NCBI GenBank assembly: GCA_019096195.1
Contig: JAGTXK010000091.1
Location: forward strand, 558,001 to 622,000
Source of the DNA: Boletus sp. NGJ
Lineage: Eukaryota > Basidiomycota > Agaricomycetes > Boletales > Boletaceae
DNA: 64,000 nt
Reading direction: 5' to 3'
The translations under genes and the position numbers were made by a program. Positions 1 through 64,000 of the stretch are shown piece after piece. Numbering within the stretch: the stretch's first letter is position 1; every line of letters begins with the position of its first letter. A model generated the notes under the pieces. That model did not search any database. It saw only the letters and a list, made by a program, of their open reading frames with translations, and had not been told where the DNA came from.

Positions 1-126
1 TGCGCTTACTAAAGATTGTAGGACACTCTGACGTCAGAGAATCCTCCGAGACATATCCCGTGGACATGCGAGAGGCCTGCTACGGAAAAGAAATGGATTG
101 CAGAAGGCTCCATATTTCCAGCTGCC

Positions 127-1515
127 GTGGTCAAGTCTTGTAATGACCAACAACATTTGCGTGTTATTGATACGAACAGATCGTCGGCTCTTGCTGACCA
201 TGTGCCTTATTCGGGAGAGTTGTGCGCATCTGCTCCTATTCATCTATCGACAGAATCCCACGTCAAGTCCGCGGACGCCGATCCTGGAATCATCCGCGGC
301 GAGTCAAAGATCTCGCAGACCCCGCGCCGTATCGTAAGGGCTCCACAGGCACCTTCACCCCCGACCTTGCTTCCCTCTGCACCCCCGATTCAAACGACAT
401 CAACTACACCTGACGTGCCCCTAGCTGCGCGCCGTGGAAAGTCATTAAGTGGTTTGAAGGTGAAAGGAAGCGTTATCGAACAATTGGAATACCCAGACAT
501 CCCGACTGCCTTTCGGGGCTCCCCAGGTGTTTGGTCGCCTGGATTCGACACCTTCCATGTCCCGTCCCTTACGGACCATCGGAGCATGCTCTTGGACCTC
601 CGGTCAAAATGCGCTGCGCTTGGGAATGGGGTGTCGACTTACATCCAGGAACCGCTATATCCACAGACAGAGATGACTCGTACCCCGCCCAGTGCCGACG
701 AATGGACGTTTGCTCAGGGACTTGCTACCTTCGACAACAACCTCTCGGGATCGATCGACACTCAAGTCCCTTGGGAGATCGTTGCCGATACGAGTATTTT
801 CCTTCCTGATGACTCTTCAACGCCTGCAAAGAGCCCTAGCTTTACTGCGCGCCTCGGATTTGCACCTCGTTTTCATTCGATGCTTGCATTACAATCGCCC
901 GTCAGCCGCGCTAGTAATCCTCCAGCAGATCCGTTGCCGCCTCGTCCCGCTCTCATCAGTCCATCGACACCCCCGAGCGTAAGAGGTATCTTGAAGAAAG
1001 CCAAGAGCGTTCGTTTCGAGGATATGATCACCCTGGAATCCCAGAGCCATACTTCGCCTGTTGTCTCCCCTCCGCAAGCTCCACCGGAACGTCCTCCGCC
1101 ACCGTCTTCGGCCATTTCCTCCGAGAGGCCATGCACACCGATGCCGCACACATCCAGTGCCCCAGCCCCGGTTAGGGAAATGCCAGTGCTTGGAAAGAAT
1201 GTTCAGGAGAAGAAGCCCGCTCCTAGATCTCGACTGCCTCCCAAGCGGACCAAAGCGAACAGAAAGCTTGAATCCACACAGCCCAGTGCTGGTAAGACAC
1301 CCGAAACTTCCAAACCATCCTCCGCAACAACCTCGATTGAGCGTCCCCGTCGAACCGCGCATGTCAAAGAGAACACGAACGCAGTAGCAGTTCCTCAGGC
1401 TCAAGCGAAACAGAAGGGATTGCCCATCACTGAGACCGATGTGCGGAGAGGGATTGAAGGTACTACGAAGAGTCGACTCTCAACACCGCTACGGAATATC
1501 TTTCGGTTCAGATAG
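127..1515 (+). CDS. Disordered protein with PP1-docking motifs
   Basis: This is an open frame of up to 462 codons ending in TAG at 1513-1515. I do not recognise a family. The product is Pro/Ser/Thr-rich and probably mostly disordered. The stretch from about nt 420 to 800 is less repetitive and may hold the only folded or conserved part. At nt 985-1017 it encodes GILKK followed closely by KSVRF. That pairs a SILK-type and an RVxF-type motif, the classic combination for docking protein phosphatase 1 (family knowledge). The tail is basic and ends in RNIFRFR. The first 100 or so codons are weak, so the true start may be a later Met or an upstream exon outside the window. A phosphatase-regulator role is inference from the motifs only. 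Confidence 0.6.
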   Translation: MVKSCNDQQHLRVIDTNRSSALADHVPYSGELCASAPIHLSTESHVKSADADPGIIRGESKISQTPRRIVRAPQAPSPPTLLPSAPPIQTTSTTPDVPLAARRGKSLSGLKVKGSVIEQLEYPDIPTAFRGSPGVWSPGFDTFHVPSLTDHRSMLLDLRSKCAALGNGVSTYIQEPLYPQTEMTRTPPSADEWTFAQGLATFDNNLSGSIDTQVPWEIVADTSIFLPDDSSTPAKSPSFTARLGFAPRFHSMLALQSPVSRASNPPADPLPPRPALISPSTPPSVRGILKKAKSVRFEDMITLESQSHTSPVVSPPQAPPERPPPPSSAISSERPCTPMPHTSSAPAPVREMPVLGKNVQEKKPAPRSRLPPKRTKANRKLESTQPSAGKTPETSKPSSATTSIERPRRTAHVKENTNAVAVPQAQAKQKGLPITETDVRRGIEGTTKSRLSTPLRNIFRFR

Positions 1516-1651
1516 CGACATTATGGATTATATATGGCATGTTTCACGCTCCCTCTACGACACACTCCTTGAGAATTATACGCTCGTTTCGTGTTCTGCT
1601 AAATTAGACTTTGCGGGTGAAATCGTTTATCGGAGAGAGTTCTGAGCTATC

Positions 1652-1732
1652 GGCCTGGTGGTCTAGTAGTATGATTCCTTGTTAGGGTTGCCTGAATCGA
1701 GGAGGTCCCGGGTTCAATTCCCGGCCAGGCCC
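1652..1732 (+). tRNA. tRNA-Pro (AGG) with 9-nt intron
   Basis: A cloverleaf can be drawn by hand. The acceptor pairs GGCCTGG with CCAGGCC, with discriminator C. The D arm starts GTCTAGTAG, and the T arm is CCGGG-TTCAATT-CCCGG. The anticodon stem pairs CCTTG (1677-1681) with CGAGG (1698-1702), leaving a 16-nt loop. A normal 7-nt loop with anticodon AGG (1684-1686) requires a 9-nt intron at 1688-1696 after position 37. The mature tRNA is 72 nt. The intron contains CCT, which can pair with the anticodon as in other pre-tRNAs. A Pol III stop (TTTTT, 1748-1752) follows. A second copy lies at 24869-24949. Confidence 0.93.
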
Positions 1733-1747
1733 GTGGCACAGCGATTA

Positions 1748-1752
1748 TTTTT
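1748..1752 (+). terminator. Pol III T-run after tRNA-Pro
   Basis: Five T residues lie 16 bp past the tRNA 3' end, the expected RNA polymerase III termination signal. Confidence 0.6.
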
Positions 1753-2642
1753 CCCGCTACGGTAGTAGTGGGTTTTTTCACCCCCCCCCCCCTCTCAAGT
1801 CCATTTGGCGGGAATTTGCACGTTCCTGTCCGCAGTCTGTGTGTCTGTTTGTCTGCTTGTGTAATCAATGAATGTCTCAGATTCATAAGATATTTGTAAG
1901 TATGCGATATGGCCTCCAGTCGGTATCTCCCTCTTTTTTTCCCCACATTCTTACAGTACAATGGGCTGGTCACCTACCAAAAACCTACCATGAAAGTGTT
2001 TGATTATGTCGTGAGTGGTGTTTGAGGTAATCTCTTACCAGGCACTTAATGTTCTTGTGGCACAGAGTGCCACATGGTATTGATTTGGATGTAAACATGC
2101 ATCTGTTTTTGGTGTTGTCTGACATGGTTACTGGGGAAACCTGTGCTTGTGCTCATACAGTCATATCAACTATTTCCATGCCAGTCACTTCCAACAATGC
2201 TGATGCTGATGAAATACATGCTTTGGCTAAAAACCAGCTGCAGTATGATCTTCAATGTGTTGCCAATTGGAGATGGATGTTGGTGTTTCCTGTGGATGTA
2301 CATGTCTTGCATGAATCTTGTAAGTTGCATGGAATACATGCTTGTTTTCTTGACAGTGATGTGTGCTGTTTTAATTGGTTAGTCAATCATTTGTTCACAG
2401 GGGTGTGTGCACACATTTGAGATGAGTCCATATCTTGTCTAGGTTTGTATGAAGATTCTGCTTGTGCAGTTGTTAAGTTGGAAATGGAGACTGCTTTGAG
2501 AATTGTGCGTCATGTACTTGACTGTGTTTTGTCCCAGCTCACTTTTTATTCCTCTGAATCACCACATGGGCTAAGGAGTCTATTGAACAATTTGTACCCA
2601 ATGCTCAGTGGGCGGTGAGCCTAGCCTTCTGACCGTAGCGGG
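1753..2642. repeat. AT-rich island bounded by 11-bp inverted repeats
   Basis: CCCGCTACGGT at 1753-1763 is repeated exactly inverted at 2632-2642. The 890 bp between them is clearly more AT-rich and TG-rich than neighbouring genes and holds no convincing protein. The left copy starts right after the Pol III T-run of the tRNA and itself forms an imperfect palindrome (CCCGCTAC-ggta-GTAGTGGG). A C12 run lies at 1781-1792. It could be a decayed non-autonomous DNA element inserted beside the tRNA gene. I see no clear target-site duplication, so the call is tentative. Confidence 0.25.
2056..2074. repeat. Perfect hairpin, 8-bp arms
   Basis: TGTGGCAC is followed by the 3-nt loop AGA and then GTGCCACA. 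It lies in the gene-free AT-rich island. No function can be assigned. Confidence 0.5.
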
Positions 2643-3388
2643 TATTGCCATGTATGTGGCCTTTCACGATTATACCAGGAACATTACAGTAATGCATGAA
2701 GTTGACATGGCATAATACAGGACACAATGAGAACATTTATCAGGCGAGCAACTCAACTTGAAGCATACTAATACAAATGTGCCAACTTGTCCATAGTGCC
2801 TTGTAAGTGCTGTACAGGACAGTACTATGGACAACTTTCAGACAGAAGCCTGCACTTGGAGAGGCTACTCCTCCTAGCTCCGACTCGGGCTCCCTCCGAG
2901 CCCTTGACCTGCACAGCCACATTGTCCAATGACTATGCCAGCCAACTCCGAGCATCCTTGGTTTCCATTGTGTTCACCTTAATTCGTGCCAGCTGGTTCT
3001 CTCGCATGTATTGAAACTAAGGTGAACATGCCAAATATGCTCAATTGTGAGGCTCTTCAAGTCCATCATCAGTCCGTGATTTCTCTCCATCCCACAAAAT
3101 ATATGTTACAGTACTTAGTTCTGATGCTTGACACCATCGATGCTTGTTATGTGTTCATGAACATCAGTGACTATTTCAACTCAATGTTAGATCGCCGGAA
3201 ATGCTCATCTGCACACAAGAAGCTTTAGTAACAGTGTGGTCGGAGTTCGCTGGAATCCACAAGCAGAGCCTCTTGGTCATCACCACTCAGAGGCAAGTTC
3301 AGCTCCACATTCTTTCGGACAAAATTCAACGACGGGTAACAGGCATGAAAGGTGTTAATACCGTGACATATTGTTACATATCGACCAT
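2643..3388. other. Gene-free stretch with two inverted repeats
   Basis: No convincing gene is visible here. TTGTCCATAGT (2787-2797) is repeated inverted at 2824-2834 around a GC-richer centre. GTTCACCTTA (about 2972-2982) is repeated inverted at 3018-3027. The sequence probably includes the 3' flank of the glutathione transferase gene. Confidence 0.4.
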
Positions 3389-4185
3389 CTACACGGAAGC
3401 ATAGCCCGCCTTTTCCAAGTTCTCAAGGTAGGTCGCCCATCGCCCATTGTGCCACGTCGCGACGTTATTTCCCCAGATGACCTTGGTGACCTTGATCCAA
3501 GTGAGCCAGCCGGCAAGGACAGCATCTGCGTACGAGGCGGTGTTGCCAAGCACAAACTTGCCATCACTCTTCGCCAACCAATTATCGACCTGAGCGAGCC
3601 CCTCCTTTCCCTTTGCCAGATCAGCATCACGCTTCGGACCCTCTGGCGAAAACGCCTCAATCTTTTGACCAAACTTGGCCTCCCGAGTCGCCCTAAAGTA
3701 TTTCTCGCTGGGAGGGTTCAGGATGAAACAGCTGATTGCGAGCTGCAACGGCAGGATCCCGCCGATGGCGCCGACGACACTGCTCTCAAAGGCTTCGACG
3801 AGCGGCTTCGTGCCAGAGGGGAAGAGGGTGTTTCCGTTTGGGTAAGTGGCATCGAGGTATTCGGCGATGAGGAACGAGTCGGCGATGACCTTGCCGGTGT
3901 TGGGGTCGTTGATGATGGGGAGGGTATATGCCGGCGTGCCATCGTCCTTGGTGCCGGTGGCAGGTGCACCGATCTTCTTGGCGAGGGACTCAATGTCTGG
4001 GTACTCCACCCACTCGGTCTTGTAGGGGACACCCTTGATATTCAGTGCGTATCTGCGGGCTGTGTTTAGCGCCACGATGTTCCCAGGGAAAAAGGTTGGT
4101 CTCACCTCGTCTTCCATGTGTTGGGGGACCATGCGTTGACGCCGAGTTTGCTGGGGATATCGTAAAAGATGATTGGAGAGGACAT
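3389..4185 (-). CDS. GSTFuA-like glutathione S-transferase
   Basis: There are two exons: 4185-4106, a 53-bp intron (4053-4105, GTGAG...CAG), and 4052-3389. They join in frame to 247 aa. The N-terminal thioredoxin-like domain carries the AWSPNTWKTR segment typical of fungal GSTFuA/etherase-like transferases, where the Ser is expected to act on glutathione (family knowledge). A helical C-terminal GST domain follows. The protein is cytosolic with no signal peptide. These enzymes conjugate or bind wood-derived aromatics and other xenobiotics in wood- and litter-degrading fungi. The Met at 4185 was chosen because it restores the conserved PIIFYDIPS start of the fold. The longer uninterrupted frame starting at 4132 is just intron read-through. 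A TATATAA box lies 41 bp upstream. Confidence 0.9.
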
Positions 4186-4225
4186 TGTGAATTGAAGGAT
4201 GCCTGGGACGAAGGCAAGGTCTGGG

Positions 4226-4232
4226 TTATATA
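4226..4232 (-). promoter_or_regulatory. Candidate TATA box of the GST gene
   Basis: TATATAA on the minus strand lies 41 bp upstream of the GST start codon. A second ATTTATAA lies at about 4246-4253. The position suits a short 5' leader. Confidence 0.4.
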
Positions 4233-4478
4233 CGGCTCAGAGACCTTATAAATCAGTGTATCTCCATGCTATGTTTATCGCTCTATCATGGACACGGGAT
4301 ACCCATTGTTTTCCTCGCTGGTCAGACTTGGGAACAGAAAGAAGCACCCTCGAGAAAATCCCGAATCGTGCAGACGGTGGTATGAACGTGTGGTTCTTAT
4401 ACAGCCTGCAATCTGAATCTTCCCAGGTTCTTGGGCCTTATGACTAACCCAAAAACTATTCTTATATCGGCCCGTCCT

Positions 4479-6616
4479 TTAACGGCCTCCACGTCCACGG
4501 CGCCATCCATGCATCGTTCCCCTTCCAGCAAAACCAACACGAAATACCGACGACGTGGGCGTACCCCACTCTCCACGGTGCTCGATCGATGTAGACGGTC
4601 CAGGACCAGAGGGGAATCCTCCTGGCATCGGAACTGCGTCTTCCTCGTCATTTGGGTCATTCGGCTTGATAGACACGGTTTGCGAAATCAAGACTACGTC
4701 ACAAAAGACACTCGTACCTCTAAATCAATGACCAATGCCCCCATATGCCATCCCGCAGACGTTGCCGCGAAGCAGAATCTCTTTTTGTTTCGCTTTTCTT
4801 CGTGGTCAAACCTGACTTCGGTTGGCTCCGTCACAGCGGGGGGGAATGATCTCCACTGCAGAGCATGTTGCCGCTGCTGTTCGGTTCGGTAGCCTCCCGG
4901 CCGACCAGGTTCAATTGCCGTGGGATCACCGAGGCCGAGAGCTCCGCAAGAGTATGACCCCCAGGTCAGGAGCTTTCCTGTGGACGTCAAGGCGCCAAAA
5001 TGCCAGTCACCAAGGACAACGGATATGATGTATCTATTCTGCAGAGCCGGGAGGACGAGGGGCTCAGTATTCGGATGAGTTTCATGCGACCCCATGAGCA
5101 CGACAGAAGACGGTCCAGTAGAGTAGGCTACGAATGTTTCAAACTGTGCAGAAATCTACCACTTGTCAGCTCAGCGCATCACAGCAGTGGCTCTCCCTTG
5201 ACTTACATGGGTGATGCGTACGTCTTCCAACAAAGACAAGTCCGGAGACGCAGATGTGACGTGTTGTTTAATTTTCTCCGACTCCGAAAACTGAGGCAGC
5301 TAAGGCATGTTAATCAGCATAAAAAGATGAGCAGAACCGGCCCGAGATCGACACACATATGCCCATCCCTCTAGTCTGGCTGTATCGCTCGTTTGGACCA
5401 ACATCTTGACGACATGACCGCGGTTCGTCAGGCCAATAAGATGGCTATCCAGGGCAGCGATCTTCACGAGGTAGACATCAATGTCTTCAGCATAGGTTCC
5501 ATCCAGCTTGGGCAACCGAGGTAGTTCGGGAAGTCTGTAAGGGTCTTTGTACAGCTCCCAGTGAGCGCACGGGATTATTCCGTTTTCCGTCGGATGGGCG
5601 TGTAACCCTTCCTGGTCCATGGCATCATTGCGAGCATCGATCAGCTGCTTCATGTCACCGTTCAGCGGCCACCAAACAAAAACGTCTCCGCCCTTGGTGA
5701 GAACTGAAGAAAAGTTCCACCCAGACTCTACCTGCGCTGGGGTCGAGTCTGGGGTAGTGCCATCCAAGAGAGGGGTCACCAGTCGGAATGGACGACCGAA
5801 GCTCAGGAAATTCCAAACATTCAGGTTGTCGTCAAGGCTGGTAGCGTGTAACCTTCCGCAGCTGTCAGCAGGGCGTGTGAGAACAATACAAGTTGCGGAC
5901 GGGCGGCTGCTTGCCTAATGGCACGCATTGCAGCAGGCAAATTAAGTTTCATTGGCGTGTGTGCGGACTTTCCTGGCGCGGAAAAACCGTCCCTTTGGAG
6001 AGCATGGCCAGCGCCATTCAATGTGCCTTTGCGTTGAAGGCAGGATTAATAGAAACCAGAATCGGAGTTGGGAAAGGGATGACCTACCCCATGCATACAT
6101 ATTTCCCTTTGAATCGAGAGCGAAGAAGCACCTGAAAGGTATCTAAAAAATATTTTCTTTGGAGACATACTTGTCGACGTACATTCCGGCTGCGGCTATA
6201 TGCACGATGCGAACACCGTTACCGAACCGAAGTTCGACTGGAAAGGGTACATCGCGGATGCTGGAGCGCGGTAATTGTAGCCTTCCCAGCCTCCCTTGGG
6301 AGGATTCCCTGGTGTGGCAACGGCGAGGTTAAGAGAAGGCGTGGATGACGGTGGATCGGAATAATCCTCACCCCCACACGTAGGTACGTGGACGGCTCAA
6401 ACCTTGATAGATGAATTTCCAGCCGGTGGAGCGCGCAGTGCCTTCGTCTGAGAAGTTGAAATCTTGTTGAAGCTTTCTCTTCCAGAACGTGTCGTCATTA
6501 CAAAGGGAGGCGAAGAATTGATTAGTGCATCCAAGACGGAGAAGATCTGGAACGCGGAGGGACGGCAGCAAATTGTCCAGCAATACTTCTACGGGGATGT
6601 CTTGAAGCGTGAACAT
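4479..6616 (-). CDS. F-box / RCC1-repeat protein (SAF1-like)
   Basis: This multi-exon gene starts at the Met at 6616. The first exon encodes an F-box (IPVEVLLDNLLPSLRVPDLL, residues 6-25, then the typical FWK). RCC1-type blade segments follow across several exons: the ELRFGNGVRIVHIAAAGM region near 6190-6250, LHATSLDDNLNVW near 5830-5860, and blades at 5779-5300 and 5101-4700. The last exon is probably 4691-4479 (FRVGFAGRG tail), but its 5' junction is unclear. F-box proteins bind Skp1 and deliver substrates to SCF ubiquitin ligases. This F-box plus beta-propeller layout matches yeast Saf1, which targets vacuolar/lysosomal hydrolase precursors (family knowledge). The substrate here is unknown. 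The first intron starts GTGAGG just after the VWG at about 6370. Confidence 0.8.
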
Positions 6617-8796
6617 GGCTTCCAGACGATGGTGGTCGAGCAGGAACAAGACAGGGGGGCGCAGACACGTAGTCCGTGCGCAGTGGGCACTACGGCGAAC
6701 GACGCCCAATACCGGAGTCAGAGCATAGCCACATGGAATATTGTAATTCAGTGGTGAAACGCAGAGTACAAATTATTAAATTGCTTGACGTAAGCTTGTA
6801 CGCGGTGACACGGAGCCCAGGCGCTCCTTGTCGGATTGCCCCGCTGTGATTTTCTATTGTCTATGCTTCTGATCGTCACAGATTCGTATACCGACTCTCC
6901 GTATAGCTCCCTTTGACAAATAAGCGTCGCCTGCACAAAAGGAAGCCCAGAGCTAAATGGAGTGGGAATATAATCTCAGCAACACAAAGTTTCTTTCAAC
7001 TTGGGGCCGGGCCGGGGAAATCAAGAATGGGCGTATGCCGATGGAATAGCGGATCCACGTGATTCAGATGCCGCCAAGGACAGATAAGATTGCGAATGCC
7101 CCCGCCGTCTTCATAGGTGGGAGGCGAACCAATAGCCCGTGGTGTGGGAGTCGGGACAATGTCGCTTGTCGTTCCCACGGTGGCACAGATCCCGGCGCAA
7201 GGAAGTCGACAAGTCGTCAATGCCACTCCTCCGAAACGCCACAAAGCACAGCTCGGCGACATTTTCGGCAGCAGATCGCTACTGAATCCTGGAAGAGAGA
7301 CAAGCGATACCTCGCGGCACCCGACGGGGACCCGTACTGCACAAAGCAACATACCTTGAAAAAGTGCAAAAATGTTTAAAATGTGTTGAGAAGCTTGCTC
7401 GTGCCGTAAAATTTGTTAGGACTTACATACGACGGTTCGGCCGGTTCCATTATTCGTACAAGAATTCTTCTCGGTAATTCGACAGACCACCGTGGTGCGA
7501 TAACTCTGGGGCCCTGCAGTGATGTCGCCCGGCTTGAAGGACCACATGATCATGCTTCGTAAATCTATTCTTTTGCAGTCCAGAAGATGCACGCAAATGG
7601 CGTTAACACGAGGGAACCGAGTACGGATCGACGCTTAGGGGGAGATACGAATCCGCGGACACGATATCCCCTACCAGTGAAATATCACTGACCGTTGCGG
7701 AGAACGCTATTTTAAATTCTGGGATCCGATGTATAGGTGGCAATCACCTCGAGGTGAAATCAATAGGCTGTCACAGGGAATGGTCATGCGTAAGTTATCA
7801 TAGACCCCACACGCATGGATGCATCACGTACAGCTGAGGTTCTTCTGGGAATCTGATAATCGCGCGGCAGTGGCAGGGTCTCGTGAGAGCAGACGGCACA
7901 CACCGAGTCCGTACTTCCTGGTTGGGTCAGTGGGCCTTGGTCTTCCGTGCTCGGCTGCGCTACATTCTCCGGCGCAAAATCAGTTACGTCTACCTTTGAG
8001 CGCTTGCGTGCTTGAGCGACAACCAGCAAGTATCCTCGTCTTACATCCACATGGTTGAACAAGCTGGTGCCCAGCCAAACCTCTTCAAGTGCATGTATGC
8101 AGCTATTGGTCCAAGCCTCGTGGAAGCAGGTGTCCTGCGAGTAAAGGATGCCCAATCAAGGTTGGGTTTATCTCGGACGTTCAACACTCACATTGCACTT
8201 ATTACGGACGAGTTGCGGCGCACATTGGTGCGCTCCGATCGCGATAGAACCGTAGAAGCTGGGATGACCATTCCGGGCGCACGGCGAGCTTGCAACTGCT
8301 GTGCCAGACCCTAGCTACCATCGGACATTAATGAGAACAGCAGCCTAGTTGGTACCACGTACGAGGCGATTCGGGGGGGTGGAGCTCTGTTGAAACAGGT
8401 TCGTGGTTGGAACGATGCTGAATCACATCCATCCTTATCCAGATCCATATGTAATTATGTGGATAAAACTCTGCCTTGCAACCCCAGTAGCGACGTGACT
8501 CGACGTTAACATCTGGGATGAACATAAAGGTAATAAAATATGTCCACGTAAAAAAAAAAAAAACAAAGCTACCTATTATTCCCGTAGCGTAGCGAGGACT
8601 GCAACGAGATGAAGCGTTGAGTTTGGTCTAGGCTGAAGATGAGTTCCGGCCAGTGAGAACAAAACGAAGGGGTTTTTTTTTTTTTTCGCAGACGGTCATG
8701 ATGGTGTAAGGTGCACAGTGAATATTCGTGGGTGAGAACAACAGAGAGAGATAAAAAGAAACAAAATAAAGTCGGGCATGCTATGGACAAGGATGG
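6617..8796. other. 2.2 kb gap without a supported gene
   Basis: Only short, overlapping frames with no recognisable domain occur on either strand. It contains the promoter of the F-box gene and the 3' flank of the Con7-like gene, with homopolymer A and T runs near 8548 and 8681. A small secreted or non-coding gene cannot be excluded. Confidence 0.4.
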
Positions 8797-10404
8797 TCAT
8801 GACCGTGGTCGCCCTCTGTCGCCGTGGCTCGCGGGGCTCCCGTGACCAGGTCGTGGGCGGCTGTCATCACGATACAGACCGTAGGAATCGTAAGCATTAA
8901 AACCGGGGACAGCGCTCATCGAGGATGGTTCGTAGCCCGGTAGTGGCGTCAAGAGTGTACTATTTGGTGGTAGGCGATCCACAGGGATGTGAGATGTGCT
9001 CGCACCATGTGCATGAGGGTGTGGATATTGTATCCCGCTGTGCTGGTGGTGCGGAGAGACGAGCGAACTGTAACGTGATTTGCGAGGGTATGTATCTTGC
9101 TGGTGGGCAAAAGAGTCGTGAAGATCGTCTAGAGAACCAATAGGTTGTACTGATCGTTCGGGATGGTGAGCGTAGTCGACGGGGGGGCGGGGATTGTGGG
9201 ACTGAGGGTCTGCATCTGACATGGAGTGGCGAGAGGTATGATGCTGCGATGGTTGTTGATGTTGTATCAGATCGAGTGCTCTGGCTTCCGCTTCTTCCCT
9301 TTTCGCCTTACGCCACTGTTTGCGAAGCTCTTTGAATTCTAAAGGATTTGTCAGCATGGAGTGGTGTGTTCTGGGAGAGATACACTCACCATTGGGACTG
9401 CGCTTCGGGCCATGCTTCTGCATCGTGATGTGCGCATTCAGGTGGTTCAAGGTACCGTATGACTTTGTACAGTTCGGCCAAGAGCACTGGTACAAGCGTT
9501 CGATCTCGTCGTAACGCCTGCGCGGCCGCTTTTTCACGGCGTTTCCTGGCAAAGAGACAAAGGAGTATTGTTTGTTATTCGAGGGTGAACTCGGACCAGG
9601 GGGGGGTTGGTGCGTGGGGGGCGCGTTGGAGGAAGTGGATGTGCCGGTACCTGGAGATGATGGACCACAGTCGTCATGAAGAGGTCCAAGGATCGGGGTT
9701 GACATACCCATGAGAGGAGAGGTGTCACCACCGGCAAAGGTGGGGTTCAGGGGAGACGATGGTTCGCCTAGGTCGGCGGAATCGTAAGGATGTAACGGAA
9801 GTCGATTGTCTTGTTTCCACGGGGAGCGAGTGTCTGAAGAGCGATGGAGGGGAGAGGAGTGGGGGGCGTACGATCGCGGAGGCACGTACGAGTATTGGTG
9901 TTGGAGTTGGTGATATTGGGCGCTAGAGAGATCGGGTGTATTGGGAGGGTAACTGCTTGCTGTGCTACCACGCATGGCCGGTTCGGACATGCGGCGTTGG
10001 TCTAGGAGGGGATGCTGATTATGGGAGTATTTATCGCTACCCCGTAAATAGCGGTCCGCAAGGTTTGCGATTGAGTAACGGTCCATATTTGGAGTATAGG
10101 AATTTGCCGATGAGGCAAATTGAGTGATATGATGTGGTGCAGTGTAAGGGGGTTGAAATAATGAAGTAGGACGCGAGGTGGGAGGGAGGGAGTAGGGATG
10201 GGATGGTGGAAAACGAGACTGAGATGTATGGTCACGGGGACCGGAACGGGGGACATGCTCGAGGAGGACGGGAGAGTAACTCGGGCCCGACTGGGCTGCG
10301 GGACGTTGGGCCTTGTCCAGGATGGGGGCGGGGAGGAGGAGGAGGGCGCGAGGGAGGGTTTGGTGGACGAGAGCGAACAAGAAAAGCTGAACGTGAAGAG
10401 GCAT
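8797..10404 (-). CDS. Con7-like C2H2 zinc-finger transcription factor
   Basis: The frame is long, Pro/Ser/His-rich and mostly disordered, with one strongly conserved core around 9330-9560. A basic RRYDEIERLYQCSW lead is followed by a single C2H2 finger (CSWPNC...HLNAHITMQKH) and, after an intron, EFKELRKQWRKAKREE. This is the signature of Con7-type factors. In rice blast fungus Con7 controls conidium shape and infection genes (family knowledge). It is nuclear by inference. The intron at 9339-9389 is 51 nt, has no stop, and is framed by GTGAGT and TTTAG; removing it restores the conserved PNEFKE. The 5' end is uncertain: residues 1-30 look like intron translation. An alternative first exon at about 10640-10516 (MPGRSVV...) could splice from GTACGTATG into the frame near 10290. 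Confidence 0.8.
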   Translation of the reverse strand: MPLHVQLFLFALVHQTLPRALLLLPAPILDKAQRPAAQSGPSYSPVLLEHVPRSGPRDHTSQSRFPPSHPYSLPPTSRPTSLFQPPYTAPHHITQFASSANSYTPNMDRYSIANLADRYLRGSDKYSHNQHPLLDQRRMSEPAMRGSTASSYPPNTPDLSSAQYHQLQHQYSYVPPRSYAPHSSPLHRSSDTRSPWKQDNRLPLHPYDSADLGEPSSPLNPTFAGGDTSPLMGMSTPILGPLHDDCGPSSPGTGTSTSSNAPPTHQPPPGPSSPSNNKQYSFVSLPGNAVKKRPRRRYDEIERLYQCSWPNCTKSYGTLNHLNAHITMQKHGPKRSPNGECISPRTHHSMLTNPLEFKELRKQWRKAKREEAEARALDLIQHQQPSQHHTSRHSMSDADPQSHNPRPPVDYAHHPERSVQPIGSLDDLHDSFAHQQDTYPRKSRYSSLVSPHHQHSGIQYPHPHAHGASTSHIPVDRLPPNSTLLTPLPGYEPSSMSAVPGFNAYDSYGLYRDDSRPRPGHGSPASHGDRGRPRS

Positions 10405-10649
10405 GGATGCGAGAAAATGACGGACGAATGGATGTCAACGGAAGAAGAGATGACGAGAATGAATGATCGGTTCGATTCGAGGCAGGTCTGTCGACGCGTA
10501 TTTGGGGAAGAACATACGTACGCGGTTCGGTTCGATCCCGGTCCACGCGCACCATTCTCGCCGTCGTCGCGCCCGTCCAGCTGGCATAGGAGCGGTCGAG
10601 GTGCGGCCACGACAGAGCGCCCCGGCATATTCGTTGTTGACAGTGTCAA

Positions 10650-11359
10650 GGTATTAAATTAAAAAATAAAATAAAAACATAAATTCCCTCCGTGACCCGT
10701 GACCCCCCATCACGCCTTCTCCTTCTCTCTGGGCTCGAAATCTGCAGATCTGAATAACGTTTACGGGTTCTGCTTCCTATTTCCAATTACCGCCCCCGCT
10801 GTCGGGTCGGGATGTCTATTCCGGGCCGTTCGCCACCTCGAGTAAACAGACCGCCGCCAGCTTCTCCGGCCGCCCATTTGTCCGTCGGACCCGCTCAATA
10901 TCTGCCCAGTGACTATGGCAGTGCGGTTGGCTACTCGTCGATCTGTGAAAACACTGCTGTGCCTCTAAAGCTGTTCTGCTCTCTGTCCAGCAATTGTTCC
11001 AGTGCAGCATCGACCCAGATCGAAAAAACCAAGCAGATTACACGGCCGCCACAAGGACAGCAGGTGCCATAATGCAGGGGATCGCGATGACTACATTAGG
11101 CGATCCTACAATTCTTATTGTTGCACACTCACATGGACATTTCGACCATGTCAGAAAGGCACTTTGTATCCGACCCTCGGGCCACACAGCGTATTCTAAT
11201 TCATTGGATCATTGACCGACTGTTTGATTGTTGGAACGGCGTTCACACACTCATTGGCCAATTCTCAGTTTCCCACGAGACAACTACAGCACCTTCCAAA
11301 TGCGGTTTGATCAGAGGGAGAGGCGTGTGGCTGGCTCGTCACGGTCCAATTTGACCGTC
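10650..11359. other. Divergent intergenic region
   Basis: This lies between the minus-strand Con7-like gene and the plus-strand RING gene. It includes an A/T-rich patch at 10655-10685. An 86-codon frame at 10812-11072 is Pro-rich at its start but has no recognisable domain or supporting splice sites. The region probably holds two promoters. Confidence 0.4.
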
Positions 11360-12538
11360 ATGCAGTCCCGCTCGTTGACGCGGAGCATGGCATCCACAAC
11401 TCCACGTCGGTCTCTTCGACTGCGGCACAACCACGACAAGCGACATCCATCCGCGCACTCACGTCAGTCCTGGCTCGCCCCATTCACACTGAACTATCAA
11501 TGATAGCATTGCCCCCCCGGGCCGACAGAACTAAGCCTCAGCCGTGGGATCCAGAAACGCAAGAGGCCGTCAGCCCCAGCGCTCGTGGACGCGGAGTCCC
11601 ACAACCCCAAATCGCGCAGGGAATGTGGCCAGATCAAACTCGTTCAGGGTGAGCAATCGCTCCAGCCCACGGCATCCCGCGAAGGTGCACCATCGGGAAG
11701 ATCATCCGTTCGGACCGCCAAAACCGCTGCGTGCAACCGGGGATCCTCGAGGGTGGAAGAACTCGAGGAACAGCTGGACATGGCCCTTCGAGCCAAGCAA
11801 CAACTGGTCGCCGAAATAAAGGAACACAAGTTCAACTTTGCCCAATCAAACCTAAAGCAACTCGAAGATTATTTCACTTGTCCATTGTGAGCTCCATTCC
11901 TCACAATTCCCGCAGTCGTAACTGAAACATTTCCGTCCGTCGCGCAGATGCTTTGAAATCATGTACGTTTTAACCCCCTTTCTCACTTCCTCTCACGGCG
12001 CTGCATTTAGGGCCTGTCCATACGCATTGACCCCCCGCAATTGTGGCCACTCTTTCTGTGCAACCTGCATCTTAAAGTGGTTTTTCTCCCGTCTCCATAA
12101 AGGGTGCGGCGGTTGGCACGAAGCCGTCGACTGCCCATTATGTAGAAGTGCTCTTCCCCATACGCCAGAGCGCACACCCAGATCCACTTCCTGCTTCCCA
12201 TTCACCCCAAACCGAACTGCCGACATCGCAATTTGGGGTTTGATCAACACCATCTCTCACGAGCTCGCCGGCGCATCGGCTTTGGCTCCCACTCCCCTGT
12301 CCGACTGGAATGAGGACGGTCATAGTAAACAGGAATGGTCTAGACGGGAGAGGTACGTGATACCAAGGAACTGCGTCATTTTTTTTTTTTTTGGGTGCTG
12401 ATTTGGCACCTTGTGCCTTCGCATTTTTTTTTCCGTGCCGGCAGGGCAGGGAGAATTGAGATGACATCTATCGCCGCGCAATGGATCACGTTGAAGCCTA
12501 CAGATTTCGTCAACATCAAGAACCGTCTAGAGGTGTAG
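11360..12538 (+). CDS. RING-finger protein, probable E3 ubiquitin ligase
   Basis: Five exons, 11360-11462, 11529-11886, 11946-11960, 12011-12352 and 12445-12538, join to 912 nt (303 aa). The N-terminal third is basic (RRSLRLRHNHDKRH). A coiled coil (VEELEEQLDMALRAKQQLV) at about residues 120-145 leads straight into a RING: CPLCFEIM, then C, then C-G-H-S-F-C-A-T-C, a 20-residue spacer and CPLC. The short coiled coil followed by RING resembles TRIM/RNF-type ligases. The substrate is unknown. The third exon is only 15 nt and encodes the second zinc-binding Cys. The start Met is the first in a basic open stretch and is less certain than the rest. The gene converges on ARP8. Confidence 0.8.
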
Positions 12539-12830
12539 AACTGCAAACTTTGCATCAAAGCATAATCTATGCCAGATCTGATGGTTTCCGTAACTTCGGT
12601 GAGCCGAATAGCACCACTATGGACACACTTGTTGGCTCGGGCAGTGCGTGGGCTACTTTGTTCTCACATGTCATGCTGGCAGAATATCTATCTTGCTCAT
12701 ACATAGTCGACACATATCTTGCTTTTTATCGTAATCCTCCGAATCCGCAGCACCATCATAACCGCCGTCACCAATTCAAATGGCCAGATGGTCCGCATGT
12801 AGAGTTACTCACAACGCCGCAGTGATCCTG

Positions 12831-15659
12831 CTAGAGATAGAAACAACGCTCTTTTAGTCCTCTCATTCCCAACACGTCCTGTGGCGTGATCCGTTAGGTG
12901 TAATGTGCACACACTGATCAGAAAATGAAACGTACCCAATCAACCAGAGTAACCCACAAATCCCCGACAGAGTCCATTTTACCAAGGACAGCGGCGCCTT
13001 TCCAGGCAAGCACCTTGGGATCCACATCTTTCGGCGGTGGTATAATTTGCACCTTGTCCATGTTGGGAACCAACGGAGTGGCAATCGCTTGTAGCCTTGC
13101 CACACCCAGGTGAGCACACCATCGCGTCCATAAATACCACTTTACCTGCTCTCGAGAGCATGCGCCATGCCGGGAATTTGTGCTCCTCCGCCGATAACTA
13201 GAACCGCTTGAAGATACTTGCGTATTTTTTCGTCTCCTCCGCACGCCCGCGAGCTGTTAAAAATCGCCACATCCAAGGGAAGCTTGCTCGCTTCCGAACA
13301 AACATCGATGGGTAGACCGCCAGGAAAGTTGCTAGCAGAGGGACCGGGCTGAGGCGGTGGTACTTGGGGTGCAGGTTGCGCAGGAGGATTCGCGTGAGGC
13401 GTTTTATCTTCCCGCTCAACTTCTATGGCTGTCGTTGCATCACCGTCAGCTGGCTCCGCTGCCGTCGGCGGGGGCGTCGGGTCCGCAGTGGAAGGCAGTG
13501 ATATTTCTTGTTGTTCGACTTTCGCATCGTTCTCACTGGGGTTGGCTGGACTCCCTGTAACCATCTCATTAGTAAATGGAAATCTGTGGCTACGGTTGAG
13601 CCACTGACCTCCTTGCGAGGGAACAGCGGAAGAGACTTTGGCCACGGACCCATCTGCAGCAGACGGGGAGGGCAGTAAATGTTGGGTAGAGATAATCATC
13701 GCCTGTGTCTATGATTTATGACAAAGGGCGTCGCATGCGAGACGCGCACATCGTGACTTACAACATGGTCGGCCTGATTCTCAACAATCTCTTCCGTGAC
13801 GTCGGTATTCGATATGGGTCGAAGACCCACGCGCTTTCGGTCAAACTCGACTACGCGGGGCTCAAATATACACTAAGACCGGGAGGTTAGCACGTGAAGG
13901 GTATGACTGCACATACAGACCATAGGAGCGACGATGATCTCATCGTAGGCGCGAAGACCATATTTCTCTGTGGGATGACCATACCGTCGCACGATAAAAT
14001 CGTACAAATTCAAGGCCACGTCGCCCTGCCGTAACCGTCTTCATTAAATATCCGGTAAAATCAATTAAAGCACTTACTTCTGCCAATGTGCATAAACGCG
14101 ACTTGAGATCTTCCATCACTAACCAGTCATGCCAACGGGCCAAATTGATGTCTCGGTAGGGAAAGTTTATTCTTTCAAGCAAAACATACAGAAACTCTGT
14201 TATGTCATTGCCGCCCATGTTTAACGACATCCTTCAAGTGCGATCAGAACGACCACTGGGAATGCGGATGAGTATACCTTGAATCAGCAATGACCAAGCC
14301 TTCGTCGACACAAGCTACGCTAGTTTTGACCGCTCCGATATCAACGACACATGCATTGCTTATCCCAGCTCCATACGTTGCCGCAAGCGATTCCTGAATG
14401 AAACATGGCCAAGTTGACCCCGGAAAGTGGAGGCTTTGACGCTGATAAGTAACCACGACTCACCTGTTGCACGCATATTTGTTTGAATCCTAGTGACACC
14501 AGGAGGATGTTGACAAATTCCCGGACGTAAACCCGGTCATAAAAATCCGGAATAACCAGCATGACAGAGTAATTCTGTGAAAAAATGGTAAAATAATATA
14601 AAATAATATTCAGTTTCCGACAGCCAACCTTTAAGTCACGGCGCTTAATGTCTAATTTCTCCTCAAGGACATTGCCGATGATGGTCTCAACATCATCCAG
14701 GACCACCTGGACAGAAGGATAATCCTTGTGGTTGAAATTCTGACCATGAATTGGCCATCGGACAGTGTAATTCAAAGCCTGGGGGTTCGATATCCGCAAG
14801 GCCTAGATCAAGAAAGAAAAGGGTCATGCACGCGTGACGGTGGCAACGAATGGAGATACTTTGTCCCCAACCAAACAGGCATCGTCGGACAAGGGCTCAT
14901 GGATCCAATCTACCCAAAAAGGGTCATTTTGCTCAGGAATGATTTCTGGTTTGAATTGTTCATTAAACGTCGACGCGATGTTCGTCGCGTTTGGGGTAAC
15001 ACGAAGCTTGTAGAATCGCATCCTTTCTCGAAGTGAAGTCGTAATTGAAGCTAGCTTGACTTCAAACTACGGGGCCGCTTGAGTTCGTTGGGAAGGATCC
15101 AGGACAGGTGTTACTTACAGGGTCGTCGGAAGGCGGTACGACCGCATACTCGTCTCCGTTGGAAGTTGCAGATGGTAAGTTGCGTCCTTTCCGCGGACGT
15201 GAAATGCTTTCTATATACTCGGGCTCTGGAACGGAACCTTTGTGCCTCCTCGCAATCACGTTCGGGACAGTAATAGGTGTGACGTCGGAGGCTTTGCCGA
15301 TACGGAGGTACCTCGAACCCGGATGGATGACCACGACTTGTGAACCACGTCTGTGCTGGTTGCTCAGAGTTTATCACAGAATGCTAGCGCGCTGTATTGT
15401 GAATGAATACATACCTTTGGTCAACAGGCGTAGGTGTATCTTCGACTGGCATTTTCTGTTTTCGAGCAGCGTTTCTAGCCCAGAGACTTTGTGATTCTGA
15501 TTTGAGATAGGATGTGCCCATGTGTTTGGGATTCGGCCTGAGCATACTCGTCAGTCCCGTCTCACCGGTAAGATACTCAACATACGCCAAAGGCACATGC
15601 ATCGACGTGTAACGCATACCAAAGTCATCCTTCTTCGGGTTTGGGACTCCTCGCGGCAT
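12831..15659 (-). CDS. ARP8: Actin-related protein 8 (INO80 complex)
   Basis: This multi-exon gene starts at the Met at 15659 (MPRGVPNPKKDDFG). Recognisable blocks are the N-terminal MGTSYLKSESQSLWARNAAR, the first actin-fold strands VIHPGSRYLRIGKASDVTPI (15334 downward), the second phosphate loop VDIGAVKTSVACVDEGLVI (about 14350-14280), and the C-terminal VLVIGGGAQIPGM (about 13200). A low-complexity acidic/proline insert lies at 13640-13350. The final exon is 12878-12831 (48 nt, phase 0), after a 57-bp intron, and ends LKERCFYL. ARP8 is a nuclear actin-fold subunit of the INO80 chromatin remodeller, forming the actin-Arp4-Arp8 module that senses linker DNA (family knowledge). The large insert is typical of Arp8, which is longer than actin. 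It lies 183 bp downstream of the TOR stop on the same strand. Confidence 0.9.
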
Positions 15660-15842
15660 GATGATCTGATAGTAGTTGGGGTGGTTGTGAACAGTGCAAG
15701 TTACATTGACAAGGCGCGGCGGTGTGGAGTCGGAAGCCAAATTAGTGCAACTGCCAAACGCAGGTATATTATCATGTACACTGATGTGTATGGTACGAAG
15801 TTGTAGTATAACGAGTAGCGAGGTATGCTAGGAAAATGTGTT

Positions 15843-18800
15843 TTACCAGAATGCGCACCTAGAAAGGAGTCAAGTGAGTGTCAACAAGCTGATTGAAGAG
15901 CTTACCACCCAGAGAAACACTGGCAAAGATTCTCTAATGAAGTAGCCTGGAGGATGAGTTTATCGACCTGGGCCGGAACGGTGAGTACAACATCGGGGTT
16001 AAAATCTCTGCCTGTGAAACGACATGGGTTTAGCTCGGACATCGTGGCTCGTCAGTGACGCACCTGTAAGCTTGTGTTGCACGCGATTATATACGAGTAA
16101 GGCCCGCTCGTTCCTGACTTCTTGCCTTGCTCCTGGTTCTCCGATGGCGTCTGGCACGGGTCAACACAGATCAGCGAAAAAGATGAGAGCGGACTAAGCA
16201 CCATTGAAAATGTCGTTTTCATCAGCACGAAGTTTTCTGGTTGGGGCTTGGGGATACGCTGCAACCTTTGCGAGCTCAGCAGCCCTCCCTGGATCGGTGT
16301 CAACATCTGGGAGGAAATAACTATGAGACGCTAGGTCGTGACAGTCCAGTTAATACTACCTTCTTGCCTCCTGGTGTCAACGTCGGCTTGCATCAGTCGC
16401 CAGTTGATAAGTGGATCATAAACAAAGGCCTCGAGCACCGCCATAAGTGACTCCTTGTTCGCGCGAAGCACGGACATGGTGATCTCGCATGTGTGCCGGA
16501 AGCTACCCTCAATCCCACTAATCTAAACACCAATGTCAGATGATTCGAAATATCAAATGTCCGAAACCTACCTCCATGGCATGCGTTAGCATCCTTGTAA
16601 GACGGAAAGGTATCTTTTCCGGGAACTTTTCTCGGTGCATGGCAACCTCGAAACAATCACCGAAATCAATGTGAACAACTTTTCCAGTGCTTCTCTCGAG
16701 AAGGAGATTGGAAGGGTGACGATCTCCTAACCCTAGAATATGGCCAACCATGCTGTTAACAGCAAGGGATCGCGTATACGTCGCACGTCGTTCTAGCCAA
16801 TGCTCAGAATTGACGCTCTTCAACCACAACACTCGGTACAGATCTTGCCCTGTGGTATTTTCGAGAGCGTATTCGAATACTTCTACTTTTTGCAGGAGCG
16901 TCAGGTTTTCATAATCAGGTGCCATCTGAAGCATGGGTGGTTAGCTCGTCAAGTCTTATCATACACATGACGTCTCATACCTGGAGCATCAATCGATATT
17001 CAATGTTGAGCAGGACCTTGCGGGAGTCACGGTAGTCGCGAACAAGCACGTGAAGGGTATCACTATCCTTGACCCATCCCATCAAACCGGCGTTTGGCGC
17101 CAATGGTATGACGGCATATCGCTGGATATGCAAGCGTCTCTTGAAGCTGTTGGTGTCCACGGAAAGCAGTGTGTTTACAAGGCTGAAGAGTTGCATCACA
17201 CGCTCGTCTTGACGTAAATCTTCGTGACCTGGATTCCGCTGTGAGTGTACGAAGGCTAGTAACTGATGGATAACTCACCTTTCAGAATATAGAGGTAGTC
17301 CTTTCCATCGTCACCCTTGAATGACAGGCGCCTTGGGCGTTGTTTCGAGGCAATGACTGTCAACTTGGTGGTGAAGCTTGCAATCTTGATTACGCATTTG
17401 CCACTCTGATATGTACCTGTCGAACATCATACAAAATCATGCCGCATCAATAATTACGAGAACATACCAGGCATGGCAAGCTCCAGGTTTCGTGCCTTCA
17501 GCAGCTGAGGAGACACATATTGCAAATCTAGTGTGGTGAGTTGAGGCAACTGTTTCTCCACTTTCCTAAATACCTAGTTTTCGGACCAAGTTAGTGTCAG
17601 ATCGCAGAGTCGCATTCCAGTGTCTTACTCCGTAGTAGATGTCCCAAGCTTTATTCAACTCTGACATTTCACCGTACGCACGATAACGACGGCAGGCTTC
17701 ACGAGCTTCATGCAAATCTCTGCCGAACGCTTGAGCAAATGACGTCTCGCGGGCGGTGGTCGGACCCTGAAGGAAAATCAATGGGCCTCCTCAGAGCGCA
17801 ATCTACGTAGTACTTACTGCTTCCAACAATTCGTGTAAGGGCTCCAGAGTAGCAATCATGCCTTCTGGGTTCTTGTCATTGAAAAACAGTCTCGAAGCTT
17901 CTTCGAGACCTTCGTGCCACATCTCGTGCCACAATATAGCCACACGAATGAGCTCATGGCTGACCACAAGAGCCTGCCAGGTGCCATGAGTAACCAGTCA
18001 CCCTCAAGAAACGAACGCAAGCACTTGTTCAACAATAACGGGAGAATGTTCCCTCATTCTATCCATGATATTGAGGGCTGCATTCTTTCGGGAGATACTG
18101 GAAGATTTTGAAGCCACAGTGAGGGGATATATCAGTGCTTGTGGGTGATGCTTGCCAACTTCGGTCAGCAAGTTGTTAATATTGCGTCTCACGTTCCCGC
18201 TCGGAGTTTGGATGCGTGCAATAATCTGGATACCTGTGATGAATGGAGAATTCGAAACTGACTCTAGAACACTCACTTGTGGTATGACCTCGAGCCATGT
18301 ATCGACCTCAACAACGGAAAAACCACTTGCCATCGCTTGGCTGACATCGTCATGAGCACCAAATTTGAACCATAGCGTCAGGAGCCGCAGGGTGTCTTGG
18401 AGAGCGTTCTCGTTACGCAGAGCTATTGAGTGGAAGAAACCTATGAGGTACCGGATGAGTGAAGTGTTATCCCTAACGTCAATAATGATGACCTTGAACT
18501 GCTTGTACAATGTGAGCAGCCAGGCCGCTGCCGGGCACATCAGTAGCGGTGCTTTCCTTTTGACTCTCTAGGTGTCCAATGACTTCAAAGTTTGCAAGAG
18601 CCCACGTGTGCCACGCCTTGTACCAGTTGGGATCGTAGTGTGTGGCAAGGAGATACGAGTGCAAAATATCTTTGACATTTCGCTTTGTAGGAGATCAGAC
18701 GTTGATACCAAACATACACAAGATACCCACTGCACCCCAATCCTCCTTTAGCTCGACTTGCCATTGCCCTTGCTTGAAGTAACATCGGGCAAGCAGGCGT

Positions 18801-21800
18801 GACAGTTCATCGAGCTTGTGTTTGGTGACGCCAGGCCGCTGAGAGTGTTCCTTGGTTTCTACCTGCAGATCCCTTGCCAGGCTTGCAGAGAATTGGCGGA
18901 GGAAACTCAGACTTTCTTCGTGAGAGCCATTTGCCCACATGTACTTCAGCTGAGCGTAGACAACATTTGGAGGTGCCTTCAGGTGTTGTTGATCATCCCG
19001 TAGATGCTGTAACTGATATCTCGATTCGTTATGCTGCGTCGATTGTCTTCAAGACTACGACTCACCCTCTCCGGAGATAGAAGCGAGTTGATCGTCTTCT
19101 CCGCCAGTGCCATTCGGTCCGATTTTCGACACAGGTTCGCAAATTTAATCCACATGACAGGATCGTCTTCAGGATTCAAAACAAGCGCCCTGACCTGCAA
19201 AATACGTTGCCAGGTCTCGACGTCAGGCTGGCAGCCTTGTAGTCTGGTAGCATATAAGTTGACGTATTTAAAGCAAGCATCGAGGCACGCACCGCTTCAT
19301 CCACGTCTTCCGCATCGCTTGTTGCTGTTCAGGTTGGTCAGCGTATTGCTTGTACATTATGATTTCCTCGAGTTCGGACAACATCTGCGCGCGGACCAGA
19401 GTGCTGGGTAACGTTAGGTCAAGCGCTGAAACTGAACTGAAAGATGCCTCACTTGTATGAACGACCATAACCTTCGCCAACGAAAGACGTCAGTTCCGGC
19501 TCCAGCAAGTCCCGAGCTTTTCCTATTTCCCGCAGTGCCTTGGGGAATTGATTCTGGTGAACAGACAAGATAGCTTTGTAGAACGCTCGATCCGGCGAAT
19601 CGCCCCTCATCGTTGTGATGTAGTCGTCCATCGAATCCCACTCGTGTAACGACCATGCGGCGGCGGCGGCCATCGGGGCAATTTCCCTACGGTCTTCATG
19701 GTTCGCATTTGACCAATTTTCTTCTACTTGTGCCGCGAGTTGATCCCACTCGCCAAGTGCGTGTAGACATTTCATACGTCCAATTTGAATGTCAGGTGCG
19801 TCAGGATCCTCCTCCGCCTTTTTCTCATAGGCAGCCAATGCCTCTTGCCATCTTCCGAGTCTCTCGTACCATTCCTCGTGCTTACTAACGTCGTATTGCT
19901 CTCGTGCGATAACGAGCGTGCCCCAAGCTGCATCATGTTGCTGAAGCTTGGTATTGATACCAATTAGTGCCTCGATAATATTCGGCGAAGTCTCGGTGAA
20001 AAACTCCAGTTCCTTGTAGTGCAGCGCTTTCGCATATGCATGGAATTTCATGGCATACTCCCCGAGAGTACGATGTTCTATAGGCAGCGGCTTCTCCTCA
20101 TGTTCCATAAACTCTGCGAGACTGAGTAATCGGTGAATCAACTCCGAGGGTGCAGTAGGAGAAGTGATCGCAGATTCGATGGAGCGGACAAGTCCTTCCT
20201 AAGAAGATTGTCACGATTCAGGAACGCGGTGGGATTGTCAGTACACGTACTTGATACTGGTCATATAGCTCAGTCCAGCAAGAGATGAAGGCAGCATTAC
20301 AAAGCTCCTTCGCAAGTGGTGGATGGAACTCAACCAAGCTCATGCAGGCTCTGAGGGCATGCGAGGGCGACTCTTTCATGAATTCCACAGAGAGGCGGTG
20401 CATCCACTCTGTCCAATCCTCTCGCGTAGAAACAGAAGACACGTCCCAAGCTTGTTTCAGATGCTGTTGATTGACAGTCAGCTTGGCTGGCTCAGCGGGT
20501 GCCGAGATTTCGGCGACTCTCGAATTCTCTAGTAAATCATGGATGCCCGACTCTTGAGGCAAGCGTTCACCATTCAAGAGCTTGTTAATGAGATTTTCGT
20601 ACCGCGGGTGGTGTATACGGTTACGGAGCAAGCACTACAGGTATTTGAGATTTCACTGGAATTAGAGCGGTTGAAGGAACGTACCTTATTGATCATGGGA
20701 ACGAAAATAGCGAAATCTGAGCCAAGCTGGACGACGATGGCACACAATGTGTCCATTACCGCCATCCGAAGCTCGTTATTTTGTCCATCAAGAACTCGAA
20801 CAAGGGGATGTACGATGCGCGAAGCGTGGTCCGAGAAATTGACACGTAGGGATAGATGAGCCACCGTCTGAATAGCTCGTTTGCGAAGAATGGTGGTTGC
20901 ATCGAGCCTCTCCGCCGCTTTGACGATAATCGGGATGATAAGATGCAAATATTCCTCGATGTTTGCACCGAAAGTGAGGAACGAATCGAAAATTTTTATT
21001 TGTGTTGCCATTCTCTTCTCGGTGAGCTCCCCTTCAAAAACTTTGAGGAGGAGAGGCAAGATGGTGGGCAAGAAAGGTCTGAACTCGGCGTCCAGCGCTT
21101 TCCCCAGTGCTTCAACGAGCGAGACGATAGGAAGTTGGAGGGACGTGTTCTCCCAGAGGTCGGTGACGAGTTTGAATACCTCGGGTGTATAGTTTCGGAC
21201 GTGTTGCTTGATGATTCCAACCAAGATCGCGAGTTGCTGTAGGTGGAACTCCTGCAGCCGAGCGGTGGATGTACGTGCAACAGCAGCAAATGCTGGGATA
21301 ATCTAAGAGAGATGTCAACCAAACATTGTATTGCTTATTCAGCGATGGATACCTGTGGTAGGAAAGTGACACATTTCAAGCCCTGAGTTTTGAAAATGTT
21401 CATGATAGCTTCGATGACGGTATGGTGATGATTGCTCATAGACTGATCCCTCAGGACGGCCAACAGTGACGTGATGACTACAGTCTGGTAGTAGTCGTCG
21501 GAACCTGTCAAGGATCCAGTGCTCGTGATGGCAGCTGCATTGACAGCGGGGAGAGTCCCCTCGACGGCTCCATCTTCATCTGGCTTTGTCTGCCACCGGA
21601 CTTCTAAGCGGGGCATAGATGCACAGCGGAGCAACTCACCTTGCGTCTGTAGGGGTCGAGTGCACCAAGGATGCCCAAGACCTTGACGATCTCCCTGACG
21701 ACCTCGCGGCGAGATGAACCGGACTCTGTCCTCAAGATTCTTCCGAGAATGGGGAGGAGCTGAGGGTAGTCAACCAAGGGAGAGATGACGTAACCAGTGC

Positions 21801-24414
21801 TTGAACAGAGTTGGCCCAAGGTGCGCAAAGCTGCATCTCTCTTGACGTGTGCTGGGTCTTGTAGTCTGGAGATGATGACTTGCATTAGCTCGGGAGTGTG
21901 AGGGGTGACGTCCTCGCCTCCCACGGCGGCGAGTTCGCCGAGACACATCAATACGTTGGCGGCGACGGCTGGGTTGCTGTCGTTGGCCTTGGGGATAAGG
22001 ACGCGGAGGATAGGGAGGGCATATGGCTTGATGAGTCTCTGGGTCGCGCTAACGAGCAAGGTGAGGAGACGTGTGCAATCCTCGCGGTTGCGTCTGGGGA
22101 GGGGTGAGCTGGGGAAGAGTGGAACAGAGGAGATACACACGTACGTGACGGTGGAATACTCCAACTCGGTGAGGAGCTGTATGAGGGCCTTGCGGAGGGA
22201 TGGCATGACATACGCGGGGTTGTGCTTCGCGAGACGGCCGATCAGGCCAACGGCGGTGACGCGGTTCTCGAACACCTCGTCATTGAGCGAGATGAAGATA
22301 GAGCGAACATTCTCGGCCTGTGCGAGGTGTTTGTCGAAGCGTTCGTGCAGCGACGAAAGTACAGTCTGCCGTATCGTCGGGTCTGCAAAATGACTTGAGC
22401 AACAACGACAACTCAATGACCGCTGCACCCACCAGGATCCGCAATGCCAATAGTGAGCAACTTATCCAGCACGTCGCTGATGATCTCGATCGCGTGACTG
22501 CTTGCCTGGTAGCAGATCGGATCTCGCATAAACAACTTGCAGCACGTCAGCGCACCCGCCCGCCGCACGTCTGCGTTGTCATCCTCCAGGTACGGCAGCG
22601 CCGCACTTCGAACGAACTCGTTCAACACGTGTCCTATGCTGCACTCAGAACAACTTCGAGCACTGGGTTCACTCGTCTTACCGCTAAAGTCAAACGAACC
22701 AAGTGTAGAGAGCGCAAGTGTGATCAGCTCGGTACTCTTTCCCGTCTTCGCAGCAGCCAAGTCACGCGGATACGCAGCGACATCGCCCCGCACTGGTGAC
22801 TGTGGCGCCCCGATCACCTTGTACGGCTGTCCGATCAATATCATCGACAGTAGGTCCAACAATCGATCTTGGATGGTTTTCAATAGCGGTGGAATGTTCC
22901 TCGCGATCGCTACCAGGGCTTGTCGCAATGGCTCGCTCAGTCCACATGCAAAGAACAGGTCTAGCTGATCATGCAGCAGCTTCGTCAGGTTTGGCCCAAC
23001 AGCCGACGCCAGCATCCCAACACATTGAAAAATGGGCTCTTCTGATGGTGCATTCTTCTTCCTACCCTAGACGTGAGGAGCAACGATGCAACCAACGGCA
23101 TGTACGCACCCTCTTTGTTGCAGTCCAAATTTGATCTGAACCATGATAGAGTCGAGGAAAGGCTTCATATCGCTTCCTGTCGCAGTTGCAGTGTGCCCGA
23201 TAGCAATAAAGGCTATCATCCAGTGAATAGGCCTGGCAACGTTATTGTGCGAGGACGACGCACCAAAAGACCGCTCGTTGGGTTTCTCGAGCTGTGTGAG
23301 GAGGTGACTCATCGACCTGTGCAGGTAATGCTCAGAGAACGTTTGGGTGTCGTATGCTGCAAGAGTTGGTATGAGTGTAATAACCATTTTCCGCACCAGA
23401 CTGTCCCTGTGTGACTTGAAACGGAGAATCTGCTCTGCTGTGTCTAGGGATGACTCCCGCATAAACTACAAGCCAATGATTACATGTCGGTCTTCTACCG
23501 AGCACGAAGCTTCCGTCACTCACCGTGTCCCCATGGAGCAGCAACTCGCGATACATAAGGAGTGATCCGTGAATCACTTCGGGCTGCGCCATCCTCAACC
23601 CGAGCTGAGCGTCCTGAAGAATCTTCATGAGGTATGTCGTTCGTGTCTGCCGCTCTCTATTCGCCACAATCTCCAGGCATGCCGCCAAGAGCTCAGCGGC
23701 GCCCTCCCGAACCATGACACGAGAGTCACGCAGGGGAATAAGAATTTTGTCGAAAACAAGGCTGATGTGGGAATGAAAGTAGTTCGCGCTATTACGAGCC
23801 AGCTCCTTCAAGATGAGGACTCCGGCATAGCGTGGTGGTTCAGCGCCCTGGAGGAGCTCTACTGCTGCTGGCACTTCGAGATCCATGAACCCTTCTCCAA
23901 AGTCGGCGCCACCAATGGCAGCTATCTGCCCTAGAGTCTTTGAGGCGGCCAACATGATGTTGACATCGTGGTTCGGAAGAAGCTGTTTGACATAATTGTA
24001 GAACCTGTAGAGGTATCGCTTTGATCCAACGATGTCTTCGCCATCGTTCTCCAGAAGATGATCTATGTGCGAGATTCAAAAGGGTCCACTACGGCCGAAC
24101 GGAACATAGAGGTGCACCAATTGCTAACAATCCCCCTAGTCTCTCGACGTTGTTTTGGCTGTGCATGAGGTCGAATATTCGTTTGTTGATGTCGTCGTCC
24201 CACAGTTTTACTGCAGCGTCGTTTGGCATTTCGACTACTGTCGTTGCGACCTACAAGCAATTCAACAATGTAGCGAGATCGTACAACGTCCGAGACCCAC
24301 ATAGCGACGCAAGTCAACTGCAGCTTGAAGGCGAGCGTCATGACTAGAATTGCGGAGTCCTTGAAAGATCTGACCAAGGTTGTCTGTGTGGATAGAAGTG
24401 ATAGTTGACGCCAT
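15843..24414 (-). CDS. TOR: TOR serine/threonine kinase
   Basis: This is the largest gene of the window: 8.6 kb, many ~55-bp introns, product estimated at 2,300-2,400 aa. The start [18 protein letters not shown] is at 24414. HEAT repeats fill about 24400-20570. The FAT domain spans about 20150-18000. The FRB domain (17940-17600) keeps EASRLFF with the rapamycin-contact Ser (codon 17893-17895) and KAWDIYY. The kinase domain has [15 protein letters not shown], the catalytic loop [11 protein letters not shown] and HIDFGDCFE (about 16740-16640). The FATC domain ends GWCAFW, split by an intron, with TAA at 15843-15845. TOR is the nutrient-sensing catalytic core of TORC1/TORC2 at vacuole and plasma membranes. 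All key motifs are present and no break is seen. Confidence 0.96.
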
Positions 24415-24868
24415 TCTTGTCGCCGACGTAGACGCTGGCAAGCTACCGCGTCAAAGCTTACGATGACTGTTACTACGAGTAACCGCACAGCAACTGATTT
24501 GGTTGTTTGTACAAGTTGAATTCCAAGGCCAAAGGCTCCAAGGATACCATTTTTAATTTTGGCAACACAACGCGCCAATTTACCTTGAACTGGAGACGGT
24601 AGAGTCTAGACCGCGATGAACATTTCTCGAAGTCGGAGTAATCACCTTGCGCCTGAGGAAAGTTTGAGCAGGATTGAACGTGTCGGTGAAACACTGGGGA
24701 TAGCCTGTAATGGGTTCATTGTCGTCCATGGCTTTTGTAATGGTACCTGAGAGTGTTTCATTCAACAGGATGGATCCTACGAAGGTGTTTGATACACACA
24801 CGAGGCGTTTTACTCTTAAAAAGGGGTCAAATTTGCCACGTCGAACACGGGGGCAGGTCGTAGGTACC

Positions 24869-24949
24869 GGCCTGGTGGTCTAGTAGTATGATTCCTTGTT
24901 AGGGTTACCTGAATCGAGGAGGTCCCGGGTTCAATTCCCGGCCAGGCCC
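24869..24949 (+). tRNA. tRNA-Pro (AGG) with 9-nt intron, second copy
   Basis: It is identical to the tRNA at 1652-1732 at every mature position. The only difference is one base in the intron (TTACCTGAA here, TTGCCTGAA there). The anticodon AGG is at 24901-24903. TTTT at 24958-24961 and longer T runs from 24987 serve as Pol III stops. It lies between the TOR promoter and the M20 gene. Confidence 0.93.
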
Positions 24950-26097
24950 ACGTGTTGTTTTGGTACCTGCAGCTGAATTTGCTTCCTTTTTTTTTCTTTT
25001 TTTTTTTCTATTTTCCGCCTGCAGCCGTGTGTAGTTTGCTTGTGTTTCCGGACTCTTTATGATCAAAAAGATGCCGACATACGAGGAAATGAAATAGCAG
25101 CGGAAAGCGCAAGGCCGTCTGGCAGAACCAAATTAGCTGCGAAGAGTACTGGTCGATTGATTTGCCCATTCACTGGCACATGCGTATCTTTTTACACGTC
25201 ACGGCGACTCGTCAAGCGCCCAAGTTCAGCTCCTCGGGAGACTGCAGGTCAATCGCTTGAAGTACCTTGACTGAGAGAGCAGTTGAGATCGCATCGCGTG
25301 AGTTCTCCGCACAATTTTCTTTAGTGAAACACCTGTTGGTAGCTGCTCTAAATCAGGTGTACCTAGTGTGTGGCACTTTTTCTTTTCTCATGGAGCGGAC
25401 CTGAGATGCTTAGGGAGAACGCTCCTGGTCAAATATCCCTCTCCCGGTGGATTATTGTGCGCCCAGACCGGTATTTCCGCGTTAAATGGAACGTGGAGAT
25501 GCGACGCTGGCGGTAAATGCAAGTCAATCTCGGGTCGGCAAGAAACGCTTGCTGGGGTCAGTCCAAGCTTATATAATTCCGACATTTGCGGAGTTCGGAT
25601 CACACATCCCTAGGCTCCGCGTCCGAGAAACAGCGGGAGCGTTTTGGCGCAGACGCCGGAATGCTGATAAACGAACGCCATTTTTCCATGGAACAGACCC
25701 TGTCATCACTCCCCCCCTTCACACCATCAATATTACCCTCATGCATGTCCCACCGCTAGATGACCACGGTCACAACTGTTGCTTCTCCTTGAGGCGTTTC
25801 TTTACCTCAAACTCTCCCTCTCCGTGCATAGCGAATCAAACATGTTCGACTAGCGACGTGGTCAACCGATCCGTCAAACGACTGGACTCCGACGTCAAAG
25901 ATATCATTGTCTGTCTAACCATTCTTGAACCGCAGTGTTTGCTGACTACGCTCTCTCCACGACAACAGGCAGGCTATGATGATATTCCCATATCATTTGA
26001 ATCTTGTTGCGACTTCTCGAGTCCAACCACGCATACCTCTGATCCACCTCCCACTTATTTTGGATCCCCCCCTCGATTCGTCGCAAAGTATGATTTC
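24950..26097. other. Intergenic, upstream of the M20 gene
   Basis: T-rich at its start (24987-25015). An open frame at 25486-26097 runs into the M20 first exon without a stop, but only its last 40 codons (PPPTYFGSPP) look plausible as protein. An upstream first exon for the M20 gene is possible. Confidence 0.35.
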
Positions 26098-27934
26098 ATG
26101 ACAACCATTGTCACGACGATTGATACCATTGATTCTGCCCTGAGATCCCTGAGTCTCAGCATCCACGGTAGGTAGACGTTGACATGAGAAAGGAATACTT
26201 GCCCACCTTTTGTCGCAGATCACCCTGAACTCATGTTCGAGGAACAGTGCGTGTCCATCACTGCATTGTTGCGTTGGACATAACCCTTTTACTCAGTCAT
26301 GCCCATGACGTCCTAGCAGACTTTATGGAAAGCCACGGGTTTGTCGTGACTCGGCACTATCTCGGCCTCCAGACTGCATGGAGAGCCGAGTTCACCCACG
26401 GTAAGGGAGGAAGGACCATTGGTGTAAACTCCGAGATGGACGCATTGCCCTTGATTGGGCATGCGTGTGGTCATAATCTGATCGCTGTGAGCGGCGTGGG
26501 GATAGCCATCGCAATAAAATCCGCATTGTTGGCTCACAACGTCGCCGGTAAGGTTGTTCTACTTGGGACACCCGGTAAGTCTGGATCGGTGGCGGCACAG
26601 GCCACAACTTAAATGTAAGCTCTGGATCAGGCGAAGAAGGTGGAGGTGGAAAGATCACACTGCTTGAACGCGGTGGATATAACGGGATGCATGCATGCCT
26701 CATGTCTGTGACAACTTGTGCGACCAGAAAGTCACTGACTGCGTTGTATAGGTGTCACCCGTCCGCGGGGTCGCTCAATTCCTTATCTACCGGCTCGTGT
26801 CTAGCCATGCAACCGATCGATGTCGAATTTTTTGGTCACTCGTAAGTCGGCCCTGGAGTCTTTCGTGAGCGACTCACGAGCAGAAAATAGCGCTCATGCC
26901 GGAAACGCCCCATGGGAAGGCGCGAATGCCCTCGACGCCGCTTTCCTTGCGTACTCGAACATTTCTGTGCTCCGTCAACAAATCAAACCTGACCACAGGG
27001 TCACTGGTATCATCCAAGGTTGTAAAGGCGGAGCGAACGGTAAGTCGTCACATATCCGATGGACGGACGTGATGGACGCAAGAGACGTGCCCCGATTTCA
27101 TTAGTGATACCCGATTACGCTCAGATGCATTGGATCCTCCGTGCCCCTGACCGCGATCAATTACACCGTCTGAGGGAAAGAGTGGAGGCTTGTTTCAAGT
27201 GAGGCTTGCGGCTCGTCTTGTGAGATATATTTTTGACCGGTTCCAGGGGGGCGGTTATCGCCTCCGGATGCCGTCTCAAGGTCGCCGCAGGCAAACCCTA
27301 CCACGAGCTGCGACAGAATGGTGTCCTGGGTAAGTCGATCGAACCCACAAGCCTGACACCGCCTCAATTTCTCCTCAGGCAGGTATTTCTCGCAAACGAT
27401 GAGTAGTTGTTTTGGTATGGATGCTCAGCAAGACCCATTTGGGGCTTCCACAGACTTTGTAAGTTTTCTACCAGTTCCCACCCCCCCGACAAGAGGACTT
27501 CATCCTACCTAACTACGATTTCCCTTTAGGGTAATGTCTCTTACGGCAAGTACATCACCCGCAGGCACGCACAGAAGTATCCTCACGATATCGCTTAGAC
27601 ATGCCATCGCTACATCCGGCTTTCGGTGAGAAACAGTGCACCAAACTTTATACATGCGAACGCCCAGCTAATTTTGACGTAGCAATCCCTACACAACCAC
27701 GCGGAGGGAACCACACACCAGCATTTGCGGTTTCTGCACGAAGTATTGAGGCCCACCAAGTCTGCATGACCCTTACCAAGGGCCTGGCCTGGACAGGCTT
27801 TCTTGTTCTCGCTGACGACACATTTTACGCCGAGGTAGGTCATTTGATTACGAGCCTTGTAAGATACCAATGGTCTTGCTTGACAGGTAAAGGACGAATA
27901 TGAACGAACTCTGGGTGCACTCGGTGCACGCTGA
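26098..27934 (+). CDS. Peptidase M20 family amidohydrolase (AbgA/PM20D2-like)
   Basis: About ten exons give an intact protein of roughly 430 aa. Recognisable blocks are [11 protein letters not shown] at the start, [20 protein letters not shown] (metal ligands), [24 protein letters not shown], and the dimerisation-domain [31 protein letters not shown] and the C-terminal [20 protein letters not shown] follow. These match M20 enzymes of the aminobenzoyl-glutamate utilisation/PM20D2 type, zinc amidohydrolases that cleave N-acyl or dipeptide amides (family knowledge; substrate unknown). No signal peptide is seen, so it is probably cytosolic. One intron (27546-27598) has a GC donor (G|GCAAGT...TTAG) and joins SY to DMPSLHP. 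The start Met at 26098 is the best local choice, but the frame is open upstream. A T17 run follows at 27982. Confidence 0.88.
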
Positions 27935-28147
27935 ACATTGCTTTCGGCGCTGGCGACCTTCTGAACGTGCTGTAACACTAGTTTTTTTTTTTTTTTTTCA
28001 ATACCCTACCCAAAAAAGGTCTCTGTATTCTACCCAAATGGCGAATGATCTCGGGATACGTGCATGCAGATTAAAATGGATGTGTGTAAGCCAATGAGAC
28101 CGAAATATATCCAGTGTGAAATATGAGAGAAAGCTTGGTATTGTGTC

Positions 28148-30421
28148 TCACGAGGAGGGGAGAGAAGCCTCCACCACTTCAGTCTGGTCTGCAGGTTCCT
28201 TGGGTGGTGTATGTTTTCCGTCTCTCCGTCCCCTTGCATGGCCACGCATGTGCTGGTGTTTCGACTTGCCAGCAGCAGCCTCGGCAACCATACTAATCGC
28301 GAGTATTAAAAGTTAGGCTTATTCAGAACTGTTATTGTCGTTGTACGTACCGTTCAAGTTCTCGACGATCCTCGTCAGAGCCATCCGGCTCTGTATCTTT
28401 AAAGATCTGGCCGATAATCAACAGACCCTTCCGATGCCGTGTAAGTAGCCATGGCAACCCTATTCCCTTGTAAGCGTACCTTGGCACGGTTAACAAGGAT
28501 TTGGTCAGAAGCTTCGCGGTCTCTGAGGACATTATCCACAACCTGATAAAGACTAATCAAACTACCAAACAATGTTCCAAGTAGAGAAATGATCTACCTC
28601 TCGTAGTACTTGCACGACTTCAAAACGGGTTCCCCGCCAAGAGGCAAGCAAGATCTATGATCCAAGGTAATAGTGACTGTACACATAATAGCACGTAACA
28701 TGAAATACGTACCTTCCCGGTCATGTCTTCTTCCATTGCATGTAAGACTTCTTCCGTCACCTCGCCTTTGGCTTGTAACTTCTCCATCTCCTGCATTAGT
28801 GATTGGACACTAAGCCTGATTATCAATCAGCATCAAGCTTTGTGAGCATTGAAATTGCTCTTACGCGCTACCGATGACACCCCATGCGTCTTTTGCCACC
28901 GATCCTTTTTCCTTCATCCGAGACCAGAAGCCTGCACTGGGAGGTTGTGAGCTTCGAGGGAGTACAACATCGCGACAACTCACAGTCCAAGGAACTTCTT
29001 CGATTTCAAAAACGAAGTGGCTTTCATGCTATAGACGGTGCCAATGGTGTGTAGCAACTAAACCCCGGCGCCGATGGACTGAATACACGTAACATTGGCA
29101 AGGAAACGTTTGACCCACCTCAACACCAAAGCTCTCTAGTTTTAAATCATCAGCCTCCTTTCTGATCTTACCCTGAAATGCTATGGTTTCTGGATCATCT
29201 TTCTCTCCAGGGTATTTAGCTTCGACAATTGGTCTGAGCCGTTCGACCAACGTCGTCGTCAGTGTTGCCACACGCTCTTCTAAAGCCTTCCTTCGCTCTT
29301 CTTCGAGTTCTTGAAGTTTCTTTTTCTGCTCTGGCGTCAATTTGCTGCGTTTCTTGGACATCGTGTGTATGTCCCTCTCTTTCTCCTGGGAAGGCGATGT
29401 TGGAGTACTCTTTAAACCATTCTTAGCCGGAGACGAGTCGGATGTCGATGCATGTTTGGATGTATCCTCGCTACTAACCGAGACTTTGAGTGCGACTGCG
29501 GATGAGTCGAGAGACTGGGCTGCTTGGCCGGGGGCAAGGGATTCCGCTGCAGGAGTCGCGGGCCGCGCTGGAACCTTTTCCTGAGCAGGTGTAGAGGGTG
29601 GAATGAAGCCTTCTCTCTCATGTTCTTCGCGCTCTTCGTCTGTCGCCACAGTCTGTGCTACAGAAGTCATTTCTTTCATCAAGGAAATTTCCCCGATCTA
29701 GCATTTATTGAAGCAATCGGTAAACAAAACCCGGAGAAACGGAAGGACGCACGTAGTCTTTGAATCGTTCTCCACCAAAGACATTGGCGAAAAACATGGC
29801 GGCGTCCTCCATCTCGTGGGTTTCCTTGTCCGCCTGTCCTCACGGTGTGCTCTTCAGAGTGCCATCGCGAATCTTTTTGAAAGACAGGCCTTACCATCGA
29901 CTTTCCATTCTTATCATATACAGCGCGGAGATTCTGTCCGGCGAAGTATTAGCTCCCTGTATCCCAGAGTAGACAGCAAATCACCACCTACAGGGTCGGA
30001 CAGAACTTGATAAGCTTTGCTATGAACACGAGGCACACACGTCACCAGCCGTTCCCCACATTTATGCAATCTGATGGTCAACTTGCCTTATATCCTTGAA
30101 CTTCTCCTCTGCATCGGGAGATGGGTTCTTATCTGGGTGGTACTAATAGCAGGGAAGTAAGATGAGAATACATAGAATCGACACAAGGTATGGACGACTC
30201 TGAGCGTGGGTTGGATTGGGATCGGTGCAATAACGAACCTTCATAGCCTGCTTCCGATAGGCCTTTTTTAAATCTGTGCCGTTAGCCTCCACAGAGACCC
30301 CCAGCTACGGTTTCGAGAGTTCGCAGAGTATCACGGAGCCCATGATCAGCATGCCGAAAGCGGCTTCGTCGAGGAGGTGGCTACACACCAAGTCATAATA
30401 CTCTGTTTCTACTGGCGCCAT
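28148..30421 (-). CDS. J-domain protein with DnaJ-X domain (Caj1/Djp1-like)
   Basis: The start is MAPVETEYYDL at 30421, then an 84-bp intron (30305-30388). The J domain follows: LGVSVEANGTDLKKAYRKQA, then YHPDKNP with the essential HPD (about 30140), FKDISKAYQVLSDP and NLRAVYDKNGK. Next come FFANVFGGERFKDY, an acidic/Pro-rich linker (29680-29380), a charged coiled coil (KKKLQELEEERRKALEERVA), and the DnaJ-X domain (LLHTIGTVYSMKATSFL, FWSRMKEKG). The tail ends in TGA at 28148-28150. Caj1/Djp1 proteins are class C Hsp40s that stimulate Hsp70; Djp1 assists peroxisomal and mitochondrial import (family knowledge). The intron at 30020-30086 uses a GC donor (AG|GCAAGT). Estimated length is 500-550 aa. 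It converges on the M20 gene with a 213-bp gap. Confidence 0.9.
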
Positions 30422-30811
30422 GGTGGATATGACGGTGGTGCGGTAGAGCTCAGGGTGTTGGTTCGTCGGGCGTAGTGAGGGATCTAGCGTGATATCGTTG
30501 TAAGGGATATTGAAGTAAAATTACAAGTGGAATTGAAACAGAGGGAATGGGGAGATGTCACGGAGAAGGGCGAACACGCCCGTACCGCAACTCACAGCCA
30601 CACTAGGATGATGACATTCTAGTATTGACTTTGGACAACAAATTCAAACCAGGTAGAATGGCTACATTGAATAATATATCGAAAAATAGGTTAACGTGTG
30701 AGGTTTGCCAACGAATCGTGTCCTGTCCGTGAATCCGAATAAAAATGCAGGTAATGGAACAGTTTAGGGCTTCGAAAGGCCTAAATAGTATGTGCGGAAT
30801 CGAAGAAAGAG
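30422..30811. other. Short intergenic region
   Basis: This is the promoter of the DnaJ-X gene and the 3' flank of the next gene. It is AT-rich near 30640-30720. Nothing else is recognised. Confidence 0.4.
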
Positions 30812-31671
30812 CTAGGACGGCTGTTCGTCTATTGCAAGTACACTCGTGGAAAACCGGACCGCCTTCCGCGGGGTCGCCGGTCTCGTGCTATCACTAGCAG
30901 ACGATGTGATGGAGCTCGCCCGACCGAGCGAGGAAGGTGAGCTGAGGGGGCGGTAGCCCGGAATGAATTTGGACATCCGAACTCGCAAGGATGACAAGGG
31001 GTGTGATGATCCCGGTGCAACAGGACCGCCCGAAATCATCATGGATGTTGAGGACGAAACGCCGGATGACAAAAACTGCTGCTGTGGTTGGGTAAGGGTA
31101 GCGACCGAAGGACTCGTTTTTTTCATCGAGGAACGTGATGGAGGGGGAGGAAGGCTGTGGCGCGTGCGATATTGGGAGGAAGAGGTTGACGTATCGTGGA
31201 GATTGTCAGGCGACGCACTGAGAGGCTGGATGGGTGTGTTCGGGTTGCGGCGTGGGGGAGGAGCGGAGAGGGTATGTCGCTGGAGAGGGTTTGCGACGGG
31301 TCTGAGATGGGGCGTGCGCGAAACATGGAGGCCCATCGCAATCTGTTCTATGGTTGGACGGGAGTCGAGATAACGCGAGGGACCGGTACGTGAGGTACTG
31401 TGTGCGTGTCTTTCCTCAGGGGTTGAATACATGGCAGCACGCTGAGCGGAGGGGGATGTGAGAAGTGCAAGATGGACATGAGACACGAGTGACAGACCTG
31501 ATTCTCGGCATTCTTTCTTCGTGGAGAGGTTGGGGGGCTGAACGTCTTTCGCATCGATACGAAGAAGCGGGACGCGGTGGCCGCGACGCCGGGATGTGTG
31601 GGAGGTATGTGGGGGTTGTCCGGACGGGGGGTATCGATGTGCGGCGGGGGTGACCGTGATGAATGATGCAT
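30812..31671 (-). CDS. Disordered protein with C-terminal RVxF motif
   Basis: Two exons (31671-31498 and 31441-30812, 56-bp intron GTCTGT...TCAG) join to 267 aa. The family is not recognised. The product is rich in Ser, Pro and Arg with no membrane segment. The most conserved-looking part is SRYLDSRPTIEQIAMGLHVS just after the intron. RKAVRF (codons at 30851-30868) lies close to the C terminus, which ends VLAIDEQPS. This fits the RVxF rule for protein phosphatase 1 binding, but the motif is short and can arise by chance. Upstream, 31860-31700 contains an exon-like open stretch in minus frame (LNTANARVEDVER), so the gene may start further 5' than given. Confidence 0.55.
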
Positions 31672-32789
31672 TTGGTGAATGTCAACCTGGAGCATGGAAT
31701 TTTGGCGGTCGGGAGTAGCTGTGGGAGCACTCGTGTTAGGGCGGCGGCGGGCAATGCGGTTAGGGTATCAGCAATGGACGTTCTGAACGCGGTTTCGGGC
31801 ATACGTTCGACGTCCTCTACGCGGGCGTTGGCAGTGTTGAGTTCACAAAGTCTAGGACAGTAAGTTGTGCCATCAACGGTGGCTGTGCATATGCCACAAA
31901 TCGGCCCAATAGCTCTTCTGACTCATGCATGCCCAACGCATGCTCGACTCACGGGCGGGGGCGACATGTTGACCGCCCTCGTAATACCGCACTGGTCACC
32001 GTATTCTGCGCAGCATGCTCCCACCACCGGCGAGTATGCTATCAATGTGCACCGTCACCTCGAATAACAGGGCAAGTGTAAGGTTTGCCCTTGCCTCCTG
32101 TCTATCGGCGCGTGCCTCGGGGCAGACGCGCAGCGGACATCGACATTTGAATCAGCGGTGATTTGTGTAAAACACGTAGATTTCCGCTCTCGTGTTGTCC
32201 TGCAGACGATGATCCGAGCCAGCTAGTCGGTGAGCATCTCATGCCAATTCTGATTCTCTGCGCAACCGTGTTGTCTCACCCGACATTCGTGGATGTTTCA
32301 GACCGGTGACTTTACCACTGCGCCAGCGCGCGCGGCCGGGGATTAAGGGTCGTTATACCGCCCGAGGTATCCGCGAGGCCAGACTTGTAATCCCTACATA
32401 CAGAAGAACCGGTTAATTTAAGGCGAGAATGGACATTCCCCTTACATGAAACAATTGACTAGCAAAGCCCATCTTAACCCCGATAGTGCACACGACCAAA
32501 GCGCGTTGCATAATAACAATGCTCAATTCCTAAATTGGAAGGTGTTGTACATCGACCTTATTGTTATGTTTGCATCCGTTACTGGCAACATCCTCATGCT
32601 ACAGTTATTGTGGTTTCATTTCAACGTCGCGTACCGCGGACTATAAGAACTTGATGCTTCCACAATATTCCTTCCTGCGCCGTTTGCCAACGTGCACGTA
32701 CTACCCTCTAGCCAATATTCTCTGAGAGCTCCGCGAGCCTTATCCACTCTTTTCCTTCGTCTGAGACGATTCAACACTACCTTCCCGTA
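31672..32789. other. Intergenic region with an exon-like minus-strand patch
   Basis: At 31865-31700 a canonical acceptor (TTACTGTCCTAG) on the minus strand opens a frame with coding-like composition that could be a 5' exon of the preceding gene. At 32310-32325 there is a tRNA A-box-like string with no B box. The rest shows nothing recognisable. Confidence 0.3.
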
Positions 32790-33105
32790 ATGCCATCATC
32801 ATCAAAATCTCTGGCCATCAGTGCCCCCTACCGTGCTTACCACATTTCACACTTTCCTGAGCCCTGGATTGTGGAAACGAAACCCATGTAGGCAATCCAG
32901 AGGCTGCGCCCGTTATCCCCATAAACTGACTGAAATCTTTCCCAGGCGTAAAACGCGCATTTCCTGTACAAAGTTCATCGAACGCCAGGTCATCCAAGCC
33001 TGGAAGCGCGTCACGGGCGCAACTCGTAAACCCCAGCGGGCGTCCGTCCTTCCACAGGACTTTGTCCTTGTCACGTCTCGCCGTCGCAGCCTGATGTTTC
33101 GTTAA
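32790..33105 (+). CDS. Small basic two-exon protein, 85 aa
   Basis: The start ATG at 32790 opens MPSSSKSLAISAPYRAYHIS. A 58-bp intron (32888-32945, GTAGGC...TTTCCCAG) splits a Met codon. Exon 2 (32946-33105) ends RRRSLMFR and TAA. The exons total 258 nt, exactly 86 codons, and neither contains a stop. Exon 2 is strongly basic (KRVTGATRKPQR). No domain, signal peptide or CaaX box is seen. The A at -3 of the ATG and the clean splice signals support a gene, but size and lack of homology recognition keep confidence modest. Confidence 0.45.
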
Positions 33106-33459
33106 TCGTTCCTAATCCTCCCTCGGTCATGACGTACATAACTTTGACATGATGGCGCCGTGCGCCCATACTACTCTATGGCAGTCCGTGTACCACGATG
33201 GACCCACATATATCCCCTTCCACCAGCTTTGCTTCAAGGACACTGTACATCATAATTGTTTCCTCACTTTTTTCTTACGCGCCATACATGACCACGTATT
33301 ATCATTTTAATCACTGTATCGTTACTACGCAGCTACTTGGTTGTACAATCGATCTAATTCTATCGCTCCCTCCGGTGCGCACAAACTACAAATAGCAAGT
33401 ACTTGTTGAACAAGGGACGACTGATTTAGACTAATGGAGATTCAGAACACGGAGGTGAA

Positions 33460-35330
33460 TTAAATCGAGTTTGGATCAAAGCTCCCCTGAAACTCTGGAT
33501 CATATACGGTCCACTCTTCGTTGCTGATGGCTTCTGGACCCGTCATTCCCTGGTAGATAACAATGAGTATATCAATGTAATGGGACAAGATGACGTACGC
33601 GCATCAGGCCGAGCTGCCCATAGATGGTCTCGACCCTACCAAGAAGTGTATTCACCCACTCGTTCAATCTCCCTCTGTCAGCATTGGCCTCTCGGAGCCA
33701 TTTCTCAGTTTCGTCGAGCTTCCTCTTAGTGAGTTTGAACTCTCTTTGAATATCCTCCTTTTGTCCCTCCAAGAAAGTGATCTGAAAAGGTACAGTATGA
33801 GGAGTGACTCCCACGAAGAGTAAGATACTTGCCTTCCGACAAGCGGCCTTGAACTTATCATAGTAGTAGTTTAATCTACCCCGAGTTGTAGCTGTGGCCT
33901 GCAACAATTCACCGATGCCGTCGTCTGGCAGGCCATCATCTTCATTGGAAGCGATCTCACTATCGCTATCAATCGCAGGGGTCGGTGACGCATTAAGCGA
34001 AGAGGGCTCAGCTGCCGTATGGTCTACGTGTCGGGGATTCGATATGGGTGTCATGTAAGGATTGAAAGATCTCGGCGCCACACTAAGGGACAGACCAGTC
34101 AGCAGTCAGCATCAGCTGGACTCCTATATCGGACTTACGGGGTACAAGCGATAAGTCGAGCAGGTTCAGTTTCAGGTTCTGAAACCATGCCGTGGCTGTC
34201 ATCATCGCTACTGAAACGTTCAACACGTACATATCATCGAAAAGGTATACACGCTTACAGATCTAATCCTACTCCGGATGCCACCGAGGTAGATTCGACA
34301 TCAACCACGATATCGTTGTTCGGCAGCTTGATCCTGCTCTGGGAATTGGACTGACTAGATGTCTCTACGGTGTCGGGGTAAAGAGCCGGTCGGACACCTG
34401 GAGCGCTTTCGCCACTTGCTATCCCCGCGTAGGACGAGACACCAATAGATCCCAGGCTCGTTTGGATACCCAAAGCCTTAGTTGGCAGGGGTTGAGTTTG
34501 ACGTCGTAAGCTAAGCTCTCTCTTCTCTTGGTAGGACTGGAGAAGCAATGCCATCAACTGCCATGATAGTTATGAGCAAAGTCAACCAAGCTAAAGATCT
34601 CATATCTTATACCTCTTTCTTCGTAGGGGCCTTTCCTTTCGGGAAAAAGTGACGTTTGGCCAGTGCGATGGCCCCACGATACTGTTGGTCATATGGGATG
34701 TCCCCATATCCCCTCAGTTTGGGAAGGAATGTTGCAAGTCTGTCCACGGAGTTGAGCAAGTCATGGAGTAAATACGTTGCCACCGACATTCTCTTTGCCT
34801 CTGGAAGTATCTTTATCACATCGATGGTGTGAGGATCATTGTCTTTGGCGATCAGTTCGACATGACCCTTTTGAACCTAGAGTTATTCCCTTCCCTCAGA
34901 CGCTGTTCCAATAGAGTGGAACGGAAATGACTACCGTGACGAGCAGGACGGCAGCAGCTTGCTCGATCGTCATCTTCCTCTGTCTAGTCTTCGTACCTTT
35001 CCCTCGAGAGTTCACTGAAAAAGTATGCATCATCAGGTCGTACCGGCGATACGAAGCATAGCATGGCCGAAATCGTACCTCCGTCCATGAATTCGTCAAA
35101 CTGCACCTCGAGCGGCGTGTCGACATTGCCTCGGCCGCTCTCTTCCAGACCATTCGCTTGCTCGTCAGCGATGAAAGCAAGTTCCGTGATCACTTCTGCT
35201 CGCAGGTACCACTGTTGATATCATTTGTCGTCAACGACTGCAGGCTGCGGGACTCACTGGCTGGGTTGTTTGCATATGCGACGAGTTGAAGGCTCCCCAA
35301 CGCCCTTAGCTGTCGTCGGGCTGGAGGCAT
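33460..35330 (-). CDS. Unrecognised conserved-looking protein with coiled coil
   Basis: This multi-exon gene starts at MPPARRQLRALG (35330). Exon 2 (from about 35197) encodes VITELAFIADEQANGLEESG after an intron GTGAGTCCC...GAGCAG. A well-structured helical block follows at 34850-34600 (YLLHDLLNSVDRLATFLPKL, then FFPKGKAPTKKE). A low-complexity Ser/Pro stretch spans 34550-34270. An acidic patch (SDSEIASNEDDGLPDDGIGE) and a coiled coil (33790-33610; FKLTKRKLDETEKWLREANA) come next. The last exon ends EFQGSFDPNSI and TAA at 33460-33462. Neither family nor function is recognised. There is no membrane segment or signal peptide. Intron positions between 35100 and 34850 are approximate. Confidence 0.65.
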
Positions 35331-35778
35331 TCTTGGCTCGACTAGTCACGGTAGTTGTTGATCCGCGTTAGGCTGTGCCACTGGCGAGTTGTCGAAGAGA
35401 GTGTAACTAATTGTTGCAGAGTCCGAGTCCACTTTATAATGCAAGCCGGGGCGTCGTGATCTATCCTTGATCTTCTTTGTTCCTCGGTGTCCTCTTTGAC
35501 GTCGTTACTACGTCGTATCCAGTCAACCAACACAATACGCCTTTGCACAATTAAAGATTATGGTCGAGTGAAAAGGCGTTGATTTCATCCTGGTGATAGT
35601 ACTGCGGAGGTAATGTCAATGTCCTTTTGTCAAGTGTGGGGAGAATCCTAAAGCTTGATAGACAATAATGATGATGGTTGCCATAGATCGTGACTGTAAG
35701 AGGCTAATAGTAATGAGTCTAATAAAGGCACCGTGGTTCACCGCAAAGAAATATTGTATTGTATTAGCATTGTCATGG
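35331..35778. other. Intergenic region
   Basis: This is promoter sequence of the preceding minus-strand gene and 3' flank of the lipase gene. It is AT-rich. Nothing else is recognised. Confidence 0.4.
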
Positions 35779-37439
35779 CTATAGTTCAAAATGATCAGCC
35801 CAATGTCGTAGTACACCTTCCCCTTCTAGATGGAACTCGAAATTCTTAACGTCCCGACATACGATCATAGCATGTGCATTCCGTACGCCCGTAAAAAATG
35901 CGCGCTCTTTCTGCAGCTGGGGTATTCTGTTCAGGTTCTGAATACAACGACGCTGTACAGGACTAAGCAAAGCCTGGGACGGTGAAAGTCCTGAGTTCGG
36001 GCTGACATTCACCACCTCTTCTGGTGTCAGAGCGCCATCGATGAGATCTCTGCTGGGTAGGGGTGAAGGCGATGAAGGGGTGCCCTGGGAATCGTCGTAC
36101 ACATCGAGAACGACGCTTTCAAGATTGCTTTCCAGCTCTGCAATAATCTGGGCAAGTCTCTTCTTGTCGGACTCATCAACCCCGAGGGCCCTGAGGCGGG
36201 TCCTTGAGTTACGGGATGAAACTGAGAGACGGACGAGCGCCACAGAAATAAAAGTAGGGAATAATACTGGAAGCAGCACGTACACGAGCTGGTCATAAGG
36301 GTAATCCATAAACATGCACACAGGAAGAAAGCTCAACGGACTCACGAGATTCAGGGGGAAACCACCTTGGAGCGAAGGCGGCATTGGAGGACGTAAGTTT
36401 CGGATTCTCGTGAACAAGCTCGTCTTTTCTCGTTCTCGCGGTGGTGAAGGAGAAGGCAGTATGGCATACGACTTGATGACGTGCTTGTATTCGTCATGAA
36501 ACTCTCTGGAGGATATTGAGTACTTGAAGAATTGATGAACGACAACGCTTACATTTCCAGACCGTTTGCCTCGTATTCTGCAAACAGATCAATCTCCTCG
36601 ATCGCCGCAGTAATATAAGGTACTGTGAGATCATTGATCCTGTGATAAAGTCAATATCACGCTTCTCATCAAGCTTGTCTCAGCTTACGCGTTTGCATAT
36701 ATTCTTATGTTGGGAAAGAGCAAGAGGGCCTGATAAAAAATGTAGTCTACGTGTACATTCAGAGCTCACGGTGCTCTGGGAAAACGAAACATACTGACCT
36801 GGATCAGCAAGAACCTCTAGAAGGGGTCTACCTCTAGGTGACCACTTGTCGACACAGAAGAACTGTTCCCCAGTCCGTGACAGAAGCCTCGGACCAATAT
36901 AATTTGCGATCGCAGAGAAGGTGGAAGGAAATCTAGGTATGCCGATGTGTGGAGTAGCTACGGTGTTGAAATTGACGGGTGTCACTTTCTCGAAGAACTT
37001 GTTCTGGTGCAAGATTCTTAGAGACTCCACGTCAGCACACTCGTGTACAGCGGGGAATGGGTGCGTACCCAACGACGTATCGTGCAAGCAGGCCGCCTAA
37101 GCTGTAGCCCATTACCGAGAAGCGAGTGACTTTCTTCCCCTGGTTCTCGTACTCCTTGACTTCCTCCAAGATCTATGACGAGGTAAGGGTATGCATGCAA
37201 GAGGACCAAACAAAGATATGCTTCACCTCTTGAGCAACCCTCTCGCCTCCCCAATCAATCCCATCGTACGTAGACTCGTCACGGTTTGTCTTGGCTACCA
37301 GGACCGCAAGTTCTGGTCCGTCGGAGACAGTGTCCTCGGCACTGCCCTTGACTTGACGAATTATGTTGTCCATGTGCGCAAGATGGGTGGGATTGCCCCA
37401 CATACCGTGGATAAGTACGAGCAGATGTCTGTCTGTCAT
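35779..37439 (-). CDS. DUF676 serine lipase/esterase (Rog1-like)
   Basis: The start MTDRHLLVLIHGMWGNPTHL at 37439 gives the oxyanion-side HGMWG strand typical of the family. An upstream Met at 37478 is also in frame. The next exons hold AKTNRDESTYDGIDWGGERV, then the nucleophile elbow GYSLGG (about 37115), and ATPHIGIPRFPSTF. A hydrophobic segment (LVYVLLPVLFPTFISVALVR, about 36295-36235) near the C-terminal third could anchor it in a membrane. The C-terminal exon ends HWADHFEL with the stop at 35779. DUF676 proteins such as yeast Rog1 are alpha/beta-hydrolases acting on glycerolipids, often on lipid droplets or ER (family knowledge). The terminal ARNAHAMIV-like region (VRNAHAMIVCRD) likely supplies the catalytic His. 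Confidence 0.88.
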
Positions 37440-37982
37440 GAGGGTAGTATATCTGAACATCGATGAGCCATGATGCACGAATCGTGACCCGAACGGTAAC
37501 GTACCGTTAGGTTAGAAAGAAAGTGAGGACAAGGTGCAAAGGTCGGTTCAGTACAAGTAAGAAGCTGTGAGGACCGCAGACATGCATCCAGTGAATGGTG
37601 TCGGCGGCGTGGCTCAGCTTCTGGTGGGGTTGCGTCACCATACGGCTTGATATACTCACAGCCGTGCGCTCCACATGTACCGCTTTGGTGCACTGAGTCA
37701 GCAGCACTATAGCACCCGGGCCGTGGGCGATAAAATAGTCCCACTGTCAGGATCAAACAGTACAAGGGGGTGGCGTTGCCGCCTAAGACCTTGACAATGT
37801 CTCTAGTATTTGACCATGTGGACCTTTTGCACACGAAACCAACAGTGGTTCGGATCTTAGTGGCGCACAGCAAACACGAGCGAATCACACCACGGTCAAG
37901 TCAGGGCGTACAATTAACCAATACGTTATCGAAACAAGGCTCAGATGACTCCGTACATGGTATCTGCTAATGGTCCACCTGG
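37440..37982. other. Intergenic region
   Basis: This lies between the lipase start and the Ppo stop. A 150-codon minus frame (37436-37888) overlaps it, but it is Cys/His/Arg-scattered with no domain and is taken as chance. Confidence 0.4.
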
Positions 37983-40900
37983 TCAAGCAGCAGAGGAAGG
38001 AGCATCATACAAAACGACCAAGGATGTCGGCCAAGGACAACGGAACTGTTGTACATCCAAGTAAACGTAGCGCAAATCTTTGAGAGAGCTGTCCTGGTAT
38101 CGCTGGAGCTTCCCAGATTGGCCGGGTCCACGGCGGACATTATCAAGGGCAAGGATGCTCCGGAGTACTTGGACAATGAGTTTAGGTGCAATATCAGCAC
38201 CGACGACCTTGAAGGCAACATCCGCCCGGAGGTACCGTTCACGTGGAGCACGAGTCGCATCGAATGTAGTGGGGTTCGGGAAGGCTTCCCCCTTTCACCA
38301 AAAAGTCAGAAAAGTGGGAGATGGAATAAATACAACCCACTCACATTCATACCAGCACTAGCAACATCCAAGAAGACGTGTTCACCTTGTTGGACTGCGA
38401 GAGAACCAACGGCGTGGTCTTTCTGAGCAACATAAGTGACTCCCGCAAAGGGTGGGTCAATCCCTGTATAAGAGAGTTATAAAGGATTTCATGCCCAACA
38501 TGTTGTACTCACTCAATGCTTCGATGACATATGCCTCGAGACCGGTCAGGTTCTTGGTATCGACACTCTTTGCCTGGGTACGGAAGGTTGCATTCTGTTC
38601 GGAGTCGAGGAGGATGTTAACTACATTTGTCAGGGCTACACAATAGAAAGTTAGTACATCTGCCGTCCACACCAAACGTTCACACCTGCCTAGCGATAGC
38701 TCCACAGTCACACCAACCAGAAGAGCCAGAATCTCGTTGACGATTTGGTCATTTGAGTGGCCAAGCTCGAAAAGACGCTTCAAGAGTTCGTTATGACCAC
38801 TCTTCTTTCTGCCGAAGACAGTTCCGAAAATCGCAGCAATGGAAAGCTGAGGGTGCGAGTAAGTCTGGGGGTGTAGTTCCAACACAGATAGACCAGTTAC
38901 CCGAGACCCCGCAATACCGAACGAGCCCTTAATGTGATTAGACAACTCCTCAATGTGTCCCTGAACCTTCTCTTTCAAGACCATGTACTTGGCAGGCTCA
39001 ACATCAAGGAAGATGAATCTACGAATTGCTCAGTTACATACAACAAACAACGTTGGGAGGATATCTCACTGGTAAATTTCACCGAGTATACTGTACAACT
39101 CCTGGGGAGTGTAAGCACCGGATTGATGTGGTTTATCTTTGAGCGTTATACCAGCCTAAGGAAATCAGTTTTGAGAAAACGCGCAACACGGTATTCAAGC
39201 AAAGCACACGCACGATTTCTGAAGCGGCCCAGTAGATAGGGACAAGTTTCAGAACATCACCGACAATGTTCACGCTCTTGGTATTCGTGTTGATCAACGG
39301 ATAAGAGGCAGCCGAAACCAACTCAGCAGTTTTCTTGTAGAAGTACTGCCCGATCTTCTCAATAGCCTCAGGTGATGGAGCTAATGCACTTAAGAATTCC
39401 TTCTGCACTTGAACTGCGTTGACAGATGCTGAGAAGAACCTAACAAGTGCCCAAGCATCAGCTCTGAAATAAGCGAGGGTGTAAATGACTTACCCTTTGC
39501 CCTTGATGACCTCACTAGCACGCTGCTCAGACACCGCAGTAAAGTTTCGTGCATCTCTGAGTACCTCTCCAACCTCGACATAGCCAGAAACATTGGTGGA
39601 TGGGGCACGTTTCTTTGGGCGTTCCAGTGAGTACTCGTCCAATTTGCCTAGGTCCTTGAGATACTTCTCCATGGCCTCCGGGTGCATGAGGGGGAACCAG
39701 GTATACACCGATTTCTCGTCGTATTCCTCTGGCAGGGCACGAAGGAATAAACGTCCCAAGGGTGGAACCGAAGCCCCAACCATTGGGATCACGCTGACAA
39801 TCGGCAAAGCCCCACGCGGTCAGATTATACGGGGTGAAGTCGTCGGTGAAAAACCGGTCGCCACGAGTAAGAGCAATGGCATCCGAAAGAATGGCACGAG
39901 AGATAGTGTAGCCAGGGCAGAGACCTGCACCTTCTATCATGGGTTTTGTGTCCTCAGCTTGGAGACCAACATACAACTCCAAGTTATCAATGTGTCCGTA
40001 GAGCTTCTCAGCTGCTGCCGCGACCTTTTTGTCTGGGTTCCATTCCTCGAAGTTCGTGTACGCTAGTCATTGTTAGTTAGCAATTGTTCGGAGACGAACC
40101 ATGCACAGATGCACACTTTTTAAACCCAAGAATTTCCGAAAATCGTTAAGCGAGCAAACACCCCAAGCACGGTTAGCTTCAATACCCATGATTTCATTGA
40201 GCCTCATGACTCCCGGTGTACCGCGGGCACCAAAGGAAGCCGCATGATGAGAGGTCCTATACATATACATGAACTGCTGCTGCGGATTTTGCAATAGAAG
40301 TGACGCACGAATTCTGTAGAATGCTTGCGAGATCTGAGTCTTTGAAAGTACCATCTTCTTGACGTTGTAAGCTACGCATCGATTAGATCAGCGACAACAC
40401 ACTTGGAACTGATCCCATAACTCACTTGTCAAACGTCCAATGCTCCATGCCAGGCTGAGCTGCCTCAAGTACAGCTTCTGTATTGTAGAAATCTGCGACG
40501 GTGATTTGCTCGAGATCCTTGCCCGGGAAAAGCTTTTCAAACTGAAGCTTAATCCACTCCTCATCTTCGAGGGAAGTTGTAGCGTGCCATCTGTACAAAC
40601 AGTTGAACTATTGAAAGGTGGTTAGTTATACAGTAGCATGAAATATAATTCACAAACCTCGACACTGCATGCATTACCTCGACCACGCTCGAATATCTGG
40701 TGATCATTGGTACGGATATCGTTAAAGGGTGCCAAACTCCAGCTAGAGCCTTGCCGAACAAGACCCAGGATCGCAGAGAAGTAGTCGGAGAATACGACTG
40801 CAGCGAACCAGGCGCAATTACAGAGGCGCGCAATCTGGAAGATTTCTGTGATACGATTCTGAGACAATCGACTCCAGGAGAGAAGTGAATTCGCGAACCT

Positions 40901-42212
40901 TCTTCTTGTTTCAACAACTGGGGAGAATGAGGCGGCAGTGTGGACGGATCGACCCAATTTCCCCGTTCATTGATCTCCAAAAGACGACGAGCAATATACT
41001 ATACGAAGGCTATGAAGATGACTGGGGCCTGAATGCTCACAAGCTTACGTTATGATTACGATTGAACAGGATTAGAATCGCCGCAGTGCCAGGGGGTAGG
41101 AGAAGCAAACGATCCTCGGCAAAGGTATCGGGATGGAGACAGCCTCGACCATCTTTGTTTCGGACCTGGATCACACGTTAGGGTACCGGTAGATTTAGAG
41201 TGTGGCAACAGTACCTGGTCTTGTGTGGCTTGGTCGTTACCATACAAAGGGGCGAGATCAACATAGCCAGAAGTCATGTTAATATTCACATTTTTGTGAT
41301 CAGTTCGGAAGACACTGTGAATAACAAGGGCCGCAAAGGAAAACATCAAAGATGATAAACCAGCAGGATGTTTTCGGAACTAGAAGCATGCGATTAACCT
41401 CGGCGGATTATTCGGCTACCGATGGGAAATTACCTCGTCCCGGCGAAGTAACGTGTCGAATACCAGACCAGCATCAGGCAATTGATTGCGTGGAAGGGGG
41501 TTGGCCTGTTGCACGGAACGTGCATACGGCGTCCCAGCCTTGCCCAAATCAGGCCAATCAGGATTGTTATTGGACCCGTCCGCTGTGCGGAATGCGTATT
41601 CGGGACCGATGAATGTCGCGGGAGGATGAGCAAGATCATTGTACACTTTAGGTGGGTGTGAATGACAAAAATAAGTATCATGCACGTGAGTGCTCACATG
41701 TCTTGATAACATAGCTCTGAGCAAGGTCTTGAATTTTGCCTGATGGGTGATTGGCCATGAAACTCAAGATATGCTCAAGCTGGTAGATTGGAAGATGTCA
41801 GGAAATGTCAACAGACGAAGCTTGGCTGGAAACTCACCAGCATCTTTCGATCATCGATGGCACCTGCGTGCTCGACAAGGTCGAGGACAGCGGACTGTCA
41901 AAAACGTCGGATTAGCTTCCAAAGCTCCGAGGAGGTGACTCACGAGCGTCGACTCATTGATGTCCTCAGCAGCGCGCTTCATCTATAGTTGCATTAGAAT
42001 GGAAATAGCCTCGAGTGGCATGCATACCAGATCCTTGACGCCTGCGACGGCCTTTGCGGTCGCCGATTCGCCCGATGAAGGGGCGTATTCAGCGACGGGC
42101 GACACCTTGCCATTGTGATACAAATAAGATTACGCGAGGTGTGAAAACGGAACAGACTCACGGGTTGGCCCTTGGAGAATCGTGACGAAAAGGTCCTGTT
42201 GAGGGCGGACAT
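37983..42212 (-). CDS. Psi-factor producing oxygenase (fatty acid dioxygenase/P450-like fusion)
   Basis: This intron-rich gene starts at MSALNRTFSSRFSKGQP (42212); the product is about 1,050 aa. The N-terminal half is an animal-heme-peroxidase fold. It includes LAHPPATFIGPEYAFR, FAALVIHSVFRTDH (distal side), YVDLAPLYGNDQ, FAEDRLLLLPPGTAAILILF, and the YRWH motif (about 40590) carrying the catalytic Tyr and proximal heme His. Ppo enzymes make 8- or 10-hydroperoxides of linoleate that act as sporulation signals (family knowledge). The C-terminal half is P450-like, with the ExxR motif EALR, but the heme-thiolate loop reads ADVAFKVVGADI (38195-38225) with no Cys. The dioxygenase half therefore looks active and the isomerase half inactive. 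It is divergent from COPE. Confidence 0.9.
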
Positions 42213-42643
42213 GGTGGACGGGAGTGGAGAGAAGGGGGAGAACGGTTCGATGCGGCTACTTATAGTCCACGGTGTATTGTTGCTACCGAGAAAGGGCGGA
42301 TAAGCCTACTTCGCGCCCTTGATGGCCACTAGTAAGCCGAACAACGCCTCACTGCATTATTTTGTTCCGCCGACAGATAGCGTAATGCCTCGGCTACTAC
42401 TGGAAGCGACGGCCATCGTCGTGCGACTCGGTGAAGTGACGTGCATTAGATGCAGCGGCTCGCGATAAGCCCGCTGCGGTGACATGACGCTGGACAGTGG
42501 ACAGCATTGGACTCGTCGGATGTAGTAGTGCCAAGCAGTTTGTCGACTGTCTCGGTGTGCCGCTGGGAGAATTCCGAAAGGTCATGTGAGCCAAATAGGT
42601 GTCACATGCTCTTACTTTGATTCCACGTCCACGCACTTGTCCC
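42213..42643. other. Divergent promoter region, Ppo / COPI epsilon
   Basis: A 431-bp spacer between two start codons pointing away from each other presumably contains both promoters. No clear TATA box is seen. Confidence 0.5.
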
Positions 42644-43756
42644 ATGGATTCTTCTGAGCTCTACCATGTCAAACAACAGTTCATTCTCGGCGCTTACCCT
42701 GCCCTCATCCAAACACCAGTACCCGACCCCTCGTCTCTAGACTACGTCCCAACTATCCTTTACAAGGCCCGTGCTTACCTTGCCTCTGGTGATTCAGCCT
42801 CCGCTCTTGCCTTGATCCCAAGCGAGTCGGAGAATGTCGCACTTCGCGCCGTCGCTGCATTATCCCAGGGCGAGGAAGGTCTTGAGACACTTCGAGACCT
42901 TTGTGTAGAGATCGAAGCCGAAGGGGACGAACACATCGGGAAATGGGAAAAGGAAGTGGTTGCTGTATTAGCAGCTACGGCGTTTGTGCGTGCAGGCGAA
43001 GTTGAGGAAGCTCTTGAAACACTGCGTGACTCGGCCACAGCCGGCAACGAATCGTGAGCAATGTCACATTCATCAGTTCCTCCTGTCCTGATCCTTTCCC
43101 AAGATCTGCTGTCCTTGCTCACATTTACCTATCCCTTTCCCGACCAAACACCGCTCGAAGGATACTGTCGACAGCGCTGCAAGCTAACCCAGATGCTCTC
43201 GTCTTACAATTGTCCGAAGCCGCTATCTCTCTGGCCACCGGCGCCCAGGGAACAAGTGGTCAGTCGAACCCTAGTGCTCGTCCTGCATCCCAACTAAATC
43301 TCGCGGCTAGGGGAGCCATACGCCTCAGCCATTTCCTTTTACACCGAGCAGCTCGCGAATCCCTCCGTGTCTTCAGCCTCCCTGCTCGTTGGGAGGGGTG
43401 TGGTACGCATTTTGCGCGGCGACTTGACAGCTGCACGGAGTGATCTGGAAGAAGCTACAAGTATCTTGTCACGTGCGCAGACCGACCGGGGAGTAGATGA
43501 GGTCCTCGCTGCTATGACCGTCGCCGCCGGTCTCGGTGCAGGAAAACGCGGCGAAGCGGAGGAGCTCTGGAGGTAAGCTAATTTGTATTGATCGCCAGTC
43601 CCGTGATAATCCTCAAAACGTCTCCTTCGTAGTCGGCTGTCAAGCCAATACCCTTCACACCCAATGGTTATGGACCTCAGTTCAAAAGCGGACCTTTTTG
43701 ATTCGTGTGCCACGAAATTCGAGATACCGTCGCGTGCTGTGGTCGCCGCCTCATGA
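42644..43756 (+). CDS. SEC28: Coatomer subunit epsilon (COPE)
   Basis: Four exons with introns 43054-43103 (50 bp), 43259-43310 (52 bp) and 43573-43632 (60 bp) join to exactly 951 nt (316 aa). The start MDSSELYHVKQQFILGAYPA is the conserved N terminus of COPI epsilon. The body is TPR-like helices (LYKARAYLASGDSASAL, FVRAGEVEEALETL, ARRILSTALQANPDALVLQL, AISFYTEQLANPSVSSASLL). The C terminus SSQYPSHPMVMDL is also family-typical. It is part of the COPI coat for Golgi-to-ER retrieval, where epsilon stabilises alpha-COP (family knowledge). It opens a run of plus-strand genes, most of them secretory-pathway genes. Confidence 0.93.
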
Positions 43757-44869
43757 TCTGTCCAAGATCAAAGCCAGTCAACTATCCTTGTTGCCACGGA
43801 AAATGATTGTATCTCCCCACATGAGCAACGTCGACTGAACTTTTCCAATTAAACACAGCGGTCGGAGGTGGTGGTCCTGTACAAGAAATTTCTTGCTAGG
43901 TTTGCAGCACAACCCAAGTGTCTGAATCTTCGCGCAAACAGGCGTATGGCAATTACACTCCCTCAAGCGGCCAGTCTGTTCCAAGGTTTGGGGCAAGAAT
44001 ACGCACGTATTACGCAACTTTACGCCTTTTTCTCCCTTTATCTCCGATTGATGAGAAGCCTTGCTTCGTGTGATTTTTCTTTTGCTCCGATCAGCTGGCT
44101 GGTGCCCCTCACAGATATTTATCCTAACGCATTCAGCCCACTTCCCTACGCCGCCCTCCAGGAGAGGCTACGTGCACGAGAGCAAACAGATGACTAGGTG
44201 GCATTGTTCCGTCCGTGTGGCTATTTCTTTACGTCTTGTTATTCTCCCTATCACCAGGAATCCGCCACCTTGCCGCCGCACACAAGTACCAATGATGAAT
44301 TGGTTGACACACCGAATGCGGACTAGACCACTGGGTGGCTCCCGCACTTGATTCATTGCAGTCTTGGAATAGCATGCGAAGCTGCATCAAGAGTTCGTTT
44401 CCAAGGCGAGTGACGGTGTTCCATTTGCGCGTGATGTGTTACCGATACTCTCGCTTATTTATTTAATATTTAGCATGGAGCCTTGAGGATCCAAAAATTC
44501 TTGAATTTCGTTTCGGCAGGGTTCGTGACGGGCCCAGGAATTGGCCGGCATAAGTGCTTCTTCAGTCGGGAAGCCTTCATCGACTTGGACTTGTTCCCAG
44601 CGTGCGTGTCCCGTACGTGTGTGATCATGTGCGATGGTCATACATGGAGACGACCCGCAGTTGTATAATTGCATGAGGTCGATCCTTGACTGATCGATGG
44701 GTAGACCAAGCTGTTATATTCGTTCGATCTTTGGTCGCACCATTGTGTATATGAGTGATTCTTGCTTATCTTTGGTTTTGCGACCATGTTCTGCAAGGCA
44801 CTCAAGACAAAGGCTGTAGTGCTGTGCATATCGATGGGCCTGTGGGTATAAGATCCACACGGGTGATCA
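43757..44869. other. 1.1 kb intergenic region
   Basis: A 109-codon frame at 43868-44197 has no domain and no splice support. Otherwise this is 3' flank of COPE and the promoter of the polyol dehydrogenase. Confidence 0.4.
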
Positions 44870-46558
44870 TTGTTCGGCAAAGCTCCGATCTTGAAAAATC
44901 TTGCTCTGATGCCTGACGGTGGTTTCGCAGACGTCTATAATCCTCGCAAGGTCCTTGATGACCCCTCTTTTCGTGTCCTCGGGCCAAACGAGTCACCATC
45001 CCCCGACGCCAACATCGCAGCGTTCTACAATCCTGGACACGAGATCCATCTTGTCGAAAAACCACGTCCCAAGCCTGGCCCCGGTCAGGTCTTGCTCCAT
45101 GTGCGCGCTACGGGAATCTGTGGGTATGTGCGGTGTCTACTTTTGCGCACTCGGTCTAAACACTATTTACCAGGAGTGATGTGCATTTTTGGAAGCATGG
45201 TCGTGTCGGTGACTCGATGGTTGTGACAGACGAAGTGAGTTTATCGTCTTCAAGTTTGCTTGCGGGAGGGTGGCTGAATGACATGCTGCAGTGCGGCTCA
45301 GGTCACGAATCCGCTGGGGAAATCGTGGAGGTCGGAGAAGGTGTCACGCAGTGGAAAGCAGGTGGAGCACTACGACGAAACTTGATCAATGATGATCCGG
45401 GAGCTCAACGACATATTCAGGTGATCGCGTCGCTATCGAGGCAGGTGTACCTTGCTCCAAGCCATCGTGTGACTACTGTAGGGTCGGCAGGTATAATGCA
45501 TGTACGCACCATAGCTACATCCCCGGCCCAAGCATTCTGGAACGCTGACACAGAGAACATGCAGGCCCTGACGTTGTCTTCTTCTCGACTCCGCCTTTCC
45601 ATGGTGCGTTGCGTATCATGAACTGGAAATAGCTGTTAATATAATGTCGCGTGGAACAGGGACACTCACTAGATGGCACCTCCACCCTGCTGAATGGCTT
45701 CATCGTCTGCCCGATTCAGTCTCGTTTGAGGAGGGCTCCTTGTGCGAGCCCCTGGCTGTTGCGCTGGCCGGTATCGAGCGCAGCGGCCTTCGTCTTGGTG
45801 ACTCCACCCTCATTTGGTACTTCAGATCTATGAATCGCATTCGTGTATCCACCTGATGACTTTTCAGTGGCGCTGGGCCGATCGGTTTAGTTTCTTTGCT
45901 CTCAGCTAGAGCGGCCGGTGCAGAACCCATTGTTATTACCGACCTGGTCCAAGGCCGTCTCGATTTCGCAAAGAAATTGGTTCCTGGTGTCCGTACCGTA
46001 CTCGTCGAACGTGGATCGACACCAAAAGACTCCGCTGAGAAGATCAAAGTAGCGGCTGAAGGGCCTATCAAGCTTGCGCTCGAATGTTCAGGCGTTGAGA
46101 GTAGTATACACACTGCCATCTACGTGAGTAGAGACGATTCTTTGCGGAGTAAATTTCATGAGGAGAAACGATATGCAGTCTGCGCAATTTGGCGGCAAGG
46201 TCTTTATCATCGGAGTGGGCAAAAACGAACAAGTGGTAATGCATTGCTTGACCAACATGTCATAATCATCTACATTAACCTTCACAGTTCCCATTCATGC
46301 ATCTCAGTGCGAATGAAATCGACGTCAGTTTCCAATACCGTTATGCAAACCAGGTAAGGACATGATTTAATATTATTCACCTACCATCGCTTACAGGACT
46401 TTCCCCAGTACCCGAAAGCGATTCGGCTCGTGGCGCGTGGTCTCATCAACCTCAAGCCCCTTGTCACGCATCGCTTCAAGCTGGAAGATGCGGTGTCAGC
46501 ATTCTATATAGCGGCAGATCCAACGCAGGGTGCTATCAAGGTTCAGATCCATGATTAA
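44870..46558 (+). CDS. Zinc-dependent polyol dehydrogenase (L-arabinitol/sorbitol type)
   Basis: About nine exons give an intact medium-chain dehydrogenase of roughly 380-390 aa. The catalytic zinc site is [13 protein letters not shown] and [11 protein letters not shown]. The structural zinc lobe keeps its four Cys in [18 protein letters not shown]. The Rossmann loop is [19 protein letters not shown], followed by VITDL. The end is [19 protein letters not shown] with TAA at 46556-46558. The family oxidises polyols with NAD. The HFWKHG motif is common in fungal L-arabinitol 4-dehydrogenases of pentose catabolism, but sorbitol or xylitol dehydrogenase is possible. The start is either Met at 44870 or MPDGGF at 44909. 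It is the one metabolic gene inside the secretory cluster. Confidence 0.88.
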
Positions 46559-46785
46559 TCAAGCTAAGCTAACGAAAGCAGTGTGAAAAATGTTTGTACT
46601 TTATGTTGCTGTTGTCCGGAGTACAACGAAATTGGATGTATCGTGAAATCAGTACCGCACTTACTAGCTGTGCAGCAAAACAAGTGCTACACCATCACGT
46701 GATCGCTCAATTGGAATATTGCATAAACCAAGTTTCTTCACTTCTGTTCTCTTTACACCTATCATCACGCACACTCAAAGGCCGC

Positions 46786-49627
46786 CATGGCGAGCCCCAG
46801 CAAAATTCGTCAACGAAAGGCAATAGGTGGTCTTCCACGAGCGGAAAGCTACGACAGAGACGACGAGGATCATGTTGACGCGGTGTATCGCAATCCAGTG
46901 CGTACTGCAGCCCTGCGTTCATGATATGTAACCAACCGGATTCCCATCCGCAGCACACTCGGAGCGCGTTCGAGCGAGCTTTGGACACCCCACAGGCAAG
47001 TGCTGCAGTCGTGGGTGTCCTTACTGCCGTCGCCTTCATGTTACGATTCTACAAAATCAATCAACCAGACCAAGTAGTGTGCGTGCATTCTTTCATTGAC
47101 ACCTTCCTCAGAAGCTCGAACTCATACATCCACTAGCTTCGATGAAGTTCATTTTGGCAAGTTTGCCTCCTACTATATCCTTCGAGAGTATTATTTCGAT
47201 GTGCATCCACCCTTCGCAAAACTTTTGTTTGGGCTCGCGGGATGGTTCGTCGGCTTTGATGGCCACTTCTCGTTCGAGAACATTGGGGACAGCTACACCG
47301 AGAACCACGTGCCCTATGTTGGCATGCGCGCGCTACCGGCCATTCTTAGTAGTCTAACCGTCCCTGTGGTGTACGCCATCATGAAAGAAACAGGTTATTC
47401 GACCATCGTTGCTGCATTCTCTGCATCTATTATTCTGTTCGGTGTGTACATCATTTCTGCAATAGCTACTCGCCGCATCGATATTCACAAACGTCAACCC
47501 AGACAATGCGCACATTGCGCAGTCTCGACTCATTCTTCTCGACGCCACCCTTATATTCTTCATGGCCCTCACAATCTACTCATACGTGCGCTTCCGTAAA
47601 TTCCGTTACTGGTATGTCTAACGTGTCGCCCCTCAATACATATATATATTTATATCGCCACAGGGAATTTTCCGTGGAGTGGTGGAGTTGGCTCATTGCA
47701 ACTGGGTTCTTCATGGCTTGCACATGGGGCTCCAAGGTCAATGGTATCCTGACAGTCGTCACTATTGGGATTGCTGTCCTGATCGATTTATGGGACATAT
47801 TGGATTATCGCAAGGGTTACACTATGGTTAGTAGTCTTGTCAGTCAGCGCGAGCCGTTTTGCAAACCGAATTACCTAGGATCATTTTTGGAAACATTTTG
47901 CGGCTCGGGCGGTCGGCTTGATCGTCATTCCATTCATCATATATCTCTCGTTCTTTTATGTCCACTTTGCTGTGTTGATCAAATCGGGCCCCGGTGATAC
48001 GTTCATGAGCCCCGCTTTCCAGGAAACGCTCATTGGCAATGAGTTGCTGGTTAACAGTCAAGGTCAACGATGAACCTCGAAGTTTTTACCTTGTTCTGAC
48101 GCTCATGCATAGACCTCCATTACTACGATATTGTCACGATGATGCACAAGGACACCAAGGTCTTTTTGCACTCACACCCTGACAAATATCCCCTTCAATA
48201 TGATGACGGGCGTATCAGTACTCAAGGTACGGTGTATCGATACTCTGAAGGCAGCGACTGACCTGTGGCCAGGCCAGCAAGTGACTGGTTATGGGCATGA
48301 CGATACAAACAACCATTGGCAGATTATTCCAACGAAGGCGCTTCCTGAAGCTGGTCACGGACGAGCTGTACACCACGATGATGCCGTCCAGCTACTTCAC
48401 GTGAACACACAAACGTTTCTCCTGACCCACGATGTCGCATCACCTTTGATGCCTACGAACCAGGAGTTCACTACGTGGCCAAAAGATGATTACTCCCGTC
48501 ATAACGATACACTATTTTTCCTCCAGCTTGCCGACGGTAATCCAGGAGACGTGTGGAAGAGCAAGTCGAGCCACTTCAGACTCGTGCATGTGCCAACCAG
48601 GGTATCGATGTGGACCCATACAAAGCAGTTACCGGAATGGGGATTCAAACAACAAGAGATCAATGGTAACAAGAACCCGACAGACAAAACCGCTCTTTGG
48701 TTTGTTGATCAGGTAGTTGAGAGTGAGAGTAAGTTCGTCAATTCTTCAATGTGATATCTATATGAATGTCATATCAGGCGACTTTGACTTCTCTGGGGAA
48801 AGTGATGTCCCGCGAGAGCCCAAGAAAATGAGCTTTTTCAAGAAGTTCGCCGAGCTACAGCTATTGATGCTCCAGCACAACGCGGGTCTTACTGCATCAC
48901 ACCCGTACGCCAGCGGGCCAATCAACTGGCCCTTCCTTCTAAGCGGGATCAGCTTCTGGACAGAGAACGACACCCAAAAGCAGATTTACCTAATCGGTAA
49001 CATCATTGGATGGTGGTCGTGTGTTGTCGCCATCTCGATCTATGTGGGTATAGTTAGCGCTGACCTTCTGGCGCGACGGCGTGGACTGAATCCTATCCCT
49101 GATCGTAAGTTTTTGCTCGCTCCATTTAAAGGCTAGCCTGATCACTTTGCAACAGCTGTCCGCAACCGCCTGTGGAACTCTGGAGGTTTCTTCCTGCTCG
49201 TATGGGCCGTACATTACTTGCCATTCTTCCTTATGGGCCGTCAGCTCTTTATTCACCACTATCTTCCTTCGCACCTCGCATCGGCGATGTTGGCTGGCTC
49301 GGTGTTGAGTTTTGTCTTGTCCGATTCCATCAACTACCCCATATCCGTAGCTGGACGTATGACGAGGATGCAGCCTACGCAATATGCGGACCTCGGAGTG
49401 AAGGGTCCAGTACTGACTGGGGTCTTTGCTATTGTTATGTTCGTGATGCTTGTGTATGTTGCTCCTCTAACTTATGGGACACCAGGGTACGTCACTCGAG
49501 CGTTTTCTTCGTTCTGTGTTTGTTAATTGATATCGGCAGCCTCGACGGTGAGAGTGTGAACTCAAAGCGTCTCTTGTCCTCGTGGACCCTTCATTTCGCT
49601 GCCAAGGTCACAGGCGACGCAATTTAA
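46786..49627 (+). CDS. PMT4: Protein O-mannosyltransferase 4
   Basis: The start MASPSKIRQRKAIGGL at 46786 has a good context (GCCGCCATGG). The order is: first transmembrane segment (VVGVLTAVAFMLRFY); luminal catalytic loop FDEVHFGKFASYYILREYYF with the Asp-Glu pair; VHPPFAKLLFGLAGW and NIGDSYTENHVPYVGMRALP. Several membrane helices follow, then the MIR domain (YPLQYDDGRISTQGQQVTGY to WGFKQQEINGNKNPTDKTAL), then C-terminal helices starting GISFWTENDTQKQIYLIGNI. IPFIIYLSFFYVHFAVLIKSG and the MIR wording match PMT4 rather than PMT1 or PMT2. PMT4 acts in the ER as a homodimer and prefers membrane-attached substrates, using dolichyl-phosphate mannose (family knowledge). The frame is complete; about 770 aa. 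Confidence 0.94.
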
Positions 49628-49847
49628 TGGATTAAGGACCATTTCATTAGAGTAACTAGCAATGTTGTACATAGTCTATATTGGTTTGCTAGCACGACGA
49701 AAATTCCCATTCGAAATTTGACCCCGTTGTCGGTGTGACCAACCAGTTAGAACACGCGACTACAAGCGCGTCAGGTGCAGCCTGTTTGGCTCGCCGACTT
49801 TACGACTGCAACTGGCATATTAACCCGAACATCGATTCACTGCCAGA

Positions 49848-52430
49848 ATGTTCAATGCCCCACGACTTGCGCAGCGATACGGCACAACACCAATTAACGG
49901 TCTAGGAAGTAGTTTTGTCGATGAAAACCCACTTGCCGTTTCCATTTACGATGACCCGTGGAGCGCTGCACCATCACCTTCCCCGCCGCCTGTCAATACT
50001 GCAACCTCGGCATTCAGCTCGGTCATAGGTAAAACACCTGGGGAATATACAATTTCACGTGCTTACACAGTCGGTTTTTCAGCCGATGCAGCAGTTCCAG
50101 AGACGTACCACAGGGCCTTTGCAGCTGTGGACACCATTAATTCGGGGGAGGTGTCCGTCAACGCACTTTCACGAGTCCTTGCCACCTCTTTGCTCCCAGC
50201 TGCAACCATTGATAGGGTAAAGTTTCGATTGCATGAGGTTGTCCTCAATGTTGATTAGTCTGGTAGATTGTCAGCCTAGTTAGCTCGAAACCCCGAGTCT
50301 CGAGACTCGAGTTCTTTGTGGCTCTGGCATTGGTTGCCCTGGCACAGTCGGAGAAAGGTATGTCTGGTAGTCGTGCTACTGTGATGTCCCGACCTTGAGA
50401 TGTATCTGGCAGACATCAGCATTGAACAAGTAGCTGCTCTCGGGGCAGAGAACCACCTGCCCATCCCCACTTTGAGCCTCGATGCCCTACAACCTAGCGC
50501 TTCTGCCTTCAACAGTCCGTATTCGACTTACAGACAAACTACGGTCAGGCCCACCCCGCCCAGTTACCCATCGGAGGACCCTTGGAGTATCCCTCGATAC
50601 GGTGGTGTTGCCGGTGGCCCTTCTGATCTCAACCCGCCACGGAGTGCCACCACCATAAATGGCGCATCATCCGCTTTGTCCGGGTCTGGCCTTCCCAAAG
50701 ATTGGTGGAAGAGACAGGAATCCGTCAATGTAACTATACAAGGACAGCAAGGGCACCTTCTAAATAGGTATACCGTGTATGAGATTTCAACGGAAGTGAG
50801 TGTCTGGTCGACTCTTGTCCGGTGTCAATTCATGAAGTCGTGGGTCAATAGCGCGGCCCTCCTGTCCATCGTCGTTACTCTGAATTTGCTTTCTTGTGGG
50901 ATTGCTTGGTTCGACGATACCCATTCCGACTTCTCTCTCCACTTCCGCCTAAGCGATTACAACGTCGGTCTTCAATATCACCATTTTGCTAGCCCTTTGG
51001 TTAACTTCGTAATCTCTGGCAGCTGACGCTGAATTCCTCGAGCAGAGAAGGTACGTCCAACGGGCCAAACAAAATCGCCGTACTTTCTTAACCGTGGTTA
51101 CCCAGGAAAGGCCTTGCAAGGTTCCTTAATTCAGTCCTGTGGGTGCCTTCGATTGTGTAAACGAGTGATCTTGATAAACGATTGCAGAAACCACCCCGTG
51201 ATCAAAGAAGATGGTCTTCTTTCTACATTTTTGACGGAGGCGTCCTTTGAAATGTGGCGCAAGCACAATGCGATCGCTCTCGAGGAGGAGTCCACCAGTA
51301 AGCGAGTCGACCGGATAGAGGAAATGTCTATTCCCAGCGATCTCGAAGAGAAACTTGCGTAGGTGATGGATCACCGGGTTCTCGAGATATTAACGTTTTC
51401 GCTCCAGAGTCGTGCGTGGAAAGATGAGCCCATTGATTGAACAATGGCAGAAGATATGTATACTCACGGAACGCATCATAAAGAGACGTGAATCAGCTGC
51501 GGTATGGGTTCCACCAAATTTCCGCCCTCCCTATGTCCTGGCTCACTCCATATTCCCCTTCTGGTCTAATCTGTCGCCAAATGTTCCTGGTACCCCTGTA
51601 CCTGCATCACGAATGTCGGGTTCTGGGCATTCGGTTTCCACTGATGGTTCTTTCGAACTCGACGTGTCTGGTGGGCAGGCTGACTTAGCACGCCTGACGA
51701 ACGTTTTGAGAGTTGTTGTTGAAGTGAATGAGAGGTGTTGGAGAGGTGACGAATGCGAGCTTTGCGACGGCGTGCGGCATGGAATCGGACGTATCGCCGA
51801 ACATACGCAACAGCAGTCTGATCTGTTAGAGCAACGCGTACGTCCTCTGGTTTTTCAGGTCGGAATTAGGACTGAAATTCAACAGTCACAAACTCTGCTA
51901 CGGTCGACGTTGGAGTCTCTGAAGGTAACCTGACCGACTGACTTTTTGTTGGCTGCTTGTTCACGAGTTATCAGAGCCAACGAGACCTGTACATAGCGAT
52001 GCGGGATCTGTTTGTCAGGCATGATCGCCTTGCGGTTGATAATGTCGAGCGGCTCAAGAAACGGGTGGACTCGAATTCGATGAAGCTTGAAGGCATCAAA
52101 GCAGCTCAGAAGGATGGGTGGCAAGAGGACGCTGATAGAGTGGTCATCCTCATCGAGAAAGACCAGGCAACCATTGGGTCACTTCTTAACCGACGAGTGT
52201 TCATACGAGCATGGTGAGCATATTCAGACCATTGACGAGTCCATCGCTGACTCCAGTGCCTGCATGGAAGCATGTGGCACGAACTACGTGTCGTGCTTCA
52301 TAACAGGGAGAACACGCTTCTTTCAAAGCTGGTGCAAACATTGGCACACGAAGAACAAGCGTTTACGGATAGCATTTTGGCCAACTGGGTGTCGTTGGGG
52401 AATTCTGTGGACGAGATGCCATTCGAATAG
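49848..52430 (+). CDS. MVP1: Sorting nexin Mvp1 (SNX8-like)
   Basis: Multi-exon; the start is MFNAPRLAQRYGTTPI at 49848. An EH-like helical domain is split by introns (YHRAFAAVDTINSGEVSVNA, then RLEFFVALALVALAQS, then DISIEQVAAL). The PX domain follows: WWKRQESVNVTIQGQQGHLL, RRYSEFAFLWDCLVRRYPFR with the phosphoinositide-binding R-R-Y-S-E-F, and LPPKR. The BAR part has LEEKLAVVRGKMSPLIEQW and RDLYIAMRDLFVRHDRLAVD. It ends in SVDEMPFE and TAG at 52428-52430. Mvp1 forms membrane tubules on endosomes and works in retromer-independent and retromer-linked recycling (family knowledge). The next gene, 178 bp away on the same strand, is a second SNX-BAR protein. Confidence 0.92.
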
Positions 52431-52608
52431 TAATGACTAGCACTAGCAGCTCCTACTTGATGCTTTGATGTACATCCTGATTTATGAACTGACAAGGACT
52501 TTTTTGGACGTACCGTCGGCTGAGGATAAGTTGACCCATTTGACAACTGTAACGTTTCATCACGGATACGTCGAAACTCAATAATCCATATACCATCTAT
52601 CACACGCC

Positions 52609-55135
52609 ATGGATGGTTTCGATGACTTGCTTGTACCTTCGCGAAACATACTCGAGGAGAACCCGTTTGAAGACCCATTTGCCAAACCACGTTCGGGTTC
52701 TCCGGACCCTTGGTCCAGCTTCGTTCAGCAACCACAGTCACTGCCTTCTCACTCTGATATAGACTACTTCAAATCAGGTTTCGAGGACCATCCCAACACG
52801 ACACAGACGACCGAGTCCTCTGTCACGAGTAATGATGATCATGGCGGGCAAAGCGGCGACGTGGCGCCGGCCGATCCGCTGGATGCAGCTACAGTGACGG
52901 CAGTGGACCACGAAGACGAGCCTCGGAGCGCAAGCCATGGCGATGTACACCCGGACACAACGACGGCACGAACGCCTGGCTTTGAAATATTCACGTCGAA
53001 CGCAGAGGACCAGTCCCAGATGGTAGTGGCACCAGAGCCCGAGTCGCCTCCGATTCCATCTACCGATGAGGGTGGTGCTGTTACGTCGTTATCGCGCACA
53101 GAGGAACCTACACCTTCACGACTCTCTTCCCCTCAAGAACCGATTTCCTCGTTTGCGTCTCCCGAGCGTGCGATAGTGTCGCCTCTGGACCAGCAATCCC
53201 CTCCTCCGAGCATTGACCGTGCATTTGCGAGCCTTGCGCTCGGAGGCGAGAGCCACGGAGGATGGCAGACAGGATGGGGTGGTCATGACCACGCTGCGAT
53301 CAACACGACTTTCTCTGCGCCAATTACTGTCGCTAATAATGACGACGATGACGATGATACACCCATAGGACAGACGGCTCGATTCAGAAATGCAGGATCT
53401 CCTCGGGTGAGTACGCCCTATGTCGCATTGAGCTGTGATAGAACGCTGACCCCATTTGGATGCATAGCCGTCTGGGTCTCCCGCTCCGCCTCGACGTAGC
53501 GAAGGACCGATCCCGCCCCTTTTTGTTATCTCGGTGGAGGACCCACAAAAGGTCGGGGACCCCATTAGAGCTCACACGCTTTATACGGTACACACCCTGG
53601 TATGTTCATACCTACTGGTCAATCCGCCCGCCTCACTCGGTGACCCGGTTCATGCCAGACGTCTTCGCCCCTCTTCTCCAAAGCAACGTTCTCTGTTCTC
53701 CGTAGATACTCTGATTTCCTCTGGCTGTATGAAACGCTCTCCATGAACAATCCCGGGGTCGTTGTCCCACCCACACCTGAAAAAAACCCCTTTGGGCGGT
53801 TTGACGAGCAATTCATACAGCAGCGGCGTTTGGCGCTCGAGAAATGCATACAGAAGATAGCGAACCATCCCGTTCTGTGCAAGGACCCAGATCTCAAGTT
53901 CTTCTTGGAAAGCGACAACTTCAGTTTAGACGTTGGTCCCTTATAGCCGCTGTCTCTCTTCTGTAGTTCAAGTGCTTTTTCTTTTGCAGATCAAGCATAG
54001 AAAAGCCGAGATGGCTCACGAGAAAGGGGGACTTATGGCATCGATTGGGCAGACGTTGACTGGTCCTCGGTTTCACGAAACAGACGAGGTGAGCATGGTT
54101 GATGTACATGCTGATAATTGTCCGAAATGCACACCTTGTTCAGTGGTTTGATAAACAACGGGCCTACCTCGATGGACTCGAATCCCAATTACGTGGTCTC
54201 GTCAAGAGTATCGAGATTGTTGCAAAACAAAGAGCTGGTGTGCATGTTTTCTGTCTCGTTTTTGCTCACTAACGCGACGTTGACAACTCCACAGAACTTG
54301 CTTCCGCTACTGGCGAATTCGCGACGGCTATCGCCGAGTTGTCAGCATCTGATATTGGCGAACAGTTGCAGCAAATACTCGGTACACTTGCGAACGTCGA
54401 ACAAGCAGCAGCAGAAGCCCAAAATATACAGTCGCAGCAGGACATGATGACACTGATGAGCACAGGTAACTCTTTCATCTTCGAACCAGCGAAAGAAGTA
54501 TCTCATCAAGGAATAGCGGAGGAGTATTCGAGGCTCATCCATTCTGTTCGGGTATGTTTGACTCATTTGGATTGAAGACATGGTTTAAGCCCGGATACGA
54601 AGCTGGCTTTCAACTCCCGTGTGCGAACATACACGAATTGGCAAAACGCGGATGCAGAGGTCCGGCGTGTACGGCAAATGCACGAGCGTGCGCGGACACA
54701 GGGGCGCGCTCCAACTGAGCGGGTGGGTCATACCGTTAGTTTAGTTACCGAGGCAAGCTGTGTCATGCTATCCTTGATTATGAATGTCACTAAGGGCGGT
54801 GCATTGCGTAGGCCGAGCGGCGTGCGCTGGATGCGAAGCGCGAGTTTGATCAATGTTCCAAGCTGATCAAGTTGGAGATGGCACGGTTTGAACAGGAGCG
54901 GGTTGACGATTTTAAAGAAGCTTTGCAAGCGTTTTTGAATGGGATGATTTCGCGGCAGAAAGAGGTGAGTGGACTGTGATTGTGGCTGCGATTCGGCAAA
55001 GTTTGATGGTGGTGGTCACAGCTCATTTCTGCTTGGGAGAACTATCAACAAATGCTGTTAAAAAGAGTCACTGCCAGTACTAGTGGAGATTCGAAGGCAG
55101 TAGGCTGTTCAACCGAGACACAGGAGATTACATAA
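52609..55135 (+). CDS. VPS5: Vps5-like retromer sorting nexin
   Basis: The start is MDGFDDLLVPSRNILEENPF at 52609. A long acidic, Ser/Pro-rich N-terminal region (to about residue 265) includes a DDDDDD run. The PX domain is PLFVISVEDPQKVGDPIRAH, FSVLRRYSDFLWLYETLS with the phosphoinositide motif R-R-Y-S-D-F, and VVVPPTPEKNPFGRF. The BAR domain runs from FHETDEWFDKQRAYLDGLES to EKEL-type helices ending near MISRQKELISAWENYQQMLL; TAA is at 55133-55135. Vps5 pairs with Vps17 in the membrane-bending half of retromer, which retrieves cargo such as Vps10 from endosomes to Golgi (family knowledge). Vps17 is not in the window. Confidence 0.94.
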
Positions 55136-55271
55136 TCCATCCTCAGTTACCGGGCTGCTCCGTAATAATAAGTTACTTGGACGCTTGACACTTGGTCGTC
55201 CTGACGTCGGACGTTGAGCGCGCGAGTCAGAATTTAAACATAACCTGGCCAGGGCTATCTTCTATGCGGAC

Positions 55272-58200
55272 ATGAAACATCTTCTCTCTACTCTCTTTCG
55301 GCGCGCCATGTCGATGGCAGGCAACGTGCAGTTACCATCGACGGGGGACGAACCCTTACTCCCATCGACCTCGCGCGATGCCACACTAAGTAAGTGCGAG
55401 CTTCGAATAGAGGGCATGACTTGCGGTGCATGTGTAGCAGTAAGTCCTTTGGCGTTCGGCTGCAGTGACATTCACACCCTCGCAGTCCATCGAAGGAGTA
55501 CTCCGAACGCAACCTGGTATATACTCTGTAAAGGTAGCCCTCCTCGCCGAACGCGGTATCGTCGAATACGACCCATCAGCGTGGACCGCAGAGAAGATCA
55601 TCGACGTAACTTTGTCCATCATGCCTCTCTTTCTCCGCTCATCATCTCACTCACGCAGGAAATATCGGACATTGGATTCGATGCCACCCTCGTTCCTGAA
55701 GCTCGGTCAGATACAGTCACACTCCGAATATATGGCATGACCTGCTCGTCATGTACTTCCACCGTTGAGAATGGTCTCCGCAACATGCCTGGCATCCATA
55801 ATGTCGCAGTCTCCCTTGCCACAGAGACCGCAAAGATCGACTTCGAGCCTAGCATAATCGGTCCACGAGAGATGGTCGACAGAATCGAAGAAATGGGCTT
55901 TGACGCTCTGCTTTCCGATCAACAGGATGCTACTCAGAAACAGTCTCTCGCGAGGACCAAAGAAATTCAAGAATGGTTTAATCGCCTCAAGTGGAGCGTT
56001 GTCTTTGCCCTACCCGTCTTCTTCCTTAGCATGGTCGCACCTCACATACTCTGTTTACTCCCCATTGTCAGCTGTCACTTGTTCAACGGCATCTATCTTG
56101 GCGACATTCTCATGCTCATCCTTACTACCCCCGCGCAATTCTGGATCGGTCAGAAATTCTATCGGAATGCATTCAAGGCACTGAAACATAGAAGCCCCAC
56201 CATGGACGTTCTCATCATGCTTGGAACATCTGCTGCATACTTTTATTCCGTTTTTGCCATGCTTTTCGCAGCCTTCAATACCACTCCCGATTTCCGCCCT
56301 TTTGTCTTCTTTGACACGAGCACGATGCTCATCATGTTCGTCTCTCTCGGTCGCTGGCTGGAGAACCGTGCGAAGGGCAAGACCAGTGCCGCACTCACAG
56401 ATCTCATGGCTCTCACGCCGACAATGGCCACTATCTACACAGATGCGCCAGCATGTACGCAGGAAAAGCGTATCCCGACAGAGCTCGTACAAGTAGGTGA
56501 TACGATCAAACTTGTTCCCGGGGACAAGGTACCAGCGGATGGTACTGTCATCCGTGGTTCCTCCTCCGTCGACGAAAGCGCCATCACCGGAGAACCCGTT
56601 CCCGTCCTCAAGCAGGCTGGTGATACAGTCATCGGTGGCACTGTCAATGGCTTGGGAACATTCGACATGCTCGTCACGCGTGCAGGCAAAGATACTGCAC
56701 TTGCGCAGATCGTCAGACTCGTCGAGGAAACCCAAACGTCCAAAGCCCCTATCCAGGCATTCGCAGACCGCATTGCAGGGTACTTTGTGCCAGCGGTGAT
56801 CGCACTCTCTGTGCTCACGTTCGTGGCATGGATGATTATTGCAAATGTACTCAATGTGGACGCGTTACCTGCGATGTTCCATCGACATGGGGTAAGTAAG
56901 CTCGCTGTATGCTTGCAGATGTGTATATCGGTGGTTGTTGTGGCTTGTCCTTGCGCGTTGGGACTGAGCACACCAACCGCCATCATGGTAGGAACAGGGG
57001 TGGGAGCACAGAGCGGTATATTGATCAAAGGCGGGAGAGCATTGGAAGCAAGTCAATCTATCAAGCGGATAATACTCGACAAGACCGGTACAGTGACCGA
57101 GGGCAAGCTTGGTGTCGCAGGGCTGGTATGGATTGCTCCGCGGGACAGTCATCTCCCTGATGAAGCCACACTCACAGTCGAGTGTGCAGACGGGGTGACG
57201 ACTCGTGCAGCTGTTATCGCAATGCTATCAGCAACTGAAGCACGTTCAGAACACCCTCTCGGCAAGGCCATTGCGGTATACGGCAGGGATATCCTAAGGG
57301 AAGGAGGATGCGACGTACCGCAACCTACGGTAGAGTCGTTCGAGAGCGTCACTGGAGTTGGTGTCAGAGCTGTCCTTTCCCTCTCCGCATCAAAGTACAC
57401 CCTTTTGGTTGGCACACCCAGATTTGTCACACAAACTGAAGAAGCGATACTACCCTCCACGTTATCAAGCTTCGAGGCACGAGAAAGTCCCATGGCACGA
57501 ACGGTCGTGTACGTATCGATGGGTCGTGGCTCGTCTTCCCCTGTTCCCATCCTAGCATTATCCCTCTCAGACGCGCCAAAGCCGTCTTCCGCACAAGCCA
57601 TCAGGGCTTTACGGACGATGGGTATTGAGGTTGGTATGATGACAGGCGATGGGATGAGCACTGCTTTAGCTGTGGCGAGGCAAGTAGGTATTCGGCCCGA
57701 GAACGTGTGGGCGAATATGAGTCCAAAGGGCAAGGCTTCGCTTGTGACCGAAATCATGAAGAAGGAAGGGAGAGGAGTCGCTATGGTAAGCTTCAACCCG
57801 ATCCATGCTCCCTCTGAGCCAACTTCTTGCACTACAACAGGTTGGAGATGGGATCAACGACTCCCCTGCGCTAGTGGCCGCCACCGTTGGCATCGCCCTT
57901 AAATCTGGCACATCGGTTGCCATTGAAGCGGCCGACATTGTCCTCATGCGTTCTGATCTCCTCGATGTCGTTGCTGCCCTCGACCTCTCTCGCACCATCT
58001 TCCGTACGATCCGGAGGAACCTCGGGTGGGCCTGTGTCTATAATTTGCTAGGGATTCCGCTTGCGATGGGGTTACTTCTTCCCTATGGAGTCTATATGCA
58101 TCCGATGATGGCAGGTGCTGCGATGGCATTCTCGAGTGTGAGTGTGGTGACGAGTTCGCTGTTGTTGAGGCGGTGGAGAAGACCGGTAGAAAGTGTCTTG

Positions 58201-58365
58201 CGAGAGGGGGGGGAGCCAGCAGAAAAGGGGGGCGGGCGGCGATGGGGCGATGGGCTGTGGGGAAGCATACAGGGCGGGGTATGGGGGGTCTGGAAGTCGG
58301 TGAATGGGAGGACGACCGCGGCAGAGTACAGTCAATTACCGATTGAACTGAGCGAATCTGTTTAA
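55272..58365 (+). CDS. CCC2: Copper-transporting P1B-type ATPase
   Basis: Three introns (55440-55485, 55606-55658, 57786-57840) leave 2,940 nt, 979 aa. There are two N-terminal heavy-metal domains (GMTCGAC and GMTCSSC). Later motifs are the actuator loop SAITGEP, the membrane Cys-Pro-Cys ([18 protein letters not shown]), the phosphorylation site [14 protein letters not shown] and [11 protein letters not shown]. The C-terminal helices keep [17 protein letters not shown] and MAFSSVSVV. Together these mark a Cu(I) pump of the Ccc2/ATP7 type that loads copper into the late Golgi, feeding multicopper oxidases such as Fet3 and laccases (family knowledge). The start is Met 55272 or 55308. The first two introns sum to 99 nt, so the unspliced frame stays open across both. 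Confidence 0.95.
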
Positions 58366-58429
58366 CTTATTGTTAACTACTCTGGAAAGGGCTTACTTAA
58401 ATAATATTACACAGCTGAGCTACTCCACG

Positions 58430-59507
58430 ATGTCCGCCCTCGGAAGTGTGTTCTTGGGAGATTTTTCGAGACACCGTGTGTTATCGTCTACTCCACCATC
58501 GTCCCCCCCGCCCGTCAGTGGCTCCGACGAAAACACGACAAGCATGGCCGTCCCCTCATCCGAGCACTCGCAAGACGTGCTCGAATCCCTCGATGGCACC
58601 GAATCTCCCGCCAAGACGTCGTCATCACTCCCTCAAGGACGTGATCCAACACCCAGCACCATCGACCCCGTTCTCTCGCTACAACTGCGGCTGCGTTGGT
58701 TAGAGGCGCTCCTCCTCGGCGTCCGACAAGAAACGCGCGACCGCAAAGGAAGAGAGAAACCCGCCTCGGAGCTCAAACCCGGCGAAAGCCTCATCCATCT
58801 CGCCGGGGACGTCCAACGTCGCTTGAACAACGTCGTTGAGTCCAACGACGGCCTCAAAAAATTTATACATCAATGTACGCGTCTGACGCGTCCCATCCTG
58901 GGCTTTTTTTCTGTTGGGGAGGGGTTGCTGATATCTATCGGGCCGAGGCAATTTAGATGATCAGCATGCACAATTCCTCACGCCCGCCTTTGCCCTCTCT
59001 GGGACCTTGCAAGGGCCCGCGCCAACATACGAGAACATGTCTCCAGAGGAACTCGAAGCTTTCCTTTCAGAAATGGAGCCCGACATCCGTGCCGCGGACC
59101 GCGATCTGCGCGAGATCGAATTGCTCGAGCAAAAGGGAGTATTGTCAGCAGGAAAACTAGCGGGTAAAAAACACGTCTCCCTCGTCAGTTTTAGATAATG
59201 CTAACCGGCGTCGTCGCTCAGATTACGAGGGGTTGCAGCCGCGATTGCACGCGCTTCTCGCAGCGCAGGAACAAGACATGAAGTTAGCCGCCTTACTAGA
59301 GAAACGGGTCGCTGCCCTGGTGGAACGTCACGCAACACATGTGGGCCGTCTCTTGTTCGTCACAGGATCTCTTTTACTCTGTTGCTACAGGTTGACACAC
59401 TTTCGGAGCTTTTCGTCGCCTGGGACGACGTCCTCACTGAAACAGAGAGCAAAATCAGGGGGCTGGAACGGGACAAGGAGGAACGACAGCGGTTAGGATA
59501 CGCGTGA
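58430..59507 (+). CDS. Dynactin p24 / RO10-like protein
   Basis: Four exons with introns 58875-58956, 59164-59221 and 59341-59390 join to 888 nt (295 aa). The first 75 residues are Ser/Pro-rich and disordered. The rest is helical: LRWLEALLLGVRQE, GESLIHLAGDVQRRLNNVVE, FIHQYDQHAQFLTPAF, LSEMEPDIRAADRDLREIEL, GLQPRLHALLAAQEQDMKLA, and a final coiled coil SKIRGLERDKEERQRLGY. This order resembles the small dynactin subunit p24/DCTN3 and Neurospora RO-10, needed for dynein-driven nuclear movement. The match is from memory of the family's layout, so it is moderate. Its start lies only 64 bp after the ATPase stop. Confidence 0.6.
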
Positions 59508-59890
59508 ACCTTCCGTCCCCTTTGACACCACGCGCTTGATCATGATATAAACACAGAAGTAATCGACCTATACTGCTCGCCCTATTCTCTGGCCTCAAAC
59601 ATAAATGTTTGTACGCGATAGAATCACAGGTACCAATTCCAGAAGGAATGTAATATTGGAGAATGGGGTAGCCTACAGCTGAAACAAGGAGATTAAAAAC
59701 ATCCATGGCCGAAAGAAGAACACTCTCACAGTAAACGCAGCCAGATGGAAATTACAACACGCAGCCAAGTACAATATGGAATCGTAGGGAGACGTAATCG
59801 AGAAGCCACCAAAAGAGTGAGATCAAGGGCCAGCGACAAACAACTTACACGAGTAAGGCAAAGGTGGACTGGACAGTGGGATCTGCAACG
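59508..59890. other. Convergent 3' intergenic region
   Basis: This is where the plus-strand RO10-like gene and the minus-strand scaffold gene meet tail to tail. Nothing else is recognised. Confidence 0.4.
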
Positions 59891-62800
59891 TCAGTCCCGT
59901 GCCATCCAGTCGGTGCTCCGAGAGACCAACTCGATTGAATTGTCCGTGGTCCAGAACAAGCGCTCGGTAGCGCTCCGATTACTCCAGCTCTTTTGGTCGC
60001 GCAGTATCATAGCCTACAAGAGCACTTAGAGTTCATTCCCAAGTTGAACAACTTTATGCTTACCTGCTGTGCGCCAAGGTTCCGTTGATCGTGAGCAAAC
60101 AACTCAACGTTTTCCTCTAGTGCCTCTGACAGAATTTGAAGGTCCTGCAGGATCGCTTGCATCGCACGAACTGCCCCGAGAATAAGAATCTCTTTGCGGT
60201 TGCGTATAGTAGTGCCGTCGCTGTTAGGCGCCGGCAATGTCTTGGATACGTTTTGGAGAACTGTGTGGAGGATACGTTTGGTCTCGTTCATGATTTTCTG
60301 TGCTTGCGGGAAGTTTTTCCTCGAGACTAGGACGAGCGCACGGGTGATCATGTCCGATGCAAGGAGTTCCATCCGGCGCCGTACGATGACGGGGTCTGAG
60401 GGTTTCGGGGGTTTTGGCGAGCCAGATGCAGCCATAGGTAGGAGCGTGATAGTCAACAGCACAGGATGCGCAAGTCGAGATACCTGCTTCGTTGCGGCAG
60501 GGTCATAGAAAGAGCCATCCACCTCGAATACAGGCACCTCATCAATCATTCGATCCATCATGCCGTCCACAAGGTTCGGAGAGTCTTCGATAGCTAGTGA
60601 GTCGAGGCCCATGGATTGGACGAATTGATCGGTTGCATTTAGGGTCCGGCTACCGTTTTGACCTGCTGCTGTACGACGGCTTTCGGTATTATCGAGTTCG
60701 CACTCGATGAGCATCTCTTTGCATTCTCCGTACCGCAGCTCACCAACGTCAATGTCGACGTTGTGACCGTCAGTGGACAGTACTGATGAGGGACCACCAG
60801 AGACCTTGCGAATGCGGAAACGTTGTCCATCGACGATCTTCATGTGAAGTTTCATGTTGAGCAGGCCTATTGACATCATACCACCCACGCAACCAGCAAG
60901 ACATGCCCGAAGATCGTACCAATCCTTGACAAACGTGTATGTTCCGCTGGTGTGGTTCGACATAAGCCAGAGGGAGGCAGGGTCATGTGAGCGCCCGTAA
61001 CCGAACGAATGAATAGGCATGTTAGCTGCCTCGGCGCGAGCAAGAACCAGATCCATCTGAGCACGTCTCGTGCTATCCGCAGCGTCGCTGACGAGTATCA
61101 TCCCTGAGACCGGATTACGTGACTTGCGTTGCAATACGACGTCAAGGCCTATGTGGTGTCATCAAATCTTGATCATGGATGTAGATGAGAAATATCACTA
61201 ACCATGATTGACAGCAGTTACCACGTCAGTCTTTTCATCTTTGGAAGCTCTGATCAAGAACTCGTCCTCCGTACTCTGATTGCTATCCGGTCGTCCAATT
61301 TCGTCAATGAATTTTTGCAATCGGTTTCTGCTGTGGGTCCGCCCTGGGCACAAGTAAGGCGTTTTCCGCACTCGGCCCCCTGCCCCGACCTCGAAGGTCA
61401 CCAAGCTCAACCGGTCTTTTATTCCAAGAGAAGCAAGGAAAAAGTCAAGTGATGTTTTGATCACACGTATTTTGAGATCTGCAGTGCTGCGAGGTGAATT
61501 TGGAGGCGGCAAGGACATGATGAGGATCAAGTCAAGGGGTGGATGGGGGAGAGGCGCGAGGGAATTGGATGGTCCTGATGATACATGCGGTGTTACAACG
61601 CCCGAAGGTCGGGTATCGTAATGCAACATCGTATCCTCCTCGCTCAGGGTCTGCAGCTTGTTTTGCATTGATCGTTGATGGACCGAGCCTTGCGACGTGG
61701 CCGATGATAGGGTGGATCGTGAAGACACCTGGAGAAGGCTGTCCGCAGAGCTGGGTGTGGTAGAAGCTGTGCTAGCGCTTAGCGCACGAGATAACTTCTC
61801 TGAAGCACCAAATTCCTCTATGTCCAAACCACCGCCAAACGCAGGAGGAGAATGATTCCCTTGATGTTGTTGGAAAGAGGTGACAAGGGCTTGGATCTGG
61901 CTTCTCCACGCCTCAAGCGAAGAGCGATCTTTGAAGACGAGAATAAAGGAATCCAAGCGTTCATCTTCCATCTCGATCGTGAGACTCAGGTCTCCAGTTG
62001 TGTTGGTAGTAATCCGCTTGATGTGCCGCACGTAGATACGCCCCTTTAACCTAAGAAATCCTCTCGACTGACTGCCTGAACCAGATATGGCGGTCGACGA
62101 GTCGTTGAACCCAGGAGAATGCAAGAAGCGACCGAGGGAACGCTTCTTCTCTTCTACTACGCAGATAATAGCTTCTTTGAATAAATAGACGGAAAATTCC
62201 CGGACAAGTGAATCGCGGCGGACGGACAGTAAATCGTACATCTGCAATGGGCCAAGCCCAGATAGCGCATGACCCTTCCAATCAATAATTCGATTTCTGA
62301 GATCGTCGACGATCGCGTTGAAAGGGGATTCCTCCTCAAGAGATTGCGACGGCGCATACCGTGACGATTCCGTATCGGTAGCGTTGTATGGAGGAGCCCA
62401 TCCATCAGACGACGGGTAATGTGGGGGCTGTCGCTCTGAGCCCCGTGGTGTCAGTTGAGAGAGTTCGGTATCTTGTCGTGTGTGTATGGAAGTGTTTCGA
62501 AGGGGAAATGGTTCTGACACCACTGGCCCAGGTATAGGGGATGTATTACGCCTTGCAGGAAGTTCGATGACGACAATACAAGTGAGCGGCTGGGACATAT
62601 CTCCAGACCTGGCAATGGATGAGAATTCAGGCCGGACCTGAATAGAAGGAGCGACGACATAGTGAGAATCACTGGGTGTTGATTTTACAGAGACGGCATG
62701 ATCAGTGGGGTCATCGTCCATAGGGTTGTATGGTGTTGTCGGCGGAATGCGACGGTTTCGTGAGGCTGGTGTATCGCGGCCGGGAAAAACTGCGGGAGCA

Positions 62801-63525
62801 AGGGGATCACCCATGCCTGTGAGAGCAGCCAATTCTATGGACGGGGAATGAAAACTGTTCGACTTGTAGTACTTGAACAAAAACACTGACTGTTTGTTTT
62901 GCTATTGTCGCCATCACCGACTTTCATGGGACGACGGCACACGCCGCACACGCCCAAGTTGGACTTGCGAGGGACGGCGGACCTAGATTGACCAGGGGGA
63001 GGGCCATAGACAGCAGTAAAACATGCCTAGAGAACGGGGAATATGAGAATGTGAGAATGAGTAGATCTGCGTGCTTACTTCGTGAAGTGAATGCCCGCAT
63101 TCGGGGACAACGTGAGGCTTTTCCCCTGGCAACCTGAAGCTGAAACTGAGAGGCTCGAGACACACGGGACATTCCTGTTCATCGTCGAGGGTATCATGAT
63201 TTGAGACAACGGGGAGTGGTGGAGGTGGCATAGGTGCGAAAGGATGATGGTTATGGTTATCGGGGGTGATTCTTGAAGAGTCAGAGGAGTGGAGGGAGAC
63301 TTGGGAGGGAGAACGAGCGAGTTTGCGGTGGAAAACGGACTGGAAACCCTTGAGAGTTGAATTCTTAAAAGTGGGCGCCTTTGGGGCTGCGCGAGGAGGG
63401 GTAAAAGTGGGGGAAGGGGGGAGTTGATTGAGGGTATGTAAGTGATGAGAGTCTAAAGATGGAGACGGATCCGCTTGATTTCGGGACGACCAAGAAGGCG
63501 AGTGTGAGAGGGCAAGGGATCGCAT
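59891..63525 (-). CDS. RING-H2 / PH / vWA scaffold, Ste5/Far1-like
   Basis: Five exons with introns 63027-63078, 62835-62890, 61149-61202 and 60014-60063 join to 3,423 nt (1,140 aa). Residues 1-118 are disordered with a basic, possibly amphipathic stretch (STLKGFQSVFHRKLARSP). A RING-H2 spans residues 119-179 (CPVC, C-G-H, H-E-A-C, CGVC), split by intron 1. A Ser/Pro linker follows. A PH domain lies at about 385-510 (SVYLFKEAIICVVEEKKRSL to SLEAWRSQIQALV). A vWA domain lies at about 630-830 (LILIMSLPP, DRLSLVTFEVGA, ILVSDAADSTRRAQMDL, GYGRSHDPASLWLMSN). The vWA lacks the metal-binding DxSxS. RING-H2, PH and degenerate vWA in this order and spacing is the layout of yeast pheromone-MAPK scaffolds Ste5 and Far1. 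Function here is inferred from architecture. Confidence 0.8.
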
Positions 63526-63612
63526 TCAGGTAAAGAAAACAAGGTTGGTGGGCAACAACGTTTCGACTAACGTCAGGGAGAGCCCTTGAGAGGCGCTGAA
63601 GGGGAATGAAAG

Positions 63613-63634
63613 AAAAAAAAAAAAAAAAAAAAAA
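63613..63634. repeat. A22 homopolymer run
   Basis: Twenty-two A residues lie 88 bp upstream of the scaffold gene start; on its own strand this is a T22 tract. Such poly(dA:dT) tracts often exclude nucleosomes at fungal promoters. Confidence 0.7.
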
Positions 63635-64000
63635 CAGGACGCGTATTACGGCGAATGTCGTATGTTGAAACTCGCCGCTAAACTTTGTGTATGACTTCGC
63701 TTCTCGCTCAAATTTCCACCCTTGTTTTTTTTATCTACTACCCGCGACCCGGCGACCGTGACGACGGCTTAATGTCCGCCAGCCATCTCGACCCATGCTG
63801 TACGTATTGGCCCCATTCAGCGTGCCATAGAGACCAGTTGCGAGCCAGCACTGTACTTTGCCAGACGTGGTTCGGACGCTTCTTGAATTCAGTTTGGATT
63901 CAAGGGTTCGTTTGTAGTAGGAACGAAGTGGGTCTCCATTCGCCAAGTGAGTTTCAAATCCATGCTCCGTCGGAAGATTGCTGATGAAAATCTCCATCAT
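63635..64000. other. Window edge, no supported gene
   Basis: Overlapping frames on both strands run to the window end, but neither shows a domain or convincing splice signals. Confidence 0.35.

Follow-up and report, generated by a model that had tools for sequence, protein, structure and literature searches.

A gene of Boletus sp. NGJ encodes a protein for which the best reading, and in our view a probable one, is membership in the Ste5/Far1 type of scaffolds. The strongest support for kinship with Far1 and Ste5 comes from the layout of the protein, in which a RING-H2 finger, a PH domain and a probable vWA-like domain follow one another in this order; direct homology to the yeast proteins is not established, and the assignment to the Far1-like group therefore rests on the architecture. 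The first-pass annotation of this locus had proposed a scaffold of the Ste5/Far1 type, and a RING, a PH domain and a probable vWA in the proposed order are indeed present, whereas the label 'Ste5' is better replaced with 'Far1-like', which fits better.

Gene model and distribution

The gene is located in a window of 64 kb, the whole stretch of DNA that was analysed (Table 1). The reading frame is kept through the splicing of five exons and yields a protein of 1,140 aa with a stop codon at the end, and another stop codon lies immediately 5' of the first ATG, in the same frame. The five-exon, 1,140-aa model drawn up in the first-pass annotation is borne out in full, being in frame with GT-AG borders at four out of four introns. 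When exons 3 and 4 and the frame of exon 1 were searched against the 32.8 Mb genome, no second gene of the Far1-like kind emerged, the sole extra match being the PH domain of a Cdc24-like protein described below. No relatives were found among viral contigs (queried with exons 3 and 4) or contigs of prokaryote genomes (queried with exon 4), a result confined to viral and prokaryotic DNA, and a scan of the last 522 aa of the protein against NCBIfam returned no family.

Among the other genes of the window, several long open frames on the minus strand (19449-24075), of which the one at 20574-21302 carries an mTOR_dom match, probably belong to a TOR kinase gene. A P-type ATPase with a heavy-metal-associated domain is encoded on the plus strand (55218-57902) and a glutathione S-transferase-like protein on the minus strand (3389-4225).

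Table 1. The Far1-like gene of Boletus sp. NGJ and the features of its product, with positions counted from the first letter of the window.
Feature	Residues (aa)	Window position (nt)	Strand	Remarks
Far1-like gene		59891..63525	-	in-frame join; introns of 52, 56, 54 and 50 nt, all GT-AG
Exons of the Far1-like gene		63525-63079, 63026-62891, 62834-61203, 61148-60064, 60013-59891	-	
Possible basic amphipathic membrane-binding helix	54-71	63313..63366	-	suggestive
RING-H2 finger	119-179	62937..63171	-	split by intron 1; eight C/H ligands; PF13445
PH domain, PH_10 type	388-508	61894..62256	-	PF15411; structural model; Foldseek
vWA-like domain without MIDAS (probable)	about 625-818	60910..61545	-	split by intron 3

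RING finger and N-terminal stretch

The RING-H2 finger, previously delineated at the residues given in Table 1, is confirmed by a full set of eight ligands (C119, C122, C143, H145, H148, C151, C176 and C179) and by a match to PF13445 that, in a scan restricted to the N-terminal 223 aa, exceeds the cut-off (27.3 bits against 25.2). In the whole protein, the same family scores 24.3 bits, below the cut-off of 25.2, and five Pfam RING families match within aa 117-180, all of them under their curated cut-offs.

A basic, amphipathic stretch had also been suggested to precede the RING, in the position of a membrane-binding helix of Ste5 and Far1. Such a helix is possible and not outstanding: the segment at aa 58-71, with a hydrophobic moment of 0.50 and a charge of +4, ranks 22nd among the 489 proline-free 14-mers of the protein. 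When the N-terminal region of Far1 (provisional sequence) was aligned to that of the Boletus protein, 102 of 2000 shuffles were equally good, and the aligned letters overlap the possible helix in its first part only.

The PH domain and its similarity to that of a Cdc24-like protein

The PH domain, expected near aa 385-510, was recovered both by the PH_10 profile (PF15411, aa 388-508; 88.3 bits against a cut-off of 27.5, E 6e-25) and as a PH fold in the structural model. Two PH_10 matches exist in the genome, one in the Far1-like gene and the other in a gene on contig C103 (L002), and no third was found. The latter gene also has a sub-threshold match to PB1, and its PH_10/PB1 layout, as scanned from the PH domain onwards, marks the predicted product as Cdc24-like. 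In the alignment employed, the PH domains of the two proteins share 32% identity, and their local alignment reaches a z score of 24.7.

A model of the PH domain obtained from a two-sequence input comprising both PH domains is of moderate confidence (pLDDT 73, pTM 0.67) and yielded 994 Foldseek matches at E up to 10. Among the best 50 of these 994, the top ranks are occupied by RhoGEF DH/PH structures (Dbs, Trio, p63RhoGEF, SOS and Vav), which shows the domain to be of the RhoGEF type, and some Sec7-PH and GRK2 entries appear at lower ranks. Ubiquitin ligases, which the first-pass annotation had named as the structural matches that would speak against its reading, are absent from the same best 50 of 994. 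Cdc24-type Rho GEFs and the Boletus Far1-like protein carry PH domains of the same Pfam family; however, the latter has no RhoGEF or PB1 matches (E up to 1) and carries RING and vWA matches instead. A common origin of the two PH domains, whereby the ancestral Far1/Ste5 scaffold would have captured the PH domain of a Cdc24-type GEF, Cdc24 being the GEF that yeast Far1 carries, and one protein would, in Boletus, serve both polarity and MAPK signalling, is conceivable, and we regard it as doubtful.

The vWA-like region

The vWA-like domain, a probable one, is less well supported than the RING finger and the PH domain. In scans of the whole protein, PF13768 matches aa 738-811 (22.4 bits against a cut-off of 27, E 1.4e-4) and PF00092 matches aa 725-818 (19 bits against 23.8, E 1.7e-3), both below threshold; for the last 522 aa alone, the scores are slightly higher (24.9 and 21.4 bits, respectively), yet still sub-threshold. 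These profile matches cover only the second half of the domain, the first half having been delineated by eye. Of the fold that had been placed near aa 630-830, the second half is accordingly backed by sub-threshold profiles, whereas the first has no profile match. The predicted lack of a MIDAS motif holds, because the lone DxSxS of the whole protein sits at aa 19, outside the vWA region. A genome search with PF13768 matched two other places and missed the Far1-like gene, and an AF2 model of the region, built without an alignment, has a pLDDT of 35.5.

Comparison with yeast Far1 and Ste5

Yeast Far1 and Ste5 contain RING, PH and vWA domains in that order. The Boletus protein has a RING, a PH domain and a probable vWA-like region in the same order, whereas pairwise significance is confined to a generic match between RING fingers. 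The yeast queries used throughout were provisional sequences, of which the vWA part of Ste5 and the Fus3 peptide agree with PDB chains. Of 54 segment pairs compared by local alignment, three passed the filter, one of them being the pair of Boletus PH domains described above. The Boletus RING aligned to two versions of Far1 with z scores of 6.1 and 6.6, none of 300 shuffles being as good. Among 23 further RING loci in the genome, one beats its score against Far1 (57) and the next ones reach 56 and 55; read without splicing, as those loci were, the Far1-like gene scores 47, a value equalled or surpassed by five of the 23; judged by sequence, the similarity to Far1 is generic.

Neither of the remaining domains gave a significant signal: in end-free alignments, the Boletus PH domain was matched by 109 of 500 shuffles against Far1 and by 30 of 500 against Ste5, whereas the Far1-Ste5 control was significant (1 of 500). 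The PH domain of the Cdc24-like protein did slightly better than that of the Far1-like protein (28 of 500 against Far1 and 9 of 500 against Ste5), and a weak, sub-threshold PH_10 match was obtained for the Ste5 segment used here (14.1 bits, E 0.059). For the vWA region, 36 of 500 shuffles were as good against Far1 and 500 of 500 against Ste5, and here the Far1-Ste5 control failed too (427 of 500). In single hhalign runs (n = 4), the PH and vWA pairs had probabilities between 0.1 and 0.2, and the full proteins, aligned on the RING, reached 6.7. A phmmer search of PDB sequences with the whole protein returned five weak matches and no Ste5 chain, a search with the vWA region returned none at E up to 10, though Ste5 vWA chains are present in that set, and full-length Far1 had no match in the Boletus genome at E up to 10. 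The Far1-like reading is somewhat weakened, and a rival reading as a ubiquitin ligase slightly raised, because the PH control passed where the Boletus PH domain did not and because the searches of PDB sequences missed Ste5.

Far1-like proteins of filamentous fungi

According to the available text of PMC4010548, BcFar1 of Botrytis is a protein of 1,173 aa encoded by a gene with four introns, with RING, PH and VWA domains at aa 134-186, 428-566 and 632-812, respectively. The Boletus protein is very close to it in length (1,140 aa), equal in the number of introns (also four) and similar in the positions of the domains. In the same text, AN5167 of A. nidulans and NCU07565 of N. crassa are given the same domains as BcFar1, and all three ascomycete proteins can be likened to the Boletus protein by their published RING, PH and VWA order. 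Moreover, sequence conservation between BcFar1 and yeast Far1 is there described as confined to the RING (PMC4010548), which agrees with our failure to align the rest of the Boletus protein to yeast. One difference concerns the RING itself, which is termed C3HC4 in yeast and Botrytis (PMC4010548, in the part available), whereas the ligand order of the Boletus RING is C3H2C3.

The accessible part of a review reports at least one scaffold of the Far1/Ste5 kind in basidiomycetes, as well as in ascomycetes (PMC3718343). The surprise with which the first-pass annotation had greeted such a scaffold in a basidiomycete is largely gone, given this report and the same layout in PMC4010548. Judged from listings of open-licence PMC papers, no work on a Far1-like protein of basidiomycetes came to light, and none is described in the available portions of PMC9027094, PMC5578929, PMC6455062, PMC9296135, PMC6887120, PMC5705715, PMC7295950, PMC11943073, PMC11355766 and PMC6506691, several of which treat yeast Far1. 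The Boletus protein is best considered a member of a known, little-studied family, expected rather than surprising. Basidiomycetes were reportedly assigned a single Far1-like protein by Cote in 2011 in mBio.

Alternative readings

The Boletus protein could be a genuine MAPK scaffold with the function of Ste5, holding together the homologues of Ste11, Ste7 and Fus3. This possibility, which is compatible with the Far1-like reading and which we consider rather unlikely, is in line with a domain set and order that are those given for Ste5 and with the presence of a vWA-like region; however, neither Ste5_C (PF12194) nor the Fus3-binding region (PF11610) was matched by the whole protein (E up to 1) or by its last 522 aa (E up to 10), whereas the provisional Ste5 segment matches both families. 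A genome search with PF12194 was empty, and the controls likewise gave no match.

Alternatively, the protein might be a RING-plus-vWA ubiquitin ligase that gained a PH domain and has no tie to pheromone signalling. Plant WAV3 is a ubiquitin ligase with RING and vWA, and the Vwaint family accompanies ligases of this composition. Vwaint has no match in the Far1-like protein (the genome search with PF14624 was empty, and here too the controls gave no match), the PH domain is of the Cdc24/RhoGEF type, and the domain order, length and positions are like those of the published Far1-like proteins (PMC4010548, available text), all of which makes a ligase improbable, despite the complete ligand set of the RING, its being no nearer to Far1 than some other RING fingers of the genome, and the ubiquitin-ligase RING fingers that constitute the best, albeit weak, whole-protein matches in the PDB (E 0.027 and above). 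Deletion of BcFar1, the single knockout found for filamentous relatives, caused no obvious phenotype, as far as the available text of PMC4010548 goes, a result that favours the ligase and also calls for caution with regard to the mechanism proposed below for a Far1-like protein.

Proposed role and genome context

We think it likely that the protein is the Far1-like scaffold of Boletus, of the Far1/Ste5 type. In yeast, the signalling chain leads from the receptor through G-beta-gamma, Far1 and Cdc24 to Cdc42 (PMC9027094, in the part available). By analogy, binding of pheromone to a Ste3-type receptor would free G-beta-gamma, which would in turn be bound by the RING region, while the Far1-like protein would be kept at the membrane by its basic N-terminal stretch and its PH domain. 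The Far1-like protein would recruit Cdc24 to the place where the signal arrives, and with Cdc24 also Cdc42 and polarised growth or fusion. The vWA region may also contact kinases of the Ste7/Fus3 type. Every binding step in this scheme is one that we infer from yeast.

Pieces of STE3-type receptors account for 24 matches in the genome, a STE12-type domain is represented by two pieces at one place, and the Cdc24-like protein (PH_10 and sub-threshold PB1) is encoded in the same genome. The many STE3-type pieces and the genome size of 32.8 Mb are compatible with a basidiomycete. A cluster of STE3-type pieces at G000:C56:100502-111683 (loci L007-L011 and L014) is possibly a pheromone-receptor mating locus, and more such pieces are found at 1.036 Mb of C102, the contig from which the 64-kb window is taken, as well as on C73, C59 and C16. 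Taken together, the clean gene model, the STE3 pieces, the Ste12-type domain and the Cdc24-like protein render a link, through the Far1-like protein of basidiomycetes, from the pheromone receptor to polarity and/or MAPK signalling testable.
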